From Verrucomicrobiota bacterium (GTDB lineage Bacteria > Verrucomicrobiota > Verrucomicrobiia > Opitutales > Puniceicoccaceae): DNA of 64,000 bases. This document shows positions 1 to 64,000 of this stretch, piece by piece. The notes beneath the pieces are model-generated. The model was not told the DNA's origin. It was given only the letters and a program-made list of their open reading frames with translations, and did not search any database. Location: positions 1-64,000 of the forward strand of contig JBCDMB010000004.1 in the NCBI GenBank assembly GCA_038744685.1, given 5' to 3'. Position numbers and translations under genes: made by a program. Position 1 is the first letter of the stretch; every line of letters begins with the position of its first letter.

Positions 1-191
1 CTGAAGCCCGTGAACACCAAGCTAACGCAGCGAACTCTCAGTTTAACCCCATCCAGAGGACTGGCTGCTTTTGAGCCGCAACAGCGTTCGAGCGACGCTC
101 ACGCACTTCTAGTGCGCAGCGCGTCGCTCCGCCTCGTTGAGGCGCAAAAGCAGTTCAGCCTGATGGTTCAAACTAATCGCAAAGTGCTCTA
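1..191 (-). mobile_element. 271-bp MITE-like structured repeat, copy 1 (cut by window start)
   Basis: This is the reverse complement of the repeat at 41860-42130 and 14092-14362. About 191 of 271 bases are visible; the rest lies before the window. It ends at 191 in TGCTCTA, the outer tip of the terminal inverted repeat. The GCGACGC...GCGTCGC hairpin and part of the CGGGCTTCAGCCCG palindrome can be seen. A reading frame from 10 to 192 crosses it but is not conserved in copy 2, so I do not call a gene. No transposase is encoded, so any movement would have to be driven in trans. Confidence 0.8.
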
Positions 192-195
192 GAAC

Positions 196-540
196 CTAAT
201 CGAGTTCTTTCAGGGCCTTCAATGCGTCCAGCCCATGCATGAGAGCCGGGCCTCCGCCCATCAATACTGCCACACCGATTGTCTCGGTGATTTCCTCGGG
301 CGTCGCTCCTTCGCTAAGTGCGGAAGCAACGTGGAGGCTGATACAACGGTGGCACTGCCCGTGGATGCTGATCGCAAGGGAAAGCAGTTCTTTGGTTTTC
401 GATTCCAAAGCACCCCCGCCACCCACGGCGTGGTGCAAGCCTTGAAAAGCCTGCATCAACTTCGGTTGGCTCTTCGCCAGTTCCTGCATCAATGATTTGC
501 TCTCCCGATTGAGAGCACTGTAGCTGATTTCTTCGCTCAT
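196..540 (-). CDS. Carboxymuconolactone decarboxylase / AhpD-like family protein
   Basis: A 114-residue protein of the CMD/AhpD-like all-helical fold. The redox motif C-H-R-C lies at Cys63 and Cys66, followed by His70, the arrangement of peroxidase-type members. The C-terminal half has the usual G-A-T-x-E-E-I-x-E stretch and a G-V-A-V-L-M-G-G-G segment. The family includes thiol-dependent peroxidase and disulfide-reductase activities and true gamma-carboxymuconolactone decarboxylases; the C-x-x-C favours the redox role. No aromatic-degradation gene is nearby. Its stop codon lies four bases from the end of repeat copy 1. The exact substrate cannot be told. Confidence 0.85.
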   Translation of the reverse strand: MSEEISYSALNRESKSLMQELAKSQPKLMQAFQGLHHAVGGGGALESKTKELLSLAISIHGQCHRCISLHVASALSEGATPEEITETIGVAVLMGGGPALMHGLDALKALKELD

Positions 541-957
541 GGGCGGACGATGGGTGACATCCTGGCATACAGCAAGGGCGAACGAATGGTATCTTCCGTC
601 TTACACCGGCCATGGCATTTCAAAAGGGTTTTCGATCCATGTCGTAGTTTTAAGTAATTGAGCACTGGTTTCGGCTAGGTGATTTCACTACCCATTGTTT
701 GCAATGGAGTCACGAAATCTGACGCCTTTGAGGATCTTGAGATTGGACCAACCCTCAAATAACTGCTTTCCCTGCGACTGCGTGGACCAAGGCACCGCAA
801 TCGTTCCGAAGAGGACTTAGATCGGTTCAAGTCCGACACTTGCCAGATCGAGGAGGTCAAAGGCATCAATTTGATCTTCACTCTATGACTTAGCGCTTAG
901 TCAGGGGAAAAAGTTGACATGCGGTCGGAAAGGAGACTTTCTCTTTCGTTTTTCACC
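541..957. other. 417-bp stretch without a recognisable gene
   Basis: Short frames here (for example 675-881 minus) have no family features and look like chance. infC, which usually precedes rpmI, is not here. The only structures are the inverted repeat at 681-719 and a TTGACA at 914-919 upstream of rpmI that could be a -35 element without a good -10. Confidence 0.6.
681..719. repeat. Two-part inverted repeat
   Basis: GATTTC (681-686) pairs with GAAATC (714-719), and CCATTG (692-697) pairs with CAATGG (702-707) around a four-base loop. An internal loop separates the two 6-bp stems. No T-run follows, so it is not a standard intrinsic terminator. It lies between the CMD gene and rpmI and could be a remnant or an RNA element. 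Confidence 0.45.
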
Positions 958-1143
958 ATGCAAAAGACCAAGAAATCGATCGCTAAGCGGTTCAAGGTGA
1001 CGGGGACGGGTCGTCTCATTCGCCGCAAGCCGGGCAAGCGCCATTTGCTTCGCAAGAAATCTACGAAGCAGCGTCGTGCAATGCGCCAGGACCAGTCGGT
1101 TTCCAAGGGCTTTCAGAAGCGCTTGGAGAAGGCTATCCTCTGA
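958..1143 (+). CDS. rpmI: 50S ribosomal protein L35
   Basis: A 61-residue, very basic protein matching bacterial L35: it opens with a K-T-K-K-S-x-A-K-R-F-K-V-T-G block and has the R-R-K-P-G-K-R-H segment. L35 is a late-assembling 50S protein. I chose the ATG at 958 because it gives the family N-terminus; an in-frame ATG at 919 would add 13 unrelated residues. No Shine-Dalgarno lies at the right distance. It is followed by rplT after 74 bp, the usual order, but the normal upstream partner infC is missing from the window. Confidence 0.96.
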   Translation: MQKTKKSIAKRFKVTGTGRLIRRKPGKRHLLRKKSTKQRRAMRQDQSVSKGFQKRLEKAIL

Positions 1144-1217
1144 TTGAAAGATGAATTGACGAGTCCGGGTGAATCCACAGGCGACCCGGCATTCGTCCCA
1201 AAAACGAAAGAAACAAC

Positions 1218-1589
1218 ATGCCAAGAGCAACAGGAACACCAGCCACCCGCGCCCGCCGCAAAAAGGTTCTCAACAAGGCGAAGGGTTATTACGGGAACAA
1301 ATCCCGGCTTTTCCGCTACGCAAAAGACGCGGTCGAGCGTGCCGAGAAATTTGCCTACCGCGACCGGCGGAAAAAGAAGTCCGAGATGCGGAAGCTTTGG
1401 ATCGTTCGGATCAATGCAGCCTGCCGGGCTTCGGGTATCAACTACAGCCGCTTCGTGGCTGGTCTGAAGACAGCGGGAATTGAAATGAACCGCAAGACGC
1501 TCTCCGAGCTGGCGATTCACGATCCAGAGGCCTTCGAAGGTCTGGTGAAACAGGCAAAAGAAGCCGGTCTTCCCAGCGGTAAGAACTAA
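1218..1589 (+). CDS. rplT: 50S ribosomal protein L20
   Basis: A 123-residue basic protein, slightly longer than usual L20 (about 118). The N-terminal tail is rich in Arg and Lys, followed by K-G-Y-Y-G and R-D-R-R-x-K-K. The globular part has R-x-L-W-I-x-R-I-N-A-A-x-R and G-I-N-Y-S-x-F. L20 binds 23S rRNA early in 50S assembly, and in several bacteria it represses its own operon. Whether that happens here cannot be judged from the leader. It sits between rpmI and pheS on the same strand and is probably co-transcribed with them. Confidence 0.97.
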
Positions 1590-1641
1590 AAAGGGAGATT
1601 GGCCTGCGATTGCTGGGCACCCCTGAGATTACTCGCTGGTC

Positions 1642-2685
1642 ATGGACGAGGAGATAACCCGGATAGTTGCCGAGGCGGAGGAACGTCTTTCGGCTGTAAC
1701 CTCCCGATCAGCTTTGGACGAGGTGAAAGCTCTTTTCTTCGGAGGGAGCGGTTCGTTCACCGCATTTCGAAAGAGAATCGGCGAGTTGCCGAAGGAGGAG
1801 AAGCCAGCTTTCGGAAAGAAGGTGAATGAACTCAAGACCCGCCTGGAGGCCGTTTTTGATGAGGCTGTAAGGAAGAGCGAGAACGAGGAGTTTGCCAAGC
1901 GGCTGGGTCCCGAGATTGATCCCACGCTTCCGAGTCCGGATCCCCAACGGGGATGCATCCACCCGCTGACGAAGGTTCGCAATCGGATTGTCGAGATTTT
2001 CCGTCGGATCGGATTCTCGGTAGTTGAGGGCACGGATGTGGAAACGGAGTACTACTGCTTTGACGCTCTGAATACTCCGCCCGACCATCCTGCACGCGAC
2101 CTTCACGACACCTACTACCTTAAGTGGGGAACGGACGTTTCCAACGTAACCAAGTCAAGTGCCGAAGAGCGCTATCTGCTGCGCACTCACACCTCAAGCA
2201 CCCAGATTCGGACGATGCTGGCTAACAAGCCGCCGATCCGGATCATTTCTCCCGGGCGTTGCTTTCGCCGTGATACTGCCGACGCAACTCATAGCGCCAA
2301 CTTTCACCAGGTGGAGGGTCTCTATGTGGACCGAAACGTCACCGTTCGGGATCTGAAGGCGGTGCTGGATTACTTTGTTGGCGAGCTTTTGGGAAAGGGA
2401 GCGAAAACCCGTTTTCGGCCCCACTTTTTTCCCTACACTGAACCGAGTTTTGAGGTCGATTTCCCGAGTGGTCATCTTGGAAAGGTAGGATCCGACTGGA
2501 TCGAGATCATGGGATGCGGAATGGTGGACCCGGCAGTCTTTGAATCTGTGGGATACGATCCTGAGGAGTATTCCGGGTTTGCCTTTGGGATGGGGGTCGA
2601 GCGTGTGGCGATGAATCTCTACGGGATCGACGACATCCGTTACTTTTATCAGAACGACGAACGTTTTCTCAGGCAGTTCTCATGA
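1642..2685 (+). CDS. pheS: Phenylalanyl-tRNA synthetase alpha subunit
   Basis: A 347-residue class II aminoacyl-tRNA synthetase subunit of normal length. Residues about 1-95 form the N-terminal coiled coil that contacts tRNA. The catalytic core follows, with H-P-L-T, the motif 2 region (R-T-H-T-S, G-R-C-F-R-R-D, H-x-x-N-F-H-Q-V-E-G) and motif 3 near the C-terminus (G-F-A-F-G-M-G-V-E-R). With PheT it forms the (alpha-beta)2 enzyme that charges tRNA-Phe. Its TGA overlaps the pheT ATG by four bases, so the two are translationally coupled, as expected for subunits made in equal amounts. Confidence 0.97.
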   Translation: MDEEITRIVAEAEERLSAVTSRSALDEVKALFFGGSGSFTAFRKRIGELPKEEKPAFGKKVNELKTRLEAVFDEAVRKSENEEFAKRLGPEIDPTLPSPDPQRGCIHPLTKVRNRIVEIFRRIGFSVVEGTDVETEYYCFDALNTPPDHPARDLHDTYYLKWGTDVSNVTKSSAEERYLLRTHTSSTQIRTMLANKPPIRIISPGRCFRRDTADATHSANFHQVEGLYVDRNVTVRDLKAVLDYFVGELLGKGAKTRFRPHFFPYTEPSFEVDFPSGHLGKVGSDWIEIMGCGMVDPAVFESVGYDPEEYSGFAFGMGVERVAMNLYGIDDIRYFYQNDERFLRQFS

Positions 2686-5117
2686 AGATCAGTTACGAGT
2701 GGCTTTCCGATTACGTAAGGCTTGATCAGTCGATTGAAGAGATCGAAGAGGCTCTTACCCTGATTGGTTTTGAAGTAGAAGGAATTGAGACGGTCGGCGT
2801 TCCTGCATTGTCAAAAGTGGTGGTGGGGGAGGTCCTCAAAAAGGATCAACACCCGAATGCGGATCGCCTGAGCGTTTGCTCCGTGAAGGTCGACGATGAA
2901 AGCGAGCCTCTCGGAATCGTTTGTGGTGCCACAAATTTCAAGGTGGGTGACCGGGTTCCGGTGGCAATGGTCGGTGCCGTGCTGCCCGGAAACTTCAAGA
3001 TCAAGAAGTCCAAGCTGCGAGGAGTCTCTTCGGAAGGAATGATGTGCTCCGCGAAGGAGCTGAACCTCGGGGATGATCACGCCGGACTCCACATCTTTGA
3101 TGATCGACCCCAAATCGGGACCCCAATCAATGACCTTTTCCCTCAGCCGGATACGGTTTTTGATATTGAAGTCACCCCCAACCGGCCCGATTGCCTCAGC
3201 TACACTGGAATCGCTCGCGAGCTTGCTGCTTGGTTTCGGACAGAGATGAAATTTCCGGAGATTGAGACATCAGTTTCCGGGGGGACGGATGAAGACCATC
3301 TTCTGGAGAGTCTCGAGATTCGGGATTCACTAGCCTGTCCCCGCTACACGGCTTGGTCGGTTCGGTCGGTTACAATCAAGGAAAGTCCGGAATGGATGCA
3401 GCGACGGCTTCGTGCTGTTGGACTGCGTCCGATTAACAACGTAGTAGATTGTACGAACTATGTTTTGCTTGAAACTGGGCAGCCTCTACACGCATTCGAT
3501 CACTCGAAAATCAAGGAGGAGCAGCTGGCCGTTAGGCGGGCGCTCGCTGGAGAGGGAATAACCACTCTGGATGGGAAAGAACGGGTCTTGGAAGAAGGGG
3601 ATCTGGTGATTGCTGACGGAGAACGGCCTCTGGTGATCGCAGGGATCATGGGCTCTTTGGATGCCGAAGTTGATGATCAAACCCGCGATATCGTTTTAGA
3701 AGTAGCCGCTTTTGAACCGACTGGGATCCGAGCCACCTCCCGACGGTTGGGCTTGAGTTCGGACAGTTCTCATCGGTTTGAACGAGGTGTTGATCCAGCC
3801 GGTATTGAGTTCGCTGCTTCCCGCTGCATCGCTCTCATTCTCGAGACATCCGGTGGCACCCTGGGTGGTCCGCCTCAGATCGTGGGTCATCTTCCGGAAA
3901 CGATCACAGAGATCCAGGTGACGCCTCAGCAGATCGTTGATCGGATTGGTTTCTCGGTCCAAGAGGATGAAATCGAAGCGGCTTGGGAGCGTTTGGACTT
4001 TGAGGTTACGCGTGCCTCGGAGCCTTCTGATCCGTGGACTGTTCGGATTCCGTCGTTTCGATTGGACGTTTTCCGTATTGCGGACTTGGCGGAGGAGTTT
4101 TTGCGCATGTATGGGACGGATCGAATTCCTGAGGCGTCGGTGGGTTGCCCGGCTGTATCGGCGTTACCAGAATCGGGTGTCGACCAGTCCGCTTCGCGAA
4201 TTCGTGAGCACCTGGTCGCCAACGGTTTCAATGAGGCATTCAACTACACGCTGGTCTCCGGCGAAGAGGCGGAATTCTGGCAACCGGGTAACACGGACTT
4301 TCTTGAGCTGGAGAACCCTCTGGCGAAGGACCAGAGTCACCTGCGCCCCTCGCTACTCTCCGGTCTCCTCAACGTGCTTCGGTTCAACCGCGGCCGCAGC
4401 CGAAAGGACTTTCGTTTTTTCGAGTGCGGACGTGTATTTGGGGGTAATAGCGAATTGATGACCGAGAGTTTCTCGGTAGCGTTTGTCTCCTGCGGGCCTC
4501 TGCGAAAGTCCACTTGGTTGGAGCGGGAGTCTTTCGATTTCTATCACGCTTCCCGTTTGCTGCAGGACCTGTGCGAACTCGCCGGAGTTGGCTGGGCTGC
4601 TGACAAGGTCGGGACGGTCGTGGATTCCAGGGTTTGGTCGACGAATCGGGCAGCTGAGATCGGGGAACGTTCCGGCGTTCGGCTTTCCTGGGGTGCTCTC
4701 AGTCGAGAAGTTCTGGAGAAACATGAAATCGAGGATCCGGTTTTTGCGGGCGAATTGATTGTGGATCCGACTCTTCTTGACGTCTCAAATTCATCCTCAA
4801 AGCCTTTTGTCCCTCCGAGCTCCTTTCCTCGATCAGTGAAGGATATTGCGGTGGTTGTAGACCGGGGCGAATTGGCTGAAAAGGTCCGCTCCGAGCTTGA
4901 GAAAATGGCCACTGCCGGGGTGGGAGACTTTGCGGTAGAAAAGATTCAAATTTTTGATGTGTTTGAAGGGGCTGGGCTTCCTGAAGGCAAAAAGAGTATC
5001 GCATTCACGATCGAATACGGGTCGCCCTCCCGCACTCTCACCGACAAGGAAGTAGGGTTGGCGTTCGAAGATCTACAAAAGCGGATCGGATCCGCATCCG
5101 AAATAGAGATGCGTTAG
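2682..5117 (+). CDS. pheT: Phenylalanyl-tRNA synthetase beta subunit
   Basis: An 811-residue subunit with the full bacterial domain set. There is an N-terminal EMAP-type tRNA-binding fold (about residues 40-155, with H-P-N-A-D-R-L). The B3/B4 editing region (about 215-385) contains N-N-V-V-D-x-T-N-Y and a G-I-M-G segment. A B5 domain (about 405-475), a catalytic-like core and a C-terminal ferredoxin-fold anticodon-binding domain (about 715-811) follow. It removes misactivated tyrosine and binds tRNA-Phe. It overlaps pheS by four bases. The next gene is 137 bp away, so it probably ends the translation cluster. Confidence 0.97.
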   Translation: MKISYEWLSDYVRLDQSIEEIEEALTLIGFEVEGIETVGVPALSKVVVGEVLKKDQHPNADRLSVCSVKVDDESEPLGIVCGATNFKVGDRVPVAMVGAVLPGNFKIKKSKLRGVSSEGMMCSAKELNLGDDHAGLHIFDDRPQIGTPINDLFPQPDTVFDIEVTPNRPDCLSYTGIARELAAWFRTEMKFPEIETSVSGGTDEDHLLESLEIRDSLACPRYTAWSVRSVTIKESPEWMQRRLRAVGLRPINNVVDCTNYVLLETGQPLHAFDHSKIKEEQLAVRRALAGEGITTLDGKERVLEEGDLVIADGERPLVIAGIMGSLDAEVDDQTRDIVLEVAAFEPTGIRATSRRLGLSSDSSHRFERGVDPAGIEFAASRCIALILETSGGTLGGPPQIVGHLPETITEIQVTPQQIVDRIGFSVQEDEIEAAWERLDFEVTRASEPSDPWTVRIPSFRLDVFRIADLAEEFLRMYGTDRIPEASVGCPAVSALPESGVDQSASRIREHLVANGFNEAFNYTLVSGEEAEFWQPGNTDFLELENPLAKDQSHLRPSLLSGLLNVLRFNRGRSRKDFRFFECGRVFGGNSELMTESFSVAFVSCGPLRKSTWLERESFDFYHASRLLQDLCELAGVGWAADKVGTVVDSRVWSTNRAAEIGERSGVRLSWGALSREVLEKHEIEDPVFAGELIVDPTLLDVSNSSSKPFVPPSSFPRSVKDIAVVVDRGELAEKVRSELEKMATAGVGDFAVEKIQIFDVFEGAGLPEGKKSIAFTIEYGSPSRTLTDKEVGLAFEDLQKRIGSASEIEMR

Positions 5118-5254
5118 AGCAAGCACTTCGGTTTTTCTCTGAAACAATTTGGTGTCTTTTATGCTCATCGTTTTGTGGGAAACCACGATGCAGGTCTAGA
5201 CGGAACGAAATTGTTTGTGAATACTTCTAGAAAAGTCATTGTCCTGATATAGGC

Positions 5255-7132
5255 ATGAAAATGAGAAGGTTAGTTCGGATCATCCCACACTCTGTGAGGG
5301 CTTCCCTGAACGGACTTTTCTTCGTTGTTTTGGCAGTGATTTTTGCGGGACTGTTCCCAATTAGCGGTTTGGCACTGTCTCTTGAAGATGCTGCGGGTCA
5401 GCCGGTAGAGGGCAAAGTTCAGGGAATCGAGGGAGAGGTAGTAATTCTCAAGACCGAAGCAGGAATCACGGCAAAAATTCCACTCTCGGAGCTATCAAAA
5501 GAATCGCGCACCAGCGTATTAGACTGGGCCCTTTCGTCGGTTTTCAGCTACGAATCGGCATGGAGGTTGGAGGTAATCGAGAATTCCGGTGGAGGCCTTT
5601 GGTCAAGTGATTCCGTCGAGATCAATTTTACAAACCTCTCGCCTATGTCTTTTCCCCCGGAATTAGAGGTACTTTACAACAATTACACCCTGATTTTCGA
5701 TTTTGTGAGAGTGAGCGGAAATAAGGTCGGTGGTACTGATGGTTATTTCGCTTTAGGAGAGGTCCGCCCTTGGTATACAGATGGTGAATTTGAGGGTTTA
5801 TCTTCGGGAGAAACCTTTTCTCTCAATTTCGATTTTGAGCGACCGACAACAAACAAGGAGGTGACTTGGGAAGATTTGGTGGAAAAGCGACCAATGGCAC
5901 TTCCCCCAGTGCCCTCAATCCGGAGGAATCTTGTCGAGGTCCGGATTGTCTTTGAAGGTCATGTTTTAGCTACTGCGTGGAGCCGTCCAGAGGCCAAGGG
6001 GTTCGCGTGGGGAAAGTGGATGAACTCCGGCGATTGGTTACCGGATGCAGGGGCCAACAGTGATTCGCGGGAAAGTGGCGGCCCTGTTGATACCTCACCT
6101 TTTCAAGCGTCAATTTCGCCGATTTTGGAAGAGGATACGAGAGAACCCGATGTCCCCCTTCCTCCGATCCCAATGGGATCGATTGCGATCATTGATGTCG
6201 ATGATGCAACCGGAACCGGCTTTATTTCCGAGATAAAAGGAAGACAGTTCCTCGTAACCAATGCTCATGTGATTGCGGGTGCGAGCGAGATTACTTGCAA
6301 GACTGCAGAGGGACAGGAAGTTCTACTTCCCAATTTCTGTTTTCTGGCGAAAGATCGCGATCTGGCGATTGTCCCGATTGACGGCAGAGAAGACTTTCTC
6401 GAGTGTGCGGAGGATATATTTGCTGAAGTCGAGATTGGTGACGACGTTACCGTTTTTGGAAACGAAGCAGGTGCTGCAGTGGTCACCAAGCTGACGGGAA
6501 GGGTAGATGGTATCGGGCCTCGGCAGGTCGAAGTGGATGCTCCGTTCGTAGAAGGAAATAGTGGAAGTCCAATTGTTCACCACAAATCGGGGAAGGTGAT
6601 CGGCGTTGCTGCATACTACATTGAGTATACGATTCCGGAAGCCGATCGTGAAGATTCCGAGGGTAACTACGAGAACGAGTCGGATGATTCTGAAGAATCC
6701 AGCACGAAGAAGCGTAGAAGATTTGCTGAACGGATTGACAACGCGCAAGAGTGGGAACGTCTCACGCTGGAGGAGCTGAATCGAGAGAGGGTAGCTTTGG
6801 AGCAATACTCCGACGTTGTCTTTAGCGTGGTTGACATCGCCAACGTGATTCATACCGACGGAAGAGTCCTCTCGCCTGCACGCGGACACGAAGAGCTTCG
6901 GCGCCTTCTCACCAAATTCCACAGAGAGTTCGATTCGTCCTACCGCGTCGGTTCAGCAGCAAACGCCCGAGCGCTCAAAGACCTTCGGATGGCTCTCTTC
7001 GCATTGATGGACTCCCGTAAAAAGATGGCAGAAGACGAGATCAGGACTACTTACTTTCTAGAGGAGTTTGAGCGGGTCTCTTTATTTTCCGACCGGGTAA
7101 AGGATTATTTGAGTTCGGTTCGCTCGCGTTAG
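5255..7132 (+). CDS. Secreted SHD1-domain trypsin-like serine protease
   Basis: A 625-residue exported protein. A basic N-terminus and hydrophobic stretch (about 15-42) form a signal sequence. Residues about 42-90 resemble an SHD1-type small beta domain (G-Q-P-V-E-G-K, ending P-L-S-E-L-S), common in Verrucomicrobia and Planctomycetes. A middle region of no known family follows. The trypsin-like domain carries a full triad: His338 in T-N-A-H-V, Asp369 in R-D-L-A-I-V and Ser436 in G-N-S-G-S-P. After about 470 come an acidic linker and a charged helical tail. There is no PDZ domain, unlike DegP. ATGs at 5255 and 5261 are both possible starts. The substrate is unknown. Confidence 0.8.
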   Translation: MKMRRLVRIIPHSVRASLNGLFFVVLAVIFAGLFPISGLALSLEDAAGQPVEGKVQGIEGEVVILKTEAGITAKIPLSELSKESRTSVLDWALSSVFSYESAWRLEVIENSGGGLWSSDSVEINFTNLSPMSFPPELEVLYNNYTLIFDFVRVSGNKVGGTDGYFALGEVRPWYTDGEFEGLSSGETFSLNFDFERPTTNKEVTWEDLVEKRPMALPPVPSIRRNLVEVRIVFEGHVLATAWSRPEAKGFAWGKWMNSGDWLPDAGANSDSRESGGPVDTSPFQASISPILEEDTREPDVPLPPIPMGSIAIIDVDDATGTGFISEIKGRQFLVTNAHVIAGASEITCKTAEGQEVLLPNFCFLAKDRDLAIVPIDGREDFLECAEDIFAEVEIGDDVTVFGNEAGAAVVTKLTGRVDGIGPRQVEVDAPFVEGNSGSPIVHHKSGKVIGVAAYYIEYTIPEADREDSEGNYENESDDSEESSTKKRRRFAERIDNAQEWERLTLEELNRERVALEQYSDVVFSVVDIANVIHTDGRVLSPARGHEELRRLLTKFHREFDSSYRVGSAANARALKDLRMALFALMDSRKKMAEDEIRTTYFLEEFERVSLFSDRVKDYLSSVRSR

Positions 7133-7186
7133 GAAACTCCTCAACAAATCGACCGGTAACGAGAATTTGTCGGTCCAACAGAGTGT

Positions 7187-7636
7187 TTATTTCAAAACCA
7201 TTGGGACGTGCTCGATTCTCTCAATGGTAGGCTTTCCGTCAATAATTCTGGCGGTGACCCTCACATACTCCAACAAGTCTCCAAGCCTTATGTAGTCCTG
7301 CCGAGTGACTCGGTCTAGTTTCAGTTCTTCATCCTCCCAAACATAAACCTCTGTGCTGTGGAGCATGCTGCTGTGTCCTCCTGGCGAAAAGCACTCGATT
7401 TCTTCTTTTTCTTGGTTCGGACGGGGATTGTAGAGTTGGCTCAAGCCTAAGTGCCTTTCAAAGGTTTTTGTTGTAGGGGAGAAGAGGTAGATGTCGTAGT
7501 AGCCGAGGCGTCCATTGCTTTCTCTCCAGACTCGGTAGTCGTCGTGCCCATCGAAGTTTTAGTCGAAAAACTCTTTCTCGCTGCCGGAGAGAAAAGAGGA
7601 CAGAACGGCAAGGAGCGGCAAAACGGTTTTTCTCAC
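7187..7636 (-). pseudogene. Small secreted XAC2610/FG-GAP-like protein interrupted by an in-frame TAA
   Basis: Read from a GTG at 7636, the first 25 codons encode a signal-peptide-like start (V-R-K-T-V-L-P-L-L-A-V-L). A TAA stop follows at 7561-7559. The same frame then continues without shift to a stop at 7187: N-F-D-G-H-D-D, Y-Y-D-I-Y-L-F, then S-T-E-V-Y-V-W. These motifs recall small secreted proteins (XAC2610-like) whose signature is D-(F/Y)-N-F-D-G. The stop sits exactly where F or Y is expected, so a single TAC or TAT to TAA change would explain it. Restored, the product would be 149 residues. A start after the stop (TTG at 7444) would lack a signal. A sequencing error is possible. Confidence 0.6.
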
Positions 7637-7656
7637 TTCACGATGGTGTTGCCAGG

Positions 7657-8091
7657 TTATCTCGATCCCAGATGATTACGGATGGCTTCTAAAGTTTGCG
7701 GGCTTAGGTGGTGTTCGATTCCTTCTGCGTCGCTCTCTGCGATCTCTTTTGGCACACCGAGGGACAAGAGAAAGGACTCGACTGTCTCATGGCGTTCGTA
7801 ACATTCCTCTCCTAGGCGTTTTCCTTTTGCGGTCAGAGTAATGCCCTTCGTGGTTCTCCGTAGAAAACCTGCTCCCTCCAGCTTGTCGAGCGCCCGAATC
7901 ACCGTGACGTGGGAGACTGCAAATACTTTCTGTAAGTCGACGATTCTCGTGGCTTCGTTTTTACGGGACCTCCGGTAGATGGACTCGACGTAATCTTCGG
8001 TCCGTTCTTCACGGTGCTGACCACGGATTAGGCGATGAGCACGTCTGAGACGTTTTCGAGTGTCAGTATCCGCATGTTCGCTGCTGCCCAT
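7657..8091 (-). CDS. mntR: MntR/DtxR-family manganese-dependent transcriptional repressor
   Basis: A 144-residue regulator: winged helix (about 30-90) plus the metal-binding dimerisation domain. Aligned to Bacillus MntR, all six metal ligands are kept: Asp33, Glu36, His101, Glu123, Glu126 and His127, matching D8, E11, H77, E99, E102 and H103. The Asp rather than Met at the first position is the Mn-specific form. There is no C-terminal SH3-like domain. The first 25 residues are a basic extension, so a later start is possible. It is divergent from the barrel gene at 8177 and close to the ABC operon at 9161, both of which carry a matching dyad. It probably represses both when Mn(II) is plentiful. 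Confidence 0.88.
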   Translation of the reverse strand: MGSSEHADTDTRKRLRRAHRLIRGQHREERTEDYVESIYRRSRKNEATRIVDLQKVFAVSHVTVIRALDKLEGAGFLRRTTKGITLTAKGKRLGEECYERHETVESFLLSLGVPKEIAESDAEGIEHHLSPQTLEAIRNHLGSR

Positions 8092-8141
8092 GGGACGGAC
8101 GCTAGGAAGAAAGATGGAAACCGAAAAGTCTAAAAACAGCG

Positions 8142-8177
8142 TTGACTGCCAAGAAGAAAAATGTAGCCAAGGCTACA
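8142..8177 (+). promoter_or_regulatory. Putative MntR promoter-operator of the outer-membrane barrel gene
   Basis: TTGACT (8142-8147) is followed after 14 nt by the dyad TGTAGCC-AA-GGCTACA (8162-8177), whose two 7-bp arms are perfect inverted repeats. A weak -10 (TAGCCA, 8164-8169, 16-bp spacer) would lie inside the dyad, so a bound repressor would block it. The last base of the dyad is the A of the start codon, so transcription would start at or next to the ATG and the message would be leaderless. The same geometry recurs at 9123-9158. Binding by MntR is inferred from the neighbourhood. Confidence 0.65.
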
Positions 8178-8950
8178 TGAAAGAAAAATACCAATTGATT
8201 TTGTCAGGAATGGTCTTGGCTGCAGCGCCAGTGCTCTCACAGACAGAGGCTGAACTCGAGGAACTCGAGAAAGACGCCCCTCTAACGTTTCTCGATGAAC
8301 TGAAAGGCGAGGCTAATTTTACCGCTGGATGGGACAGTATCTATCTGGCGGAAGGACGGGATGATTTGGGAGATGGCGGTCTGGTTTATGCTGAATTTTC
8401 GGGTACGATTGGACCCGCCGCTTTGGGGACCTGGTTCGCCGACGGGACCGAGGTCGATTACAATGAGTGGAACATTTTTGGCGAGTTGTCTGCTGAACTA
8501 GCGGATGGCCTCGAGGGTTACATCGGTTACACACACTTGATCTTCTTCGATGATGGAGAAAGATCCGACGACGACGAGCTTGGGGTGGGTCTTACCTATG
8601 TGATCCATGAGTTTCTTGAGACTGCTGTTGATGCGGTCTACTCGTTTGAAGCCGGAGGAGCATTTCTCGAATTGGGTCTGGGAGTTCCTGTTGGAGTGAC
8701 TGATTCGTTTTCTCTGGCGCCCAACGCGATCCTAGGACTCGATTTTGGATATAGGACGGATGAGTACGATGGCTGGAATCACTTTCAAGTTGGAATTGAT
8801 GCGGAATATTCGATCGGTGAACGACTTGCGATTGGTGGATACGCGGCTTACGCCTTTGCGCTGGAAGACATCGATCGTGAAGAAGACGAAACTGGCGAGG
8901 ACATTGGAGACAATCCAGCCTTTGGCGTCTTTGCCTCCATTTCATTCTAA
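8177..8950 (+). CDS. Outer-membrane beta-barrel protein, probably metal-regulated porin
   Basis: A 257-residue protein with a signal peptide (start M-K-E-K, hydrophobic core to about residue 22). The rest consists of alternating amphipathic strands ending in a terminal Phe (A-S-I-S-F), the C-terminal signature of outer-membrane barrels. It is acidic, with a D-D-G-E-R-S-D-D-D-E segment and an E-D-E-T-G-E-D loop that could attract cations. It weakly resembles TorF-like porins; I do not recognise a named family. I chose the ATG at 8177 because it gives the signal peptide; an upstream in-frame start at 8060 lies inside mntR. The operator overlaps its start. Letting Mn(II) into the periplasm under scarcity is an inference. 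Confidence 0.75.
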   Translation: MKEKYQLILSGMVLAAAPVLSQTEAELEELEKDAPLTFLDELKGEANFTAGWDSIYLAEGRDDLGDGGLVYAEFSGTIGPAALGTWFADGTEVDYNEWNIFGELSAELADGLEGYIGYTHLIFFDDGERSDDDELGVGLTYVIHEFLETAVDAVYSFEAGGAFLELGLGVPVGVTDSFSLAPNAILGLDFGYRTDEYDGWNHFQVGIDAEYSIGERLAIGGYAAYAFALEDIDREEDETGEDIGDNPAFGVFASISF

Positions 8951-9122
8951 CGAGGATCTTCCATCGAGTAGGGAAAATCTAAGTGAAGAGTCTGCGAAGG
9001 TCCTTTATTCTACTCCCCCTTTTCTCCCTGAGTTTATCCCGGGCATTCTTTCGTACTCGGACACTAGGCTGCGGTTTTTGAAATGACGCTAAGCTCCTTT
9101 CGTCGCTGGAAGAAATTGGGGA

Positions 9123-9158
9123 TTGACACACGGTGAAAACAATGTAGCCATAGCTACG
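9123..9158 (+). promoter_or_regulatory. Putative MntR promoter-operator of the metal ABC operon
   Basis: TTGACA (9123-9128), a 14-nt gap, then TGTAGCC-AT-AGCTACG (9143-9158). The GTAGC/GCTAC core is a perfect dyad; the outer bases are relaxed compared with the copy at 8162. The dyad ends two bases before the ATG at 9161 and no Shine-Dalgarno lies between, again pointing to a leaderless message. Identical spacing from the -35 in both promoters is the main argument that these are functional. Confidence 0.65.
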
Positions 9159-9160
9159 AA

Positions 9161-10189
9161 ATGAGAAATCACCGGAAATCCTTCAAACTTTTGACAGTGC
9201 TCCTCGGAAAACGTTTTCGCGCTTCCACGACTTTCTTCTTAGGACTGGCAGCTTTTTGCGGAATGACACTTTCCTCTTCTGAAGTCAAAGCGGGCCCGGA
9301 GGAATATCCTTATGAGGTAGCGGCTACCGTGGGCATGATTGCGGATATTGTCCGTGAAGTTGCTGGAGATAAAGCTGAGGTGACCGCAATAATCGGTGAA
9401 GGGATCGACCCTCACCTGTTCAAGCCCACAAGGAGTGCCCTCGTTGCCTTGGATCAGGCCGATGTGATTTTCTATAATGGACTGATGCTCGAGGGCAAAA
9501 TGGGAGATGTCCTGGTGCGACTGGCGAGGAAGGGTAAACCAGTGTATGCCGTCACCGAGGTGATCCTCGATGACGGGAATTTCGTTTTAACCGATGAAGA
9601 GGATCATTTTGACCCCCATGTGTGGATGGACGTCAAGGGTTGGATTCTTGCCACGGGAGTGGTAGCTGACGCACTTTCCGAATACGACCCAGCCAACGCA
9701 GACTTCTACAAGGAGAATGCGGAAACTTACACGACCCAGCTAAGAGCTTTAGAGCAGTATGCGACGGAGGTGATGGAGACGATACCAGAGAGCCAGCGCT
9801 ACCTTGTCACTGCGCACGACGCCTTTAGCTATCTGGGCCGGGCGTATGGAATTGAAGTGCGAGGAATTCAAGGATTGAGCACCGAGTCGGAAGCGGGTGT
9901 GCGGGATATCGAAAACTTGGTTGACTTCCTCGTTGAGCAAGGGATTCCTGCTGTGTTCATAGAGACGTCGGTTTCAGATAAAAATGTGAGAGCACTGATT
10001 GAGGGAGCCCGTTCCCGTGGACACGAACTGGTGGTCGGAGGCGAGTTGTTCTCTGACGCAATGGGCCCTGCAGGAACCTACGAGGGTACCTACATCGGTA
10101 TGATCGATCATAATGTGACTATGATCGCGAATGCTCTTGGCGGCAAGGCCCCTGAGAGTGGAATGAATGGCAAACTCACGCATGAGTAA
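9161..10189 (+). CDS. mntA: Metal ABC transporter substrate-binding protein (TroA/MntA type)
   Basis: A 342-residue cluster A-I metal-binding protein. The signal peptide has a long basic n-region (R-N-H-R-K to about 20) and probably ends near residue 44. The metal ligands are His85 (D-P-H-L-F-K-P), His153 (D-P-H-V-W-M-D), His219 (T-A-H-D-A-F) and Asp299 (F-S-D-A-M-G). This His3-Asp set is TroA-like; pneumococcal PsaA has Glu as third ligand. No His-rich loop is present, which argues against a dedicated zinc ZnuA. Metal choice is therefore inferred from the MntR context. It overlaps the ATPase gene by 23 bp. Confidence 0.9.
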   Translation: MRNHRKSFKLLTVLLGKRFRASTTFFLGLAAFCGMTLSSSEVKAGPEEYPYEVAATVGMIADIVREVAGDKAEVTAIIGEGIDPHLFKPTRSALVALDQADVIFYNGLMLEGKMGDVLVRLARKGKPVYAVTEVILDDGNFVLTDEEDHFDPHVWMDVKGWILATGVVADALSEYDPANADFYKENAETYTTQLRALEQYATEVMETIPESQRYLVTAHDAFSYLGRAYGIEVRGIQGLSTESEAGVRDIENLVDFLVEQGIPAVFIETSVSDKNVRALIEGARSRGHELVVGGELFSDAMGPAGTYEGTYIGMIDHNVTMIANALGGKAPESGMNGKLTHE

Positions 10190-10970
10190 ATCGAGCGAAC
10201 GTGCGTTTGATCATTCCTCAAACGCGCCTATCTCGATTCACGATCTTACGGTCGCTTACCAACGCAAGCCAGTTTTGTGGGATGTTGATCTTGACATCCC
10301 GGAAGGCAAATTGATCGGTGTTGTTGGCCCAAATGGCGCGGGTAAAAGCACGCTCATTAAGGCTTGCCTTGACCTTGTCCCAAAGGCCTCTGGGGATATT
10401 CGTTTCTTCGGAAAGCCCTACCGCAAGCAAAGGGCTCTGGTGGGCTACGTTCCCCAAAGGGAAAGCGTAGACTGGGACTTCCCCGTAAGCGCAAGGGATG
10501 TAGTCGCAATGGGACTCTACGGCAGGATTGGCTGGTGTCGCCCGGTGGGGAGGAAAAACCGTGATCTTTCCGGGCAGGCGCTGGATCATGTTGGCATTGG
10601 CCACTTAGCGGATCGTCAGATTAGTCAGCTTTCCGGTGGGCAGCAGCAACGGGTCTTCCTCGCGAGAGCGCTGGCTCAAGACGCCCAGATTTACTTGATG
10701 GACGAGCCTTTTGCTGCGGTCGATGCGGCGACGGAAAGGGCAATTGTTAATCTTCTGAAAGAGCTGAAGGAAAAAAAACGGACTGTGGTCGTCGTTCATC
10801 ACGATCTCGCTACTGTAAGCCAGTATTTTGATTGGGTGATTCTACTCAACATGCGGGTTGTTGCAGCCGGACCGACCAGTGAGATTTTCAATTCGGAGAA
10901 TTTGAAAAAAACCTACGGTGGAAAGCTAACGCTGATCGCTGAGGCTGGGCACGCGCTGCAAACCGGCTAG
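10167..10970 (+). CDS. mntB: Metal ABC transporter ATP-binding protein
   Basis: A 267-residue cytoplasmic ATPase. Walker A is G-P-N-G-A-G-K-S-T (54-62). The Q-loop lies in V-P-Q-R, the signature L-S-G-G-Q-Q-Q-R is near 155, and Walker B Y-L-M-D-E-P-F is followed by the H-loop in V-V-V-H-H-D. The V-D-W-D-F-P stretch after the Q-loop is typical of Mn/Zn/Fe chelate-type ATPases. It starts inside the end of the binding-protein gene (ATG at 10167, or 10182), consistent with coupling, and ends two bases before the first permease. Confidence 0.92.
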   Translation: MANSRMSKSSERAFDHSSNAPISIHDLTVAYQRKPVLWDVDLDIPEGKLIGVVGPNGAGKSTLIKACLDLVPKASGDIRFFGKPYRKQRALVGYVPQRESVDWDFPVSARDVVAMGLYGRIGWCRPVGRKNRDLSGQALDHVGIGHLADRQISQLSGGQQQRVFLARALAQDAQIYLMDEPFAAVDAATERAIVNLLKELKEKKRTVVVVHHDLATVSQYFDWVILLNMRVVAAGPTSEIFNSENLKKTYGGKLTLIAEAGHALQTG

Positions 10971-10972
10971 GT

Positions 10973-12304
10973 TTGATGGAAACCGTTTGGAGAGTCCTCT
11001 TCCTCCTGGATTATAACACCCGCCTGGTGGTTCTGAGCACAATCATCCTGGGTGTTGCGTCGGGTTTGATTGGTAGTTTTCTGCTCCTCCGCAAGCGTTC
11101 GCTGATGGGCGACGCTCTTTCCCATGCCTGTCTACCGGGCATCGGCCTAGCGTTTCTGGTGATGGTTATGCTGGGCGGTTCAGGGAAGTCGCTTTTAGGG
11201 CTTCTGGTTGGTGCGACAATCACAGGAGTGTTGGGTGTGGGCTGTGTTTTGTTGATCCGCAATCTTAGCCGGATAAAAGATGATGCAGCGATGGGGATCG
11301 TCCTGAGTGTTTTCTTTGGCTTGGGGGTCGCGATTCTCGGAATGGTTCAGACGGTTCCAAACGTCAGTGCAGCGGGGCTTGAGTTTTTCATCTACGGTAA
11401 GACAGCATCGATGTTGTTCAGCGATTTTATCCTCCTTAGCGGGGTGGGTATTCTCGTAGTTCTTGGGTCTATCCTGTTGATGAAAGAGTTTACCTTACTC
11501 TGCTTTGATGATGGTTTTGCGCGGTCGCTTGGATGGCCCGTGCACCGACTGGATCTAATCATGTTGGCTTTGGTAAGCGCTGTAACAGTCGTCGGTTTGC
11601 AGGCAGTTGGCTTGATTCTGATTATCGCGTTTCTCATCATCCCTGCAGCAGCAGCCCGTTTTTGGACGGATGATCTGCGGACCATGCTCATTCTGGCCGG
11701 AGCAATCGGGGGATTGAGCGGATGGCTCGGCTCCTCGGTAAGTGCGCTCCTTCCCAGACTGCCAGCAGGATCGATAATTGTGCTTGTGGCAGCGGCTGTC
11801 TTTGGGTTCAGCCTGTTTTTCGGGCGCGCACGTGGCATTCTGCGCCGTTTTGCCGCGCAATTGCGGCTTCGGCGTAAGGTTGGACGGCAGCATTTGTTGC
11901 GTGGTGTCTACGAGATCCTCGAACATCGGCAGACGACAGACCCGTCCCACCTGGTGAATGAACCCGTCGATTTTCGAGAATTGTTGGCAAAGCGCACCTG
12001 GACGCTGGGTCATTTGCGGAAGTTGATCAAGGATGCTGATCACGAAGACCACATTGATCGGTTCGATGGCCAGTCGCTTCGCCTTTCAGAGTCAGGGTTC
12101 GGAGAGGCGGCGAGGACGACTCGCAATCACCGATTGTGGGAGATGTATTTGATTTCGCATGCCGATATTGCTCCGTCGCACGTAGACCGAGATGCGGATG
12201 CAGTAGAGCACGTGCTGAGTCCTGACATGGTTCGCGAGCTTGAGGAAAAATTGGGACTGCAGAAGATTCCAGTCAGCCCGCATTCTCTGGAGGTAGCCAG
12301 ATGA
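10973..12304 (+). CDS. mntC: Metal ABC transporter permease fused to a DtxR/MntR-like domain
   Basis: A 443-residue protein, about 150 longer than a normal permease. Residues 1 to about 285 are an ABC-3 family permease with eight or nine membrane segments and the motifs R-S-L-M-G-D-A-L-S-H and G-L-I-L-I-I-A-F-L-I. After a basic linker (about 286-300), the C-terminus resembles DtxR/MntR: a winged-helix part, then R-N-H-R-L-W-E and V-E-H-V-L-S-P. Aligned to MntR, His386, Glu412 and His413 keep ligand positions and Asp409 replaces a Glu. The N-terminal Asp and Glu ligands are lost (His and Arg instead). The tail should face the cytoplasm and may sense metal to gate transport; that is inference. 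DNA binding by a membrane-tethered domain is another option. Confidence 0.88.
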   Translation: MMETVWRVLFLLDYNTRLVVLSTIILGVASGLIGSFLLLRKRSLMGDALSHACLPGIGLAFLVMVMLGGSGKSLLGLLVGATITGVLGVGCVLLIRNLSRIKDDAAMGIVLSVFFGLGVAILGMVQTVPNVSAAGLEFFIYGKTASMLFSDFILLSGVGILVVLGSILLMKEFTLLCFDDGFARSLGWPVHRLDLIMLALVSAVTVVGLQAVGLILIIAFLIIPAAAARFWTDDLRTMLILAGAIGGLSGWLGSSVSALLPRLPAGSIIVLVAAAVFGFSLFFGRARGILRRFAAQLRLRRKVGRQHLLRGVYEILEHRQTTDPSHLVNEPVDFRELLAKRTWTLGHLRKLIKDADHEDHIDRFDGQSLRLSESGFGEAARTTRNHRLWEMYLISHADIAPSHVDRDADAVEHVLSPDMVRELEEKLGLQKIPVSPHSLEVAR

Positions 12305-12384
12305 CCGGGAAGAGTGATCTAGTGGCAAATCGTTGCGGTTCTCAGTCCACGTCTTTCGGTGCACATGGGACTCTAAGATCTTCT

Positions 12385-12391
12385 AAGGAGG
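12385..12391 (+). promoter_or_regulatory. Ribosome binding site of mntD
   Basis: AAGGAGG lies seven bases before the GTG at 12399. It decides the start in favour of GTG and contrasts with the missing Shine-Dalgarno at the first gene of this operon. Confidence 0.8.
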
Positions 12392-12398
12392 GAAGGTT

Positions 12399-13379
12399 GT
12401 GACGTGGTTGCCGATGGATTCCTGGATCGTGGCGATCGGGGCCCTGTGCGCAGTTGCCTGCTCTCTGCCGGGCTGCTTTCTCGTCCTGCGTCGGATGAGC
12501 ATGATGGGTGATGCGATTAGCCATGCGGTTCTCCCCGGACTTGCGATCGCGTTTTTGGTTTCAGGGAGTCGGGCAAGTGTTATTATGTTCGTAGGGGCGG
12601 CCATCGTGGGAGTGTTGACGGCAGTCTTTACCCAGTGGATTAGTTCCTGGGGTAAGGTGGATCGGGGTGCTTCGATGGGGATTGTCTTTACAACTCTTTT
12701 CGCTCTCGGGCTTCTACTGATTGTGCAGGCTGCAAGTCACGTTGAGCTTGATGCCGGTTGCGTCCTCTACGGGGCACTGGAGTTGACACCGCTAGATGTG
12801 GTTGCGGAGATTTCCGTTGGTTCCACTATCCTCGAAGTTCCTCGGGCTTTCATAGTTCTCGGGATTGTGGCTCTACTGAACCTTTTTTTAGTGATCCTTT
12901 TCTTCAAAGAATTCCGCTTGAGTTCCTTCGATCCCTCGCTGGGCGATACGATCGGAGTATCCTCCGGACTGATGCATTACCTGCTGATGACGATGGTCGC
13001 GGTCACGACTGTCGCTTCCTTTGAAGCAGTTGGGAGTATTATTGTGATAGCGATGCTGGTCGTTCCTGCGGCTACTGCCCAACTTCTTACGGATCGCCTG
13101 GGCTGGATGTTGCCGATCAGTGCCGTGTTGGGAATGGTCGCAGCAGCAGCAGGCCATATTATGGCTTTGACGGTTCCGGTTTGGTTTGGCTTTGAGGATA
13201 CGAACACATCCGGGATGATGGCGGTAGCGGCAGGCCTCCTCTTTCTTGCTGCTTTCGTTTTGAGTCCTCGTTACGGTTTGCTAAGCAAGTACCTTGCGAG
13301 GAAAGGGTTGAGTTCGAAGGGAGCGCCACCGATCCCCTCAGAAGCATTTTTTGGTAGAGACAGGAAAGATCCGCTTTGA
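12399..13379 (+). CDS. mntD: Metal ABC transporter permease, second subunit
   Basis: A 326-residue ABC-3 family integral membrane protein with about eight to nine segments. It has the R-M-S-M-M-G-D-A-I-S-H-A motif, as in the first permease, and A-V-G-S-I-I-V-I-A-M-L-V-V-P-A in the late membrane region. It has normal length and no DtxR tail, so the two permeases are paralogous but differently built, probably forming a heterodimer. It is 94 bp downstream of mntC, with its own strong ribosome binding site. Confidence 0.9.
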   Translation: MTWLPMDSWIVAIGALCAVACSLPGCFLVLRRMSMMGDAISHAVLPGLAIAFLVSGSRASVIMFVGAAIVGVLTAVFTQWISSWGKVDRGASMGIVFTTLFALGLLLIVQAASHVELDAGCVLYGALELTPLDVVAEISVGSTILEVPRAFIVLGIVALLNLFLVILFFKEFRLSSFDPSLGDTIGVSSGLMHYLLMTMVAVTTVASFEAVGSIIVIAMLVVPAATAQLLTDRLGWMLPISAVLGMVAAAAGHIMALTVPVWFGFEDTNTSGMMAVAAGLLFLAAFVLSPRYGLLSKYLARKGLSSKGAPPIPSEAFFGRDRKDPL

Positions 13380-14040
13380 CAGGAGAGTGGGTAGGTCTGA
13401 GTTTTCGGAGTTTCCCTGCGTTATCATTCTTTGCCAAACCTACAGCTGTCCTTTTTCGATCTACTGGTTGACCCTGCTCGCAGCCCTATTCTGGTCTCCA
13501 CATCCCGCTCATGCTGAGGAGGAATCGAATCCAACGAAGGAAGAAAGGAATTGGATGATTACGGTTTTCGGGGGGCAATTGACCGACAACGTGTGGGAAG
13601 AAGCAGTGAATCCAGAAAAGACTGACTGGATTGATTCGTATATCGCGGGAGTAGCCGTGGCCCGCGATTTTGCACACGAAGGAAGATTTGATTTTGGGTG
13701 GGAGCTGCAGATGGTCGTCCATTTTGGTGACCAGAATCACCTCGAAGGAAACGGTTTGCTCTACTCCCGATACGAAATGCCTTCGAGCTGGCGGATCTGG
13801 AAGAGCGCTGCTTTTGGGCTGGGGTTGAGTTATGCGACGGATGTTCCAGAGTCTGAGGTTGACCGCGGGGGAGACTCGACCAACACGCTGGTTTATTGGA
13901 TGGCTGAGCTTGAGTTTTATCTGCCACCGGACCACCTGACACTAATCGTCCGGCTGCACCACCGTTCCGATGCGTATGGACTGTTTCCGGACGATACCGG
14001 GACTAACGCCTTTGTCGCGGGATTACGGTGGCGGTTTTGA
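13351..14040 (+). CDS. PagL-like outer-membrane beta-barrel protein
   Basis: An open frame of up to 229 residues with a signal-peptide-like stretch ending P-A-H-A (about residues 38-55), then barrel-type strands and a terminal Phe (L-R-W-R-F). Near the C-terminus, R-L-H-H-R-S-D-A resembles the catalytic H-x-S of the lipid A 3-O-deacylase PagL and its relatives; a matching acidic catalytic residue is not clear. The start is uncertain. No ATG precedes the signal peptide; TTG at 13351 lies inside mntD and GTG at 13387 is the other choice. It directly follows the metal operon and may be co-transcribed. An envelope role is likely, but activity is not proven. Confidence 0.6.
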   Translation: MVETGKIRFDRRVGRSEFSEFPCVIILCQTYSCPFSIYWLTLLAALFWSPHPAHAEEESNPTKEERNWMITVFGGQLTDNVWEEAVNPEKTDWIDSYIAGVAVARDFAHEGRFDFGWELQMVVHFGDQNHLEGNGLLYSRYEMPSSWRIWKSAAFGLGLSYATDVPESEVDRGGDSTNTLVYWMAELEFYLPPDHLTLIVRLHHRSDAYGLFPDDTGTNAFVAGLRWRF

Positions 14041-14091
14041 GCGATTGGCTTTTTTCGGAACCCTTGAAAGTCCTCGAACTGTTTGCGGTTC

Positions 14092-14362
14092 TAGAGCACT
14101 TTTCGGTTAATTTGAAATGTCAGGCTGAGCTGATTTTGTGACTCAACGAGGCTGAGGGCCGCGCTGCGCACTAGGAGTGCGTGAGCGTCCCTCGAACGCT
14201 GTTGGGGCTCAAAATCAGCCAGTCCTTTGGATGGGGAGTAAAGTAGGAGTTCGCTGCGTTAGCTTGGTGTTCACGGGCTTCAGCCCGCTACACACCAAGC
14301 CGCCTTGCGCTGCTCCTATTTTTTTCCCACCTGACGGTTCAAATTAAACGAAAAGTGCTCTA
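14092..14362 (+). mobile_element. 271-bp MITE-like structured repeat, copy 2
   Basis: Starts TAGAGCA and ends TGCTCTA, with terminal inverted repeats of about 33 bp. Its arms differ from those of copy 3 but match each other (TTAATTTGAA at the left, TTCAAATTAA at the right). Inside are the palindrome CGGGCTTCAGCCCG and its long flanking stem, closed here by TAGGAG and CTCCTA instead of TGAGAG and CTCTCA. It sits in the 436-bp space between the PagL-like gene and ppk2. The TA at both tips suggests a TA target, as for IS630/Tc1-mariner-type elements. Confidence 0.85.
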
Positions 14363-14476
14363 AATGTGACGAAGCTGTTTCAAAAAAGGGGGAAGGAGGC
14401 TCCTGCTTGCGAATTACTAAAATCCCAGAGAGTTTCGAAACCAGAGACTACATCTATCAATCTTCCAACCTAAAGT

Positions 14477-15454
14477 ATGAGTGAGAGAGACGACAGAACA
14501 GACCTAAGCGAGAGAACAGTGCAATTGGGCGGAAAGGAGTTTCCCTTTGAGCAGTTGCATGAAGAGCTGATTGAAGAAGTCGATGCCGAGTTCGAGCTCG
14601 ATATGGAGGATGTTTTTGAAGACCGGCTACGATCGAAACGAAGTACTGCTACCGAGGATTACTCGGGAGACCGAAAGGGATTTCGGAAGTTCTATTTCCG
14701 CGAACTCCGTCGCCTGCAGATTGAGTTGGTGCGACTGCAAGACTGGGTTCAGGCGTCCGGTTTTAAGCTCGCTATTTTATTTGAAGGCCGTGACTCCGCA
14801 GGTAAAGGAGGCGTCATAAAACGCATCACCCAGCGACTGAATCCCCGGGTCTGTAAGGTGGTGGCCTTGCCAGCTCCGAATGATCGGCAGAAGACACAGT
14901 TTTATTTCCAACGCTACGTTCCTTACCTTCCAGCAGCTGGTGAGATCGTACTTTTTGACCGCTCGTGGTACAACCGAGCAGGCGTAGAGTCCGTGATGGG
15001 ATTCGCCACAAGTGATCAGGTGGAACAGTTTTACGAAGATGTTCCTCTCTTTGAGAAGCTCATCACGAATGCCGGGATCATGCTTCTGAAGTTTTGGTTT
15101 TCCATCGATGATGAAGAGCAGGAACTCAGGTTCCTCTGCCGCATTCATGATCCTTTGAAGCAGTGGAAACTCAGCCCCATGGACCTACAGTCACGGGTCC
15201 GCTGGGAGGACTACACGAAGGCGAAGGAGAAGATGCTGTTCGAGACAAGTTTTGACTACGCCCCTTGGCGAGTCGTCGAGGGAAACGACAAGAAGCACGC
15301 TCGGTTGAATTGTATTCGTCATATTCTCGAAGTCGTCCCCTACGAGAGCGTGGAACATGAAAAGGTCGAATTGCCCGAGAGAGTCTATCACGAGAACTAC
15401 ATCCGGAAGCCCGTTCCGGAGGAAATGAAGGTTCCGAGATACTATCCGGATTGA
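14477..15454 (+). CDS. ppk2: Polyphosphate kinase 2 family protein
   Basis: A 325-residue cytoplasmic kinase of the single-domain PPK2 type. After an acidic N-terminal region (about 1-65) comes the P-loop G-R-D-S-A-G-K-G-G (104-112). The lid region follows, with R-Y-V-P-Y-L-P and the Walker B-like F-D-R-S-W-Y-N-R. These enzymes move phosphate between polyphosphate and nucleoside phosphates, usually to rebuild GTP or ATP from the diphosphate. The sequence does not settle the nucleotide choice. It converges on an MFS transporter 83 bp away. The ATG at 14477 has no strong Shine-Dalgarno. Confidence 0.93.
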   Translation: MSERDDRTDLSERTVQLGGKEFPFEQLHEELIEEVDAEFELDMEDVFEDRLRSKRSTATEDYSGDRKGFRKFYFRELRRLQIELVRLQDWVQASGFKLAILFEGRDSAGKGGVIKRITQRLNPRVCKVVALPAPNDRQKTQFYFQRYVPYLPAAGEIVLFDRSWYNRAGVESVMGFATSDQVEQFYEDVPLFEKLITNAGIMLLKFWFSIDDEEQELRFLCRIHDPLKQWKLSPMDLQSRVRWEDYTKAKEKMLFETSFDYAPWRVVEGNDKKHARLNCIRHILEVVPYESVEHEKVELPERVYHENYIRKPVPEEMKVPRYYPD

Positions 15455-15537
15455 ACTACAGGAAGAACACCCAGTTTCGGCCGAATAGACCGCTGATTAG
15501 GACGGATCTAATGGCAACATTAGCCTCTTCGAGTAGC

Positions 15538-17103
15538 CTACGGTATCACCCCGATATTCTTGGCAGCAGTTGGCGCTGGATGAGTTGGCTCGTAGGTAGG
15601 CTCACCCGCTTCATCTTCAAATTCGACGTCATCGAGCGACTCGAGGTTCATGCCCTTGGTTTCAATACCAAACCAGATAGTGACCGCTGCGCCCAATAGA
15701 GAGGTTCCGACGAGGATGTAGAGGAGATTCTCGGTTCCAATTCCATTGAGTAGAATGGGGAATAGGAATGCCGTCGTGACCGCACCTACCTTTGCAAAGG
15801 ATGCAGCGAAGCCAGCACCCTTGCCGCGAACCCGCGTCGGAAATACTTCCCCCGAGATCAAATAGGTCATCGCATTGGGTCCGATATTCGTCATGAAATT
15901 GAAAACCATAAAGCCTGCGAATATCAGGACGAGGTCGGTGGACCCATCCGGCTTGAGGGAAAGTGCGGCTAAAAACAGACCGACAGCACAACCTACAAAG
16001 CCGAAGATCTGAAGTTTTATTCGTCCGATTTTATCAACTAGGAACACCGCACAGACGATTCCGATGATGAGGAGGACGTCGAGGATGGCAGAACCCTTCG
16101 CGGCAAGGAGGTCGTCGTGGATGATCGAAGCCAGATTATACTCTCCGCTCTTTGCGCCGATCATTGTGGCGAGGATAGTCGGAGTGAAGATTCCGATTCC
16201 GTATGTTCCTAGATCCTGGAGAAACCAAGGGACCGAAGCGAGGATGGTGGCGCGTCGGTTCTTCTTGGCAAAGAGTTCCCGGTAACCGCTTTTCCTTTCT
16301 CCTTCCTTGTGTTTTTTAGGCATTTTAAGAAGAAAATCCTTCGGGTATTTCGGATCGCGATTGAGGAGCTTATGGAGTGCGTTTGATGCCTCGTCTTTCC
16401 GATTCTTGCTAATCAGCCAGTGTGCACTTTCGGGAACAAAGAAGCGGAGGAAGACAATGAGAACGCCGAGAGGCAGAAGACTCCCATACATCCATCGCCA
16501 CGCATCTGGTTCTGGATAAACGCTCAGAATAAAGACGCCAAGAGCCGCTCCCGCTAGTGCCCCGATTGCCTGAAACGAGAATGCACCCAAGACCAACTTT
16601 CCTCTGATCCGACTAGGAATGCTCTCGGAGATAACCAAGTGCGCGGTTGGGTAGTCACAACCCAAAGCCATACCGGTTCCAAAGAGGAAAAGCGCGAACA
16701 CCCAGAATGACGGACTCAAGGCAACCCCGAGAAGAAAAAGCGTAAAGAGGATCATTTCGGCAATGAACATTCGTTTGCGCCCGAAAACGTCGGCCAGTCC
16801 TCCAAGGAGGGTCGCCCCGACCAAAATACCGAACAGGGGAGCAGCGCCAGCCATTCCTTTTTGTGCGGCTGAGATATCGAAATTCAGGTGAAGAAGGGGG
16901 ATGGCAACGCCTGTCATGAAAACGATCATTCCCTCAAAGAACTTCCCCGCCGTCGCCAGGATCCAAATACGTTTCTGCATCCGTGACATCGCGGAATCTG
17001 AAACCGGGGTTCCGTCTGCCCAAAAAGGAGTCTCGTCTATGTAGGCCTGTACAGTCTTCTTCTTGCGTTTCAGTGGCGAAGCGACAGACGTCATCGAACC
17101 CAT
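15538..17103 (-). CDS. MFS transporter (sugar porter / phosphate symporter superfamily)
   Basis: A 521-residue, twelve-segment major facilitator. The cytosolic loop 2-3 motif G-G-L-A-D-V-F-G-R-K-R is present, and M-A-L-G-C-D-Y-P in segment 4 resembles the G-G-D-Y-P of phosphate:H+ symporters and organic-anion relatives. The P-E-S-A-H-W-L motif after segment 6 is typical of the sugar/phosphate porter branch. There is a long N-terminal cytosolic part (about 45 residues) and an acidic tail. Being next to ppk2 makes phosphate or an organic anion an attractive substrate, but this is inference; a sugar or carboxylate cannot be excluded. Confidence 0.82.
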   Translation of the reverse strand: MGSMTSVASPLKRKKKTVQAYIDETPFWADGTPVSDSAMSRMQKRIWILATAGKFFEGMIVFMTGVAIPLLHLNFDISAAQKGMAGAAPLFGILVGATLLGGLADVFGRKRMFIAEMILFTLFLLGVALSPSFWVFALFLFGTGMALGCDYPTAHLVISESIPSRIRGKLVLGAFSFQAIGALAGAALGVFILSVYPEPDAWRWMYGSLLPLGVLIVFLRFFVPESAHWLISKNRKDEASNALHKLLNRDPKYPKDFLLKMPKKHKEGERKSGYRELFAKKNRRATILASVPWFLQDLGTYGIGIFTPTILATMIGAKSGEYNLASIIHDDLLAAKGSAILDVLLIIGIVCAVFLVDKIGRIKLQIFGFVGCAVGLFLAALSLKPDGSTDLVLIFAGFMVFNFMTNIGPNAMTYLISGEVFPTRVRGKGAGFAASFAKVGAVTTAFLFPILLNGIGTENLLYILVGTSLLGAAVTIWFGIETKGMNLESLDDVEFEDEAGEPTYEPTHPAPTAAKNIGVIP

Positions 17104-17302
17104 GGTCGCTTCAACAGAAGGCCGTGATTTAAGGTGGTCAAGGAATTGCGCCTAAGTGACGGAAATGTTGCCGATGCAGTGAGACAATAGTGCTTAGGCT
17201 ACCCGACGAAGAACACCCCAATTGTGCCTGTCTTCAGCACACGTATTTCCAACTCGAAGGTGCGGCGAAATCGCCTCGGTATTCCTCAGAAGCCAGGCCA
17301 AT

Positions 17303-17330
17303 AAAGAAAGCCGCCCACATCGGGCGGCTC
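17303..17330 (-). terminator. Intrinsic terminator of the PEP-CTERM LTD gene
   Basis: On the minus strand GCCGCCC (17328-17322) and GGGCGGC (17316-17310) form a 7-bp GC stem around a five-base loop, followed by TTTCTTTATT. It lies about 30 bases after the stop codon at 17359. Confidence 0.85.
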
Positions 17331-17358
17331 TCTCCAAATCAACGAAAGTCTGTTTCCC

Positions 17359-18027
17359 CTAGTTGTGACGGATTCTTCGTCTGGAGGCGGCAAAGCCAAG
17401 AGCGACTACACCAGCCAATGCTCCGAAAATACCCGGCTCAGGAATTACACCAGGAGATCCAATATCAATACCAGTTCCTCCGGCACCATCCCCAGGGGCG
17501 ATGAAGGCCCCGTTTTCTCCTTGGACACTAAATCCGAGGGAAGTGCCCGAGGAATCCCATTCAAAACTCTTGCCACCGCCGTCAGAGTCGCCGAACACCG
17601 CAGAATCAACAATGCCGCCAGCAGAGTTGTAGAGATCTACTTGATCTCCACCAGCACTCAGACCGGAAAAATCGTTATCACCGCCGAAGTCGTCTCTGGA
17701 AATCGCGGTGAAACCACCGCCCCAAGCTGCTATAAAGCCCGCTAGGTTATCCGTTCCTTCATCCACGATCACAATGGACTCTCCAGCCCCTATGTTGACA
17801 CTTGGAAAAACAGCACCATCAACACCAAATCCATCGCCATCATCCCAATAATAGTCGGTCAGATCGACTGCGCTGCCACCCGTATTAGTAAGTTCCCACC
17901 AATCTCCATTTGCGTCGCCTCCGGGATGATCAGAATTTGACATTACTTCTGTGATGACCAGCTGCGCTGAAGCCGTAGTTGCTAGAATGGAGAATGCTGA
18001 AATGAGTACTTTGGCGCTGTTGTTCAT
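17359..18027 (-). CDS. Lamin-tail-domain protein with PEP-CTERM anchor
   Basis: A 222-residue exported protein. A signal peptide (about 1-21) precedes an LTD-like beta domain with L-V-I-T-E-V-M-S-N and W-W-E-L-T-N-T-G. The C-terminus is a textbook PEP-CTERM tail: P-E-P-G, a hydrophobic helix, then the basic end R-R-R-I-R. Such proteins are processed by an exosortase (EpsH-type) and often reach the surface or extracellular polymer; no exosortase gene is in this window. A terminator follows. It shares the LTD theme with the giant protein upstream on the same strand, suggesting related surface roles. Confidence 0.85.
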   Translation of the reverse strand: MNNSAKVLISAFSILATTASAQLVITEVMSNSDHPGGDANGDWWELTNTGGSAVDLTDYYWDDGDGFGVDGAVFPSVNIGAGESIVIVDEGTDNLAGFIAAWGGGFTAISRDDFGGDNDFSGLSAGGDQVDLYNSAGGIVDSAVFGDSDGGGKSFEWDSSGTSLGFSVQGENGAFIAPGDGAGGTGIDIGSPGVIPEPGIFGALAGVVALGFAASRRRIRHN

Positions 18028-18191
18028 GGATCGATAAGTTGACTTTGTATGTAGAGTCTGTGATTTACTGAGCAGAGTTGAAAGGTGCTAGATACGATAT
18101 CGGAGAGGCTTGTGATAAGTTCTTCTGAGGTCAATGAGCGTAGATTGACAATTCTGTAACAGACGGTCTGTGAAGTGAACCTAACGAAGCT

Positions 18192-21100
18192 CTACGGCGT
18201 TGAATTTTGTTCTAAAGTTATCCGCATAAACCCGCGGTCCGAAGGGTTGGCTCCCCGGATGGGTGTGACGAGACGGAACGTGCTCCACTCATAGTCCGTC
18301 GGTGCTACGGGAAGTCCATTTGGGTTTGTTGTTGCTTCGACCGGTTCATTCCAACCGTTCAAATCAAGCGAACCTTCGACGATGTAAACGATTCCGTCTG
18401 CCGTGTAGGTGTTTCCGGCACCGTTTCCTCCGGAACGGCGGAGAAAGGTCAGGGTGAAGTGCTCGTTTGCTCCGGCGATCTGTTGGCCTTCGCGCAAGAC
18501 CGGGAGCGAAGCGCCAGAGGTGGGGTCGGTCGCGAAGGCGAACTCGAGAATCTGTAGTGCACCGTCCTTGTCGCTGTCCGCGTCGAATTGGAGATCCGCT
18601 CCGCTCAGTCCAAAGCCTGCAAGGTAGGTTTCCACTGGGTTGGATCCCCCGCTCGAAGGAATGAAAGAAGAAAAGTCCTGAATATTGGTTCCAGCGCTCC
18701 AGTCGTTGGGACGACCGAAGGTACTGGAGGATGAATCGTCGTAGCCATCCACAACGGGAGGACCGTTATCAAAAGCAATCAATGGTGAGACTGCAGGATC
18801 CGGGTCGGCTTGCAGTTCAAAAACTTCCGTTCCTCCAATCCCTGAGGCGGGGGCAATGCCTTCGCCAGCTGGTCCAAATATCAGGCTATTAGCGGAATCT
18901 CGGATCACAAACCACGTGTCGTTGTTCGAGGTGTTGATACCACGAACTTCTCCGGTGCCACCATCTACAGAGTATCCGTTGGTAACCTCGTCGGTGTAGC
19001 TAATTAGTGTGGAGTCCCCGATCCAAACATTGGACCATGCCCAGCCCTCCGAGTTGCGGTTGTCCAGAGCATTCAAAGAAGTGTCGAGCCCACCTTCAGA
19101 GGTTCGTTTCTCAGTAAAGGTGAGAATTGTTCCGGTGGGCACATCGGACCAGAACGTGTCGGATGACAGGACGATGCGTTCCTCGGCTGCAAAAGGGAAG
19201 GAAGCATTGTCTGCGATTTCGATCGTCCACCCGCGCAGGTCGACGCCGTCTTCGATACTGTCTCCAACCACGACCAATTCAAACCAATCACCACCGTTCC
19301 CTGCGATACGGCCGAAGTGCGGATCAGAGGCCGTGCCACCCTCGTCGTCTAAGGCGAGAGTCCCTCCGTTCAGAAACTCGTCTTGGGCAACGGCGTTGTA
19401 TTCGTTCAGGATTACAGTTGCGGTTACGGGGTGGATGTAGAGAGAGAATGTCTTGGATACGCTATGAATACCGTCGTCGACTGAGACTGTAACGGTTTGC
19501 AACCCCGTTGCGTCGGAGCTTGATGGAGTGCCTGTGAGAGTCCCTGATCCGTTGCCGCCGTCGATCAATGAGATCCACGGCGGGCCGGTATCAAGAGACA
19601 GGGTGAGGGATCCGGTGCCGTCTTCATCGCTTGCGGTGACGGAATAGGAAAAGGAATCGCCTTGGCGGGCGAAGAATGGGGAAACAAAGTTAAAGAAGGG
19701 CCTGCTGTTTCCCGGTGTATTCGTCTCAAAGGCAGAAAAGTTCTGGGTATTCTGACCGGAGTTCCACTGATTGGGCGCACCGAACGAGCTACTGGTGCCG
19801 TCTGAATAGGAGGCGCTGAGCGGCGAGGCAGAAAGGGGTGTCGGGTCTTGTTCTAGCTTAAACACCTCCGTATCTCCCAATCCTCCGAGCGAGAGAAACT
19901 CTTCTCCGGCAGGCCCGGAACGAACCGTCCCAGTAGCGTCCTTTAAAGTGATCCGTAAGTCTGCGTTGCTGGCCGGGAAACCGTTGTTAAAGGTGCTTGC
20001 ATTCAAGTCGACGTAAGTAGGATCGTTCACAAGAATGTTGGTCCATGCCCAGCCCCCGTTGTCGAAGCGGTTGACGCGATGGATGGCGGTGTCGAGACCT
20101 CCGTCGTCAAACGAGTCCTCTGTGAAGGTGAGAATGCTGCCGGCCTGAACGTTTTGCCAGTAGGAGTCTTGAGACAGAATGATCGATTCGGGAGGGTTGC
20201 CGTCTTCCGAGATTTCAATTGACCATCCGCGCAGGTCGATTGTCGATCCAGCTGATCCATCGCCTACGACCACCAGTTCAAACCAGTCGCCGCCATTTCC
20301 CGCGACGCGGCCGAAAAATCCGTCTGCCGCTGCTCCACTGTCACTATCTGTACCTTCATCGCCTCCGTTTAAAAAGGAATTGTCAGCAACGGCATTAAAC
20401 TCATTGAGCACAACAGGACTGGATGTTGCGAATGCGAACACTTCGAAATTCTGCGACACGGTGAACTCTCCATCAGTCACCTCGATCTCAATAGGATGGG
20501 TACCTGCATCTGCTAGAGCAGGGGTTCCGAAAAGGTCTGCTGAACCATCGCCAAAGTCGTCAAGGGTTAGCCAGTCTGGTCCCTCCGACAGAGTGATCGT
20601 AAGGGTATCGCCGGCGTTTGGATCTTCGGTGGTCACTATCCAGAAATACTCATCGGGGATCTCTACTGCATAGTCGAGAAGTTGCGCTGGTTCGGCCGTG
20701 AAAAACGGAGGTGAATTTGGATTGGTTCCGGTGGAAAAGGCTTCAAAGTTCTGAAGAGAACCTTCGCTCTTCAGGTTGGGCTGTCCGGGAGTCGAGGAGT
20801 CAGAGTCGGCGTAGTCCCCGGCTATTGGGTTGATTTGGGTAGAAGGGTCGGCGTCGAGAATGAATCGTTCGGACCCACTCACTCCCCCGTCGGATTCGAT
20901 TCCCTCGCCAACCGGGCCAAAGATGAATTCGTCTGCATCGTTCAGCACCGTGATGATTGCATCGTCATTGGAGACGGATAGTTCGGCGGATGTGTTCGTT
21001 GAGTCGAGATAGGTTTCGTCTCCAATCCAGAAGGTGGCTGACGCCCAACCAGCAGTCGAAATGAGATTCTGCGCTGCAATATTCGTGTCAAAACCACCGT

Positions 21101-22334
21101 TAGCTGCATCATCTTCACTAAAGAGTAGAATCGTGCCTGCTTGAACGTTCGACCAGAAATCATCGTTGGACAGTTGGATCGTCCCGCTGCCGTTGTCATC
21201 TTCGAGTGAGAGGGACCAACCTCGAAGATCTACAGTGGAACCTGGTGATCCATTGCCAACGACTACGAGTTCCAACCATTCTCCGCCTCCATCATATTCG
21301 TTTACGATGACCGGAACGGAACTTGCAAAAACAGTAATAGTAAACGCTAGGATGTCGGAACCGTCCTGAGGATCATCAGTGACTTCGAGGACGACGGGAT
21401 GAATGCCAGCATCTTCATCTGCAGGGGTGCCTGAAAGATCGGCTGAGCCGTCTCCGTTATCGATGATGGAGAGCCAGTCCGGTCCTGATTGAATGTCGAT
21501 CGTGAGTGTACCTCCATTTGCATCTGAAGCGGTAACGGTTTCGGCAAAAGGGTTTCCAGCGGTCAGAAAGGTGTCTGCGATCGGGGTAGTGAATCCAGGA
21601 GCGGGACCTGCGATGCGAAAGGCGAGAAAGCTCTGGGTTCCTGATCCTTCCAGTGGGTTAGGGGAGCCAAACGATGAATTGTCCACATCGTTGTATCCTA
21701 CTGAGCTCGTAGCAACAGAGGGGGAAGGCGTTTCCTGGAGGGCGAGGACCTCCTCCGAGTTGACCCCTTCTGATGCAATATCTTCTCCCGCTGGACCAAA
21801 AACGGTGACGTCCTGATCGTCACGGATCGTGATTGCGGTATCCTGATTAGAAGTGTGGAGAACAGAGTCACTGGATGCCAAATCAATGAGGGTGCCATCT
21901 TGTATCCAAATGTTCGACCACGCCCAACCTTCGGAATTCAGACGATCCTCTCGAGAGAGATCGCTGTCGAGTCCTCCAGCCGAAGTGTTATCTTCCGTAA
22001 AAGTAAGTAGGGTACCAGCCTGAACATTTTGCCAGTAGCTGTTCTGAGAGAGAGTTATCGAGGATGAGCCATCATCAGAGTCGAAGACTTCAATTGACCA
22101 ACCTCGCATGTCCACCGTTGATGCCGCGGTTCCGTCTCCCACCACGACAAGTTCAAGCCAGTTCCCCCCATTTCCGTTGACGAGAGGGAAGAATGTATCG
22201 GAGCCACTTCCACCTCCGATTTGGTTGGAGTCCGCAACGCCGTTGTACTCATTGAGAATAACGGAAGCACTAAAAAGAGAACCTGAGCACAGTGCTGTGC
22301 CAACAAGGACTGCTAACGTGCGCAAGTACTTCAT
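18192..22334 (-). CDS. Giant secreted protein with four LTD-like and three Ig-like modules
   Basis: A 1380-residue secreted protein. The signal peptide is M-K-Y-L-R-T-L then a hydrophobic core; I chose the ATG at 22334 over a start ten codons earlier for this reason. Four modules each open V-I-(L/V)-N-E-(Y/F)-(N/D) and carry W-(L/F)-E-L-V-V-V-G and D-(L/M)-R-G-W-(S/T)-(I/L). Between them are three Ig/cadherin-like units with G-S-A-D-L-(S/F)-G-T-P or a close variant. The last ~140 residues have D-A-D-S-D-K-D-G then L-E-F-A-F-A-T-D-P, a tail common in large Verrucomicrobia proteins. No anchor is visible. Adhesion or matrix binding is a guess. A prepilin-like gene lies 20 bp upstream, probably co-transcribed. 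Confidence 0.82.
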   Translation of the reverse strand: MKYLRTLAVLVGTALCSGSLFSASVILNEYNGVADSNQIGGGSGSDTFFPLVNGNGGNWLELVVVGDGTAASTVDMRGWSIEVFDSDDGSSSITLSQNSYWQNVQAGTLLTFTEDNTSAGGLDSDLSREDRLNSEGWAWSNIWIQDGTLIDLASSDSVLHTSNQDTAITIRDDQDVTVFGPAGEDIASEGVNSEEVLALQETPSPSVATSSVGYNDVDNSSFGSPNPLEGSGTQSFLAFRIAGPAPGFTTPIADTFLTAGNPFAETVTASDANGGTLTIDIQSGPDWLSIIDNGDGSADLSGTPADEDAGIHPVVLEVTDDPQDGSDILAFTITVFASSVPVIVNEYDGGGEWLELVVVGNGSPGSTVDLRGWSLSLEDDNGSGTIQLSNDDFWSNVQAGTILLFSEDDAANGGFDTNIAAQNLISTAGWASATFWIGDETYLDSTNTSAELSVSNDDAIITVLNDADEFIFGPVGEGIESDGGVSGSERFILDADPSTQINPIAGDYADSDSSTPGQPNLKSEGSLQNFEAFSTGTNPNSPPFFTAEPAQLLDYAVEIPDEYFWIVTTEDPNAGDTLTITLSEGPDWLTLDDFGDGSADLFGTPALADAGTHPIEIEVTDGEFTVSQNFEVFAFATSSPVVLNEFNAVADNSFLNGGDEGTDSDSGAAADGFFGRVAGNGGDWFELVVVGDGSAGSTIDLRGWSIEISEDGNPPESIILSQDSYWQNVQAGSILTFTEDSFDDGGLDTAIHRVNRFDNGGWAWTNILVNDPTYVDLNASTFNNGFPASNADLRITLKDATGTVRSGPAGEEFLSLGGLGDTEVFKLEQDPTPLSASPLSASYSDGTSSSFGAPNQWNSGQNTQNFSAFETNTPGNSRPFFNFVSPFFARQGDSFSYSVTASDEDGTGSLTLSLDTGPPWISLIDGGNGSGTLTGTPSSSDATGLQTVTVSVDDGIHSVSKTFSLYIHPVTATVILNEYNAVAQDEFLNGGTLALDDEGGTASDPHFGRIAGNGGDWFELVVVGDSIEDGVDLRGWTIEIADNASFPFAAEERIVLSSDTFWSDVPTGTILTFTEKRTSEGGLDTSLNALDNRNSEGWAWSNVWIGDSTLISYTDEVTNGYSVDGGTGEVRGINTSNNDTWFVIRDSANSLIFGPAGEGIAPASGIGGTEVFELQADPDPAVSPLIAFDNGPPVVDGYDDSSSSTFGRPNDWSAGTNIQDFSSFIPSSGGSNPVETYLAGFGLSGADLQFDADSDKDGALQILEFAFATDPTSGASLPVLREGQQIAGANEHFTLTFLRRSGGNGAGNTYTADGIVYIVEGSLDLNGWNEPVEATTNPNGLPVAPTDYEWSTFRLVTPIRGANPSDRGFMRITLEQNSTP

Positions 22335-22354
22335 TGGTTTGAAAGGAAGTGCGG

Positions 22355-23161
22355 CTAGTTCCAAGGATACCAGAGGAAGGAATCGAGCTGACCACCAACT
22401 AGTGCCGGATCCCGACCGTCGTTGTAGAGGTCAGCACTATCCACTGTCGCGATATGTCCGTCGAGGAATGCTACATTCGTCTGTTTGTTGAAGCGGAAGC
22501 TGATGCTGTTGTTGCGCCCCTTTGACCGGGCGACCCGTTCGTCTGATTCGTTGGGAGCCCCGTCTTCGGTCGAGGTGCGGGTTTCGGTGATAAAGATTGT
22601 CTTGGAGGGATTTTCAATCGACGTAATCCGAATGAGAATTTCGCCAGAGTTACTCGGGGCACTGTCCTCGCCACTGTAGAGCTGCGAATTCATCATGTAA
22701 GAGAAGAAAGGACGACGCAGATTTTCCTGTTCGTCTACTTCGGCACCCGGACTCAGGTGGATGGAGCCATCTCGTATGACAAGAGCGCGGTCATCGCGTG
22801 AGCGGAGGTCGTTTAAGGGTCTTTCACCAACGTAAGGAGGTAGAACATTGTACCACGCTTGCTCGTTGGCACCGGAACGAACACTTCCCCAGCTTGGTTG
22901 GTCTTCTTCACCTTCATACGGGATTTTCTTTTCATTTTCATTGATGAAGAGCATGAGAGCACTAGTCCACTGGCGAAGATTTTGAGCGCTGGATGAACGC
23001 TGAGCATTGGTTCGGATCAAACTAACAGCAGGAACTAAAATAGCTGTGAGAATGCCAACGATGGAAATTACCGCGAGTAGCTCAATCAAAGTGAAGGCTA
23101 GAACCTGCTTGTTCTGAGATCTAAGGTTCTCGGTTTTTCGGAGGGTTCCTACGAAAGTCAT
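22355..23161 (-). CDS. Prepilin-type N-terminal cleavage protein (pseudopilin-like)
   Basis: A 268-residue protein. The leader before the prepilin peptidase site is basic and long; the site reads A-F-T-L-I-E-L-L-A with the conserved Glu at +5, followed by the hydrophobic helix. The C-terminal part has N-V-A-F-L-D-G-H, the H/D-G motif of the large pseudopilin families of Planctomycetes and Verrucomicrobia. I chose the ATG at 23161; an earlier TTG at 23221 has no support. It precedes the giant LTD gene by 20 bp. It could be a minor pilin of a type II secretion-like machine, or a cell-surface protein using the pilin leader only. Confidence 0.82.
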   Translation of the reverse strand: MTFVGTLRKTENLRSQNKQVLAFTLIELLAVISIVGILTAILVPAVSLIRTNAQRSSSAQNLRQWTSALMLFINENEKKIPYEGEEDQPSWGSVRSGANEQAWYNVLPPYVGERPLNDLRSRDDRALVIRDGSIHLSPGAEVDEQENLRRPFFSYMMNSQLYSGEDSAPSNSGEILIRITSIENPSKTIFITETRTSTEDGAPNESDERVARSKGRNNSISFRFNKQTNVAFLDGHIATVDSADLYNDGRDPALVGGQLDSFLWYPWN

Positions 23162-23314
23162 GTTCAAGCTGTTTGTTGAGAAGTCGGGAAAGTGATCGTC
23201 AGAGGTATCGTCCGGCCCCAAAAACAGTCAATTCGCGTAAAGTAACACTTACGTCACAAATGAAACGGACCCGGATTTCATTGGCAATGGGTCCTTTTCC
23301 GCAATGGTCTGAAC

Positions 23315-25378
23315 TTACTTGAAATACCGATCCCAGTCCGGTCTCGAAAATCGGATGAAGTCCTTTTTCGGCAGCGCCTGGATAAAAGCTTTTCCGTATT
23401 CCTTCCGAAGTACTCGTGAGTCGAGAATGACTAAACGGCCGCGATCATCGACTTTCCGGATCAGTCGCCCCAGACCTTGGCGGAATCGAAGTACAGCCTC
23501 CGGTAAAGAGATCTCGAGAAAAGGTTGGCCTCCACGATTCCGCACATACTCCTCTCTTGCCTGAAAGATCGGATGGCTCGGATTCTCAAAGGGAAGTTTG
23601 GTCAAGATGACTTGAGACAATGCCTCCCCCGGAACATCGATGCCGGTCCAGAAAGTCTCGGTGCCAAAGAGCACCCCATTACCCGCGGCGCGGAACCGAT
23701 CCAAGAGCTGTGAGCGTGGGCCTCCAGAGACTTGTTCAAAGAGGGGACGCTCCCGCTCGGCGAGGCGGTCCCTCACGGCAGAAACGACTGCGGCCAGGTC
23801 TCGATAACTGGTGAAGAGAACTAGGGTGCCGCCTGAATTCGAAAGAACCGCTCGAACAATGCACTCAGCCCAATAGGTGAGAGTAGGGCGGGAAGTCTGA
23901 CCGCCGGAGGCAGGACAATCGGATGTGATCAGAATCTCGCAATGATTCTCGTAGTCGAAGGGAGAGTCGACCTGGCCATGCGATTGTCCGTCGGCTCCTA
24001 TGCGTGCAAGAAATGGATCCATGCCTCCAGCTGTCGCGAGAGTTGCGCTGGTAAGAGTCACGGACGTGTGGCGTCGAAAGAGGATGGAGCGAAGAGCAGG
24101 AGCCAGGTCGATAGGTGCACTTCTGAGGCTAACAATTCTTTGTGTCTTACCGGTTCGTTCCACCCATGCGACGTCATCTTCGAATTCGAAGGCCAAGAAA
24201 CGCCCGAGAATACTTCGGTAGGAATCCATACGCATTTGCTGATCCCGGATCTCATCCGCTTTCGTTTCGTCCTGCTCTCTCTGGGCAAGTGCTTTCAAAC
24301 GACGAGACAATTCCTGGAGTGGGGTGTGAAAGACTGGCTCTGTCCATTCCCCCTCACTGAGTCTCACCTGCTCCCGGCTCTTCAAGAAGCTCTCGGCGGT
24401 TTGGGTAAAAAACTCTTTGCAGGCGTGGATGGCTTCATCCACGAGTCTTCGGTCGTCCGGAGTGCCGATCTTCTTGAGGAAACCTTTTTTTGTTTTGGGG
24501 TTGTAGAGAATGCGTAGCGCCCGGTCTACCGCGTAGCTGGAAACCGCCGCGCCAAGATGATTGGTTGCGGTCGCAGGAAGGGTATGAGCTTCGTCGACGA
24601 CCAGAAAGTCATTGGGGAAGAGGACTCCGGGGGTTTCGTTTCCTGGGCTCATTCCCGCAGAGACCAAAGAAAAGAGGAGGCTGTGGTTGAGGATGACGAG
24701 GTGAGCTTTTTGGACTTTTTGGCGAGCGGCGTGATAAAAACAGGACTCGGGCGAACAGTTTTTGCGATTACAGGAACTGGCATCTGCGTTTACAGCGTCC
24801 CAAATTTCCGCAGGCATAGCGGAATCGAACTCTTGCCGGAGGCCGTTTTCCGTTTGAACCGACCAATCCGAGAGTTTAGACAAGGTGTCCTGATTGACTT
24901 GGTTAAAGAGGTCAGCGCTCTCCTCAATAGCACGACCGAGACGACGGGGGCAGAGGTAATTGCCCCGTCCGACTAAAAACGCGGTTTTGAAGGATGCGTA
25001 GGGTCTCAGCTCTTCAATCCGTGAGAAAAGCTTCCGACATTGCTCAATATCCTTCTCACGAATCTGCTCTTGAAGAGAAATCGTGTGAGTGGAGACGAGA
25101 AAAGGACGCTTCGTTCTCACCGAGTGAAGGATACCGGGTATCAGGTAAGCGAGACTTTTGCCGACTCCTGTCCCGGCTTCGAAAATCAGCGGACAGTCTG
25201 CGGCGAAGGCTTGAGCGACACGAACTGCCATTTCCTCCTGCTCGCCGCGGTGTTCAAGCCCCATCTCTGTTTCGAGCGATCCTCCTTTTGAAAAAACCGA
25301 CTCAGTGAGTGCAACCAACTCCTTCGCATTGTCTGCGGGCGAGGGAGAATCGTCGAGCACTTGGATCATTCGGATCAT
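23315..25378 (-). CDS. dinG: DinG/XPD-family superfamily 2 DNA helicase
   Basis: A 687-residue ATP-dependent helicase. Motif I is E-A-G-T-G-V-G-K-S (about 68-76), motif II V-D-E-A-H, motif VI Q-G-L-G-R-L-I-R. Between I and II four cysteines (N-Y-L-C-P, then C-N-R-K-N-C and S-C) are placed like the 4Fe-4S cluster of DinG and XPD. The family unwinds DNA 5' to 3', acting on R-loops, D-loops and G-quadruplexes in repair. There is no exonuclease domain, unlike the Gram-positive form. ATG codons at 25378 and 25369 are possible starts; neither has a Shine-Dalgarno. It is a single gene on its strand. Confidence 0.88.
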   Translation of the reverse strand: MIRMIQVLDDSPSPADNAKELVALTESVFSKGGSLETEMGLEHRGEQEEMAVRVAQAFAADCPLIFEAGTGVGKSLAYLIPGILHSVRTKRPFLVSTHTISLQEQIREKDIEQCRKLFSRIEELRPYASFKTAFLVGRGNYLCPRRLGRAIEESADLFNQVNQDTLSKLSDWSVQTENGLRQEFDSAMPAEIWDAVNADASSCNRKNCSPESCFYHAARQKVQKAHLVILNHSLLFSLVSAGMSPGNETPGVLFPNDFLVVDEAHTLPATATNHLGAAVSSYAVDRALRILYNPKTKKGFLKKIGTPDDRRLVDEAIHACKEFFTQTAESFLKSREQVRLSEGEWTEPVFHTPLQELSRRLKALAQREQDETKADEIRDQQMRMDSYRSILGRFLAFEFEDDVAWVERTGKTQRIVSLRSAPIDLAPALRSILFRRHTSVTLTSATLATAGGMDPFLARIGADGQSHGQVDSPFDYENHCEILITSDCPASGGQTSRPTLTYWAECIVRAVLSNSGGTLVLFTSYRDLAAVVSAVRDRLAERERPLFEQVSGGPRSQLLDRFRAAGNGVLFGTETFWTGIDVPGEALSQVILTKLPFENPSHPIFQAREEYVRNRGGQPFLEISLPEAVLRFRQGLGRLIRKVDDRGRLVILDSRVLRKEYGKAFIQALPKKDFIRFSRPDWDRYFK

Positions 25379-25502
25379 CAAGAGACGGGTGTGGGATTAC
25401 TTCAAACGGAAAGGGAAGAATCGAATGGGGTTTGTCGGGAGGTGCGATTCTGATCGATTTCTGCGGGAATCCAACCTGGAGCGGCTGCTTTAGCTGCCGA
25501 AC

Positions 25503-25550
25503 AGCGGCCTCAAATCGATCTTGGTGGTCGCCGACTGAAGTCGCCGCTCC
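25503..25550. repeat. TTCAG-type palindromic repeat, single unit
   Basis: Contains ATCGATCTT followed by GACTGAAGTC flanked by CGCC, ending CGCCGCTCC. The same pattern ends the pair at 48010-48082, so it is a dispersed REP-like family. It lies between the helicase and protease genes. Confidence 0.6.
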
Positions 25551-25677
25551 AAACGGAAATCACTCAAAGTCTCACCTTTCAATCTAGGATGTGGAGCCAG
25601 TTTCAAGGGCAGGAAAAAGTGCTCGGTTGTTATTCTCGGGTTTTGACCTCTGGGAAAAAACTGTTCTCTATACCGGT

Positions 25678-27927
25678 ATGCAACGGTTACGAATACACTT
25701 GGGCTGCATGTTGGCTCTCGTGGTGGCCCACTTGGCACCCGCTGAAGACGGGGTATTTGAGGCAAGCGGTCTGATGCGGGCAGAAACTCGGTGGCTGGTC
25801 AACTCGCTTGAGAGGCTCCATTTTTCAGAAATCGCCCTTGAGGACCTGGAGATGTCTGAACTGATCGTGGCATTTATGGAGGATTTGGACTATAACCACC
25901 TCTATTTTACGGCCGGGGATCGGGACGGATTTCTTTCCCGCTTTTCGCCCCCTATGGTTCGCTACCTCAGGAGCGGAAATCTCCATCCGGCTTTTCAAGT
26001 ATTTTCCGTTTTCCAGTCGAGGGTGAAGGAGCGGATCGCTTGGGTGCGTGAATACCTGGATCAGGACTTCGAGTTCAACGAGGGCCTAGTCTACAAAACG
26101 GACCGCTCCGAAGAGTCTTGGCCAGCATCGAACGAAGAGGTCGATGAACTTTGGAGGACCCGAATCCAGTATGAGCTGTTGAATGAGTTGATTCCATTGA
26201 TGGCACCGAATTCGGACGATAGCCTTGACCTGGAAGACGGTGTATCGGAAGCAGATGTTGAGACGGGAGAACCACTTCCTTTCGAAGAGGCCCTTGCAGA
26301 GGCCAAAGAAATTGTTGCCCAGCGGTATTTGCGCTTGGAACGGGAAATGAATCGCTTTGAAGCAGCAGAGGTTCAGGAGATTTTCCTTACGACACTGGCA
26401 AGGACCTATGATCCTCACTCACTCTACCTCTCCGCTGACTCTTTGGAAGACCTCTCCATTGCTATTGAGAATTCCTTGGTCGGCATCGGTGCCGTTCTGA
26501 CGGATGTGGACGGTTACTGCACGGTGCGCGAGTTGATTCCCGGAGGACCTGCAGGCCTGAGCAATCAGATTCACGTAGATGACCAGATTCTTGGCGTCGC
26601 TCAGGGTGAGGATGGTGAATACGTGGACGTCGTCGGGATGAAACTCAGGAAGATCGTGAAGATGATCCGCGGAGAGAAAGAGAGCGTGGTTCGTTTGAAT
26701 ATTCGACCTGCAGAGGCGGCAGACCCATCGGAACGAAAGGAGGTTGTCCTGGTTCGTGACGAGGTTCAGCTGACAGCTAATTTAGCGAGAGCAAAACTGT
26801 ATCAGATACCTGTCGATGGTCGCACTGTCCCGATTGGTGTCATCAATCTCCCTTCTTTCTATGGATCCGAGCTACCTGACCATCCAAACTCGAGTGATGA
26901 CGTTGCCGAGTTGATCGTGAAGATGAAAGCGAAGGGCGTGGAGGGTATCATTCTTGACCTCCGCGAAAACGGCGGAGGTCTCTTGTCCGAAGCAGTCGAG
27001 CTAGCCGGGCTCTTCATTCCAGAGGGCCCGGTTGTTCAGGTGAAGACGGTGCAAGGCGATTTGATGCATCATGATGACAGCGATTCCGGTATCGTTTGGG
27101 AAGGCCCGTTGCTGGTATTGGTCTCCAAGTTTACAGCCTCCGCTTCGGAAATCGTAGCCGGCGCTTTGCAAAACTACGAACGCGCTTTGGTCGTGGGCGA
27201 CAGTTCCACTCACGGGAAAGGAACCGTTCAGGGAATCTTTAGAATGACCCCACCTCTCTTTTATTCCCTATCGGCTTCCGGACAGAATGTCGGTGCAACT
27301 AAATTGACTGTCCAAAAGTATTACCTTCCAAACGGAGAGTCGACACAGGTAGAAGGAGTGAAAGCCGATCTCGTGATCCCGTCGATGAGCGATTTTCTTT
27401 CGATGGGGGAAGCTGATCTCGATCACTCTCTTCCATGGGATACCATCACACCTCTCAGCTTTGGGCTTAAGCAGGAGGATCAGTTGGATTTGATCTTGGT
27501 TCAGGAAGGCCTTATCGATTCGCTGCGTGAGCTGAGTGGTGACCGTGTCGATACTTTGGAAGAGTTTTCCGTGATGGCGGAATCCATAGACTTTTTCCGG
27601 GAGCGGCGTGAGCAAAAGGAAGTTTCTTTGGACTTGGAAGAAAGGCGTCGGCAGCAGGAAAGCGACCAGAGTCTGCGGGAGTACTTCAATGAGAAAAGGG
27701 AAAGTCTCTCGGAGAATGCCTACGATTTTGAACTCTTTGTTCTGGATGCTGAGACGGAGACGGTCGAAGCTTCCGTAGTAGAGGAGGACAAGGATGGTCC
27801 CCCATTGGACGTTGTCTTGCGGGAAGGTATTCGGATCATGTCCGATTGGCTTTCGGTTATAGATAACGACTCTTCTTTGCCGAGAGCAGCCGTCGCGCAA
27901 AAGGACTTGGGCGTTACCAAGTCTTGA
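25678..27927 (+). CDS. prc: Tail-specific protease, Prc/CtpA family (S41)
   Basis: A 749-residue periplasmic protease. A short signal peptide (M-Q-R-L-R-I, hydrophobic to about 24) is followed by the N-terminal helical region of Prc-type proteases. A PDZ domain spans about 255-345 (G-I-G-A-V-L, G-G-P-A-G). The S41 domain carries the Ser-Lys dyad, Ser488 in S-A-S-E-I and Lys514 in G-K-G-T-V-Q. A DUF3340-like C-terminal segment follows. Prc trims or degrades periplasmic proteins marked by hydrophobic C-termini, including lipoproteins. A frame opens upstream at 25591, but the signal peptide supports the ATG at 25678. No Shine-Dalgarno is seen. Confidence 0.9.
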   Translation: MQRLRIHLGCMLALVVAHLAPAEDGVFEASGLMRAETRWLVNSLERLHFSEIALEDLEMSELIVAFMEDLDYNHLYFTAGDRDGFLSRFSPPMVRYLRSGNLHPAFQVFSVFQSRVKERIAWVREYLDQDFEFNEGLVYKTDRSEESWPASNEEVDELWRTRIQYELLNELIPLMAPNSDDSLDLEDGVSEADVETGEPLPFEEALAEAKEIVAQRYLRLEREMNRFEAAEVQEIFLTTLARTYDPHSLYLSADSLEDLSIAIENSLVGIGAVLTDVDGYCTVRELIPGGPAGLSNQIHVDDQILGVAQGEDGEYVDVVGMKLRKIVKMIRGEKESVVRLNIRPAEAADPSERKEVVLVRDEVQLTANLARAKLYQIPVDGRTVPIGVINLPSFYGSELPDHPNSSDDVAELIVKMKAKGVEGIILDLRENGGGLLSEAVELAGLFIPEGPVVQVKTVQGDLMHHDDSDSGIVWEGPLLVLVSKFTASASEIVAGALQNYERALVVGDSSTHGKGTVQGIFRMTPPLFYSLSASGQNVGATKLTVQKYYLPNGESTQVEGVKADLVIPSMSDFLSMGEADLDHSLPWDTITPLSFGLKQEDQLDLILVQEGLIDSLRELSGDRVDTLEEFSVMAESIDFFRERREQKEVSLDLEERRRQQESDQSLREYFNEKRESLSENAYDFELFVLDAETETVEASVVEEDKDGPPLDVVLREGIRIMSDWLSVIDNDSSLPRAAVAQKDLGVTKS

Positions 27928-27989
27928 CCAAGCTGAATATAGACCTCTCCAGAAGTCATTCCTAGAACGGATGTGACCGGCTTGGTCAA
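27904..27989 (+). repeat. Overlapping alternative hairpins at the end of the protease gene
   Basis: GACTTGG (27904-27910) pairs with CCAAGTC (27917-27923) around a six-base loop inside the last codons. TTGACCAAGC (27924-27933), which contains the stop codon, is a perfect 10-bp inverted repeat of GCTTGGTCAA (27980-27989). The shared CCAAG/CTTGG cores allow exchanged pairings. No T-run follows, so simple termination is not clear. Confidence 0.45.
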
Positions 27990-28084
27990 TCAGGTAGAAG
28001 CCTGTCCTCACTGACCACTCTTGCGCAATTAAATTGGGTTGAGTGTTTGCGCTCGCTTTGGCTGTAAGCATCTTCCGGAGCAAT

Positions 28085-28633
28085 ATGGAAACGACCGCTA
28101 TTGTGCCGGATCTTTATGATCTAACTAACAGGCTTCATCACCTATGGAATCAGGGTGTTGAACGTTATCGGGGAGGTAAAACTACTCCCGGGGATTTTTT
28201 CACAGAAAGTGAAACGACAGAGTTGCAGGGTATCGGTTTGGGGGTGATGGACGTTTTCGACTACGTGGAAGACTTTGTTTCTTCTGGAGATCCTGACGTT
28301 GGGACTTTCCTGCTAGTTTCTTTTGAGAGAGTGCTCTTTTTCTTCGAAGATCAGGGGGGAGAGCCGTCAAGTGAGTGGATATCCGAGGCGAGCCTTCCGC
28401 CAAGGGAGGAGACAGTCGCAGGGATTCCTTGGCTGCCTCGAATTTTGGTCAAGGCCAACGCAAAGCTACGTGGCCAATTGCCTGGCGAAGTGATGTATGG
28501 CTGCGGTGGTGACCGCAGATTTCTTCGGAGCTGTGGCATCCATCCGGCAGAGTTCCTGAGAAAGGTGAAGTCCTCGTCCGATGAAGATGTAGTTTCTTGG
28601 GTGGTGTCTCGTCTAGGAAATAGGGAAAAGTAA
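28085..28633 (+). CDS. DUF5069 family protein
   Basis: A 182-residue soluble protein. The C-terminal ~70 residues match the DUF5069 pattern: W-L-P-R-I-L-V-K-A-N-A-K-L-x-G, a G-C-G-G-D-R-R-F-L segment, then G-I-H-P-A-E-F-L and a V-V-S-W-V end. The function of this family is not known; it is common in Verrucomicrobia and Planctomycetes. The N-terminal part begins with a D-L-Y-D-L-T-N-R-L helix. I chose the ATG at 28085; an earlier start at 28043 would add 14 hydrophobic residues. There is no signal peptide from the chosen start. Confidence 0.75.
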   Translation: METTAIVPDLYDLTNRLHHLWNQGVERYRGGKTTPGDFFTESETTELQGIGLGVMDVFDYVEDFVSSGDPDVGTFLLVSFERVLFFFEDQGGEPSSEWISEASLPPREETVAGIPWLPRILVKANAKLRGQLPGEVMYGCGGDRRFLRSCGIHPAEFLRKVKSSSDEDVVSWVVSRLGNREK

Positions 28634-28640
28634 GGAGGAT

Positions 28641-28658
28641 CCGCACAGCGGTTTTTTT
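28641..28658 (+). terminator. Weak intrinsic terminator candidate
   Basis: CCGC-ACA-GCGG (28641-28651) followed by seven T residues (28652-28658), seven bases after the DUF5069 stop. The stem is only 4 bp, so efficiency is doubtful. Confidence 0.35.
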
Positions 28659-28719
28659 GGAATCCGGTGTTATGGATTTGTGAATTGAAATTATCAGAAA
28701 GTAAAATTTGTCTAAGGTT

Positions 28720-29172
28720 ATGAGCGAAAATGGAGCAGTGAAAATATTGTTTGGGACAATGACCGGCAACGCCGAGGAGTTGGCGAACGATTTGTCTGAT
28801 AAGTTGGAATCCGCCGGGGTAAGCGCGGTTGTTGAAGATGCGGGTGATTATGACGTTACCCGCCTAAAGGACGAGAAAAAGCTCGCCGTAGTCATTTCTA
28901 CGTGGGGCGAGGGAGATCCCCCTGACGACGCCGAAGACTTTTGCTTTGATTTGTACGATGGAAAAGCGGGCGAACTTCCGAATCTTGAATTCTCGGTTTG
29001 TTCGCTTGGCGATACCTCCTATGACGATTTCTGCGGATGCGGCCGGAAGGTCGAGGAGTCATTGGTGAAGGCAGGTGCCAAGAAAATTCTGGATCGGGCG
29101 GATTTAGACGTTGATTTCGAAGATGGCTACGAAGAGTGGGCGGAAAAGCTGGTAGCCGTACTCAAGGCCTAA
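28720..29172 (+). CDS. Flavodoxin-like FMN protein
   Basis: A 150-residue flavodoxin-fold protein. The FMN phosphate loop G-T-M-T-G-N-A-E-E (near the N-terminus) and the S-T-W-G-E-G-D-P-P loop are clear, as is G-D-T-S-Y-D-D-F-C in the third FMN-contacting loop. It resembles MioC and the flavodoxin domain of sulfite reductase CysJ rather than the long-chain electron-carrier flavodoxins. A partner reductase is not present nearby. The ATG at 28720 gives a standard start; a TTG four codons earlier is unlikely. It probably acts as a small electron carrier. Confidence 0.88.
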   Translation: MSENGAVKILFGTMTGNAEELANDLSDKLESAGVSAVVEDAGDYDVTRLKDEKKLAVVISTWGEGDPPDDAEDFCFDLYDGKAGELPNLEFSVCSLGDTSYDDFCGCGRKVEESLVKAGAKKILDRADLDVDFEDGYEEWAEKLVAVLKA

Positions 29173-29824
29173 GACCGCAGGAAATATTCGGGTTTGGTCA
29201 AAGCCCCGTGCGCTTCCTGCGACCAAGGCGAAAGAGGTCCAAAGGCGCAGGGCTGATGGTTTCAATTCCTAGTAGAGATCGGATTCCTTCGAGGTATTTG
29301 GGATTCTACCTATTTCCTTGTTTGCAACTCAGGTGTTCGCAGGGAAATCAGGGTGGCGGCATAGCGAAGTGCTTTCGCAAGCGTAGCATCGGTCGCGAAG
29401 ACCAATGACCCATAAAGGCCGGTAATCACTCATGACACCACGGTCATCCGTCTGCGTGGGCTTCGGCCCTTCGACAGACTAAGGGCGGTGAGCTTGTTCG
29501 AACCGCGAGCTCAGTCGAGTCGCGGATGCTTCTACGGAAATTTCCAAATGGGTCTTTGGATATTGCCATTCAAGTGCCTGCTTTTGCTTCGCTTATTAAT
29601 TCGCTACCTAAATAGAACAGACTCGGGATCCGATATCGGGATCGAAATCGGGTCTCGAGTGCTTTCGATAGCGATACCGATTTCGATTTTTGCGAGCATG
29701 CTTTGTATCAGGCGCGATTTAATAAAAAGGAAAGTCCACAGACGCCGGGTTCTTAATTCGTTTAAAAATCATGGTTTCTTTCCTTTCCATCAACGCCCAT
29801 GTGAGTTTATCGTCTCTCCATACT
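29173..29824. other. 650-bp intergenic stretch with repeats and no clear gene
   Basis: Frames such as 29136-29408 and 29488-29832 have no family features and low-complexity ends. The stretch holds a GC-rich inverted block near 29466-29525 (CTTCGACAG, GAGCTCAGTCGA) and the ATCGAAATCGG inverted repeat at 29641-29687, both types often scattered between genes in this group of bacteria. Confidence 0.5.
29641..29687. repeat. Perfect 11-bp inverted repeat of ATCGAAATCGG
   Basis: ATCGAAATCGG (29641-29651) and CCGATTTCGAT (29677-29687) with a 25-base spacer. The surroundings are rich in further GATATCG and GATACCG words, so this is a degenerate GATTTCGAT-type repeat patch. No T-run. Confidence 0.6.
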
Positions 29825-30907
29825 ATGAATAACCCACAGACGAAACCCATATTTCTTCTCACCCTTGCTGCAGCCGTCTTGATTGGTGGTGCTGCCTGTA
29901 GCCCATCGGGTGATTCTGGTAGTAGCCCTGCAGCCTCCAATGAAGCTCTCAAGGCTTTTCCTGAATCGGCTGATATCGCTATGTATTTTGATCAGAAGGC
30001 GATGAGTGAATCTGAGTTTTCGAAAGCAGTTGCTGGAATGCAGGAGACCCTCCCGCAAGCAGAGGAGTCACAGGAAATTGCAGACACAATCACCGAAATT
30101 ACCGGACTTAGTGACGATGATGTGACGGTGTTTGCTTTGGCCGTTTCGGGCTTGGAAATGGTGCAGGTCGATCCCACAGCGCTCAAAATCAGCGGCGCTG
30201 TATCAGCCGACAAGGTAGTTACCGCTGATCAGATTGTCCAAGCAATCACCTACGTTACTGAGCAAAGCGGCGAGTCTTTTGATATGACGGTGACCGAGGG
30301 CGAAGGAGTTCAATACATTGAATTCCCCAAGGAGCCTGGGGCACCAGAGATTTTTTCTGCAGTGACCAATGATGGTTCTTCGACGACTGCTTTCTTCGGA
30401 GACAAGACGAGCGTGGACTCTTCGGTTGCGCGTTCCTCAGGTTCTATTCCTGCTGCTCTTTCGGCTCCGAGTATGGGGTTGATTGATGGCCAGCAGGGCT
30501 GGATCTCCATCATCTTGCCAGAGTCCTTGAAGGCTCAGTTGGCTGGAATGGCCGCTCAGGGTGAGGCGTTTGCTCCGGGTCTTTCGAAGATCCAGAGCCT
30601 CGAGAGTATTGGAGTCGGTATGATGGCTGCTGATGACCTAGCTATGAAGATTGGACTGAATCTTGGCTCAGAGGAAGATGCACAAGCGATTGCGAGCATC
30701 CTCAACAATCAATTGATCTCCTTTGCGAAAATGATGGTTGCGGGAAACACTCCAGAACCTCTCCCCGTTCTCGACTCGCTCGTCGCGGGTAGCGAGGGAA
30801 GTAGGGCAACGCTTTCTTTGGCGATCACGCTGAAGGATCTGGAAATTCTCCAAACCCAGCTTTTGAACTTTCTTCCGGGAATGGGTTTACCGGTTCCAGG
30901 TGCTTGA
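29825..30907 (+). CDS. Probable lipoprotein of unknown family
   Basis: A 360-residue protein. From the ATG at 29825 it has K-P, a hydrophobic core and then I-G-G-A-A-C, a plausible lipobox, followed by a Ser/Gly/Pro-rich linker (S-G-D-S-G-S-S). The rest is soluble, with F-P-E-S-A-D-I-A-M-Y near the start of the folded part and repeated alpha/beta patterns. It resembles unnamed verrucomicrobial proteins that measure out as two similar halves, but I do not recognise a domain. An 18-codon upstream extension is possible but would bury the lipobox. Function unknown. Confidence 0.7.
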   Translation: MNNPQTKPIFLLTLAAAVLIGGAACSPSGDSGSSPAASNEALKAFPESADIAMYFDQKAMSESEFSKAVAGMQETLPQAEESQEIADTITEITGLSDDDVTVFALAVSGLEMVQVDPTALKISGAVSADKVVTADQIVQAITYVTEQSGESFDMTVTEGEGVQYIEFPKEPGAPEIFSAVTNDGSSTTAFFGDKTSVDSSVARSSGSIPAALSAPSMGLIDGQQGWISIILPESLKAQLAGMAAQGEAFAPGLSKIQSLESIGVGMMAADDLAMKIGLNLGSEEDAQAIASILNNQLISFAKMMVAGNTPEPLPVLDSLVAGSEGSRATLSLAITLKDLEILQTQLLNFLPGMGLPVPGA

Positions 30908-31080
30908 GCGGGTTTTTCCTCCAGACCGAAGAAGTCCTGGCGTCCGCGATTGTATCTGAGACTGACCTTTCTGGTATCAAGAAGTCCTGAGTGCGTTTTG
31001 CCTTTAGCCCTACTATTGGGTTGCTGATTTTCGTGGACGCAGGGTTTGCGAACCTTGTCTTTTATGGCGAAGAGTGAGGG

Positions 31081-33093
31081 ATGGCCAACCAACTCGCTAA
31101 AGAAACCAGTCTTTACCTCCGCCAGCACGCGGAGAATCCAGTGGATTGGATGCCGTGGGGAAAAGAGGCCTTCGCCAAAGCCTCGGCTGAAGACAAGCCT
31201 ATGCTCGTTTCGATCGGGTATTCCTCTTGTCACTGGTGCCATGTGATGGCTCATGAATCTTTTGAGGATGATTACATCGCCCGAATCATGAACAAGCACT
31301 TCGTGTGCGTTAAGGTCGACCGGGAAGAGAGACCCGATGTGGATCGAGTTTACATGGAGGCCGTTCAAATGATCAATCAGCATGGGGGTTGGCCTTTAAA
31401 TGCCTTTTGCCTCCCGGACGGGCGGCCATTTTATGGCGGCACTTATTTCCCTCCACAGGACCGTGGTCAGGGAATGATACCTTGGCCGCAACTGCTGATG
31501 AGGATCTCAGACTATTTTCAGTCGAGGCGTGAAGAACTGGAAGAGAATGCAGGTAATATCGTCGCTAACCTCAAACACCAGTCGACGGTAACAACGGAAG
31601 AGGCTTCGAATTGGGAAGTTCGCGACTTGCTCGGTGCAGTTCGCAAGATTATCGGCACCGCGGATTTAGAAGAAGGAGGCTTTGGAGAGGCTCCCAAATT
31701 CCCACCGTCGATGGTTCTCCAGTTTCTTCTTGCGATGAGGCAGACCAGAGCTTGCGGAAACGAGAATCCAAAGATGGCAGATCGGATAGACAAGGTGGTT
31801 TCGTTGACCCTGGAGAAAATGGCCAGAGGGGGTTTATTTGATCAGATTGGCGGTGGTTTCTGCCGGTATTGCGTAGACGATGACTGGACGATCCCACATT
31901 TCGAGAAGATGCTCTACGACAACGCATTGTTGATCGAGACTTTCTCAATGGGCTGGTCCCGCTACCGAAATCCATTGTTTGAAAGGGTCGTTGCGGATAC
32001 GGTTGAGTGGCTGGAGCGGGAAATGCGAACCACCTCAGGTCTCTTTGCGGCATCGATTGACGCGGATTCTCCTGAGGGCGAGGGTAGATTCTACTGTTGG
32101 ACCCCAGAGCAACTCAGGGTATATCTCGATGAGGAGACGGCAGAGCGTTTTTCAAAGGCATACCGCATTACCAAGGCGGGCAATTTTGAGGATGGTCTGT
32201 CCTACCCCCAGTTTGATGGCACGGTTGAGGATCGCGATGAACTCTTGGAGGCGCGATCGATCCTCTACGAAAAGCGCTTGGAGCGTCCTGCTCCAGTTTG
32301 CGACAAGAAAGTGCTCGTTTTTTGGAATGCATTGATGGCCCGAGCCTTGATCCATGCAGGATCAATCTTTAACCGGAAAGAGTGGGTCAGCCGAGGTGGT
32401 GAAGTTTTGAGTATCCTGCTTCAGGAGGCGTTCCAAGGGGAGCACCTGCTTGCTCGGATTGACGAAGATGCGCCAGAGGCGTTTTTGGATGATTATGCAA
32501 CGCTTGCCCATGCCTGTTTGGTTGCTTCTGGTCGAGAGGACCTACTTCCAACTCAGGATACCAAGCGTTTTCGTGAGGCGGCTGTTGCGCTCGGTTCCAC
32601 GGTGCTGTCCCGGTTCCAGAACGAGGGCGGAAGCGGTTTTTACTTTACAGGTGTGGATGCGGATACACCGGTTTTAAGACAAATCGAGTGGTATGATAAT
32701 GCGACTCCTTCCGGAAATTCGACGATGGTCCATGTTTTGGTTGGGCTCTCGACTCTCGTTGAGGATGTAAAGTGGCAAAGGGCCCTGGATTCATTCCGGC
32801 CTTCCTACGCGTCTCTTGTGGATCGGGTGGCGAATGGCGTAGCCTTTGGCCTGACTGCGTGGACACAGGAAGCGTCGGGACTGCTGGTGCTCAAAGCCTC
32901 GACGACCAAGGCTCTGCAAGAGTTTTCGAACGAAGTTTCAAAGCGAATTTGGAGACCCTATTGGACAATTATCGATCCTGACGTCCCAAAGGGTCATTGG
33001 CGTCTATGCGTCGGAACTACCTGTTTACCCGACTTCAAATCTTCAAAAGAGGCTGCTGAGACGGCAACCCTATCGGTGCCACTCGAAGAGTAG
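31081..33093 (+). CDS. DUF255 thioredoxin-fold / AGE-like protein (YyaL family)
   Basis: A 670-residue protein of the YyaL/SPATA20 family. The N-terminal thioredoxin-like DUF255 domain has the redox motif C-H-W-C (50-53) after S-I-G-Y-S-S, plus K-V-D-R-E-E-R-P-D and G-G-W-P-L-N. The C-terminal two thirds is an (alpha/alpha)6 barrel like N-acylglucosamine 2-epimerases, with W-N-A-L-M-A-R-A. The physiological reaction is not established for bacterial members. No signal peptide. Its last 100 bases overlap the convergent tetR gene, an unusually long tail-to-tail overlap. Confidence 0.9.
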
Positions 33094-33677
33094 TTGAGCA
33101 TAAGGTGAGTCATGATTCGGACGTGATCGTCCACTCTCTTCTCATCGGTCGGATCAAAACCGCAGAGTTTTTCGAATTCCAGGCGGCTCGCGAAAATGGC
33201 AGAGGAAGCACCGAGGAATATATAGAATGCATGAGGTTGTTCGCTAGCGTCGATTTTTGGGAAATGTCGGCAAAAGACTTCAAAACCAGGTTGCACGTAG
33301 CGAGGAACAATCCAATCGAGGCGTTCGTCATGACTGACATTGTTCTCGATCATGAAGCGCATAAGGACCGGGTTGCGCGCAGCAAATCGAACAAAGTGGC
33401 CAATCCATCGGCGAGCTCGATCTGCACTTGAATTTCCCTGATGATCGAGGCAGTCCGGAACTTCGGCGCGGACGCGGGAGAACAGGTGTTCTGTGACCGC
33501 TTTCCACAAAATCTCCTTGTTTGGAAAATGGTAGGTCAAAAGCCCCTGCTGAATGTTTGCTTTGCGGGCTATCTTGTAGCTACTGGCTTCACTGAAACCA
33601 ACCGTGGCAAACGTTTCGAGAGCGGCGAGGAGAATTTTTTCCTGAGTATCAATTCTCTGCTTTTGACGTTGGTTCAT
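32994..33677 (-). CDS. TetR-family transcriptional regulator
   Basis: A 227-residue regulator. The N-terminal helix-turn-helix (about 12-60) includes [16 protein letters not shown] and the recognition-helix end T-Y-H-F-P-N-K-E. The C-terminal ligand domain is less conserved and includes a segment like the AcrR/TetR_C families. It is divergent from the RND operon at 33836, with 158 bp between, so it most likely represses that operon and itself. The last 100 bases overlap the DUF255 gene. A short imperfect dyad (CTTGTTAG, ATGA, CTAGTTAAG at 33815-33835) lies next to the RND start and could be its site. Confidence 0.85.
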
Positions 33678-33835
33678 GTAGGGGATGGTACTCTGGGTGC
33701 GACGGAACTTGCGAAGCGTATATGACCCGGTTTGAATTGTCTATGTTGATATTGGTGGGCTTGAAAGGGGCGGGTCTCAGAATAACGAGTTTTTGTGAAA
33801 GCGGCACGTTTTTCGCTTGTTAGATGACTAGTTAA

Positions 33836-34957
33836 GTGATGCTTATAGCGAAAGTTGCGATGGTTAGTTCATATTCATCCTCTTTTAGTCGGGGACTCTT
33901 GGTAGGAGTGTTGGGTGGTTGCATGGTAGTCTTGGCAGGCTGCGGTGATGCTGTTGAAGAACAGGTAGAAGTTCCGAGACCAGTGAGGGCGGTTCCTGTT
34001 TTCCCAAGTGCAGCGATTGCCGGTGGCGATTTGCCGGGGCGCGCTGAGGCGACAAACGAGGTGAACCTGGCGTTTGAGGTGAGTGGCGTTATCACCGAAA
34101 TTCCCGTTGAGAAAGGAGACCGCGTAAAAGCGGGTGATGTTCTCGCGAAACTGGCTCCTCGCGACTACCAGAATTCGCTGAATTCTGCGGAAGCGGAGCG
34201 TGAACGGGCAAAAGCGCAATTTGACAGAGTATTTGAGGCCTCAAAGACCGGAGCGGTTTCAGAGCAGGAGGTGACGAATGCCAGAGCAAGCCTCGATATC
34301 GCAATCGCGGATTTCGATCTAGCGAAGAAGGCATTGGAGGACACGGTTTTGGTCGCACCTTTTGATGGAGTCATAGCGACCCTTTTCGCAGATGAATTTC
34401 AGAGAATTCGGGCGACGGAGACTGTCATTCGTCTTCTCGATGATTCACAAATCGAATTTACGGTTCAACTTCCCGAAAGATTCCTTCCTTATCTTTCATC
34501 GATTAAACGTTTTACTGTTACTTTTGACATTTTTGGGGATATGCCCCTTCCGGCGCTTATCGATAGCGTTGGCTCAGAAGCTTCTGAAGCGACGCGGACC
34601 TATCCTCTCACCCTCATCCTCGACCAGCCCGATGGACTTCAGATTCTCCCCGGTATGTCTGGGCAGGCGAATGCAGAGCTGGCATTCGAAGAGAACGGGA
34701 ACATTCCGGCTGGTCTTCCAGTTCCCGGAGTTCGGATTCCACCCTCTGCTCTTGTTGAGCGTGACGGTTCTTCTGCGGTTTGGGTGTTGGACAAAGAGTC
34801 GTCTACCGTGTCTCTCGAAGAGGTCCAGACCGTTGGTGTTTCGGGAGATGGAGTGTATCTCCAGTTCCAAGAACTGGACGGAGTGGACTGGATTGTGACT
34901 GCTGGAACGCAGTTTCTCAAAGAGGGGCAGTCGGTTCGGCTACTCAACGAAGAGTAA
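33836..34957 (+). CDS. RND efflux periplasmic adaptor (membrane fusion) lipoprotein
   Basis: A 373-residue HlyD/AcrA-type adaptor. It has a lipoprotein-like signal (V-V-L-A-G-C), so it should be anchored in the inner membrane. The order is barrel-sandwich half, a coiled-coil hairpin (about 100-150, N-S-L-N-S-A-E-A-E-R-E-R), the second half with L-V-A-P-F-D-G-V-I-A-T, then beta-barrel and proximal domains. It links the pump at 34979 to the outer-membrane factor at 38035. Starts at 33836 (GTG), 33839 and 33860 are possible. The gap to the pump gene is 21 bp. Confidence 0.9.
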   Translation: MMLIAKVAMVSSYSSSFSRGLLVGVLGGCMVVLAGCGDAVEEQVEVPRPVRAVPVFPSAAIAGGDLPGRAEATNEVNLAFEVSGVITEIPVEKGDRVKAGDVLAKLAPRDYQNSLNSAEAERERAKAQFDRVFEASKTGAVSEQEVTNARASLDIAIADFDLAKKALEDTVLVAPFDGVIATLFADEFQRIRATETVIRLLDDSQIEFTVQLPERFLPYLSSIKRFTVTFDIFGDMPLPALIDSVGSEASEATRTYPLTLILDQPDGLQILPGMSGQANAELAFEENGNIPAGLPVPGVRIPPSALVERDGSSAVWVLDKESSTVSLEEVQTVGVSGDGVYLQFQELDGVDWIVTAGTQFLKEGQSVRLLNEE

Positions 34958-34978
34958 AAGCACTTTGCCGAGAGAATA

Positions 34979-37900
34979 ATGGGAATTCCAAAATTCGCGG
35001 TCGAGAAGGCGACTGTCACTTATTTCACCTCTGCCGTCCTTTTCCTTGTAGGTATTTTTAGTTTTTTCCAGTTGGGACAGCTGGAAGACCCGGATTTCTC
35101 GCTCAAAGTCGCTTACGTGATTACTCCCTACCAGGGAGCCTCACCGGAGGAGGTTGAGGAAGAGGTCACCGACTTGATTGAAACGGCGGTTCAGGAGATG
35201 ACCGAAGTGGACTACATCGAATCGAGTTCCCAAGCTGGCCTCTCCATCGTCAAAATCGAGGTGCGGGCGGAGTTTTGGTCCGATAAGCTTCCCCAGATCT
35301 GGGACACTCTTCGGCGAAAGGTGCGGGACGTCGAAGGGAGTCTGCCGGAGGGAAGTGGTCGACCAATCATCAACGACGATGTTGGGGATGTGTATGGATC
35401 GGTTCTCGCTTTAACCAGCGATGGCTTTTCGGACGCCGACATGGCGAACTACGCTGACGATTTGCGGACGCAGCTTCTGGCAGTTCCCGGCGTAGGAAAG
35501 GTTCAAGTCTGGGGGGACCAGAGCGAGGCAATATACATCGATTACTCTCGAGCCAATCTCGCTACCCTAGGTATCGGGGAAGGTGACTTATTCGCCACTC
35601 TGCGAGGGCAAAATCTTGTGGTCGATGCGGGAAGCATTGATATCGGCGACCAAAGGCTCAGGGTAGAAACAACTGGCGGCATTAAAGACCCAGCTGATAT
35701 CGCGGAGTTGATCATTCGTCCGTCTTCCGGAGAAACGGAGATCATACGTCTTCAAGACGTGGGAACGGTTCGCCGCGGTTATATTGAACCGGCTTCAACC
35801 CGAATGCGTTTTAATGGTCGGGATGCAGTCGCGATTTCGGTCTCTGGTAAACCGGGCGAGAACATTGTGAAGCTCGGAGCCCGGATCGACGAAAAGGTCC
35901 GGGATCTTCGTCTTGCTTTGCCGATCGGGTTGGAGCTGGATCGGGTCCATTGGCAGTCGGATGTGGTTTCGGATTCGGTGAACAGCTTTATTGAAAGCTT
36001 TGCCCAAGCAGTCCTGATCGTCCTGGTAGTCATCACTCTCTTCATGGGCTGGAGGATGGGAATTATCATCGGAACGGCTCTGATTCTCACGATTACGGCC
36101 AGCTTTATTCTGATGCTGGCTTTTGGGATCGACCTACAAAGAATGTCCCTGGGAGCTTTGGTAATTGCGCTGGGCATGATGGTCGATAACGCGATCGTGG
36201 TTGCGGATGGAACTTCGGCTCGGATCGCTAAGGGTATGAATGCAAAGGAAGCGGCAATCGAGGCGGCAACCCTCCCTGCGATGCCCTTGCTGGGGGCGAC
36301 ACTCATTGCGGTGATGACCTTTTATCCAATCTACGCGTCGACTGACGCGGCGGGTGAATATTGCGCATCGCTTTTTTCGGTCGTGGCAATCGCACTGTTT
36401 TCGAGTTGGATCATTTCGATCACAATCACCCCTCTCCAGTGTATCGGCATGATCAAAAAGCCTACCGAGGAGGAACTGGCCAAAGATCCCTATGGGTCAA
36501 AGCTCTACCGCACCTTCAAATCAATTTTGGAGGGCGCAATTCGTTTTCGGTTTTTCACAATTGCGATCATGGTCGCCTTGTTGGTTTCGGCCCTTTTCAG
36601 CTTCACCTATGTGAAGCAACTCTTCTTCCCGGAGTCATCGATGGAAAAGTTCATGGTTGATCTCTGGGCGATCGAAGGATCAAGCCTCGCCGCGCATAGC
36701 GAAGAAATCAGAAGTCTGGAAGCGTTTCTCTTGGAGGATGACAGAGTAGAGGACGTGGTCACTTTTATTGGTGAAGGCCCGCCACGATTCTACCTCCCGG
36801 TTTCTCCCGAGCTCAGCTACGCCTCCTATGCACAGTTGATCGTTAATGTCGCAGACGCGAGCGATATTCCTGAGTTAATTTCGAAAGTAAACGAGGAGGG
36901 GTCGATTCTTCTTCCGGGGAGTCTGGTGGCTCCCCGTGCCTACGGAGTCGGTCCCGATACTACTTATAAATTCGAAATGCGGATCACGGGTCCTTCAAAT
37001 GCCGATCCTGGAGAGCTACGGGATGCTGCTGCAAAGGTGGAAGATGTCCTGTTGACCTCACCTCTTCTCGCATATGTCACGACGGATTGGCGCCAGCGGA
37101 CCCCTGTGATTCAGCCTGCTTTTGATCAAAGTCGTGGGCGGTTTGCACAAGTCTCCCGTGAGGATGTTTCTAATTTGATAAAACAAGTCTTTGATGGATC
37201 GACAGTTGGCGTTTACCGAGAGGACGATGACGTTCTCCCGATCATTCTCCGAAACGAAAATAGCGAGCGAACCGGCTTCACGAACGTTGAGGTTCTTCAG
37301 TTGGCAGCAAATGAGACCCGTGGTCCCTTGCCTCTCGCGCAGGTAGTTAATGGAACCGAGATTTCCTGGGAAGATCCATTGATTTGGCGACGCGATCGTT
37401 TAAGAACCATTACAGTTCAAGCCAATCCAATCGCTGGGGTAACTTTTGCGGAGTTGATGGCTACGGTTCAAAGTGAGTTGGATGCAATTGAATTTCCCAG
37501 TGGCTACGTGGTGGAGATGGGCGGTGAGCAGGAGAGCAACGAGAAGGCGCAAAAATCCCTTATTCCAGGGGTGGTGCCAGCGTTCCTCATTGTGATTCTG
37601 ACTTTGGTTCTCCTCTTCAACGCTCTGCGGCCTCCGGTACTGATCCTCCTTATTGTTCCGTTCGCGATCATCGGCGTTTCCTACGGCCTCCTGTTGTCGG
37701 GTGCAGCTTTTGGTTTTGTCGCGTTGTTGGGAGCCATGAGTCTTTGCGGAATGATCATCAAGAACGCCATTGTCTTGATCGACGAAATCAACCTCATCAA
37801 GAGCGAGGGTAAAAATGCTTACGATGCGACGATTGGGGCCGCACTTTCCCGTTTGCGGCCGGTTGCTCTTGCTGCTGCGACGACGGTCCTCGGAGTGATT

Positions 37901-38038
37901 CCTCTTTTAACCGATGTCTTCTGGGTGGGCCTATCAGTCACCATCATGGCTGGGCTGAGTTTTGGAACGATTGTGACGATGATTCTCCTGCCAACCTTCT
38001 ATTGCACTTTCTACAACGCAAGGGCTGAGACCAAATGA
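34979..38038 (+). CDS. RND-family efflux pump, inner-membrane transporter
   Basis: A 1019-residue AcrB-like transporter with twelve membrane segments and two large periplasmic loops. The proton-relay segment TM4 reads M-M-V-D-N-A-I-V-V-A, with Asp-Asn in place of the Asp-Asp of AcrB, as in many RND relatives. The region around K-N-A-I-V-L-I-D-E-I is the TM10 counterpart. Substrates cannot be told; drugs, dyes or bile-like compounds are typical. It is shorter than E. coli AcrB (1049). It overlaps the outer-membrane factor gene by four bases (ATGA). Confidence 0.95.
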   Translation: MGIPKFAVEKATVTYFTSAVLFLVGIFSFFQLGQLEDPDFSLKVAYVITPYQGASPEEVEEEVTDLIETAVQEMTEVDYIESSSQAGLSIVKIEVRAEFWSDKLPQIWDTLRRKVRDVEGSLPEGSGRPIINDDVGDVYGSVLALTSDGFSDADMANYADDLRTQLLAVPGVGKVQVWGDQSEAIYIDYSRANLATLGIGEGDLFATLRGQNLVVDAGSIDIGDQRLRVETTGGIKDPADIAELIIRPSSGETEIIRLQDVGTVRRGYIEPASTRMRFNGRDAVAISVSGKPGENIVKLGARIDEKVRDLRLALPIGLELDRVHWQSDVVSDSVNSFIESFAQAVLIVLVVITLFMGWRMGIIIGTALILTITASFILMLAFGIDLQRMSLGALVIALGMMVDNAIVVADGTSARIAKGMNAKEAAIEAATLPAMPLLGATLIAVMTFYPIYASTDAAGEYCASLFSVVAIALFSSWIISITITPLQCIGMIKKPTEEELAKDPYGSKLYRTFKSILEGAIRFRFFTIAIMVALLVSALFSFTYVKQLFFPESSMEKFMVDLWAIEGSSLAAHSEEIRSLEAFLLEDDRVEDVVTFIGEGPPRFYLPVSPELSYASYAQLIVNVADASDIPELISKVNEEGSILLPGSLVAPRAYGVGPDTTYKFEMRITGPSNADPGELRDAAAKVEDVLLTSPLLAYVTTDWRQRTPVIQPAFDQSRGRFAQVSREDVSNLIKQVFDGSTVGVYREDDDVLPIILRNENSERTGFTNVEVLQLAANETRGPLPLAQVVNGTEISWEDPLIWRRDRLRTITVQANPIAGVTFAELMATVQSELDAIEFPSGYVVEMGGEQESNEKAQKSLIPGVVPAFLIVILTLVLLFNALRPPVLILLIVPFAIIGVSYGLLLSGAAFGFVALLGAMSLCGMIIKNAIVLIDEINLIKSEGKNAYDATIGAALSRLRPVALAAATTVLGVIPLLTDVFWVGLSVTIMAGLSFGTIVTMILLPTFYCTFYNARAETK

Positions 38039-39492
38039 GAGAAGCACTGTCCGAACGTCTGTATGCTTTCCTTCCTCTTCTAAGCCTCTTTTTTCTAGGT
38101 GGCTGCATCACAGTCGGTCCAGATTACGAGGCACCTGAAATCTCATTGCCGGATAGTTGGCAGTCGCCTTACGAGCGAAATGTTGGGGAAACAAAAGCGA
38201 ACCAAGAGAGTTATTGGCTCGTTTTCAACGATTCGGTTCTCAACGAAGTGATCGAAAGAGTGGGAAAGCAGAATCGTGACCTTCGAGCGGCTCTGGCGGC
38301 GATCGACGAGGCTCGTGCTTCCCTTGGGATTGCCTCATCAGAGAGATTTCCGAGTATCGCGGTCGATGGTTCGGCTACTTTCGACCGAACGAGTGTCAAT
38401 GTGTCTCCAGTCGAATCACCGATTCGTGATCGGGACGACACCACCTTTTCAATTGGGCCCAATGCATCGTGGGAAATTGATCTCTTTGGACGAGTTCGAC
38501 GCAGTATTGAATCCGCATCCGCTTCGTTTGAAGCGAGTGAAGCGCAATACGCCGATCTTTTGGTGATTCTTTATGCGGAAACGGCTCAGGCCTACTTCGA
38601 TTTCCGCGCAGTTCAGCAACGATTAGAGTTTGCGACTTCGAACGTTACCTCTCAGGAAAATACTCTGAATCTAACCGTAAACCGCGTGAAAGCGGGCCTG
38701 GCTCCGGAACTGGATCGAGCGCAGGCAGAGCTTAATTTGAACCGTAGTCGAGCTCTATTGCCCCAGCTGCGGGAGGCGCGGGACAACCTATTGAACGCCT
38801 TGGCTGTTTTGACAGGGGACTATCCGTGGGACCTGGCGCCTCTTCTCGGAACTGAGTATGCTGAGCAGGACTCGATTCCGATTGTCTCGGTTACAACAGT
38901 TCCAGCCGACTTGCTCAGGCAGCGCCCAGATATCCGCCAAGCGGAACGGAATCTCGCGGCTCAGACAGCGCAAATTGGTGTGGCGACTGCAGATTTGTAT
39001 CCCCGCTTTTCGTTAAACGGGGTATTCACTTTTGACGCATTTGACGCGCAAGACTGGTTTAACGGAGACTCGCGGGCTTTTTCAATCGGTCCATTCATGA
39101 GTTGGAGAGTGTTTGAGTTTGGAAGACTCCGCGATCTGATCCAGGTCGAGGAGGCTCGCACGGATCAGGCTCTTGCGCAGTATGAACAAACGGTTCTAAC
39201 CGCGATTCAAGAGGTTGAAGATTCTCTTTCCGGCCTTGCGAACGAGCGTCGCCGTAACGGTGATCTTCGTCGAGCCTCCGAGGCTGCTGAGGAATCGGTT
39301 CGCTTGTCGCTGGATCTTTATCGAAGCGGTCTGGTCGAATTCGATACGGTTCTGACCAGTGAGCAAGCCCTTCTCGAACTTCAGGATAGTCTCGCGGAAA
39401 GCAATGGAATCATGCGTCAGAACATCGTTCAGTTCTATCGCAGTATTGGCGGAGGCTTTGGAATAAGGTCACCAGAGGATCCAGACGATTGA
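38035..39492 (+). CDS. Outer-membrane factor of the RND system (NodT/TolC family lipoprotein)
   Basis: A 485-residue TolC-like channel of the NodT type. The signal ends in a lipobox (F-L-G-G-C), then V-G-P-D-Y-E-A-P, the usual start of lipid-anchored outer-membrane factors. Two outer-membrane-factor repeats (about 60-250 and 270-470) hold the long coiled coils and P-A-D-L-L-R-Q-R-P-D-I-R before the second. It forms the exit duct of the pump. Its start overlaps the pump stop. A small hairpin with T-rich end lies after it. Confidence 0.93.
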   Translation: MREALSERLYAFLPLLSLFFLGGCITVGPDYEAPEISLPDSWQSPYERNVGETKANQESYWLVFNDSVLNEVIERVGKQNRDLRAALAAIDEARASLGIASSERFPSIAVDGSATFDRTSVNVSPVESPIRDRDDTTFSIGPNASWEIDLFGRVRRSIESASASFEASEAQYADLLVILYAETAQAYFDFRAVQQRLEFATSNVTSQENTLNLTVNRVKAGLAPELDRAQAELNLNRSRALLPQLREARDNLLNALAVLTGDYPWDLAPLLGTEYAEQDSIPIVSVTTVPADLLRQRPDIRQAERNLAAQTAQIGVATADLYPRFSLNGVFTFDAFDAQDWFNGDSRAFSIGPFMSWRVFEFGRLRDLIQVEEARTDQALAQYEQTVLTAIQEVEDSLSGLANERRRNGDLRRASEAAEESVRLSLDLYRSGLVEFDTVLTSEQALLELQDSLAESNGIMRQNIVQFYRSIGGGFGIRSPEDPDD

Positions 39493-39517
39493 GAACCAAA
39501 AAGGGCGAAAGATCAGG

Positions 39518-39545
39518 TTGCCACGTCGGCAATTCTGTCAGTTTT
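39518..39545 (+). terminator. Possible terminator after the RND operon
   Basis: TTGCC (39518-39522) and GGCAA (39528-39532) form a 5-bp stem with a five-base loop, followed by TTCTGTCAGTTTT. The stem is short. It lies between convergent genes and partly inside the end of the channel gene on the other strand. Confidence 0.3.
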
Positions 39546-40251
39546 CCTTGTTCTTGGATACGATGCTCAGCCCGACGAGCCTACCAATTAAAATTGCCAC
39601 GTAGATCTGCCCCATGAGGGCTTGGGCTGAGACCAGCATTCTCGCCAGCGAAGAGACTGGGGTAATGTCTCCATATCCAAGGGTAGTTTGGGTGACCGTA
39701 CTAAAGTAAATGGCTAATCCTGCATTCTTACCTTCCAACACGATTCTTCCCTCTAAAGTGGATTGGAGAGCTGATGAGAAGGAAAACGCTGAAGGATCGA
39801 GCAGTGTACAGATTGAATACATAGCTGCCCAAAACACCGCCAGCATCAGGTAGGAAGAGATACCGATTAAGAGGGTATCTAAAGTCACTTCGCGAGTCTT
39901 CATCAGCAGCCGGATAAAACGGCAGAAGACAAGCCCGATGACTCCCGCCAAACCAGCGAAGTAGATGAGAGAAATCGCTTGGTTGCTGGTGATGGATGCA
40001 GAGATTTGAAGGATCGCGAGTACGCCAGCTATCGAAATGCCCAAGACCAAGGCGAGTCTTCCAGTCGTAATGATCAGGAAACTCACAAAAGAGAGCCCGA
40101 CCAGTGAAATCCAAAAAAGCACGTTGGTCACCGTTTGCGAACCGGTGACCAGCTGGAGGAGGGGAGAAACAACGATCAATAAAACCTGAAACGTAAGAAT
40201 CCAGCGAACGGAGTTGATGCGCCTGACCGAAAAGTCATCCTTCGAATCCAC
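39538..40251 (-). CDS. Potassium channel family protein
   Basis: A 237-residue membrane protein with about six segments. The last pair flanks a pore loop with the selectivity filter T-T-L-G-Y-G-D, a K+ channel signature. The first four segments have no clear voltage-sensor Arg pattern, and no RCK or cyclic-nucleotide domain follows, so gating is unknown. It converges on the RND operon and diverges from the cardiolipin synthase gene 147 bp away. It probably sets K+ or membrane potential. Confidence 0.85.
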   Translation of the reverse strand: MDSKDDFSVRRINSVRWILTFQVLLIVVSPLLQLVTGSQTVTNVLFWISLVGLSFVSFLIITTGRLALVLGISIAGVLAILQISASITSNQAISLIYFAGLAGVIGLVFCRFIRLLMKTREVTLDTLLIGISSYLMLAVFWAAMYSICTLLDPSAFSFSSALQSTLEGRIVLEGKNAGLAIYFSTVTQTTLGYGDITPVSSLARMLVSAQALMGQIYVAILIGRLVGLSIVSKNKEN

Positions 40252-40398
40252 AGAGGCTGAAGTAATCTAAGGTGTATCGAGACGCCAATCCCTAAATTTC
40301 AAATGAGGGCTCTTGATTGGTTTCTGAATTCAGTTTTGCAGAGAACTATTGCATCGAGCCTATCCGGGTTGATGAAATAGAACCTTTCGCTACTATTC

Positions 40399-41862
40399 AT
40401 GAATGCCTCTGTTGACTACTCGGACCTTCTGGCGGTTCTCCACCTTTCTCTGGTTCTCGTCATTTCGATTCGAGTGATCATGCGAAGGCCGGCTACCGGG
40501 GTGGCATTGACTTGGCTATTCGTCGTTAGCGCGATCCCGTTCGCCGGCGCCCTTTTTTACCTTCTGATCGGGGAACGGCGAATCAGCCGGAGGCGCATTC
40601 GTCGAATCGCAGAGCGTAAGGTCGACTACGAGAGTCTCGTGAGGCTCGGAATGGATCGAGACATTACGATTGTCGATTGGGGTAAACATCCCGGTGAAGC
40701 AAAGGGAATGAATCTTCTTGGAACGAACATGATTGGGTTTCCAACTGTTTCTGGAAGCAGCGGTCACTTGATTTCCGATACCGAAGAGATGCTTGATTCG
40801 ATCGCCAGAGACGTGGATGCAGCCGAACACTCGGTCTTTATGGAGTTTTACATTTGGAACGAAGGGGGAAAGGCTGACAAAGTTCTCGATTCTCTCATTC
40901 GTGCGGCGAGCAGAGGAGTGGTTTGTCGTGTGTTGGTGGACTCATTGGGAGCGCGGCCTTGGTGGAAGGGCTCACAACCAGAAAAGCTGAGACAGGCGGG
41001 TGTCCATCTTGCGGAGGCCTTGCCGGTCGGGCTCTTCCGCACTTTCCTGGATCGAACCGACCTTAGGGTTCATCGAAAGATTATCGTTATCGATGGGAAG
41101 ATTGCCTGGACCGGGAGCATGAATCTTGTTGATCCGAAGTATTTTAAACAGGATGCGGGAGTGGGAGAGTGGGTCGATGCTATGGCTCGAATGGAAGGGT
41201 CAGTGATTGTTCCCCTCGGTCTCACTTTGATTGGTGATTGGGTCTTGGAAACGGATGATTCGATTGAAACCCTCATTCGTGAATCCCGTCTCTCTACGGT
41301 GGAACCAAAGCCTGGGGTGGATATTCAGGTGGTTCCTTCTGGTCCGGGTGAGACGGATGACGGGTTGCTACAAATGCTACTCACTACGGTGAATTCAGCT
41401 GATCGGGAGTTGGTCCTCACGACCCCTTATTTCATTCCTGACGAGTCGTTGTTGCGTGCTATGAGGGGTGCAGCCGCACGAGGAGTAAAGGTACACCTGA
41501 TCCTACCGGAAAAGGTGGACTCGGTCCTAACGAGGTATGCGAGCCGTTCTTACTACAGTGAATTGATGGAAGAAGGGATCCAGATCCATCTATACCGCGG
41601 TGGTCTCTTACACACAAAATCGATTACCGCAGATCAAAGCATAACGATGTTTGGCACTGTGAATCTCGACATGCGGAGTATCTGGATCAACTACGAGGTC
41701 GCCTTGTTCGTGTATGGGCATGCAGTTGGAGAGGAAGTGCGCGCCCTTCAACAGACTTACATCGACGACTCATTAGTTATCGATGCCGAAGAGTGGGAGA
41801 CTCGGTCAATGGCTCAGCGGTTCTTTGAAAATGTTTGCCGCTTGGCAAGTCCGCTACTCTAG
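40399..41862 (+). CDS. cls: Cardiolipin synthase (phospholipase D superfamily)
   Basis: A 487-residue membrane-bound enzyme with two N-terminal membrane segments (about 8-30 and 38-56). Two PLD active sites follow: V-H-R-K-I-I-V-I-D and L-H-T-K-S-I-T-A-D, each with the H-x-K-x4-D pattern. It joins two phosphatidylglycerols to make cardiolipin (ClsA type). A TACTAT at 40391-40396 lies just before the ATG with TTGATG 16 bp further up, but a start there would fall after the ATG, so I do not call it a promoter. The TAG stop (41860-41862) is inside the left tip of repeat copy 3. Confidence 0.94.
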   Translation: MNASVDYSDLLAVLHLSLVLVISIRVIMRRPATGVALTWLFVVSAIPFAGALFYLLIGERRISRRRIRRIAERKVDYESLVRLGMDRDITIVDWGKHPGEAKGMNLLGTNMIGFPTVSGSSGHLISDTEEMLDSIARDVDAAEHSVFMEFYIWNEGGKADKVLDSLIRAASRGVVCRVLVDSLGARPWWKGSQPEKLRQAGVHLAEALPVGLFRTFLDRTDLRVHRKIIVIDGKIAWTGSMNLVDPKYFKQDAGVGEWVDAMARMEGSVIVPLGLTLIGDWVLETDDSIETLIRESRLSTVEPKPGVDIQVVPSGPGETDDGLLQMLLTTVNSADRELVLTTPYFIPDESLLRAMRGAAARGVKVHLILPEKVDSVLTRYASRSYYSELMEEGIQIHLYRGGLLHTKSITADQSITMFGTVNLDMRSIWINYEVALFVYGHAVGEEVRALQQTYIDDSLVIDAEEWETRSMAQRFFENVCRLASPLL

Positions 41863-42130
41863 AGCATTTTGCGATTAGTTTGAACCATCAGGCTGAGCGG
41901 ATTTTGCGCCTCAACGAGGCGGAGCGACGCGCTGCGCACTAGAAGTGCGTGAGCGTCGCTCGAACGCTGTTGGGGCCCAAAAGCAGCCAGTCCTCTGGAT
42001 GGGGTTAAAATGAGAGTTCGCTGCGTTAGCTTGGTGTTCACGGGCTTCAGCCCGCTACACACCAAGCCGCCTTGCGCTGCTCTCATTTTAAATCCCACCT
42101 GACGGTTCAACCTAATCGCAAAGTGCTCTA
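41860..42130 (+). mobile_element. 271-bp MITE-like structured repeat, copy 3
   Basis: Runs from TAGAGCA to TGCTCTA with 33-bp terminal inverted repeats that match except for about three positions. From the left it holds a GCGACGC...GCGTCGC hairpin (about 41923-41959). Then comes an 85-base foldback (42006-42090): TAAAATGAGAG with CTCTCATTTTA, GCTTGGTGT with ACACCAAGC, and the CGGGCTTCAGCCCG tip. The first three bases are the cls stop codon; the last three are the stop codon of the superoxide dismutase gene on the other strand. No open frame here is conserved in all copies. Confidence 0.88.
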
Positions 42131-42925
42131 GGCAGCTCCTCGAAGGCGCTTGTCTACCGCGCTCCAGTCGACGATGTTTTTCCACGCATTGAGGTAATCC
42201 CCTCGGCGGTTCTGATATTTCAGATAATAGGCGTGTTCCCAGACATCCACCCCAAGAAGCGGCCGAAGGGAAGGATCATCCATCCACGGTGTATCTTGAT
42301 TGGGTGTCGAGACCACCACTAGCCCTCCCTCAGGATTTTTGCAGAGCCAGGACCACCCGCTACCAAAGCGTCCCAGCCCGGTAGAAACCATCTCCTCCAG
42401 GAGACCATCCACGCTACCGAACGCTCCGTCAATGGTGGCTTGCAGGGGTGAGGACGGAGTCACGCCTGGGTTCACTAAGGAATACCAAAAGAGGCAATGG
42501 TTGAGATGACCCCCTCCGTTGTTGCGAACTGCGGTCTGAATCGGAGCGGGGACCGCGTTGAGATCCGTAAGCATCTCTCCGAGGGTGAGGCTGTGGGTTG
42601 CCGGGTAGTTTTCTATCGCGGCGTTGAGCTTACGGACATAGCCAGCATGATGCTTTGTGTAATGGATCTCCATCGTGCGTGCGTCGATGTAGGGCTCCAA
42701 CGCATCGTATGCGTAGGGTAGGGGTGGAAGTGCAAATGGGTAGGTCAGGGACTCGAAGTCGAGCATGGCAGGGACCCCGGAAGGTGTCTCCGAAGAATTG
42801 CCGGTTTGACCGAAAGTGCGTTTGGATAGAAGACCCGAAAAAGCGAAGGCACCCATTCCGAAGGTACTTTGCTTGAGGAATGTCCGACGACTGGAAGGAG
42901 AGCAGATTTGGGATCGTATATTCAT
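42128..42925 (-). CDS. sodA: Tat-exported Fe/Mn-family superoxide dismutase, Mn-type
   Basis: A 265-residue enzyme. The ATG at 42925 gives a twin-arginine signal, S-R-R-T-F-L-K, with a hydrophobic stretch after it; the start 12 codons upstream has no support. The mature part has H-H-A-G-Y-V, G-G-G-H-L-N-H, G-S-G-W-S-W-L and D-V-W-E-H-A-Y-Y-L. N-Q-D-T-P places Gln where Mn enzymes have it, and Gly in N-N-G-G-G-H also fits Mn. It should protect the periplasm or surface from superoxide. Its stop is inside repeat copy 3, so its C-terminus (R-G-A-A) may have been set by the insertion. Confidence 0.88.
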   Translation of the reverse strand: MNIRSQICSPSSRRTFLKQSTFGMGAFAFSGLLSKRTFGQTGNSSETPSGVPAMLDFESLTYPFALPPLPYAYDALEPYIDARTMEIHYTKHHAGYVRKLNAAIENYPATHSLTLGEMLTDLNAVPAPIQTAVRNNGGGHLNHCLFWYSLVNPGVTPSSPLQATIDGAFGSVDGLLEEMVSTGLGRFGSGWSWLCKNPEGGLVVVSTPNQDTPWMDDPSLRPLLGVDVWEHAYYLKYQNRRGDYLNAWKNIVDWSAVDKRLRGAA

Positions 42926-43051
42926 GGGATGGATGAAAACGGACAGATCATCGGTTGGCAACTGACATCCGATTTATCCGTGGCTGTTCAAGAGTGGCTC
43001 AGAAAACCGCTTGCCTTCCCGATTGGGCTGTCTCTACTCCGAAAGAAAGCA

Positions 43052-43345
43052 ATGGACACAGAAAAAGACCCAATTGATCTCGATCGGCTCAGCGTCTTGG
43101 CGCGCCTCTCCTTAACTCCAGAAGAAAAGGAAAAGCTGGGTCCGCAACTTTCGCGGATTGTCGGTTACGTAGAGCAGCTGAAAGAGGTCGATGTGGATGG
43201 CGTCGAGCCTATGGCCCATGCAATCCCGCTTTCCAATGTGCTTCGAGAGGACCGTGCTGAAGAATTGGACGATCGAGAAGCGTTCTTAAAAAATGCGCCA
43301 GCGAGCCGGTTGAGCCAAATTGTTGTTCCTCCTGTAATCGAATAG
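43052..43345 (+). CDS. gatC: Asp/Glu-tRNA amidotransferase subunit C
   Basis: A 97-residue protein of normal GatC length. It starts D-T-E-K-D and has L-A-R-L-S-L-T-P-E-E and the late segment N-V-L-R-E-D. GatC holds GatA and GatB together. A longer frame from 42869 runs through the sod promoter region; the ATG at 43052 gives the family start. gatA begins at the very next base. Confidence 0.93.
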   Translation: MDTEKDPIDLDRLSVLARLSLTPEEKEKLGPQLSRIVGYVEQLKEVDVDGVEPMAHAIPLSNVLREDRAEELDDREAFLKNAPASRLSQIVVPPVIE

Positions 43346-44833
43346 ATGACGGACGGTAACTTAGAGGGGAAGACAGCAGTCGATCTGGCCAGTCTCCTTG
43401 ACTCAGGTGAGACCTCCAGTGAGGCGATTCTAACTGCGTGTCTGAAGCGGATGGATTCGGTCGAGGGGTCGGTGAATGCTTTTCTCAGTGTCGACCGTGA
43501 CGATGCGATGGCACAGGCGAAGGCGAGCGATGAAAGGCGAAGCAAAGGAGAGGTCCGTGGTCCGTTGGACGGGATTCCGATTGCCCTCAAGGACATCGTT
43601 GCCGTCACCGGACAGCCTTTGACCTGTAGCAGCCGTATTCTTGAGAATTTTGTGAGTCCTTACGACGCAACAGTCGTTCAGCGACTTAAAGAAGCAGGAG
43701 CGGTGCTCTTTGGCCGTTTGAATATGGATGAGTTTGCTATGGGTTCATCCACTGAGAATTCAGCTTTCGGTCGCACGTGTAATCCTTGGGACACTGAAAG
43801 AGTTCCTGGCGGTTCGAGTGGAGGAAGCGCGGCATGTGTTGCCGCGGGTGAATCGATTCTTTCCTTGGGAAGTGATACGGGTGGATCCATTCGTCAGCCG
43901 GCTGCGTTTTGTGGGACTGTTGGATTGAAGCCAACCTACGGACGGATCTCCCGGTATGGTCTGGTTGCGTTTGCTTCCTCTCTCGACCAGATCGGCCCCT
44001 TTACTAGGTCGGTTGAGGATGCAGCTCTTTTTCTGGATGCCGCTTGTGGTCATGACCCTAGAGACTCCACCTCCCTTCCAAATCAGGATACGGCCTTTCT
44101 TGCGGGCATGCGTGATCAGGTGGACCGCAAGTGGAAACTTGGGGTTCCCAAAGAGTTTTTTGCGGAAGGAATCAACGCTGAGGTTCAGCAGTCAGTGGAG
44201 AAAGCAATTCGCTTCTACGAGGAAGATGGTTGTGAGATCATCGAAGTCTCCCTGGCTCACTCTTCCTACGCAGTTCCTGTTTATTACATTTTGGCTACTG
44301 CTGAGGCCTCATCCAACCTAGCTCGCTACGACGGTATTCGATATGGACATCGTTCTGAAGAGTCGACCGATGGAATCGATCTGTATTTCCGGTCGCGCGG
44401 TGAGGGATTTGGAGAGGAAGTGAAGAGGCGAATCATGCTGGGTACATACGTCCTCTCCAGTGGTTATTACGACGCTTATTACCTTCGGGCTCAAAAAGTG
44501 AGATCGCTGATTCGTAAGGATTTTGACGAGGCCTTCACAAAGGTAGACTGTCTGATCGGACCAGCGACTCCTACAGTTGCCTTTCGTGCTGGGGAGAAAA
44601 TGGACGATCCTCTGTCGATGTATCTGAGTGACGTGTACACGATTTCGGCGAATTTGGCGGGTCTGCCTGCGATGTCAGTTCCCTGTGGTCTGGATAGGGA
44701 GGGGTGCCCGATTGGGCTCCAGGTGATTGCACCAGTGCTTCGAGAAACTGATATGCTCGCAGTCGCCCGGAAGTTCGAAGAAGCACACGAATTTGAGGGA
44801 ATGGTTGCGCCTTTGGGGAAGGAGGATCTCTGA
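43346..44833 (+). CDS. gatA: Asp/Glu-tRNA amidotransferase subunit A
   Basis: A 495-residue amidase-signature enzyme. The catalytic Lys lies in A-L-K-D-I-V, the cis-Ser region in P-G-G-S-S-G-G-S and the nucleophile region in G-S-D-T-G-G-S-I-R. It releases ammonia from glutamine for GatB. With GatBC it amidates Glu-tRNA(Gln) and/or Asp-tRNA(Asn), so this organism may lack GlnRS or AsnRS; those genes are not in view. It directly abuts gatC and overlaps gatB by one base. Confidence 0.97.
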   Translation: MTDGNLEGKTAVDLASLLDSGETSSEAILTACLKRMDSVEGSVNAFLSVDRDDAMAQAKASDERRSKGEVRGPLDGIPIALKDIVAVTGQPLTCSSRILENFVSPYDATVVQRLKEAGAVLFGRLNMDEFAMGSSTENSAFGRTCNPWDTERVPGGSSGGSAACVAAGESILSLGSDTGGSIRQPAAFCGTVGLKPTYGRISRYGLVAFASSLDQIGPFTRSVEDAALFLDAACGHDPRDSTSLPNQDTAFLAGMRDQVDRKWKLGVPKEFFAEGINAEVQQSVEKAIRFYEEDGCEIIEVSLAHSSYAVPVYYILATAEASSNLARYDGIRYGHRSEESTDGIDLYFRSRGEGFGEEVKRRIMLGTYVLSSGYYDAYYLRAQKVRSLIRKDFDEAFTKVDCLIGPATPTVAFRAGEKMDDPLSMYLSDVYTISANLAGLPAMSVPCGLDREGCPIGLQVIAPVLRETDMLAVARKFEEAHEFEGMVAPLGKEDL

Positions 44834-46278
44834 TGAACTACGAAGCAGTCATTGGTCTTGAGGTTCATGTCCAGTTGAAGACGGAGTCCAAGATGTTCAC
44901 CAGCGTTCCGTACCGGTTCGGAGAGGAACCGAATCGTCTGATTGATCCGGTGGTTATGGCACTTCCAGGTAGCCTACCGGTTATTAACCGGGAAGCGGTA
45001 GCGAAGACCGTGAAGGTTGGAATGATGCTGGGGTGTGATATCGCGGAGACCTGTAAGTGGGACCGGAAAAACTACTTTTATCCCGATTCTCCAAAGAACT
45101 ATCAGATTTCCCAATATGACCAGCCGCTGTGTTTGAACGGGCAGGTTGAAATCGAGGTGGCGGGAGCTTCGAGGTCGGAGGAGGGACCTCATCGGTGGGT
45201 TCGGTTGACCCGTATTCACCTTGAGGAAGATGTCGGTAAACTCACTCATTTCGAGCGAGATAGTCTGGTTGACTACAACCGTGCCGGAACACCCTTGATC
45301 GAGATTGTAACGGAACCGGACATTTACTCTGCAGAGGAGGCTTTTGCGTTTTTGACAGCGTTGCGGAGGCAACTTGTTTACGCTGGGATCTCCGATTGCG
45401 ACATGGAGAAAGGGCAGTTGCGGTGCGATGCAAACATCAGCATCCGACCCGTTCGAGAGACCACTCTGGGGACCAAGGTGGAATTGAAGAATCTGAACAG
45501 CATCAGCGGTGTGAAAAATGGGGTTGCCTATGAGATTGCACGGCAAAAGCGGGTTTTGTCGGAAGGCGGAGAGTTGATACAGGAAACCCGCAGGTGGGAT
45601 GCAGACAGAGGAATGACGACTGGGATGCGAACCAAAGAGGAGTCTCACGACTACCGCTACTTTCCAGACCCAGATCTAATGCCCGTGTCTGTGGATTCCG
45701 ATTGGAAGTCAGAATTGGCGTCCGAGCTTCCAGAATCGCCCTTCGACCGGCAAAGGCGTTACCAGGAGGAACTCGGACTCCCGTATTCGAGCGCATCCGT
45801 TCTCGTTTCCGAGCGGGAACTTGCCGATTTTTTCGAACTAGCGGTCAGTGAGGGGGGAAGCCCGATTTTGCTGGCTAACTTTATTGCCAATGATCTGCAG
45901 CGAGAGTTTGCAGAGGGAGAGGGTAGCCTTGGTGACTCTTTGGTGACTCCGGCTAGTCTGTCTGAACTGGTCAATTTGGTGGAGGAGAATGTCATTTCCA
46001 ACCAGATCGCAAGGGAAGTATTGACAGAGATGCTGAAGAGCGGCGCAAGCCCCCGTGCAATCGTGAGGGAAAAGGGCTTGGAACAGTCTTCGGATGAGGG
46101 TGAGTTGGAGTCTCTTTGCCGGGAGGCAATTGCAGCGAATGAGAAAGCGGTTTCTCAATACCTGGAGGGAAATGCCAAGGCGATAAACGCAGTAAAGGGA
46201 TTTGTCATGAAAGCCACGAAGGGAAAAGCAAACCCCAAGGTGGTGAATGATGTGATCGAGCGGTTGTTGAAAGAATAG
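44833..46278 (+). CDS. gatB: Asp/Glu-tRNA amidotransferase subunit B
   Basis: A 481-residue subunit of normal length. It begins Y-E-A-V-I-G-L-E-V-H-V-Q-L and has the kinase-like core (E-I-V-T-E-P-D-I) and the C-terminal YqeY-like tail (from about 330) that holds tRNA. GatB activates the tRNA-bound acid with ATP and adds ammonia from GatA. It completes a gatCAB operon, and 90 bp separate it from the photolyase gene. Confidence 0.97.
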   Translation: MNYEAVIGLEVHVQLKTESKMFTSVPYRFGEEPNRLIDPVVMALPGSLPVINREAVAKTVKVGMMLGCDIAETCKWDRKNYFYPDSPKNYQISQYDQPLCLNGQVEIEVAGASRSEEGPHRWVRLTRIHLEEDVGKLTHFERDSLVDYNRAGTPLIEIVTEPDIYSAEEAFAFLTALRRQLVYAGISDCDMEKGQLRCDANISIRPVRETTLGTKVELKNLNSISGVKNGVAYEIARQKRVLSEGGELIQETRRWDADRGMTTGMRTKEESHDYRYFPDPDLMPVSVDSDWKSELASELPESPFDRQRRYQEELGLPYSSASVLVSERELADFFELAVSEGGSPILLANFIANDLQREFAEGEGSLGDSLVTPASLSELVNLVEENVISNQIAREVLTEMLKSGASPRAIVREKGLEQSSDEGELESLCREAIAANEKAVSQYLEGNAKAINAVKGFVMKATKGKANPKVVNDVIERLLKE

Positions 46279-46368
46279 ACGAGAATTTTGTGTGAGGTCG
46301 TTGACCTTGCCGGTTTGGATTCTAAGCTGCCGGGTCGGCGGGCAGAGTTGCACCCCCGGCCTCACCTT

Positions 46369-47868
46369 ATGAATTCCGTAAGCCTTATCTACCCGCACCA
46401 ATTGTTCTCGGACCATCCTGCTCTCGATTCATCGATCCCCGCTTTCCTAATTGAAGATCCTTTGCTCTTTGGGACCGATCAGCACCAACCTCTCAATGTT
46501 CACAAGCAGAGGTTGGTCTTTCATCGGGCCAGCATGAAAGCGTTCGCTGCGGAGATGAGCAGGCGAGGCTACAAGCTACAGTATATTGATTGCCCCAAAG
46601 GTTCGCGGAGTGATTCCTACAACGTCTTGAGATCCCTATTGGATTCTACGGTCAAAGAGATTCGGTTAGCTAATCCCCATGATTTTCTTCTTGAGAAGCG
46701 AGTTCGACGGATAGCGAACGAACTCGGGGCTGAGTTGGTGCTTTTCGATACCCCTGCATTCATAAGCTCCGAGGAACTGCTGGAGAAGCACACCGGAGAA
46801 AGTCGCAAGCGTCCGTTTATGGCAAACTTCTATAAGGACCAACGAAATCAGCTGGGGATACTCATGGAAGGGGATGAGCCAACTGGGGGGCGCTGGTCTT
46901 TCGATGAAGACAATCGAAAGAAAGTGCCGGCGGAACTTGAGTTACCGTCAGTTCCTGCTGCGAGACGGAACAAATATGTTGGGGAAGCTCTTGATTACGT
47001 CGAAGAGCGGTTCAAGCGGAACCTTGGCTCGGTGGATTCTTTTGCGTGGCCTACGACTCACGCAGCCGCGAAGAGTTGGCTGGATTCATTCCTTGAAGAG
47101 CGGTTTCGTGAGTTCGGTCCTTACGAGGACGCGATTCATCTGGAGCATCGAACCCTTTTTCACTCTGTCCTTTCTCCGGCGATCAACGTTGGGCTTCTCA
47201 CTCCTCAGGAAGTGGTTGATGCCGCTATTGGTTTTAGCGAATCAAACGACATTCCACTGAATTCCTTAGAGGGCTTCATACGGCAAATCATTGGATGGCG
47301 GGAGTTTATGTTGGGTATTTATCGCTACCGGGGTGTCGAGATTCGGAATGGCAATTATTGGGGTCATGATCGTGAAATCCCGAAAGCATTTTACGATGCA
47401 TCGACAGGGATACCTCCGGTGGATGACGCGATCCGTCACGCTCTTGACTATGCTTGGGGTCACCACATCGAGAGATTGATGGTGATTGGCAACTTTATGC
47501 TCCTCTGTCGTTTTTCGCCAGATGCGATCTATCGCTGGTTTATGGAGCTCTACATTGACGCTTACGATTGGGTGATGGTGCCCAATGTATACGGGATGTC
47601 GCAATTCGCAGATGGTGGCACGTTCACCACGAAGCCGTATCTTTCGGGCTCGAACTACATCCGAAAGATGTCTTCCTACAAGACAGGGAAGTGGTGTGAA
47701 ATCTGGGATGGGCTCTATTGGAGCTTCATTGGTGACCACGAGGACTTCTTCCAGAAAAATCCGCGCCTTTCGATGATGACCCGGTCATGGCAACGGATGG
47801 ATTCACAAAAGAAGAAGGCGCATAGGGAGAATGCTCGGGTGTTTCTAGAGAGTGTTGGGGTGGAGTAG
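46369..47868 (+). CDS. Photolyase/cryptochrome-family protein related to FeS-BCP
   Basis: A 499-residue flavoprotein of the FeS-BCP (PhrB/CryB) branch: N-terminal alpha/beta domain, then the helical FAD domain with G-W-R-E-F, W-G-H-H-I-E-R-L-M and N-V-Y-G-M-S-Q-F-A-D-G-G. The usual C-terminal Cys ligands of the 4Fe-4S cluster are mostly gone. Where PhrB has C-x-x-C and a later C-P, this has S-Y-K-T-G-K-W-C then L-Y-W. Only Cys in L-L-C-R-F and this one remain, so a cluster is unlikely. It may repair (6-4) photoproducts or sense light. The ATG at 46369 is chosen; earlier codons have no family features. Confidence 0.85.
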   Translation: MNSVSLIYPHQLFSDHPALDSSIPAFLIEDPLLFGTDQHQPLNVHKQRLVFHRASMKAFAAEMSRRGYKLQYIDCPKGSRSDSYNVLRSLLDSTVKEIRLANPHDFLLEKRVRRIANELGAELVLFDTPAFISSEELLEKHTGESRKRPFMANFYKDQRNQLGILMEGDEPTGGRWSFDEDNRKKVPAELELPSVPAARRNKYVGEALDYVEERFKRNLGSVDSFAWPTTHAAAKSWLDSFLEERFREFGPYEDAIHLEHRTLFHSVLSPAINVGLLTPQEVVDAAIGFSESNDIPLNSLEGFIRQIIGWREFMLGIYRYRGVEIRNGNYWGHDREIPKAFYDASTGIPPVDDAIRHALDYAWGHHIERLMVIGNFMLLCRFSPDAIYRWFMELYIDAYDWVMVPNVYGMSQFADGGTFTTKPYLSGSNYIRKMSSYKTGKWCEIWDGLYWSFIGDHEDFFQKNPRLSMMTRSWQRMDSQKKKAHRENARVFLESVGVE

Positions 47869-48009
47869 GTTTTGTTGGCGGTGACTGGAGGGACAACGGC
47901 TATCGCCGTCGTATCACAAGGGACTTTAGCCCCGGAAGCGAGACCTCGTAGCCTCGGTTCTCTGAACCGGGGAGGTTTTCTTAGATGTGAGTTGGATGGG
48001 CGTCCTAAA

Positions 48010-48082
48010 GGAGCGGCGACTTCAGTCGCCGACATCGGCTTCATTTGCGGGATCGATCTTCGGCGGCTGAAGCCGCCGCTCC
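48010..48082. repeat. Paired TTCAG palindromes in opposite orientation (REP/BIME-like)
   Basis: Left unit 48010-48031 (GGAGCGGCG, ACTTCAGT, CGCCG) and right unit 48061-48082 (CGGCGG, CTGAAG, CCGCCGCTCC) are inverted copies. One stem pair differs between them, A-T against G-C, so both hairpins are kept. Further TTAG-type blocks lie at 47888-47960. It sits between the convergent photolyase and enolase genes, just downstream of the enolase terminator. Confidence 0.75.
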
Positions 48083-48089
48083 TCTCTTC

Positions 48090-48120
48090 AAAAAAAAGCG
48101 GCCCGGAAACCGGACCGCCT
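48090..48120 (-). terminator. Intrinsic terminator of eno
   Basis: On the minus strand GCGGTCCGG and CCGGGCCGC (48118-48098) form a 9-bp stem with one T-G pair around a three-base loop, followed by a run of eight T. It lies 34 bases after the eno stop. Confidence 0.9.
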
Positions 48121-48151
48121 TTTCAAACAGTGAATACGCGAAAAATCTCTC

Positions 48152-49534
<1,383 letters not shown>

Positions 49535-49701
49535 TCAAGACTCAAGGGAAGGGTTCGGAGGGCTCGTTCTCGGCCCAGCCGAGGTATGCTGATGTGAAAT
49601 CTCGACTTCAATCAGTTTTGCCGGGATAGAAACTCCACGGAACTTGGAATTCGAACCGGTATTGAATTGCGTCTGTTTCGAATTCGATCATTGGGTGGAG
49701 G

Positions 49702-50253
49702 GTGCGATTCGTTGGATTACTTTTGCTCGTTTTTATGGTGGGAGCTTTAGGCGGGTATTTTGGCTTCCGTTTCGCCGAAATGGGTCAGTCTCCTGTGAGG
49801 GGAAGCAACAGTGATGTGGATGGCGTTAGTGCGGAAGCGACTGACATGGAACAATTGAGGTCGGAAATCGTGTCGCTAAACGAACGGGTGGATTTCTTGG
49901 ACAGAAAAGTTGAGAATGGTGATTTGCCAGAGCGAGACCCACTTCCGGTATCAGAGTCAAAATGGACACCTGAAGAAATCACTGGTTTCGAGGCGCGGGC
50001 TAACTCTGGATCTGTCGTGCTGACTGATCTCACAGGGAGGACAATCGAAGCGGAGATCGTTGAAATTAGCGAAACCGAGGTGAGTGTCGTTCGCTTTGGT
50101 GATCGGAGGAGCTTTTCCATCCCGATGAATCAGTTGAGTGACGGCGATCAGGAGTTCCTGCTTTACCTCATCGAACGAGACGGAAAAAGCGAGAAAGTGT
50201 CTGGATCGGAGGAGGTTGTAGACTGGGATGCAATCTTCCGAGCTTTAGACTGA
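49702..50253 (+). CDS. Membrane-anchored SHD1-like domain protein
   Basis: A 183-residue protein with GTG start and a GGAGG-like stretch (GGGTGGAGGG) just before. One N-terminal membrane helix (about 5-22) is followed by a heptad-rich stretch (about 50-75, L-R-S-E-I-V-S-L-N-E-R-V) and an SHD1-like domain (about 98-155: T-I-E-A-E-I-V, then S-I-P-M-N-Q-L-S). The same domain type occurs in the protease at 5255. Its role is unknown. It occupies the place upstream of nuoB where nuoA is normally found, 120 bp away, but does not resemble NuoA (one helix instead of three). Confidence 0.65.
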   Translation: MRFVGLLLLVFMVGALGGYFGFRFAEMGQSPVRGSNSDVDGVSAEATDMEQLRSEIVSLNERVDFLDRKVENGDLPERDPLPVSESKWTPEEITGFEARANSGSVVLTDLTGRTIEAEIVEISETEVSVVRFGDRRSFSIPMNQLSDGDQEFLLYLIERDGKSEKVSGSEEVVDWDAIFRALD

Positions 50254-50373
50254 GTCTCAGTATCGAAATAAGAAAAAAAATTTTTCGTAAGTGCTTGCTT
50301 ATGTGTAAGATCGAATAAACGTCTGAGCTGAGATTGGCAGGGAATTTTCCTCTCTCATTCCGCTCAAAAAGAC

Positions 50374-50925
50374 GTGCAGAACAAGACAAAATCCGGTCCG
50401 CATACAAGCCACATTGGATACAACTCCAAGGTAGAGGGCGATGTCATCGTCACTAAGGTGGATGCCGTGATTAATTGGGTGCGGAAAAACTCGGTTTGGC
50501 CCATGCCGATGGGGCTCGCTTGCTGTGCAATTGAGTTAATGGGTGTGGCAGCCTCCCGGTTTGATATTAGTCGGTTTGGGATGGAAGTGATGCGTTTTTC
50601 CCCACGGCAGTCGGACTGCATGATTGTTGCCGGAACCGTCACGTATAAAATGGCACCGGTCGTTCGGAGAATTTACGATCAAATGGCCGACCCCAAGTGG
50701 GTAGTTGCGATGGGTGCCTGCGCATCTACGGGAGGGATGTATCGATCCTATGCAACGATGCAGGGCGTAGACCGGATTGTTCCTGTTGATGTTTACGTCA
50801 GCGGTTGTCCCCCGCGTCCGGAAGCACTTCTCGATGCAATGATGAAGTTGCAGAAGAAGATTGAGGGCGAGTCGTCGTTGAAGAGTTTGGTGAAGGAGCC
50901 TAAGGAAGAAAGTATCTGGGCGTGA
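50374..50925 (+). CDS. nuoB: NADH-quinone oxidoreductase subunit B
   Basis: A 183-residue complex I subunit holding cluster N2, the last in the chain. The 4Fe-4S ligands are Cys50 and Cys51 (G-L-A-C-C-A-I-E), Cys116 (M-G-A-C-A-S) and Cys145 (S-G-C-P-P-R). The start is GTG; the N-terminus is typical. It is the first nuo gene of the window. The 120 bp upstream hold an A/T-rich tract (about 50267-50287) that may aid promoter activity, but no consensus promoter. nuoA is not upstream. nuoC starts four bases before its end. Confidence 0.96.
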
Positions 50926-51542
50926 GCACTCTTGTAGAGACGCTTCAACCGAGGTTTGTCGGTTTGGCACCTCGGCAATCCGGGGATCATCCTGCGGTTC
51001 GGTGTCCCGCGGAGCTGGTTCTTCCGCTACTTCAGTGTCTGCGGGATGAGTTTGGCTATTCGCTCTTGATGGATGTGACCGCAGTTGATTGGGAGGAAGA
51101 TACACCGCGTTTTTCGGTTTTTTATCACTTGTTTTGCGTGAGTGATGCTCGATACATCCGTGTTGCGATTGACTGCCCAGATGACGAAGAACCGTCCGTG
51201 CCTTCGGTAGTGAGCCTCTTTCCGGCGGCCGATTGGCACGAGCGCGAGACTTTCGATATGTTTGGAATCCGATTCGAAGGTCATCCTGATTTACGAAGGA
51301 TTCTTATGTGGGACGAGTATCCGTATTTCCCTCTTCGAAAAGAGTTTCCTCTAGCCGGAATCGAGACCGAATTACCGGATGAGGAGGTTTCGGAAGAGAC
51401 GAGGGCGAAGGTTCTTTCGGCACCCATGATGGGTGGTCCCTTTGTCTCGAAAAGTGGCGCTCCGATGAGCCGGGCCGAGCCGCGTGCCAAAGATCAGAGT
51501 TGGACTGAGTGGGATAGAAAACCGACGAAAGAAATTGAGTAA
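50922..51542 (+). CDS. nuoC: NADH-quinone oxidoreductase subunit C
   Basis: A 206-residue subunit, slightly longer than the core. It has the family signature [12 protein letters not shown] and the following G-H-P-D-L-R-R-I-L, then P-L-R-K-E-F-P-L. The C-terminal ~50 residues (S-A-P-M-M-G-G-P-F) are an extra tail. It is separate from nuoD. GTG start, overlapping nuoB by four bases; nuoD follows two bases after its stop. Confidence 0.95.
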
Positions 51543-51544
51543 AG

Positions 51545-52783
51545 ATGCCTGAGACGAAGGAGATTTCGATCGGTGATGTTGGAGCGCGTGCGAGCGTCTA
51601 CCAAGACGAGCTGCAGGGAGAAGACATTGCGATCAATGTCGGCCCCTCACACCCGACGACCCATGGTGTTCTTCGCCTGATCATGGAGCTCGATGGTGAC
51701 GTCATCACGAAGTGTGAGCCGGTCGTCGGTTACTTGCACAGGGGCGACGAGAAGATCGCCGAGAACATGACCTATAACCAGTTTGTTCCCTACACGGACC
51801 GGCTGGATTACATTGCGCCTTTGGCAAATAATGTGACCTACGCACTGGCTGTGGAGAAGCTGGCTGGGCTGGAGGTTCCTCCTCGATGTGCAGCGATCCG
51901 GGTGTTGGTCACTGAAATGGCCCGTCTTTCCTCCCACCTATTGGGCGTTGGGGTCTATGGAATGGACGCGGGAGCGTGGACGCCATTCATGTATACTTTT
52001 ACGGAGAGGGAGAAGCTCTACACGCTTTTCGAAGAGCTGACGGGGGCGCGGTTCACCACATCCTACACCCGGATCGGCGGGGTCTCCCGTGACGTTCCTG
52101 ACGGTTGGTTGAAAAAGGTGTCTGCTTTTTGTGACCAGTTTTTACCGATCCTTGAGGAGACTCAGAAACTCCTGACACGAAACCGCATCTTTATGGATCG
52201 GACTGAAGGGATAGGCGTAATCAGTAAAGAAGACGCCCTTGCCTATGGAATGACAGGGCCAAATCTACGGGCCGCTGGGGTAGATTTGGATCTTCGTAAA
52301 GACAGGCCCTATCTTGGCTACGATCAATATGAATTTGATGTCCCGATTGGCCAAACAGGTGACTGCTATGATCGGTATTTGGTTCGGCTAGAGGAAATGA
52401 GGCAGAGTGTGAGAATCATTCGTCAAGTGATTCAATCTTTCCCTGATGGACCGTGGTATGCGGAGGATGCCAAAAAAATCTATGCTCCGAAGAAGGATAA
52501 GATCCTCACAAGTATGGAGGAGCTTATCCAGAATTTCATGATCGTAACGGAGGGCCCTCGGATGCCCGAGGGAGAGGTGTATTTCGAAGCTGAAAATCCG
52601 AAAGGAATCCTGGGATTTTTCATTGTCTCGAAGGGTGGGGGTGTTCCCTACCGTCTGAAGATTCGCTCACCTAGCTTCTGCAATTTGAGTATCCTCCCCA
52701 AAATAGTCCCGGGTCATTACCTCTCTGACATCACAGTTCTTCTCGGAAGCTTGGATTTTGTGATGGGAGAGTGCGACCGTTGA
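51545..52783 (+). CDS. nuoD: NADH-quinone oxidoreductase subunit D
   Basis: A 412-residue, 49-kDa-type subunit. It has the quinone-site motif N-V-G-P-S-H-P-T-T-H-G-V, then E-P-V-V-G-Y-L-H-R-G, the D-R-T-E-G-I-G segment and the C-terminal L-G-S-L-D-F-V-M-G-E-C-D-R. It forms the quinone pocket with NuoB. It is in tight order with nuoC; nuoE follows 34 bp later. Confidence 0.97.
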   Translation: MPETKEISIGDVGARASVYQDELQGEDIAINVGPSHPTTHGVLRLIMELDGDVITKCEPVVGYLHRGDEKIAENMTYNQFVPYTDRLDYIAPLANNVTYALAVEKLAGLEVPPRCAAIRVLVTEMARLSSHLLGVGVYGMDAGAWTPFMYTFTEREKLYTLFEELTGARFTTSYTRIGGVSRDVPDGWLKKVSAFCDQFLPILEETQKLLTRNRIFMDRTEGIGVISKEDALAYGMTGPNLRAAGVDLDLRKDRPYLGYDQYEFDVPIGQTGDCYDRYLVRLEEMRQSVRIIRQVIQSFPDGPWYAEDAKKIYAPKKDKILTSMEELIQNFMIVTEGPRMPEGEVYFEAENPKGILGFFIVSKGGGVPYRLKIRSPSFCNLSILPKIVPGHYLSDITVLLGSLDFVMGECDR

Positions 52784-52817
52784 GTGCCCGTTTGAATCAA
52801 TCATTACACTTTTTCTC

Positions 52818-53336
52818 ATGATTCAAGCTATCGAAACCGCCGAGACTTTTGAGCTCTCAGCCGATACTCTGGCTAAGATCGACAAGTTGGTCCCTCGGTA
52901 CCCGTCCAAGCGGAGCGCTACGCTGCCACTGCTGCATTTGATCCAAGACGAGAAGGGCTACATTTCAAAAGCGGCTACAGAGTGGATTGCGGCGCGCTTG
53001 GACCTTGAGCCGATCCACGTGTACGAACTCGTAACCTTCTATCCGATGTTTCGAGAAGAGCCGATCGGAAAACACCATGTCAAAGTGTGTAGGACTCTCT
53101 CGTGCGCTCTGAACGGGGCTGATTCCGTCTGTCAAAAGTTCAAAAGGGAATTTGGTGTGGAATTGGATGATGTGTCTACCGATGGATTGGTCACGGTCGA
53201 GTATGTTGAGTGTATTGCAAGCTGTGGAACTGCTCCGGTGGTTCAAATCAATGAAAAGCTCCACGAGAACGTAACCGAGGAGAGAGCAAGTGACTTGATT
53301 AGCCAGATAAAGGCTGGTGCTGAGGAGCTCGTGTAG
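52818..53336 (+). CDS. nuoE: NADH-quinone oxidoreductase subunit E
   Basis: A 172-residue thioredoxin-fold subunit with cluster N1a. The 2Fe-2S ligands are Cys91, Cys96, Cys132 and Cys136 (C-R-T-L-S-C, C-I-A-S-C). Together with NuoF and NuoG it forms the NADH-oxidising arm. Its stop lies 16 bases before the chosen nuoF start. Confidence 0.96.
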   Translation: MIQAIETAETFELSADTLAKIDKLVPRYPSKRSATLPLLHLIQDEKGYISKAATEWIAARLDLEPIHVYELVTFYPMFREEPIGKHHVKVCRTLSCALNGADSVCQKFKREFGVELDDVSTDGLVTVEYVECIASCGTAPVVQINEKLHENVTEERASDLISQIKAGAEELV

Positions 53337-53339
53337 CGT

Positions 53340-53344
53340 GGAGG
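53340..53344 (+). promoter_or_regulatory. Ribosome binding site that decides the nuoF start
   Basis: GGAGG lies eight bases before the ATG at 53353. The open frame continues up to 53317 inside nuoE, but the site and the N-terminus P-T-G-E-N favour 53353. Confidence 0.7.
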
Positions 53345-53352
53345 AACTGGAA

Positions 53353-54717
53353 ATGCCCACTGGAGAAAACCGAATACTGTTTAAAAATATCGACCGTCCG
53401 GGTTACGGGAGGGACATCGATTCGTACCTCGCCTCAGGTGGCTACGAAAGCTTGCAAAAGGCGATTGGTATGAAGCCCGAAGAAGTTTGTGCGGAGGTGA
53501 TGGACTCTGGGATTCGCGGACGCGGGGGTGCTGGTTTCCCCGCGGGGATGAAGTGGAAGTTTCTCGATCGAAAGTCCGGGAAGCCGATTTATCTGATTTG
53601 TAACGCGGATGAGTCCGAGCCTGGGACGTTTAAGGATCGTCAAATTATCTACAAGGACCCTCATCAGCTGATTGAGGGGATGATGATCTCTGCTTACGCA
53701 ACACAGACTGCTCTGGCTTTCATCTACATTCGCGGGGAGATGTATAGCGGAGCGAGGATTCTTGAGGAAGCGATCGAAGAAGCTCGGGCTAAGAATTTTC
53801 TCGGAGACGATATCCTTGGGTCCGGCTACTCATGTGACCTGATCGTTCACCGCGGCGCAGGAGCTTACATCTGTGGGGAGGAAACGGGTCTGATTGAGTC
53901 TCTTGAGGGAAAGAGGCCTTACCCTCGGATAAAGCCACCTTATTTTCCCGCGGTTCTCGGTCTCTACATGTGCCCAACCATCGTCAACAACGTAGAAACG
54001 CTTTGCCACATAAAGCACTTGATCGAGCGGGGAGGGAAGGAATACGCCAAAATCGGTCGTCCGGGAAACACGGGCACGCGGATCTGGTCCGTTTCCGGTC
54101 ACGTTCAGAAGCCGGGGTACTACGAGATCGAATGCGGTGCGATGACCTATGGAGAATTGATCTATGATCTTTGCGGAGGTCTGAAACCCGGTCGAACGCT
54201 CAAGGCGGTGATTCCGGGCGGTTCGTCGTCCAAGGTCCTCCGCGGCGACGAGCGATTCAAGGGAAAGCTAAAAGACGGAACCGAGTTTGATTGGGGCATC
54301 GAGGACATTCCTCTCGATTTCGACGGTCCAATGGCGGCGGGCTCAATGTCGGGTTCTGGCGCGGTGATCGTGATGGATGACTCGACCGATATAGTCGCGG
54401 CGCTCGCCAACATCAACGCCTTCTACGCGCACGAAAGCTGTGGTCAGTGCACTCCCTGCCGAGAGGGCTCGTTGTGGATGAAGAAAGTGACTGCACGGAT
54501 GGTTGCCGGAGAAGCGAGAGAGGAGGACGCTGATCTGCTGAAATCAATTGCCGACCAAATCGAAGGTCGGACGATCTGCGCGCATGGGGAGGCTACTGCA
54601 TGGCCGGTCCAGAGCTTCATCCTAAAATTCCGGGACGAATTCATTGAGTATGCGAGAAAGCAAGCTCGTGAGCGCCAAAAGAGCGAACCTTCGAAGGAGA
54701 CTGTAGCGGTAGCGTAG
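53353..54717 (+). CDS. nuoF: NADH-quinone oxidoreductase subunit F (NADH- and FMN-binding)
   Basis: A 454-residue subunit. The FMN loop R-G-R-G-G-A-G-F-P-A-G and C-N-A-D-E-S-E-P-G-T are clear, followed by E-E-T-G-L-I-E-S. Cluster N3 is bound by E-S-C-G-Q-C-T-P-C and a later Cys in T-I-C-A-H-G. It takes electrons from NADH. It starts 16 bp after nuoE and is followed by nuoG after 29 bp. The C-terminal tail is basic. Confidence 0.96.
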   Translation: MPTGENRILFKNIDRPGYGRDIDSYLASGGYESLQKAIGMKPEEVCAEVMDSGIRGRGGAGFPAGMKWKFLDRKSGKPIYLICNADESEPGTFKDRQIIYKDPHQLIEGMMISAYATQTALAFIYIRGEMYSGARILEEAIEEARAKNFLGDDILGSGYSCDLIVHRGAGAYICGEETGLIESLEGKRPYPRIKPPYFPAVLGLYMCPTIVNNVETLCHIKHLIERGGKEYAKIGRPGNTGTRIWSVSGHVQKPGYYEIECGAMTYGELIYDLCGGLKPGRTLKAVIPGGSSSKVLRGDERFKGKLKDGTEFDWGIEDIPLDFDGPMAAGSMSGSGAVIVMDDSTDIVAALANINAFYAHESCGQCTPCREGSLWMKKVTARMVAGEAREEDADLLKSIADQIEGRTICAHGEATAWPVQSFILKFRDEFIEYARKQARERQKSEPSKETVAVA

Positions 54718-54746
54718 AGACCACCCGAAAGATTGTTTTAGGTAGA

Positions 54747-56456
54747 ATGAACAAAGCAGACACAGTAGTCGTAAACATCGACGGAAAAGACGTCGAAGTC
54801 CCACAGGGTCTGACGATGATCGAAGCTGCAGAGGTAGCAGGAAAAGAGGTCCCACACTACTGTTACCACCCGAAGCTGAGCATCTCCGGGAATTGCCGGA
54901 TGTGCCTGGTTGAAATGGGTATGCCCATGAAGGATCGGCAGACTGGTGAGCCGATCTTGGATGAGAACGGAAAGCAAAAGATTGGCTGGATGCCGAAACC
55001 GGCAATCGCCTGTAATTCCAAAGTCTCGCCCGGTCTCCACATCAAAACGGACTCGGAACTGGTTAAGGATTGCCGAAATGGCGTGATGGAGTTCCTCCTC
55101 GTCAACCATCCTCTGGACTGTCCGATTTGCGACCAGGCAGGAGAGTGCCGCTTGCAGGAGTTTGCAACCGACTACGGACGAGGCTACTCACGATTCGTGG
55201 AGGAGAAAAACGTGAAGCCGAAGCGAACGGTGCTCGGTCCTCGCGTGATGCTTGACGATGAGCGCTGCATTCTTTGTTCCCGCTGTATCCGCTTCATGCG
55301 GGAAGTCGCTGATGATGATGTGCTTGGCTTTACCGAAAGAGGAAGCTATTCGACTCTCACCTGCTTCCCGGGAAAGGAGCTGAACAGCAACTACTCCCTC
55401 AACACGGTTGATATTTGTCCGGTTGGGGCCCTGACCAGCCGGGATTTCCGCTTCAAAATGAGGGTTTGGTTCCTCAAGCCTGTAAAAAGCATTTGTACGG
55501 AGAGTAGTGTGGGAGCTAATACCGAGGTTTGGCACCGCGAGGGCAAAATTTACCGTATTACCCCTCGGCGCAACGATGATGTGAACGACACTTGGATGAC
55601 AGATAGCGGGCGCTCCATTTACAAACAGGTCGAAGCGGAGAATCGTTTGACTCAGGCTACTGTACAGGGTCGGCCTGTTACAGCGACTGAAGCGGTTCGT
55701 GTAGCAGCAGATAAACTACAAAGCTCTGGCAAAGTAGCTGTTGTGGGTTCGTCTTTCTCATCAGTTGAGGAGCAGTTCGTTTTGAAGAGGATTTCGAAGA
55801 ACCTGAGCGCATCGGTTTACATTGTGCGTCATTGGGGTGATGAGGACGGTCTTCTGCTTTCTGCGGACAGGACGCCAAATACTCGTGGGGCTGTCGTCAC
55901 TGGCTTGATTTCAGAACTTCCCGAAGAGAATTTGTCTGGTCTTGGTCGTCAAATTGACTCCGGGGCCGTTGACACTGTTTTGGCTGTTCATGAGGATCTT
56001 TTAGCGGCAGGGCTTTCGGAGGAACAGCTGGAGAAGGTGGACTTGATTCAAGTAGCGACCCACGAGTCAGGGACCTCGGACAAAGCAGCGGTCGTGATTC
56101 CTGCGTTAACGGTTTTCGAGCGGTCGGGAACTTTCGTCAACCAACAGTTTCGACTTCAGAAGTTCGGCGCGGTGGTTCCTGGTCCAACGGGATTGCTCTC
56201 CGACCTTCAGATTTTTGCATCGATAGAGTGTTTGCTTTGCGGTGATCCAATTGCCTCGGTTCAGCCGGGTATAGTGTGGAAACAGATGGCTTTGGAAGTG
56301 ATTGCCCTCGCAGAAATTGAGTTTCGAAAAATTCCGGACGAAGGGTTGGAGCTGCCTTATGGCGAATACGCACATCTGCCTTTTCCCGAAAAGAAGTCGT
56401 TGAAATTCGATGCGCGAGAGTATTCGGGCATGCCCGCTGAAGTATCCAAGGCGTAA
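54747..56456 (+). CDS. nuoG: NADH-quinone oxidoreductase subunit G, short form
   Basis: A 569-residue subunit, much shorter than E. coli NuoG (about 900). N-terminal ferredoxin part: Cys39, Cys50, Cys53 and Cys89 (2Fe-2S N1b); His121, Cys125, Cys128 and Cys134 (N5); then C-I-L-C-S-R-C and D-I-C-P-V-G for N4. The distal molybdopterin-like domain is reduced. The C-T-E-S-S-V-G-A-N segment replaces the C-x-x-C-x3-C of enzymes with cluster N7, so N7 is absent. This is common outside the E. coli type. It is 36 bp before nuoH. Confidence 0.93.
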   Translation: MNKADTVVVNIDGKDVEVPQGLTMIEAAEVAGKEVPHYCYHPKLSISGNCRMCLVEMGMPMKDRQTGEPILDENGKQKIGWMPKPAIACNSKVSPGLHIKTDSELVKDCRNGVMEFLLVNHPLDCPICDQAGECRLQEFATDYGRGYSRFVEEKNVKPKRTVLGPRVMLDDERCILCSRCIRFMREVADDDVLGFTERGSYSTLTCFPGKELNSNYSLNTVDICPVGALTSRDFRFKMRVWFLKPVKSICTESSVGANTEVWHREGKIYRITPRRNDDVNDTWMTDSGRSIYKQVEAENRLTQATVQGRPVTATEAVRVAADKLQSSGKVAVVGSSFSSVEEQFVLKRISKNLSASVYIVRHWGDEDGLLLSADRTPNTRGAVVTGLISELPEENLSGLGRQIDSGAVDTVLAVHEDLLAAGLSEEQLEKVDLIQVATHESGTSDKAAVVIPALTVFERSGTFVNQQFRLQKFGAVVPGPTGLLSDLQIFASIECLLCGDPIASVQPGIVWKQMALEVIALAEIEFRKIPDEGLELPYGEYAHLPFPEKKSLKFDAREYSGMPAEVSKA

Positions 56457-56492
56457 GAGTAGTTGTAATTCGGTCGAAAGAATAAGGTATCG

Positions 56493-57590
56493 ATGGAAAT
56501 ATCTTCTCTCCTTCTAAAAGTCGTTTTTGCCGTCGTGATGATTGTGGTGGTGATGACGCTTGCCGGTTACTCGGTTCTTATTGAGAGGAAAGTCTCGAGC
56601 TGGGTTCAGGGGCGGGTGGGTCCCAACCGAACCGCTATTCCTTGGATCCATGCCATTCCGGTTCTCGGTCCATTTCTCACCAAGCTGGGGATCTTCCAAC
56701 CGCTCGCCGATGGCCTGAAGTTTCTCTTCAAGGAGGAAATTACACCGGGGCACGTCAATAAGGTCTACTATTACCTCGCACCAGTAATCGCATTGGTGCC
56801 TGCGTTGACGACCATGGTGGTCATTCCTTTCGGGCAGTATACTCACCCCGATACGGGGGTGACCCACTCCTTGATGCTGGCTCCGCTTGATATCGGCATC
56901 CTTTTCATTTTTGCGGTTTCGTCCCTGGGAGTTTATGGAGTAGTGCTTGCTGGTTGGTCCTCCAATAGTAAGTATTCATTCCTTGGATCGATTCGGAGCT
57001 CTGCGCAGATGATCTCGTATGAGCTCTCGATGGGGCTTTCTGTATTTCCGCTTCTCCTTTGGTTGAACGCTCCTGGGGTTGAGGGAGGTCTTGGACTGAC
57101 GGCTATTGTGAACTACCAGGAAAATGTCTGGTTTATTTTCATTCAGCCCCTGAGTGCTCTACTTTTCCTAGTTGCGATCTTTGCTGAAACCAACCGACTC
57201 CCATTTGATATGGCAGAATCGGAGACGGACTTGGTGGGAGGCTTCCACACGGAATATGGGTGCTTTAAGTTCGGAATCTTTTTCGTGGCGGAGTATGCCC
57301 ATATCGTCATTGGGTCCGCCGTTTTTGCCCTTCTTTTCTTGGGAGGATGGCATTTCCTTCCGGGGATCGCTGACCCATGGCCGGCAGGATGGCTGGGTGC
57401 CGTGTTGTCGACGGTTTGGTTTCTGATCAAGATCCTGGCCCTCATTGTATTTTTCGTTCTGATCCGATGGACCATCCCGCGGTTTCGATATGATCAGGTG
57501 ATGCAGCTCGGATGGAAAGTCCTTCTTCCATTGGCGATTGGAAACTTAATCCTGAACGCGGCGATTCTCGCGTTTATTGATTCACCGTAG
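56493..57590 (+). CDS. nuoH: NADH-quinone oxidoreductase subunit H
   Basis: A 365-residue membrane subunit with eight to nine segments, the bridge between arm and membrane. It has R-V-G-P-N-R near the first helix and the quinone-channel loop N-R-L-P-F-D-M-A-E-S-E-T-D-L, rich in conserved acidic residues. It follows nuoG and is 11 bp before nuoI. Confidence 0.96.
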   Translation: MEISSLLLKVVFAVVMIVVVMTLAGYSVLIERKVSSWVQGRVGPNRTAIPWIHAIPVLGPFLTKLGIFQPLADGLKFLFKEEITPGHVNKVYYYLAPVIALVPALTTMVVIPFGQYTHPDTGVTHSLMLAPLDIGILFIFAVSSLGVYGVVLAGWSSNSKYSFLGSIRSSAQMISYELSMGLSVFPLLLWLNAPGVEGGLGLTAIVNYQENVWFIFIQPLSALLFLVAIFAETNRLPFDMAESETDLVGGFHTEYGCFKFGIFFVAEYAHIVIGSAVFALLFLGGWHFLPGIADPWPAGWLGAVLSTVWFLIKILALIVFFVLIRWTIPRFRYDQVMQLGWKVLLPLAIGNLILNAAILAFIDSP

Positions 57591-57601
57591 AAAAGCGTAA
57601 A

Positions 57602-58153
57602 ATGGCCGAAACCAAAATAGTTGAGCGTAAACCGCTGAGTCTGTCGGAAAGGACTTACCTTCCTCAAATTGCCTCAGGATTGAAGACTACGGTATCGCAT
57701 ATTTTTAAACCGTCGGTCACTTTGCAGTATCCGGAAGAACGCCCTCCGATTCCTGAGGGTTACAGAGGAGTTCCGACACTTGTGAAAGACCCAAATGGGC
57801 GAGAGAAGTGTGTATCCTGCCAGCTCTGTGAGTTTGTCTGTCCGCCCCGCGCTATTCGGATCACACCGGGTGAAATCGTTGAGGGAGACGAGCATGAGCA
57901 TGTGGAGAAGGCACCTCAGGAGTTTGAGATCAATATGCTGCGATGTATCTACTGCGGCCTTTGCCAAGAGGTCTGTCCTGAAGAGGCGATCTTCTTGCAG
58001 GACGTGTACTCTCTTTCTGGCTATTCACGTGAGGAACTTGTGAATAATAAGGAGAAACTGTACGAGCTTGGGGGCACTCTTCCAGACGAACACTTCAAGT
58101 GGGATAAGAAAAAAGCTGCTGAAGAGGCGGCTCTGGCGGGTAGCCATCACTGA
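57602..58153 (+). CDS. nuoI: NADH-quinone oxidoreductase subunit I
   Basis: A 183-residue ferredoxin-type subunit with two 4Fe-4S clusters (N6a and N6b): Cys70, 73, 76, 80 and Cys115, 118, 121, 125, in the C-x2-C-x2-C-x3-C-P arrangement. It relays electrons to NuoB. After it comes the longest gap of the operon (241 bp to the nuoJ start). Confidence 0.96.
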   Translation: MAETKIVERKPLSLSERTYLPQIASGLKTTVSHIFKPSVTLQYPEERPPIPEGYRGVPTLVKDPNGREKCVSCQLCEFVCPPRAIRITPGEIVEGDEHEHVEKAPQEFEINMLRCIYCGLCQEVCPEEAIFLQDVYSLSGYSREELVNNKEKLYELGGTLPDEHFKWDKKKAAEEAALAGSHH

Positions 58154-58394
58154 TGGATAGCGACGGTCTGATTTTCGAAGGAAATAGATCGTTCGAACCA
58201 GACCAGGATCAGGCATAGGCGTAAATGTCCCGATTTTACTTTTACAGTAGGGGTCCGATAAACCTTTTCAGGGGCTGCCCATGCCAAGCAAAACCTTTGG
58301 ACAAAAGGGACTTTGCTTCTGTTGATCTGAGTCTGGATATCCGAACGGATTTTTGTCTTTTCCCCGTAACGGGTTTCTTACACGTTGGTCGGCT
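58154..58394. other. 241-bp gap inside the nuo operon with a hairpin
   Basis: Other nuo intervals are at most 36 bp. GGTCTG (58165-58170) pairs with CAGACC (58199-58204), and TTCGAA occurs at 58174-58179 and 58192-58197, giving a two-part stem. A 62-codon frame (58225-58413) overlaps nuoJ and has no family features. No T-run follows. The stretch could be an mRNA-processing site, a second promoter region or a remnant. Confidence 0.5.
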
Positions 58395-58949
58395 GTGGAC
58401 GCTCTTTTTATAGTCTTTGCAGTTTTGACGGTGCTGCCCGCTTTCTTGATGGTGGTCGCCCGGAATCCTGTGAACGGGGCGATCTTTATGATCATTTCCT
58501 TCGTAGGAATGGCAGCGCTTTTGGTTCTCCTTGAGGCGTTTTTCTTGGCGATCCTCCAGGTCCTCGTCTACGCGGGAGCAATTATGGTTCTTTTCCTTTT
58601 CATCATCATGTTGTTGGACATGGATGAGGTTGAAAAACTTCGACCCAAGACGGTCACTGCCCTCGCAAGCGTAGTCGGTTTGGCCCTGATCGTTTTGGGA
58701 GTGGTATACCTTTTGCGTGCAGACGGCCTATCCGACCAGACCTTTGCGGCCCTACAAGATGCACCGGATTTTCCTTCAGCGGAACAACCTATGGAGTTTG
58801 CGATCAAGACAAAAGCCTACGGATTTGGGCTCTTCACCAAGTATATGCTTCCATTCCAAATGGTCGGAGTCCTTCTATTGATCGCAATGATCGGAGTGAT
58901 CGTCCTGAGCAAGAAGCGGGATCAATCGGTCGCTGTAGAGTCTACCTAA
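58395..58949 (+). CDS. nuoJ: NADH-quinone oxidoreductase subunit J
   Basis: A 184-residue membrane subunit with five segments. The conserved part reads A-R-N-P-V-N-G-A-I then L-Q-V-L-V-Y-A-G-A-I-M-V-L-F-L-F, the helix with a pi-bulge. The start is uncertain: the GTG at 58395 gives the family N-terminus, while a TTG at 58353 would add 14 polar residues. Neither has a clear Shine-Dalgarno. nuoK follows 32 bp later. Confidence 0.88.
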   Translation: MDALFIVFAVLTVLPAFLMVVARNPVNGAIFMIISFVGMAALLVLLEAFFLAILQVLVYAGAIMVLFLFIIMLLDMDEVEKLRPKTVTALASVVGLALIVLGVVYLLRADGLSDQTFAALQDAPDFPSAEQPMEFAIKTKAYGFGLFTKYMLPFQMVGVLLLIAMIGVIVLSKKRDQSVAVEST

Positions 58950-58981
58950 GAAAGAGTAATCTGGTAGAAGTTCGTTCGTAG

Positions 58982-59287
58982 ATGGTTCTCAGTCTCAACT
59001 CCTTTTTGTTGGTTTCCGGACTCCTTTTTGGAATCGGTTTTTTCGGAGTGCTTTTGCGCCGGAATGCTCTTGTGATCTTCATGTCACTTGAGCTTATGCT
59101 CAACGCCTCGATTTTAGCTCTTGTCGCTTTCTCCCGCTACAACGGAATTATGGACGGCAACTTGTTCGTGTTTTTCATCATTACGGTTGCTGCCGCAGAA
59201 ATCGCTGTCGGTCTCGCCATTATAGTCGCTCTGTTCCGGAAGCGGCAGTCCGTCATGGTCGAACATCTGAGTAGCCTTAAGAACTAA
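58982..59287 (+). CDS. nuoK: NADH-quinone oxidoreductase subunit K
   Basis: A 101-residue membrane subunit with three helices, of usual length. M-S-L-E-L-M-L-N-A holds the conserved Glu of helix 2, and [10 protein letters not shown] the one of helix 3. Both take part in proton transfer. nuoL begins four bases later. Confidence 0.96.
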
Positions 59288-59291
59288 GGTC

Positions 59292-61142
59292 ATGACGATT
59301 TCTCATCTCATGGTTTTCATTCTGATTACGCCGCTTTTGTCGGCGGGATTAATCGCTCTTTTCTTTCGTGATCGAGGTGGCATTGCTTCTTACCTTTCCG
59401 TGGCGGCCAGTGGTTTGGTCCTCATTTTTTCAGCTCTGGTCTTGCTCGATGCGCCAGTAAATTCAGATCCGGTTGGGATAGAGTGGCTCTCTCTCGGAGG
59501 TTTTACCGTATCGATGGGTTTTCTCTTCGATGAGCATACGGCATTACTACTTTTCGTAGTCTCGTTTGTTGGGTTTTGGATTCATCTATTCAGCCTCGGT
59601 TACATGGATGACGACAAGGCGAAGGCACGGTTCTTTGGTGGTTTGTCGATTTTTATGTTCTCAATGCTGGGGATCGTCTTGGCAGACAATCTGGCGATGA
59701 TCTTCATCTTTTGGGAGCTGGTTGGCTTTAGCTCCTACATGCTCATCGCGCACTACTGCGATACGGATGAGGCGGCGGCGGCTTCAAAGAAAGCGTTTAT
59801 CGTAAATCGGATTGGAGATTTTGGTTTTCTTCTCGGTATCGTCTGGTGCTTTTGGCAATTCGGGACCCTTGAACTCGAGGAGATATCGGCAGCGGTTGGG
59901 TTGGATCCATCTCTGGTAAGCACGGGCATGGGGTTGCTATTGATTTGCGGCTTTCTTGGTAAATCAGCTCAATTCCCCCTCCACGTCTGGCTGCCGGACG
60001 CGATGGCTGGTCCGACGCCAATCTCTGCTTTGATTCATGCTGCGACAATGGTCGCGGCAGGGATTTTCCTTCTGGTTCGGATTGATTTTCTCCTCACCCC
60101 TTTCGTTTTGGAGTGGATCGCCTGGACGGGTGCTGCGATGGCTTTTTTTGCGGGACTGGTTGCCTTGGGTCAGGACGACATCAAGAAGATCCTCGCGTAT
60201 TCTACTTTGTCCCAACTCGGTTACATGGCGGCCGCGGTTGGAATTGGTTTACCGGGCCTCGCATTGTTTCACCTAACGACGCACGCTTTTTTCAAGGCCC
60301 TCCTCTTTCTCTGTTCCGGTTCGATTATTCATGCCTGCCACCACGAGCAGGATATCTTTAAAATGGGTGGCCTTTTTCGGAGGATGCCGCTGACTTCGCT
60401 GACTTTTCTGGCGGGTATGCTAGCCCTTATGGGAGCGAATTACACTGCAGGATATTGGAGCAAGGAGGCTATCATGACTGCTTCTCTTGCTCTGGACGCC
60501 CCGATTTTCTGGTTTTTGATTGGAGGCGCGGTGTTGACGGCACTTTACATGGGCCGACTGTTCCTCATTGCCTTTTTTGGAAAGCCCAGATCTGACCACG
60601 TTGAAAAGGCAAAAGAAAGTGGACCTGTTATGGTGTTACCGTTGTTGGTCTTGGCGGTCCTTGCGCTTGTAGGAGGCTTCTATACCTACTGGCCTGAGTT
60701 GCTCTCCGCTTCGTTCTTCTCCGAGGTGAACGAGGTCTACACAGGGGAAGAATTCCACTCGGCTCACAAGACCCTGATGGTTTGGGGAACTGTCGCTTGG
60801 GTTTCCGGTCTGGTGGTCGCATTTTTAGTTTATGGATTTGGAAGTGACCATGATCGTCTAAACGCGAGGCTGCCAAATGTGGTCGCTGTGTTTCGACGCA
60901 GACTTTTTATCGACGACTTGTATGATTTCTATGTCATCAAGATCCAACAGCGGGTTGCTGACATCATTGGTTTCCTCGATCTCTTTTTGATCTCGGGGGT
61001 AGTTGTGCGCGGTGCTGCAGGAATTGCTGGGTTGATTGGTGTTTTCACGAGAAGCCTGCATGTGGGGAGTGTTCATGGATACGTTTACTGGTTTCTCCTC
61101 GGGGTCGTTCTCTTTTGGGGATTCTCACTTGGCTGGTTTTGA
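59292..61142 (+). CDS. nuoL: NADH-quinone oxidoreductase subunit L
   Basis: A 616-residue antiporter-like subunit with about sixteen segments. It has F-I-F-W-E-L-V-G-F (the conserved Glu of helix 5), W-L-P-D-A-M-A-G-P-T-P and H-A-A-T-M-V-A-A-G for the proton path, and the F-K-A-L-L-F Lys of helix 8. The lateral helix HL lies near the C-terminus. nuoM begins five bases after. Confidence 0.97.
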   Translation: MTISHLMVFILITPLLSAGLIALFFRDRGGIASYLSVAASGLVLIFSALVLLDAPVNSDPVGIEWLSLGGFTVSMGFLFDEHTALLLFVVSFVGFWIHLFSLGYMDDDKAKARFFGGLSIFMFSMLGIVLADNLAMIFIFWELVGFSSYMLIAHYCDTDEAAAASKKAFIVNRIGDFGFLLGIVWCFWQFGTLELEEISAAVGLDPSLVSTGMGLLLICGFLGKSAQFPLHVWLPDAMAGPTPISALIHAATMVAAGIFLLVRIDFLLTPFVLEWIAWTGAAMAFFAGLVALGQDDIKKILAYSTLSQLGYMAAAVGIGLPGLALFHLTTHAFFKALLFLCSGSIIHACHHEQDIFKMGGLFRRMPLTSLTFLAGMLALMGANYTAGYWSKEAIMTASLALDAPIFWFLIGGAVLTALYMGRLFLIAFFGKPRSDHVEKAKESGPVMVLPLLVLAVLALVGGFYTYWPELLSASFFSEVNEVYTGEEFHSAHKTLMVWGTVAWVSGLVVAFLVYGFGSDHDRLNARLPNVVAVFRRRLFIDDLYDFYVIKIQQRVADIIGFLDLFLISGVVVRGAAGIAGLIGVFTRSLHVGSVHGYVYWFLLGVVLFWGFSLGWF

Positions 61143-61147
61143 GCGAA

Positions 61148-62773
61148 ATGATTTCTGAAGGCACTCTTCTCCTCCTTTCTTTGGTGATTCCGCTTATCGG
61201 CGGCTTCGCTTTATTGGGTTTCCGGAATCTCTCACCTTCCGTTGTGAAGTTCGTGGCACTAGCCGGATTTACGGTCCCGCTTTTGATCGCTCTCTGGTTG
61301 TATTTTTCGTTTGCCTCTTCGCCAGTGGTGGACGGCTATCGATTCTACTCGGAGCGGGATACTGGTCTGGGCAGTTTTGGCATCTACCTCACTCTTGGGT
61401 TAAACGGTGTATCGCTGCCGATGTTTTTTCTCGCTGGAATCGTTGGGCTTGCAGCGGGAATTCACGCTCTTCAGTCGGACGCGGACCGGCGCCAGTTGTA
61501 CTTGAGCCTTCTTCTCATCATGCAGGGGGGATTGATGGGAACTTTTTCATCGGTCGATATCTTCTTTTTCTACTTTTTCCATGAGTTGGCCCTCATACCG
61601 ACCTTTGTGATGATCGGAATCTGGGGAGGTTTTGGTCGGAGATCGGCAGCAATTGAGATGACCATTTATCTAACGCTCGGAGCCTTGATCTCTCTTCTTG
61701 GCTTAATCTTTCTCTACCAGGCGACTGGGGATACAAGCTTCAATCTGATCTCTATTCGTGAGTACTTGCTACGGAATTCATTAAGCGAAGTCTTGGAAAA
61801 CAATATCTTTGGGCTTCTCCTCTTTGGTTTCGGAATTCTGGTTTCTCTTTTTCCATTCCACAGTTGGGCTCCCCGCGGGTATGCAGCTGCCCCTACTGCA
61901 GCGGCTATGCTCCATGCAGGAGTACTGAAGAAGTTCGGGCTCTATGGTCTGATTCAGATTGCCTTTCCCTTGCTTCCGTCGGGAGCTGAAAACTGGGGAC
62001 CGCTGTTGGTCTGGCTGGCACTGGGTAATGTCATCTTGATCGGCATCATTACGATGGCGCAGCGCGATCTAAAACAGATGGTGGGATATAGCTCGGTCAT
62101 GCATATGGGATACTGCTTTCTTGGGTTGGTCACCTTCGATGTAATTGGTGTGGGCGGAGCAGTGATTCTGATGTTCGGGCATGGTCTTTCAGTCGCCTTA
62201 CTCTTTGTGCTTTCTACCGCGGTGTTTCACCGGACCCAGACTTACGACATGAAAGAGATGGGGGGGCTGGCTTCCCGCACTCCGATTCTGGCTGGTATGT
62301 TTGTTGCGGTATCGTTTGCGAGTATTGGTCTACCTGGGTTTGCCAACTTTTGGGGGGAGTTCGCGATCTTCGTTTCGCTCTGGCACTTCAACCCTTGGGT
62401 GTTAGTGGGTGCGGCTACGGGTATTGTCATCTCTGCGATCTATGGTTTGCGGGCAGTGGCGTGGATTTTTTTCGGGGAACCGTCAAAGACTCTGCAAGAG
62501 TATTGGAAGGAGAACAAACCGTTCGACCTTCGTCTTGGCGAACGGCTGACAGCTACTCTTCTATTTGTGGGTCTGGCAGTTGTCGGATTCTACCCAAAAA
62601 TCTTTTCGGATTTTGTAGATGCAGATCTGTCCAAGATGTATCGAACGGATATCCCGGGATCTGGGAGTATCATCCAGGAGGAGTTGGTCGGGAGAGATCA
62701 GAGAATCGAGAACGTTGGATTTAGAACAGATCCCCTCCCATTGGTTTCCGCTTACGAGGAGGAGGTAAAATGA
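61148..62773 (+). CDS. nuoM: NADH-quinone oxidoreductase subunit M
   Basis: A 541-residue antiporter-like subunit with about fourteen segments. It has F-H-E-L-A-L-I-P (conserved Glu), the P-F-H-S-W-A-P-R-G-Y-A-A-A-P-T region, and the Lys of L-K-K-F-G-L. I chose the ATG at 61148 (M-I-S-E-G); an upstream TTG at 61115 is inside nuoL. Its stop overlaps the nuoN start by four bases. Confidence 0.96.
   Translation: MISEGTLLLLSLVIPLIGGFALLGFRNLSPSVVKFVALAGFTVPLLIALWLYFSFASSPVVDGYRFYSERDTGLGSFGIYLTLGLNGVSLPMFFLAGIVGLAAGIHALQSDADRRQLYLSLLLIMQGGLMGTFSSVDIFFFYFFHELALIPTFVMIGIWGGFGRRSAAIEMTIYLTLGALISLLGLIFLYQATGDTSFNLISIREYLLRNSLSEVLENNIFGLLLFGFGILVSLFPFHSWAPRGYAAAPTAAAMLHAGVLKKFGLYGLIQIAFPLLPSGAENWGPLLVWLALGNVILIGIITMAQRDLKQMVGYSSVMHMGYCFLGLVTFDVIGVGGAVILMFGHGLSVALLFVLSTAVFHRTQTYDMKEMGGLASRTPILAGMFVAVSFASIGLPGFANFWGEFAIFVSLWHFNPWVLVGAATGIVISAIYGLRAVAWIFFGEPSKTLQEYWKENKPFDLRLGERLTATLLFVGLAVVGFYPKIFSDFVDADLSKMYRTDIPGSGSIIQEELVGRDQRIENVGFRTDPLPLVSAYEEEVK
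62761..62765 (+). promoter_or_regulatory. Ribosome binding site of nuoN
   Basis: GGAGG four bases before the nuoN ATG at 62770, within the last codons of nuoM. Confidence 0.7.
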
Positions 62774-64000
62774 GTCTGGAGGCATACCGTCAGTTTGCCG
62801 AGACCAACGTTTGGTCTATGCTTCTTCCCGAGATCTACCTAGTAGCGCTAGCGCTGGTTCTTCTTGTTTTCGAGATGATCTTCCGCAAGCAGGATCTTCT
62901 ACTTGTTATCCGAGTCGGGTTGTGGGGCCAGGTTTTACTTCTGGTTTTGATGGGACTGAGTTACCTGGAAGGATTTCCATCTGAGAAAGCCGAAGCGTTT
63001 GCAGGACTGATTGTACAGACTCCGGTTTCGGAACTGATGCGAGTCTTCTTCGTGACGTCTTCTATTTTGGTCAGTTATCTGGCAACCACTTATCTCAAAC
63101 GTCAGGATCTTCCACGGACCGAGTTTCTTACAATTACCATACTCATTACGGTGGGCTTGATGATTCTCGTCCAGAGTGGGCAGTTTCTCCTGTTTTTTGT
63201 GGCACTCGAAACGGTTACAGTCGGGTTTTACGTTCTTGTAGCTTATTGCCGAAGGAGCCCGTTTTCCTTGGAGGCGGGGCTGAAGTATCTGGTTCTCGGT
63301 GCACTGAGTTCGGCGATTCTCCTGTTTGGTATTGTTCTCCTTTACGGAGTTGCAGGTAGTCCCGCCTTGCCTGGAAGGGTAGAGGATCCTTTCAACTTCC
63401 TCGCACTTGGGTCCTTCATTACCATGAATCCAGGGCATCCAATGGTTCTGGTGGGGGCCTCACTCGTCTTGGCAGGAGTCGCCTTCAAGGTGGGGGCGTT
63501 TCCATTTCAGATATGGATACCGGATGTTTATCATGGTGCGCCTACACCGGTGACCGCATTCCTTGCAGTGGCCTCCAAGGCAGCAGGAGTATTCGTCCTC
63601 TTTCTTTTGGTCACAGGTCCATTCGCGGCACTCGATAGATTCCTGGTCCCACTTCTTTCAACGGTAGCTGTTTTGACGATATTGTTTGGAAATCTAACCG
63701 CGTTGCCGCAGCGAAATGTAAAGCGTTTGATGGGATTGTCTGGTATTGCCCACGCCGGCTATCTGTTGGTGGGCATTGTTGCCGCAATGACGGTAGACTG
63801 GGCGATCTACGCGATCATTTTCTATCTCATCACTTACCTTTTAGCCTCTTTTGCTGTTTTTGGTGTGATGGTCCATTTGTCTAACGATGATGATGCGGAT
63901 CAGGAGCTCGACCATTACGAAGACCTGAGTCGACGTCAGCCGTTTCTCGCAGGGGTTCTCACCATCGGTCTGTCCAGCCTCGCGGGTATCCCACCGCTCG
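62770..64000 (+). CDS. nuoN: NADH-quinone oxidoreductase subunit N (cut by window end)
   Basis: The frame is open from the ATG at 62770 to the window end, 410 codons. It reads as a multi-pass antiporter-like subunit: F-V-A-L-E-T with the conserved Glu, F-K-V-G-A-F-P-F-Q-I-W-I-P-D-V-Y-H-G-A-P-T-P-V, and the N-V-K-R-L-M-G-L-S-G-I-A-H-A-G-Y Lys region. The visible part ends in the G-L-S-S-L-A-G-I-P-P motif, so only about 70-90 residues are missing. It is the last expected subunit of complex I. Confidence 0.95.
   Translation, partial: MSLEAYRQFAETNVWSMLLPEIYLVALALVLLVFEMIFRKQDLLLVIRVGLWGQVLLLVLMGLSYLEGFPSEKAEAFAGLIVQTPVSELMRVFFVTSSILVSYLATTYLKRQDLPRTEFLTITILITVGLMILVQSGQFLLFFVALETVTVGFYVLVAYCRRSPFSLEAGLKYLVLGALSSAILLFGIVLLYGVAGSPALPGRVEDPFNFLALGSFITMNPGHPMVLVGASLVLAGVAFKVGAFPFQIWIPDVYHGAPTPVTAFLAVASKAAGVFVLFLLVTGPFAALDRFLVPLLSTVAVLTILFGNLTALPQRNVKRLMGLSGIAHAGYLLVGIVAAMTVDWAIYAIIFYLITYLLASFAVFGVMVHLSNDDDADQELDHYEDLSRRQPFLAGVLTIGLSSLAGIPPL

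Follow-up and report, generated by a model that had tools for sequence, protein, structure and literature searches.

Gene Neighborhood and Importer Operon

The window analyzed here (64,000 nucleotides, positions 1 to 64,000 of contig JBCDMB010000004.1 in the Verrucomicrobiota assembly GCA_038744685.1) carries a metal importer operon with the gene order binding protein, ATPase, fused permease and second permease:

9161..10189 (+), substrate-binding protein of the TroA/ZnuA family (PF01297, E 1.1e-78)
10167..10970 (+), ABC ATPase, TroB/MntA/SitB-like; its top NCBIfam matches, all under cut-off, are to models for Mn and Mn/Fe ATPases
10976..12304 (+), fused permease, a TroC/YtgC-like ABC-3 permease with a DtxR-like tail, 442 aa from the ATG (80 homologous fusions)
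11024..11821 (+), ABC-3 permease domain of the fused protein, aa 18-283, PsaBC-like (PF00950, E 1.4e-56; 7kyp, E 3.4e-15, Z 33.3)
11837..11929 (+), continuous helix, aa 289-319, leading from the permease into DtxR helix 1 in the AlphaFold model, with constant spacing
11870..12301 (+), DtxR/MntR-fold tail, aa 300-443, made up of a diverged winged helix and a conserved metal/dimerization half (aa 373-428)
12399..13379 (+), second permease, TroD-like, without a tail in the window (a tail is present in 26 of 80 relatives)

The open reading frame of the fused permease (10973-12304, +) is present as annotated; its listed start, a TTG at 10973, is immediately followed by an ATG at 10976, and the ATG is the likelier start (442 aa, as against 443 from the TTG). 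For the operon, the nearest NCBIfam matches, to models of Mn, Mn/Fe and Zn importers, all fall below cut-off; the imported metal is likely to be Mn or Fe, with Mn, Fe or Zn all possible from the sequence. Located 3′ of the second permease is another open reading frame (13351-14040) that has no Pfam match and by eye looks like a small barrel protein of the outer membrane, perhaps a PagL-type lipid A deacylase.

Domains and Predicted Fold

The permease belongs to the ABC-3 family (192 bits for PF00950 against a gathering cut-off of 20.1), and the tail contains the metal-binding and dimerization domain of the iron-dependent repressors, PF02742 (Fe_dep_repr_C), at aa 373-428 (E 6.6e-13; 48.9 bits, cut-off 27). 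The initial annotation had proposed that the tail aligns with MntR over the winged helix as well as the dimerization domain, and had suggested structure prediction and superposition as the check; that check found an MntR/DtxR fold rather than the lack of one. The AlphaFold (AF2) model of the fused permease, built with 75 sequences, has a pLDDT of 91.5 and a pTM of 0.86; its permease part superposes on PsaBC (7kyp), and residues 300-439 match DtxR, IdeR, SloR and MntR across winged helix and dimerization domain alike. Foldseek assigned the tail to DtxR/IdeR/SloR with a probability of 1.00 (target-normalized TM-score 0.82 for 1ddn_A), while VIA-align matched residues 300-439 to DtxR 1g3t (Z 13.4, 127 residues, rmsd 2.6) and the tail to MntR 2f5d (Z 12.1).

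Distribution of the Fusion

The identical fusion architecture was found at 80 loci, at 43-71% identity, in Verrucomicrobiota, Planctomycetota, Kiritimatiellota, Sumerlaeota and Omnitrophota; the earlier suggestion that such fusions might exist in Planctomycetes and Verrucomicrobia was therefore right. Single MAGs of Fibrobacterota, Acidobacteriota and Pseudomonadota carry the fusion as well, which may reflect binning errors or transfer. A frameshift or assembly join as the source of the fusion is ruled out by the identical join in the 80 homologues.

In a sample of 194 Verrucomicrobiota genomes, 27 had strong matches to the tail, all in permease frames save one at a contig end. A frame of 171 aa (G115) was considered as a stand-alone copy of the tail class and rejected because it is cut by the contig end. 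The second permease is also tailed in 26 of the 80 loci (L055-L082, mostly Planctomycetota and Sumerlaeota; for example L061:7418-8785 and L074:7422-8825), and these tails are of a different ligand type (HLHxxAExxEH, DPHG). In an unrooted tree calculated from few columns, the fused tails and the stand-alone regulators are separated by a branch with an SH-aLRT support of 96%.

Metal-Binding Positions and the Joining Helix

Structural alignment places residue 307 at DtxR 10 (MntR D8) and residue 310 at DtxR 13 (MntR E11), so that the residue register of the initial annotation was correct. With DtxR as reference, and with the established ligand numbering for both of its sites, one site of the tail has His307 for Met10, Asp409 for Cys102, Glu412 for Glu105 and His413 for His106, and the neighboring site has His386 for His79, Glu390 for Glu83 and Asp405 for His98; in sequence, every named first-shell side-chain position (H307; H386, E390, D405; D409, E412, H413) holds a donor residue. 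H386, E390, D409 and E412 are conserved in 80/80 homologues, D405 and H413 in 79/80; H307 occurs in 63 of the 80, the others having D (12) or N (5), and the trailing SPH motif is kept in 74-78 of them. The metal-binding face described earlier, including His386, Glu412 and His413 as ligand positions, is thus conserved. The two N-terminal ligands had been described as replaced by His and Arg: the residues are as stated, and the “replacement” is not, since Arg310 (R310 in 80/80 homologues) equals the ordinary Arg13 of DtxR and His307 is plausible with DtxR as the reference. Similarly, Asp409 does differ from the Glu of MntR, as had been noted, but compared with DtxR it occupies the Cys102 position, and Asp is known to be functional there: C102D variants of DtxR with Ni and DNA are among the structure matches. 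A degenerate, non-functional tail is ruled out by the invariant ligand positions, and by its sequence the tail looks like a metal-binding domain rather than a decayed one.

In the AlphaFold model, the permease ends in a helix (289-319) that continues without interruption as DtxR helix 1, on which H307 and R310 are located; the second-permease model likewise has an unbroken helix (287-315). The spacing from G288 to E317 is 30 residues in 81/81 first-permease sequences and the equivalent spacing in second permeases is 27 residues in 25/25; the loop at 317-341 varies from 17 to 43 residues. Movement of the N-terminal helix, driven by metal, is part of the DtxR/IdeR switch (a literature search on the DtxR helix-to-coil switch returned nothing useful). 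A rigid join at DtxR helix 1, as modeled, would fit mechanical coupling to the permease better than it would a cleavable spacer.

We favor a tail that senses metal on behalf of the transporter (see below). The near-frozen metal/dimer half and the double-tailed relatives are also explicable if the tail is a scaffold or a metal relay, i.e., if it serves structure or assembly, or takes over metal at the channel exit, and does not regulate transport; the single tailed permease in the window is in keeping with this as well. A plain scaffold, however, needs no retention of all first-shell ligand positions in both DtxR sites, and a metal relay needs no constant coupling to helix 1; neither point is decisive, and we regard this explanation as unlikely.

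The DNA-Reading Half of the Tail

Every member of three alignments was scanned with Pfam: 75 first-permease tails, 25 second-permease tails and 35 stand-alone relatives. PF02742 was found in 75/75 and 25/25 of the two sets of tails, and PF01325, the DNA-binding half, in 0/75 and 0/25 of them at E up to 1; in the stand-alone regulators both domains were found (35/35 each). When metal-domain identity is matched (55-65%), the recognition helices of the two sets of tails are 29% and 21% identical, versus 55% for the stand-alones. The same is seen within genomes: over seven same-genome pairs, recognition-helix identity is 43% in the tails versus 71% in the stand-alones, with metal-domain identities of 77 and 72%, respectively. 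The recognition helix, then, drifts across the tails, with hardly any change in the metal half. As a fold, the winged helix persists (profile comparison aligns the entire length, 99.0%), and the invariant R341 and W343 and a basic helix are kept as well.

Taken at the level of sequence, sequence-specific DNA reading by the tails seems not to be under selection. A post-translational, non-transcriptional role for the tail, as the initial annotation had envisaged, gains support from a DNA-reading half that is unrecognizable as a family in 100/100 tails next to a metal half that is kept.

Stand-Alone Regulator and Candidate Operators

Upstream of the operon lie a separate regulator and two candidate operators:

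7657..8091 (-), stand-alone MntR of the E. coli type (NF008273, E 3.6e-36, below the curated cut-off)
8163..8176, candidate MntR operator GTAGCCAAGGCTAC, flanked by mntR and the outer-membrane-barrel gene
9144..9157, candidate MntR operator GTAGCCATAGCTAC, directly 5′ of the substrate-binding gene

The separate MntR that had been noted nearby is thus real and is accompanied by candidate operators before the transporter operon; in the whole genome there are only two PF02742 domains, that of this protein and that of the tail. The pattern GTAGCN4GCTAC has four exact sites in the 3.64 Mb genome versus 34 for the reversed control. Two of them are intergenic, one before the mntR/outer-membrane gene pair and one before the binding-protein gene; the other two were rejected as operators because they lie inside coding sequence (integrase, TolC-like). 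The E. coli MntR box (AACATAGCAAAGGCTATGTT) has an identical core. The perfect site at 8163-8176 is directly followed by the start of a small outer-membrane beta-barrel gene (8177-8950, weak PF13568) that is divergent from mntR, and its product is probably a manganese-regulated outer-membrane protein. In the Cerasicoccus loci L003 and L006, two or three tandem GTAGCN4GCTAC boxes lie upstream of mntR.

Another DtxR-family protein is encoded in 49/50 fusion genomes, the exception (G242) being a MAG. These stand-alone proteins are of two types, and so are the operators. Loci of genomes with the short MntR only have GTAGCN4GCTAC (M1) in six cases and [CT]TTTGAN4TCAAA[GA] (M2) in one, with neither in 6/13; at loci of genomes with a long DtxR, M1 occurs in 0 and M2 in 33 (Fisher p 1.8e-6, which overstates independence, since regulators and operators are clustered by lineage). 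M1 and M2 each occur in both Verrucomicrobiota and Planctomycetota. Operator type in this distribution tracks the stand-alone protein and not the tail, and because the tails stay alike across the operator and regulator groups, the stand-alone protein is the likelier reader of the operators. In L020-L049, a strongly conserved (C/T)TTTGAN4TCAAA(G/A) is found some 10-40 bp around the predicted binding-protein gene start, before the importer operon; this palindrome is likely a DtxR-type operator of marine Verrucomicrobiota.

These data bear on whether the tail could instead be a metal-dependent transcription factor, proteolytically released or acting at the membrane, like the YtgR part of YtgCR in Chlamydia. 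The gene order is that of Chlamydia, the tail is of about equal length (139 aa in YtgR; PMC6504234, PMC7755916, PMC5599777) and it keeps the winged-helix fold. Against this, its DNA-binding half goes unrecognized throughout and its recognition helix is poorly constrained, a stand-alone regulator is nearly always present whereas YtgR is the only one identified in Chlamydia, the operator type goes with the stand-alone protein, and the helical linker is of constant length, with no variable spacer. Taken together, these points make a transcription factor distinctly unlikely. Control of the stand-alone MntR by the tail, through mixed dimers or membrane tethering, could draw on the conserved dimerization half and the nearly constant presence of a partner, but it is very improbable given that tails and stand-alones are long separate lineages and that two quite different stand-alone types occur alongside similar tails, which is unexpected for a specific mixed dimer.

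Proposed Function of the Tail

Our preferred reading, to which we give an even chance, is that the tail is a DtxR-family metal-sensing and dimerization domain that has moved out of transcription and serves the transporter. Rising cytosolic Mn(II) (or Fe(II)) would bind His307, Asp409, Glu412 and His413 and would also occupy the neighboring site of His386, Glu390 and Asp405; the change would be relayed via helix 289-319 (DtxR helix 1 and its permease continuation), and import would slow or stop. Transcription of the operon would be governed separately by the stand-alone MntR through the GTAGCN4GCTAC operators. We infer here that the tail binds metal and affects transport, and likewise the sign of the effect and the identity of the metal. 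Transporters with two tails are consistent with sensor domains that work as a pair at the transporter.

More tentatively, it is possible, if somewhat short of probable, that a repressor domain of the DtxR type has become a post-translational metal gate of the importer, with its switch helix continuous with the permease and with metal acting on transport and not on DNA, and that in many Planctomycetes each of the two permeases has its own, complementary sensor tail, so that the pair is built in.

Several observations speak against a sensor. The winged helix, with R341, W343 and the basic helix, may permit some other kind of DNA binding; in Chlamydia, experiments support the homologue as a repressor; and as the transporter in the window has a single tail, a dimer of the DtxR type could form only between two transporters, the sensor being otherwise unpaired.

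If the tails do sense metal for the transporter, the manganese/iron ABC importers would include a class that has a feedback sensor dedicated to it, and a feedback-gated importer becomes directly testable. It would also show a repressor turning into an allosteric transporter domain and would raise the question of whether YtgCR regulates transport too.

Comparison with Known Systems

The closest described protein is YtgCR of Chlamydia trachomatis (CT069/CTL0325), encoded in the ytgABCD operon; its 139 aa tail, YtgR, is reportedly cleaved off as a 28-30 kDa product and represses ytgABCD and trpBA in an iron-dependent manner, with experimental support, and no further regulator of this kind has been identified in Chlamydia (PMC5599777, PMC6504234, PMC7755916). 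The permease-repressor fusion architecture is therefore already known, and the earlier statement that the function of such fusions is “not worked out” does not hold for YtgCR, on whose cleavage and iron-dependent repression there is published work (PMC5599777, PMC6504234, PMC7755916). Like YtgCR, the fused protein described here joins a C-terminal DtxR-like domain of about 140 residues to an ABC-3 permease, and its gene is the third of four in a metal importer operon. Set against the behavior reported for YtgR, the fusion family differs at the level of sequence: its DNA-binding half is no longer recognizable, a separate regulator is encoded alongside it, and both permeases are often tailed. 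A literature search on fused metal ABC permeases with DtxR, including in Planctomycetes, returned nothing useful.

With DtxR/IdeR and MntR the tail shares the winged helix and metal/dimerization fold, the ligand register and an SPH/PHG motif after the dimerization domain; it differs from them in being fused to a permease, in forming its own lineage and in its weakly constrained recognition helix, and from DtxR also in having His and Asp for Met10 and Cys102, Asp for His98, and no SH3/FeoA domain. The permease fold (PsaBC, Z 33), operon content and likely substrate class are those of the TroABCD/PsaABC/MntABC/SitABCD importers, for which we know of no cytosolic sensor domain on the permease. 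The proposed logic, in which transport is halted once the imported substrate binds to a cytosolic domain at the C-terminus, resembles that of MetNI and ModBC, ABC importers that are stopped by a substrate-binding cytosolic domain (PMC10710835). There, however, it is the ATPase that carries the sensor, which is of a different fold, whereas in the fusion family the sensor is on the permease and would be a repurposed repressor, with inhibition as our proposal.

A further subclass of fused permeases in Verrucomicrobiota (L122:2555-4060, minus strand, and L123:2436-4007) has HVHDDAENIEH ligands, and in these two sequences the DNA-binding domain is likewise not recognizable. MAG contigs labeled Chromatiaceae (L010 and L011) encode both a long DtxR and the fusion (66-68% identity), either through transfer between phyla or through a binning error.
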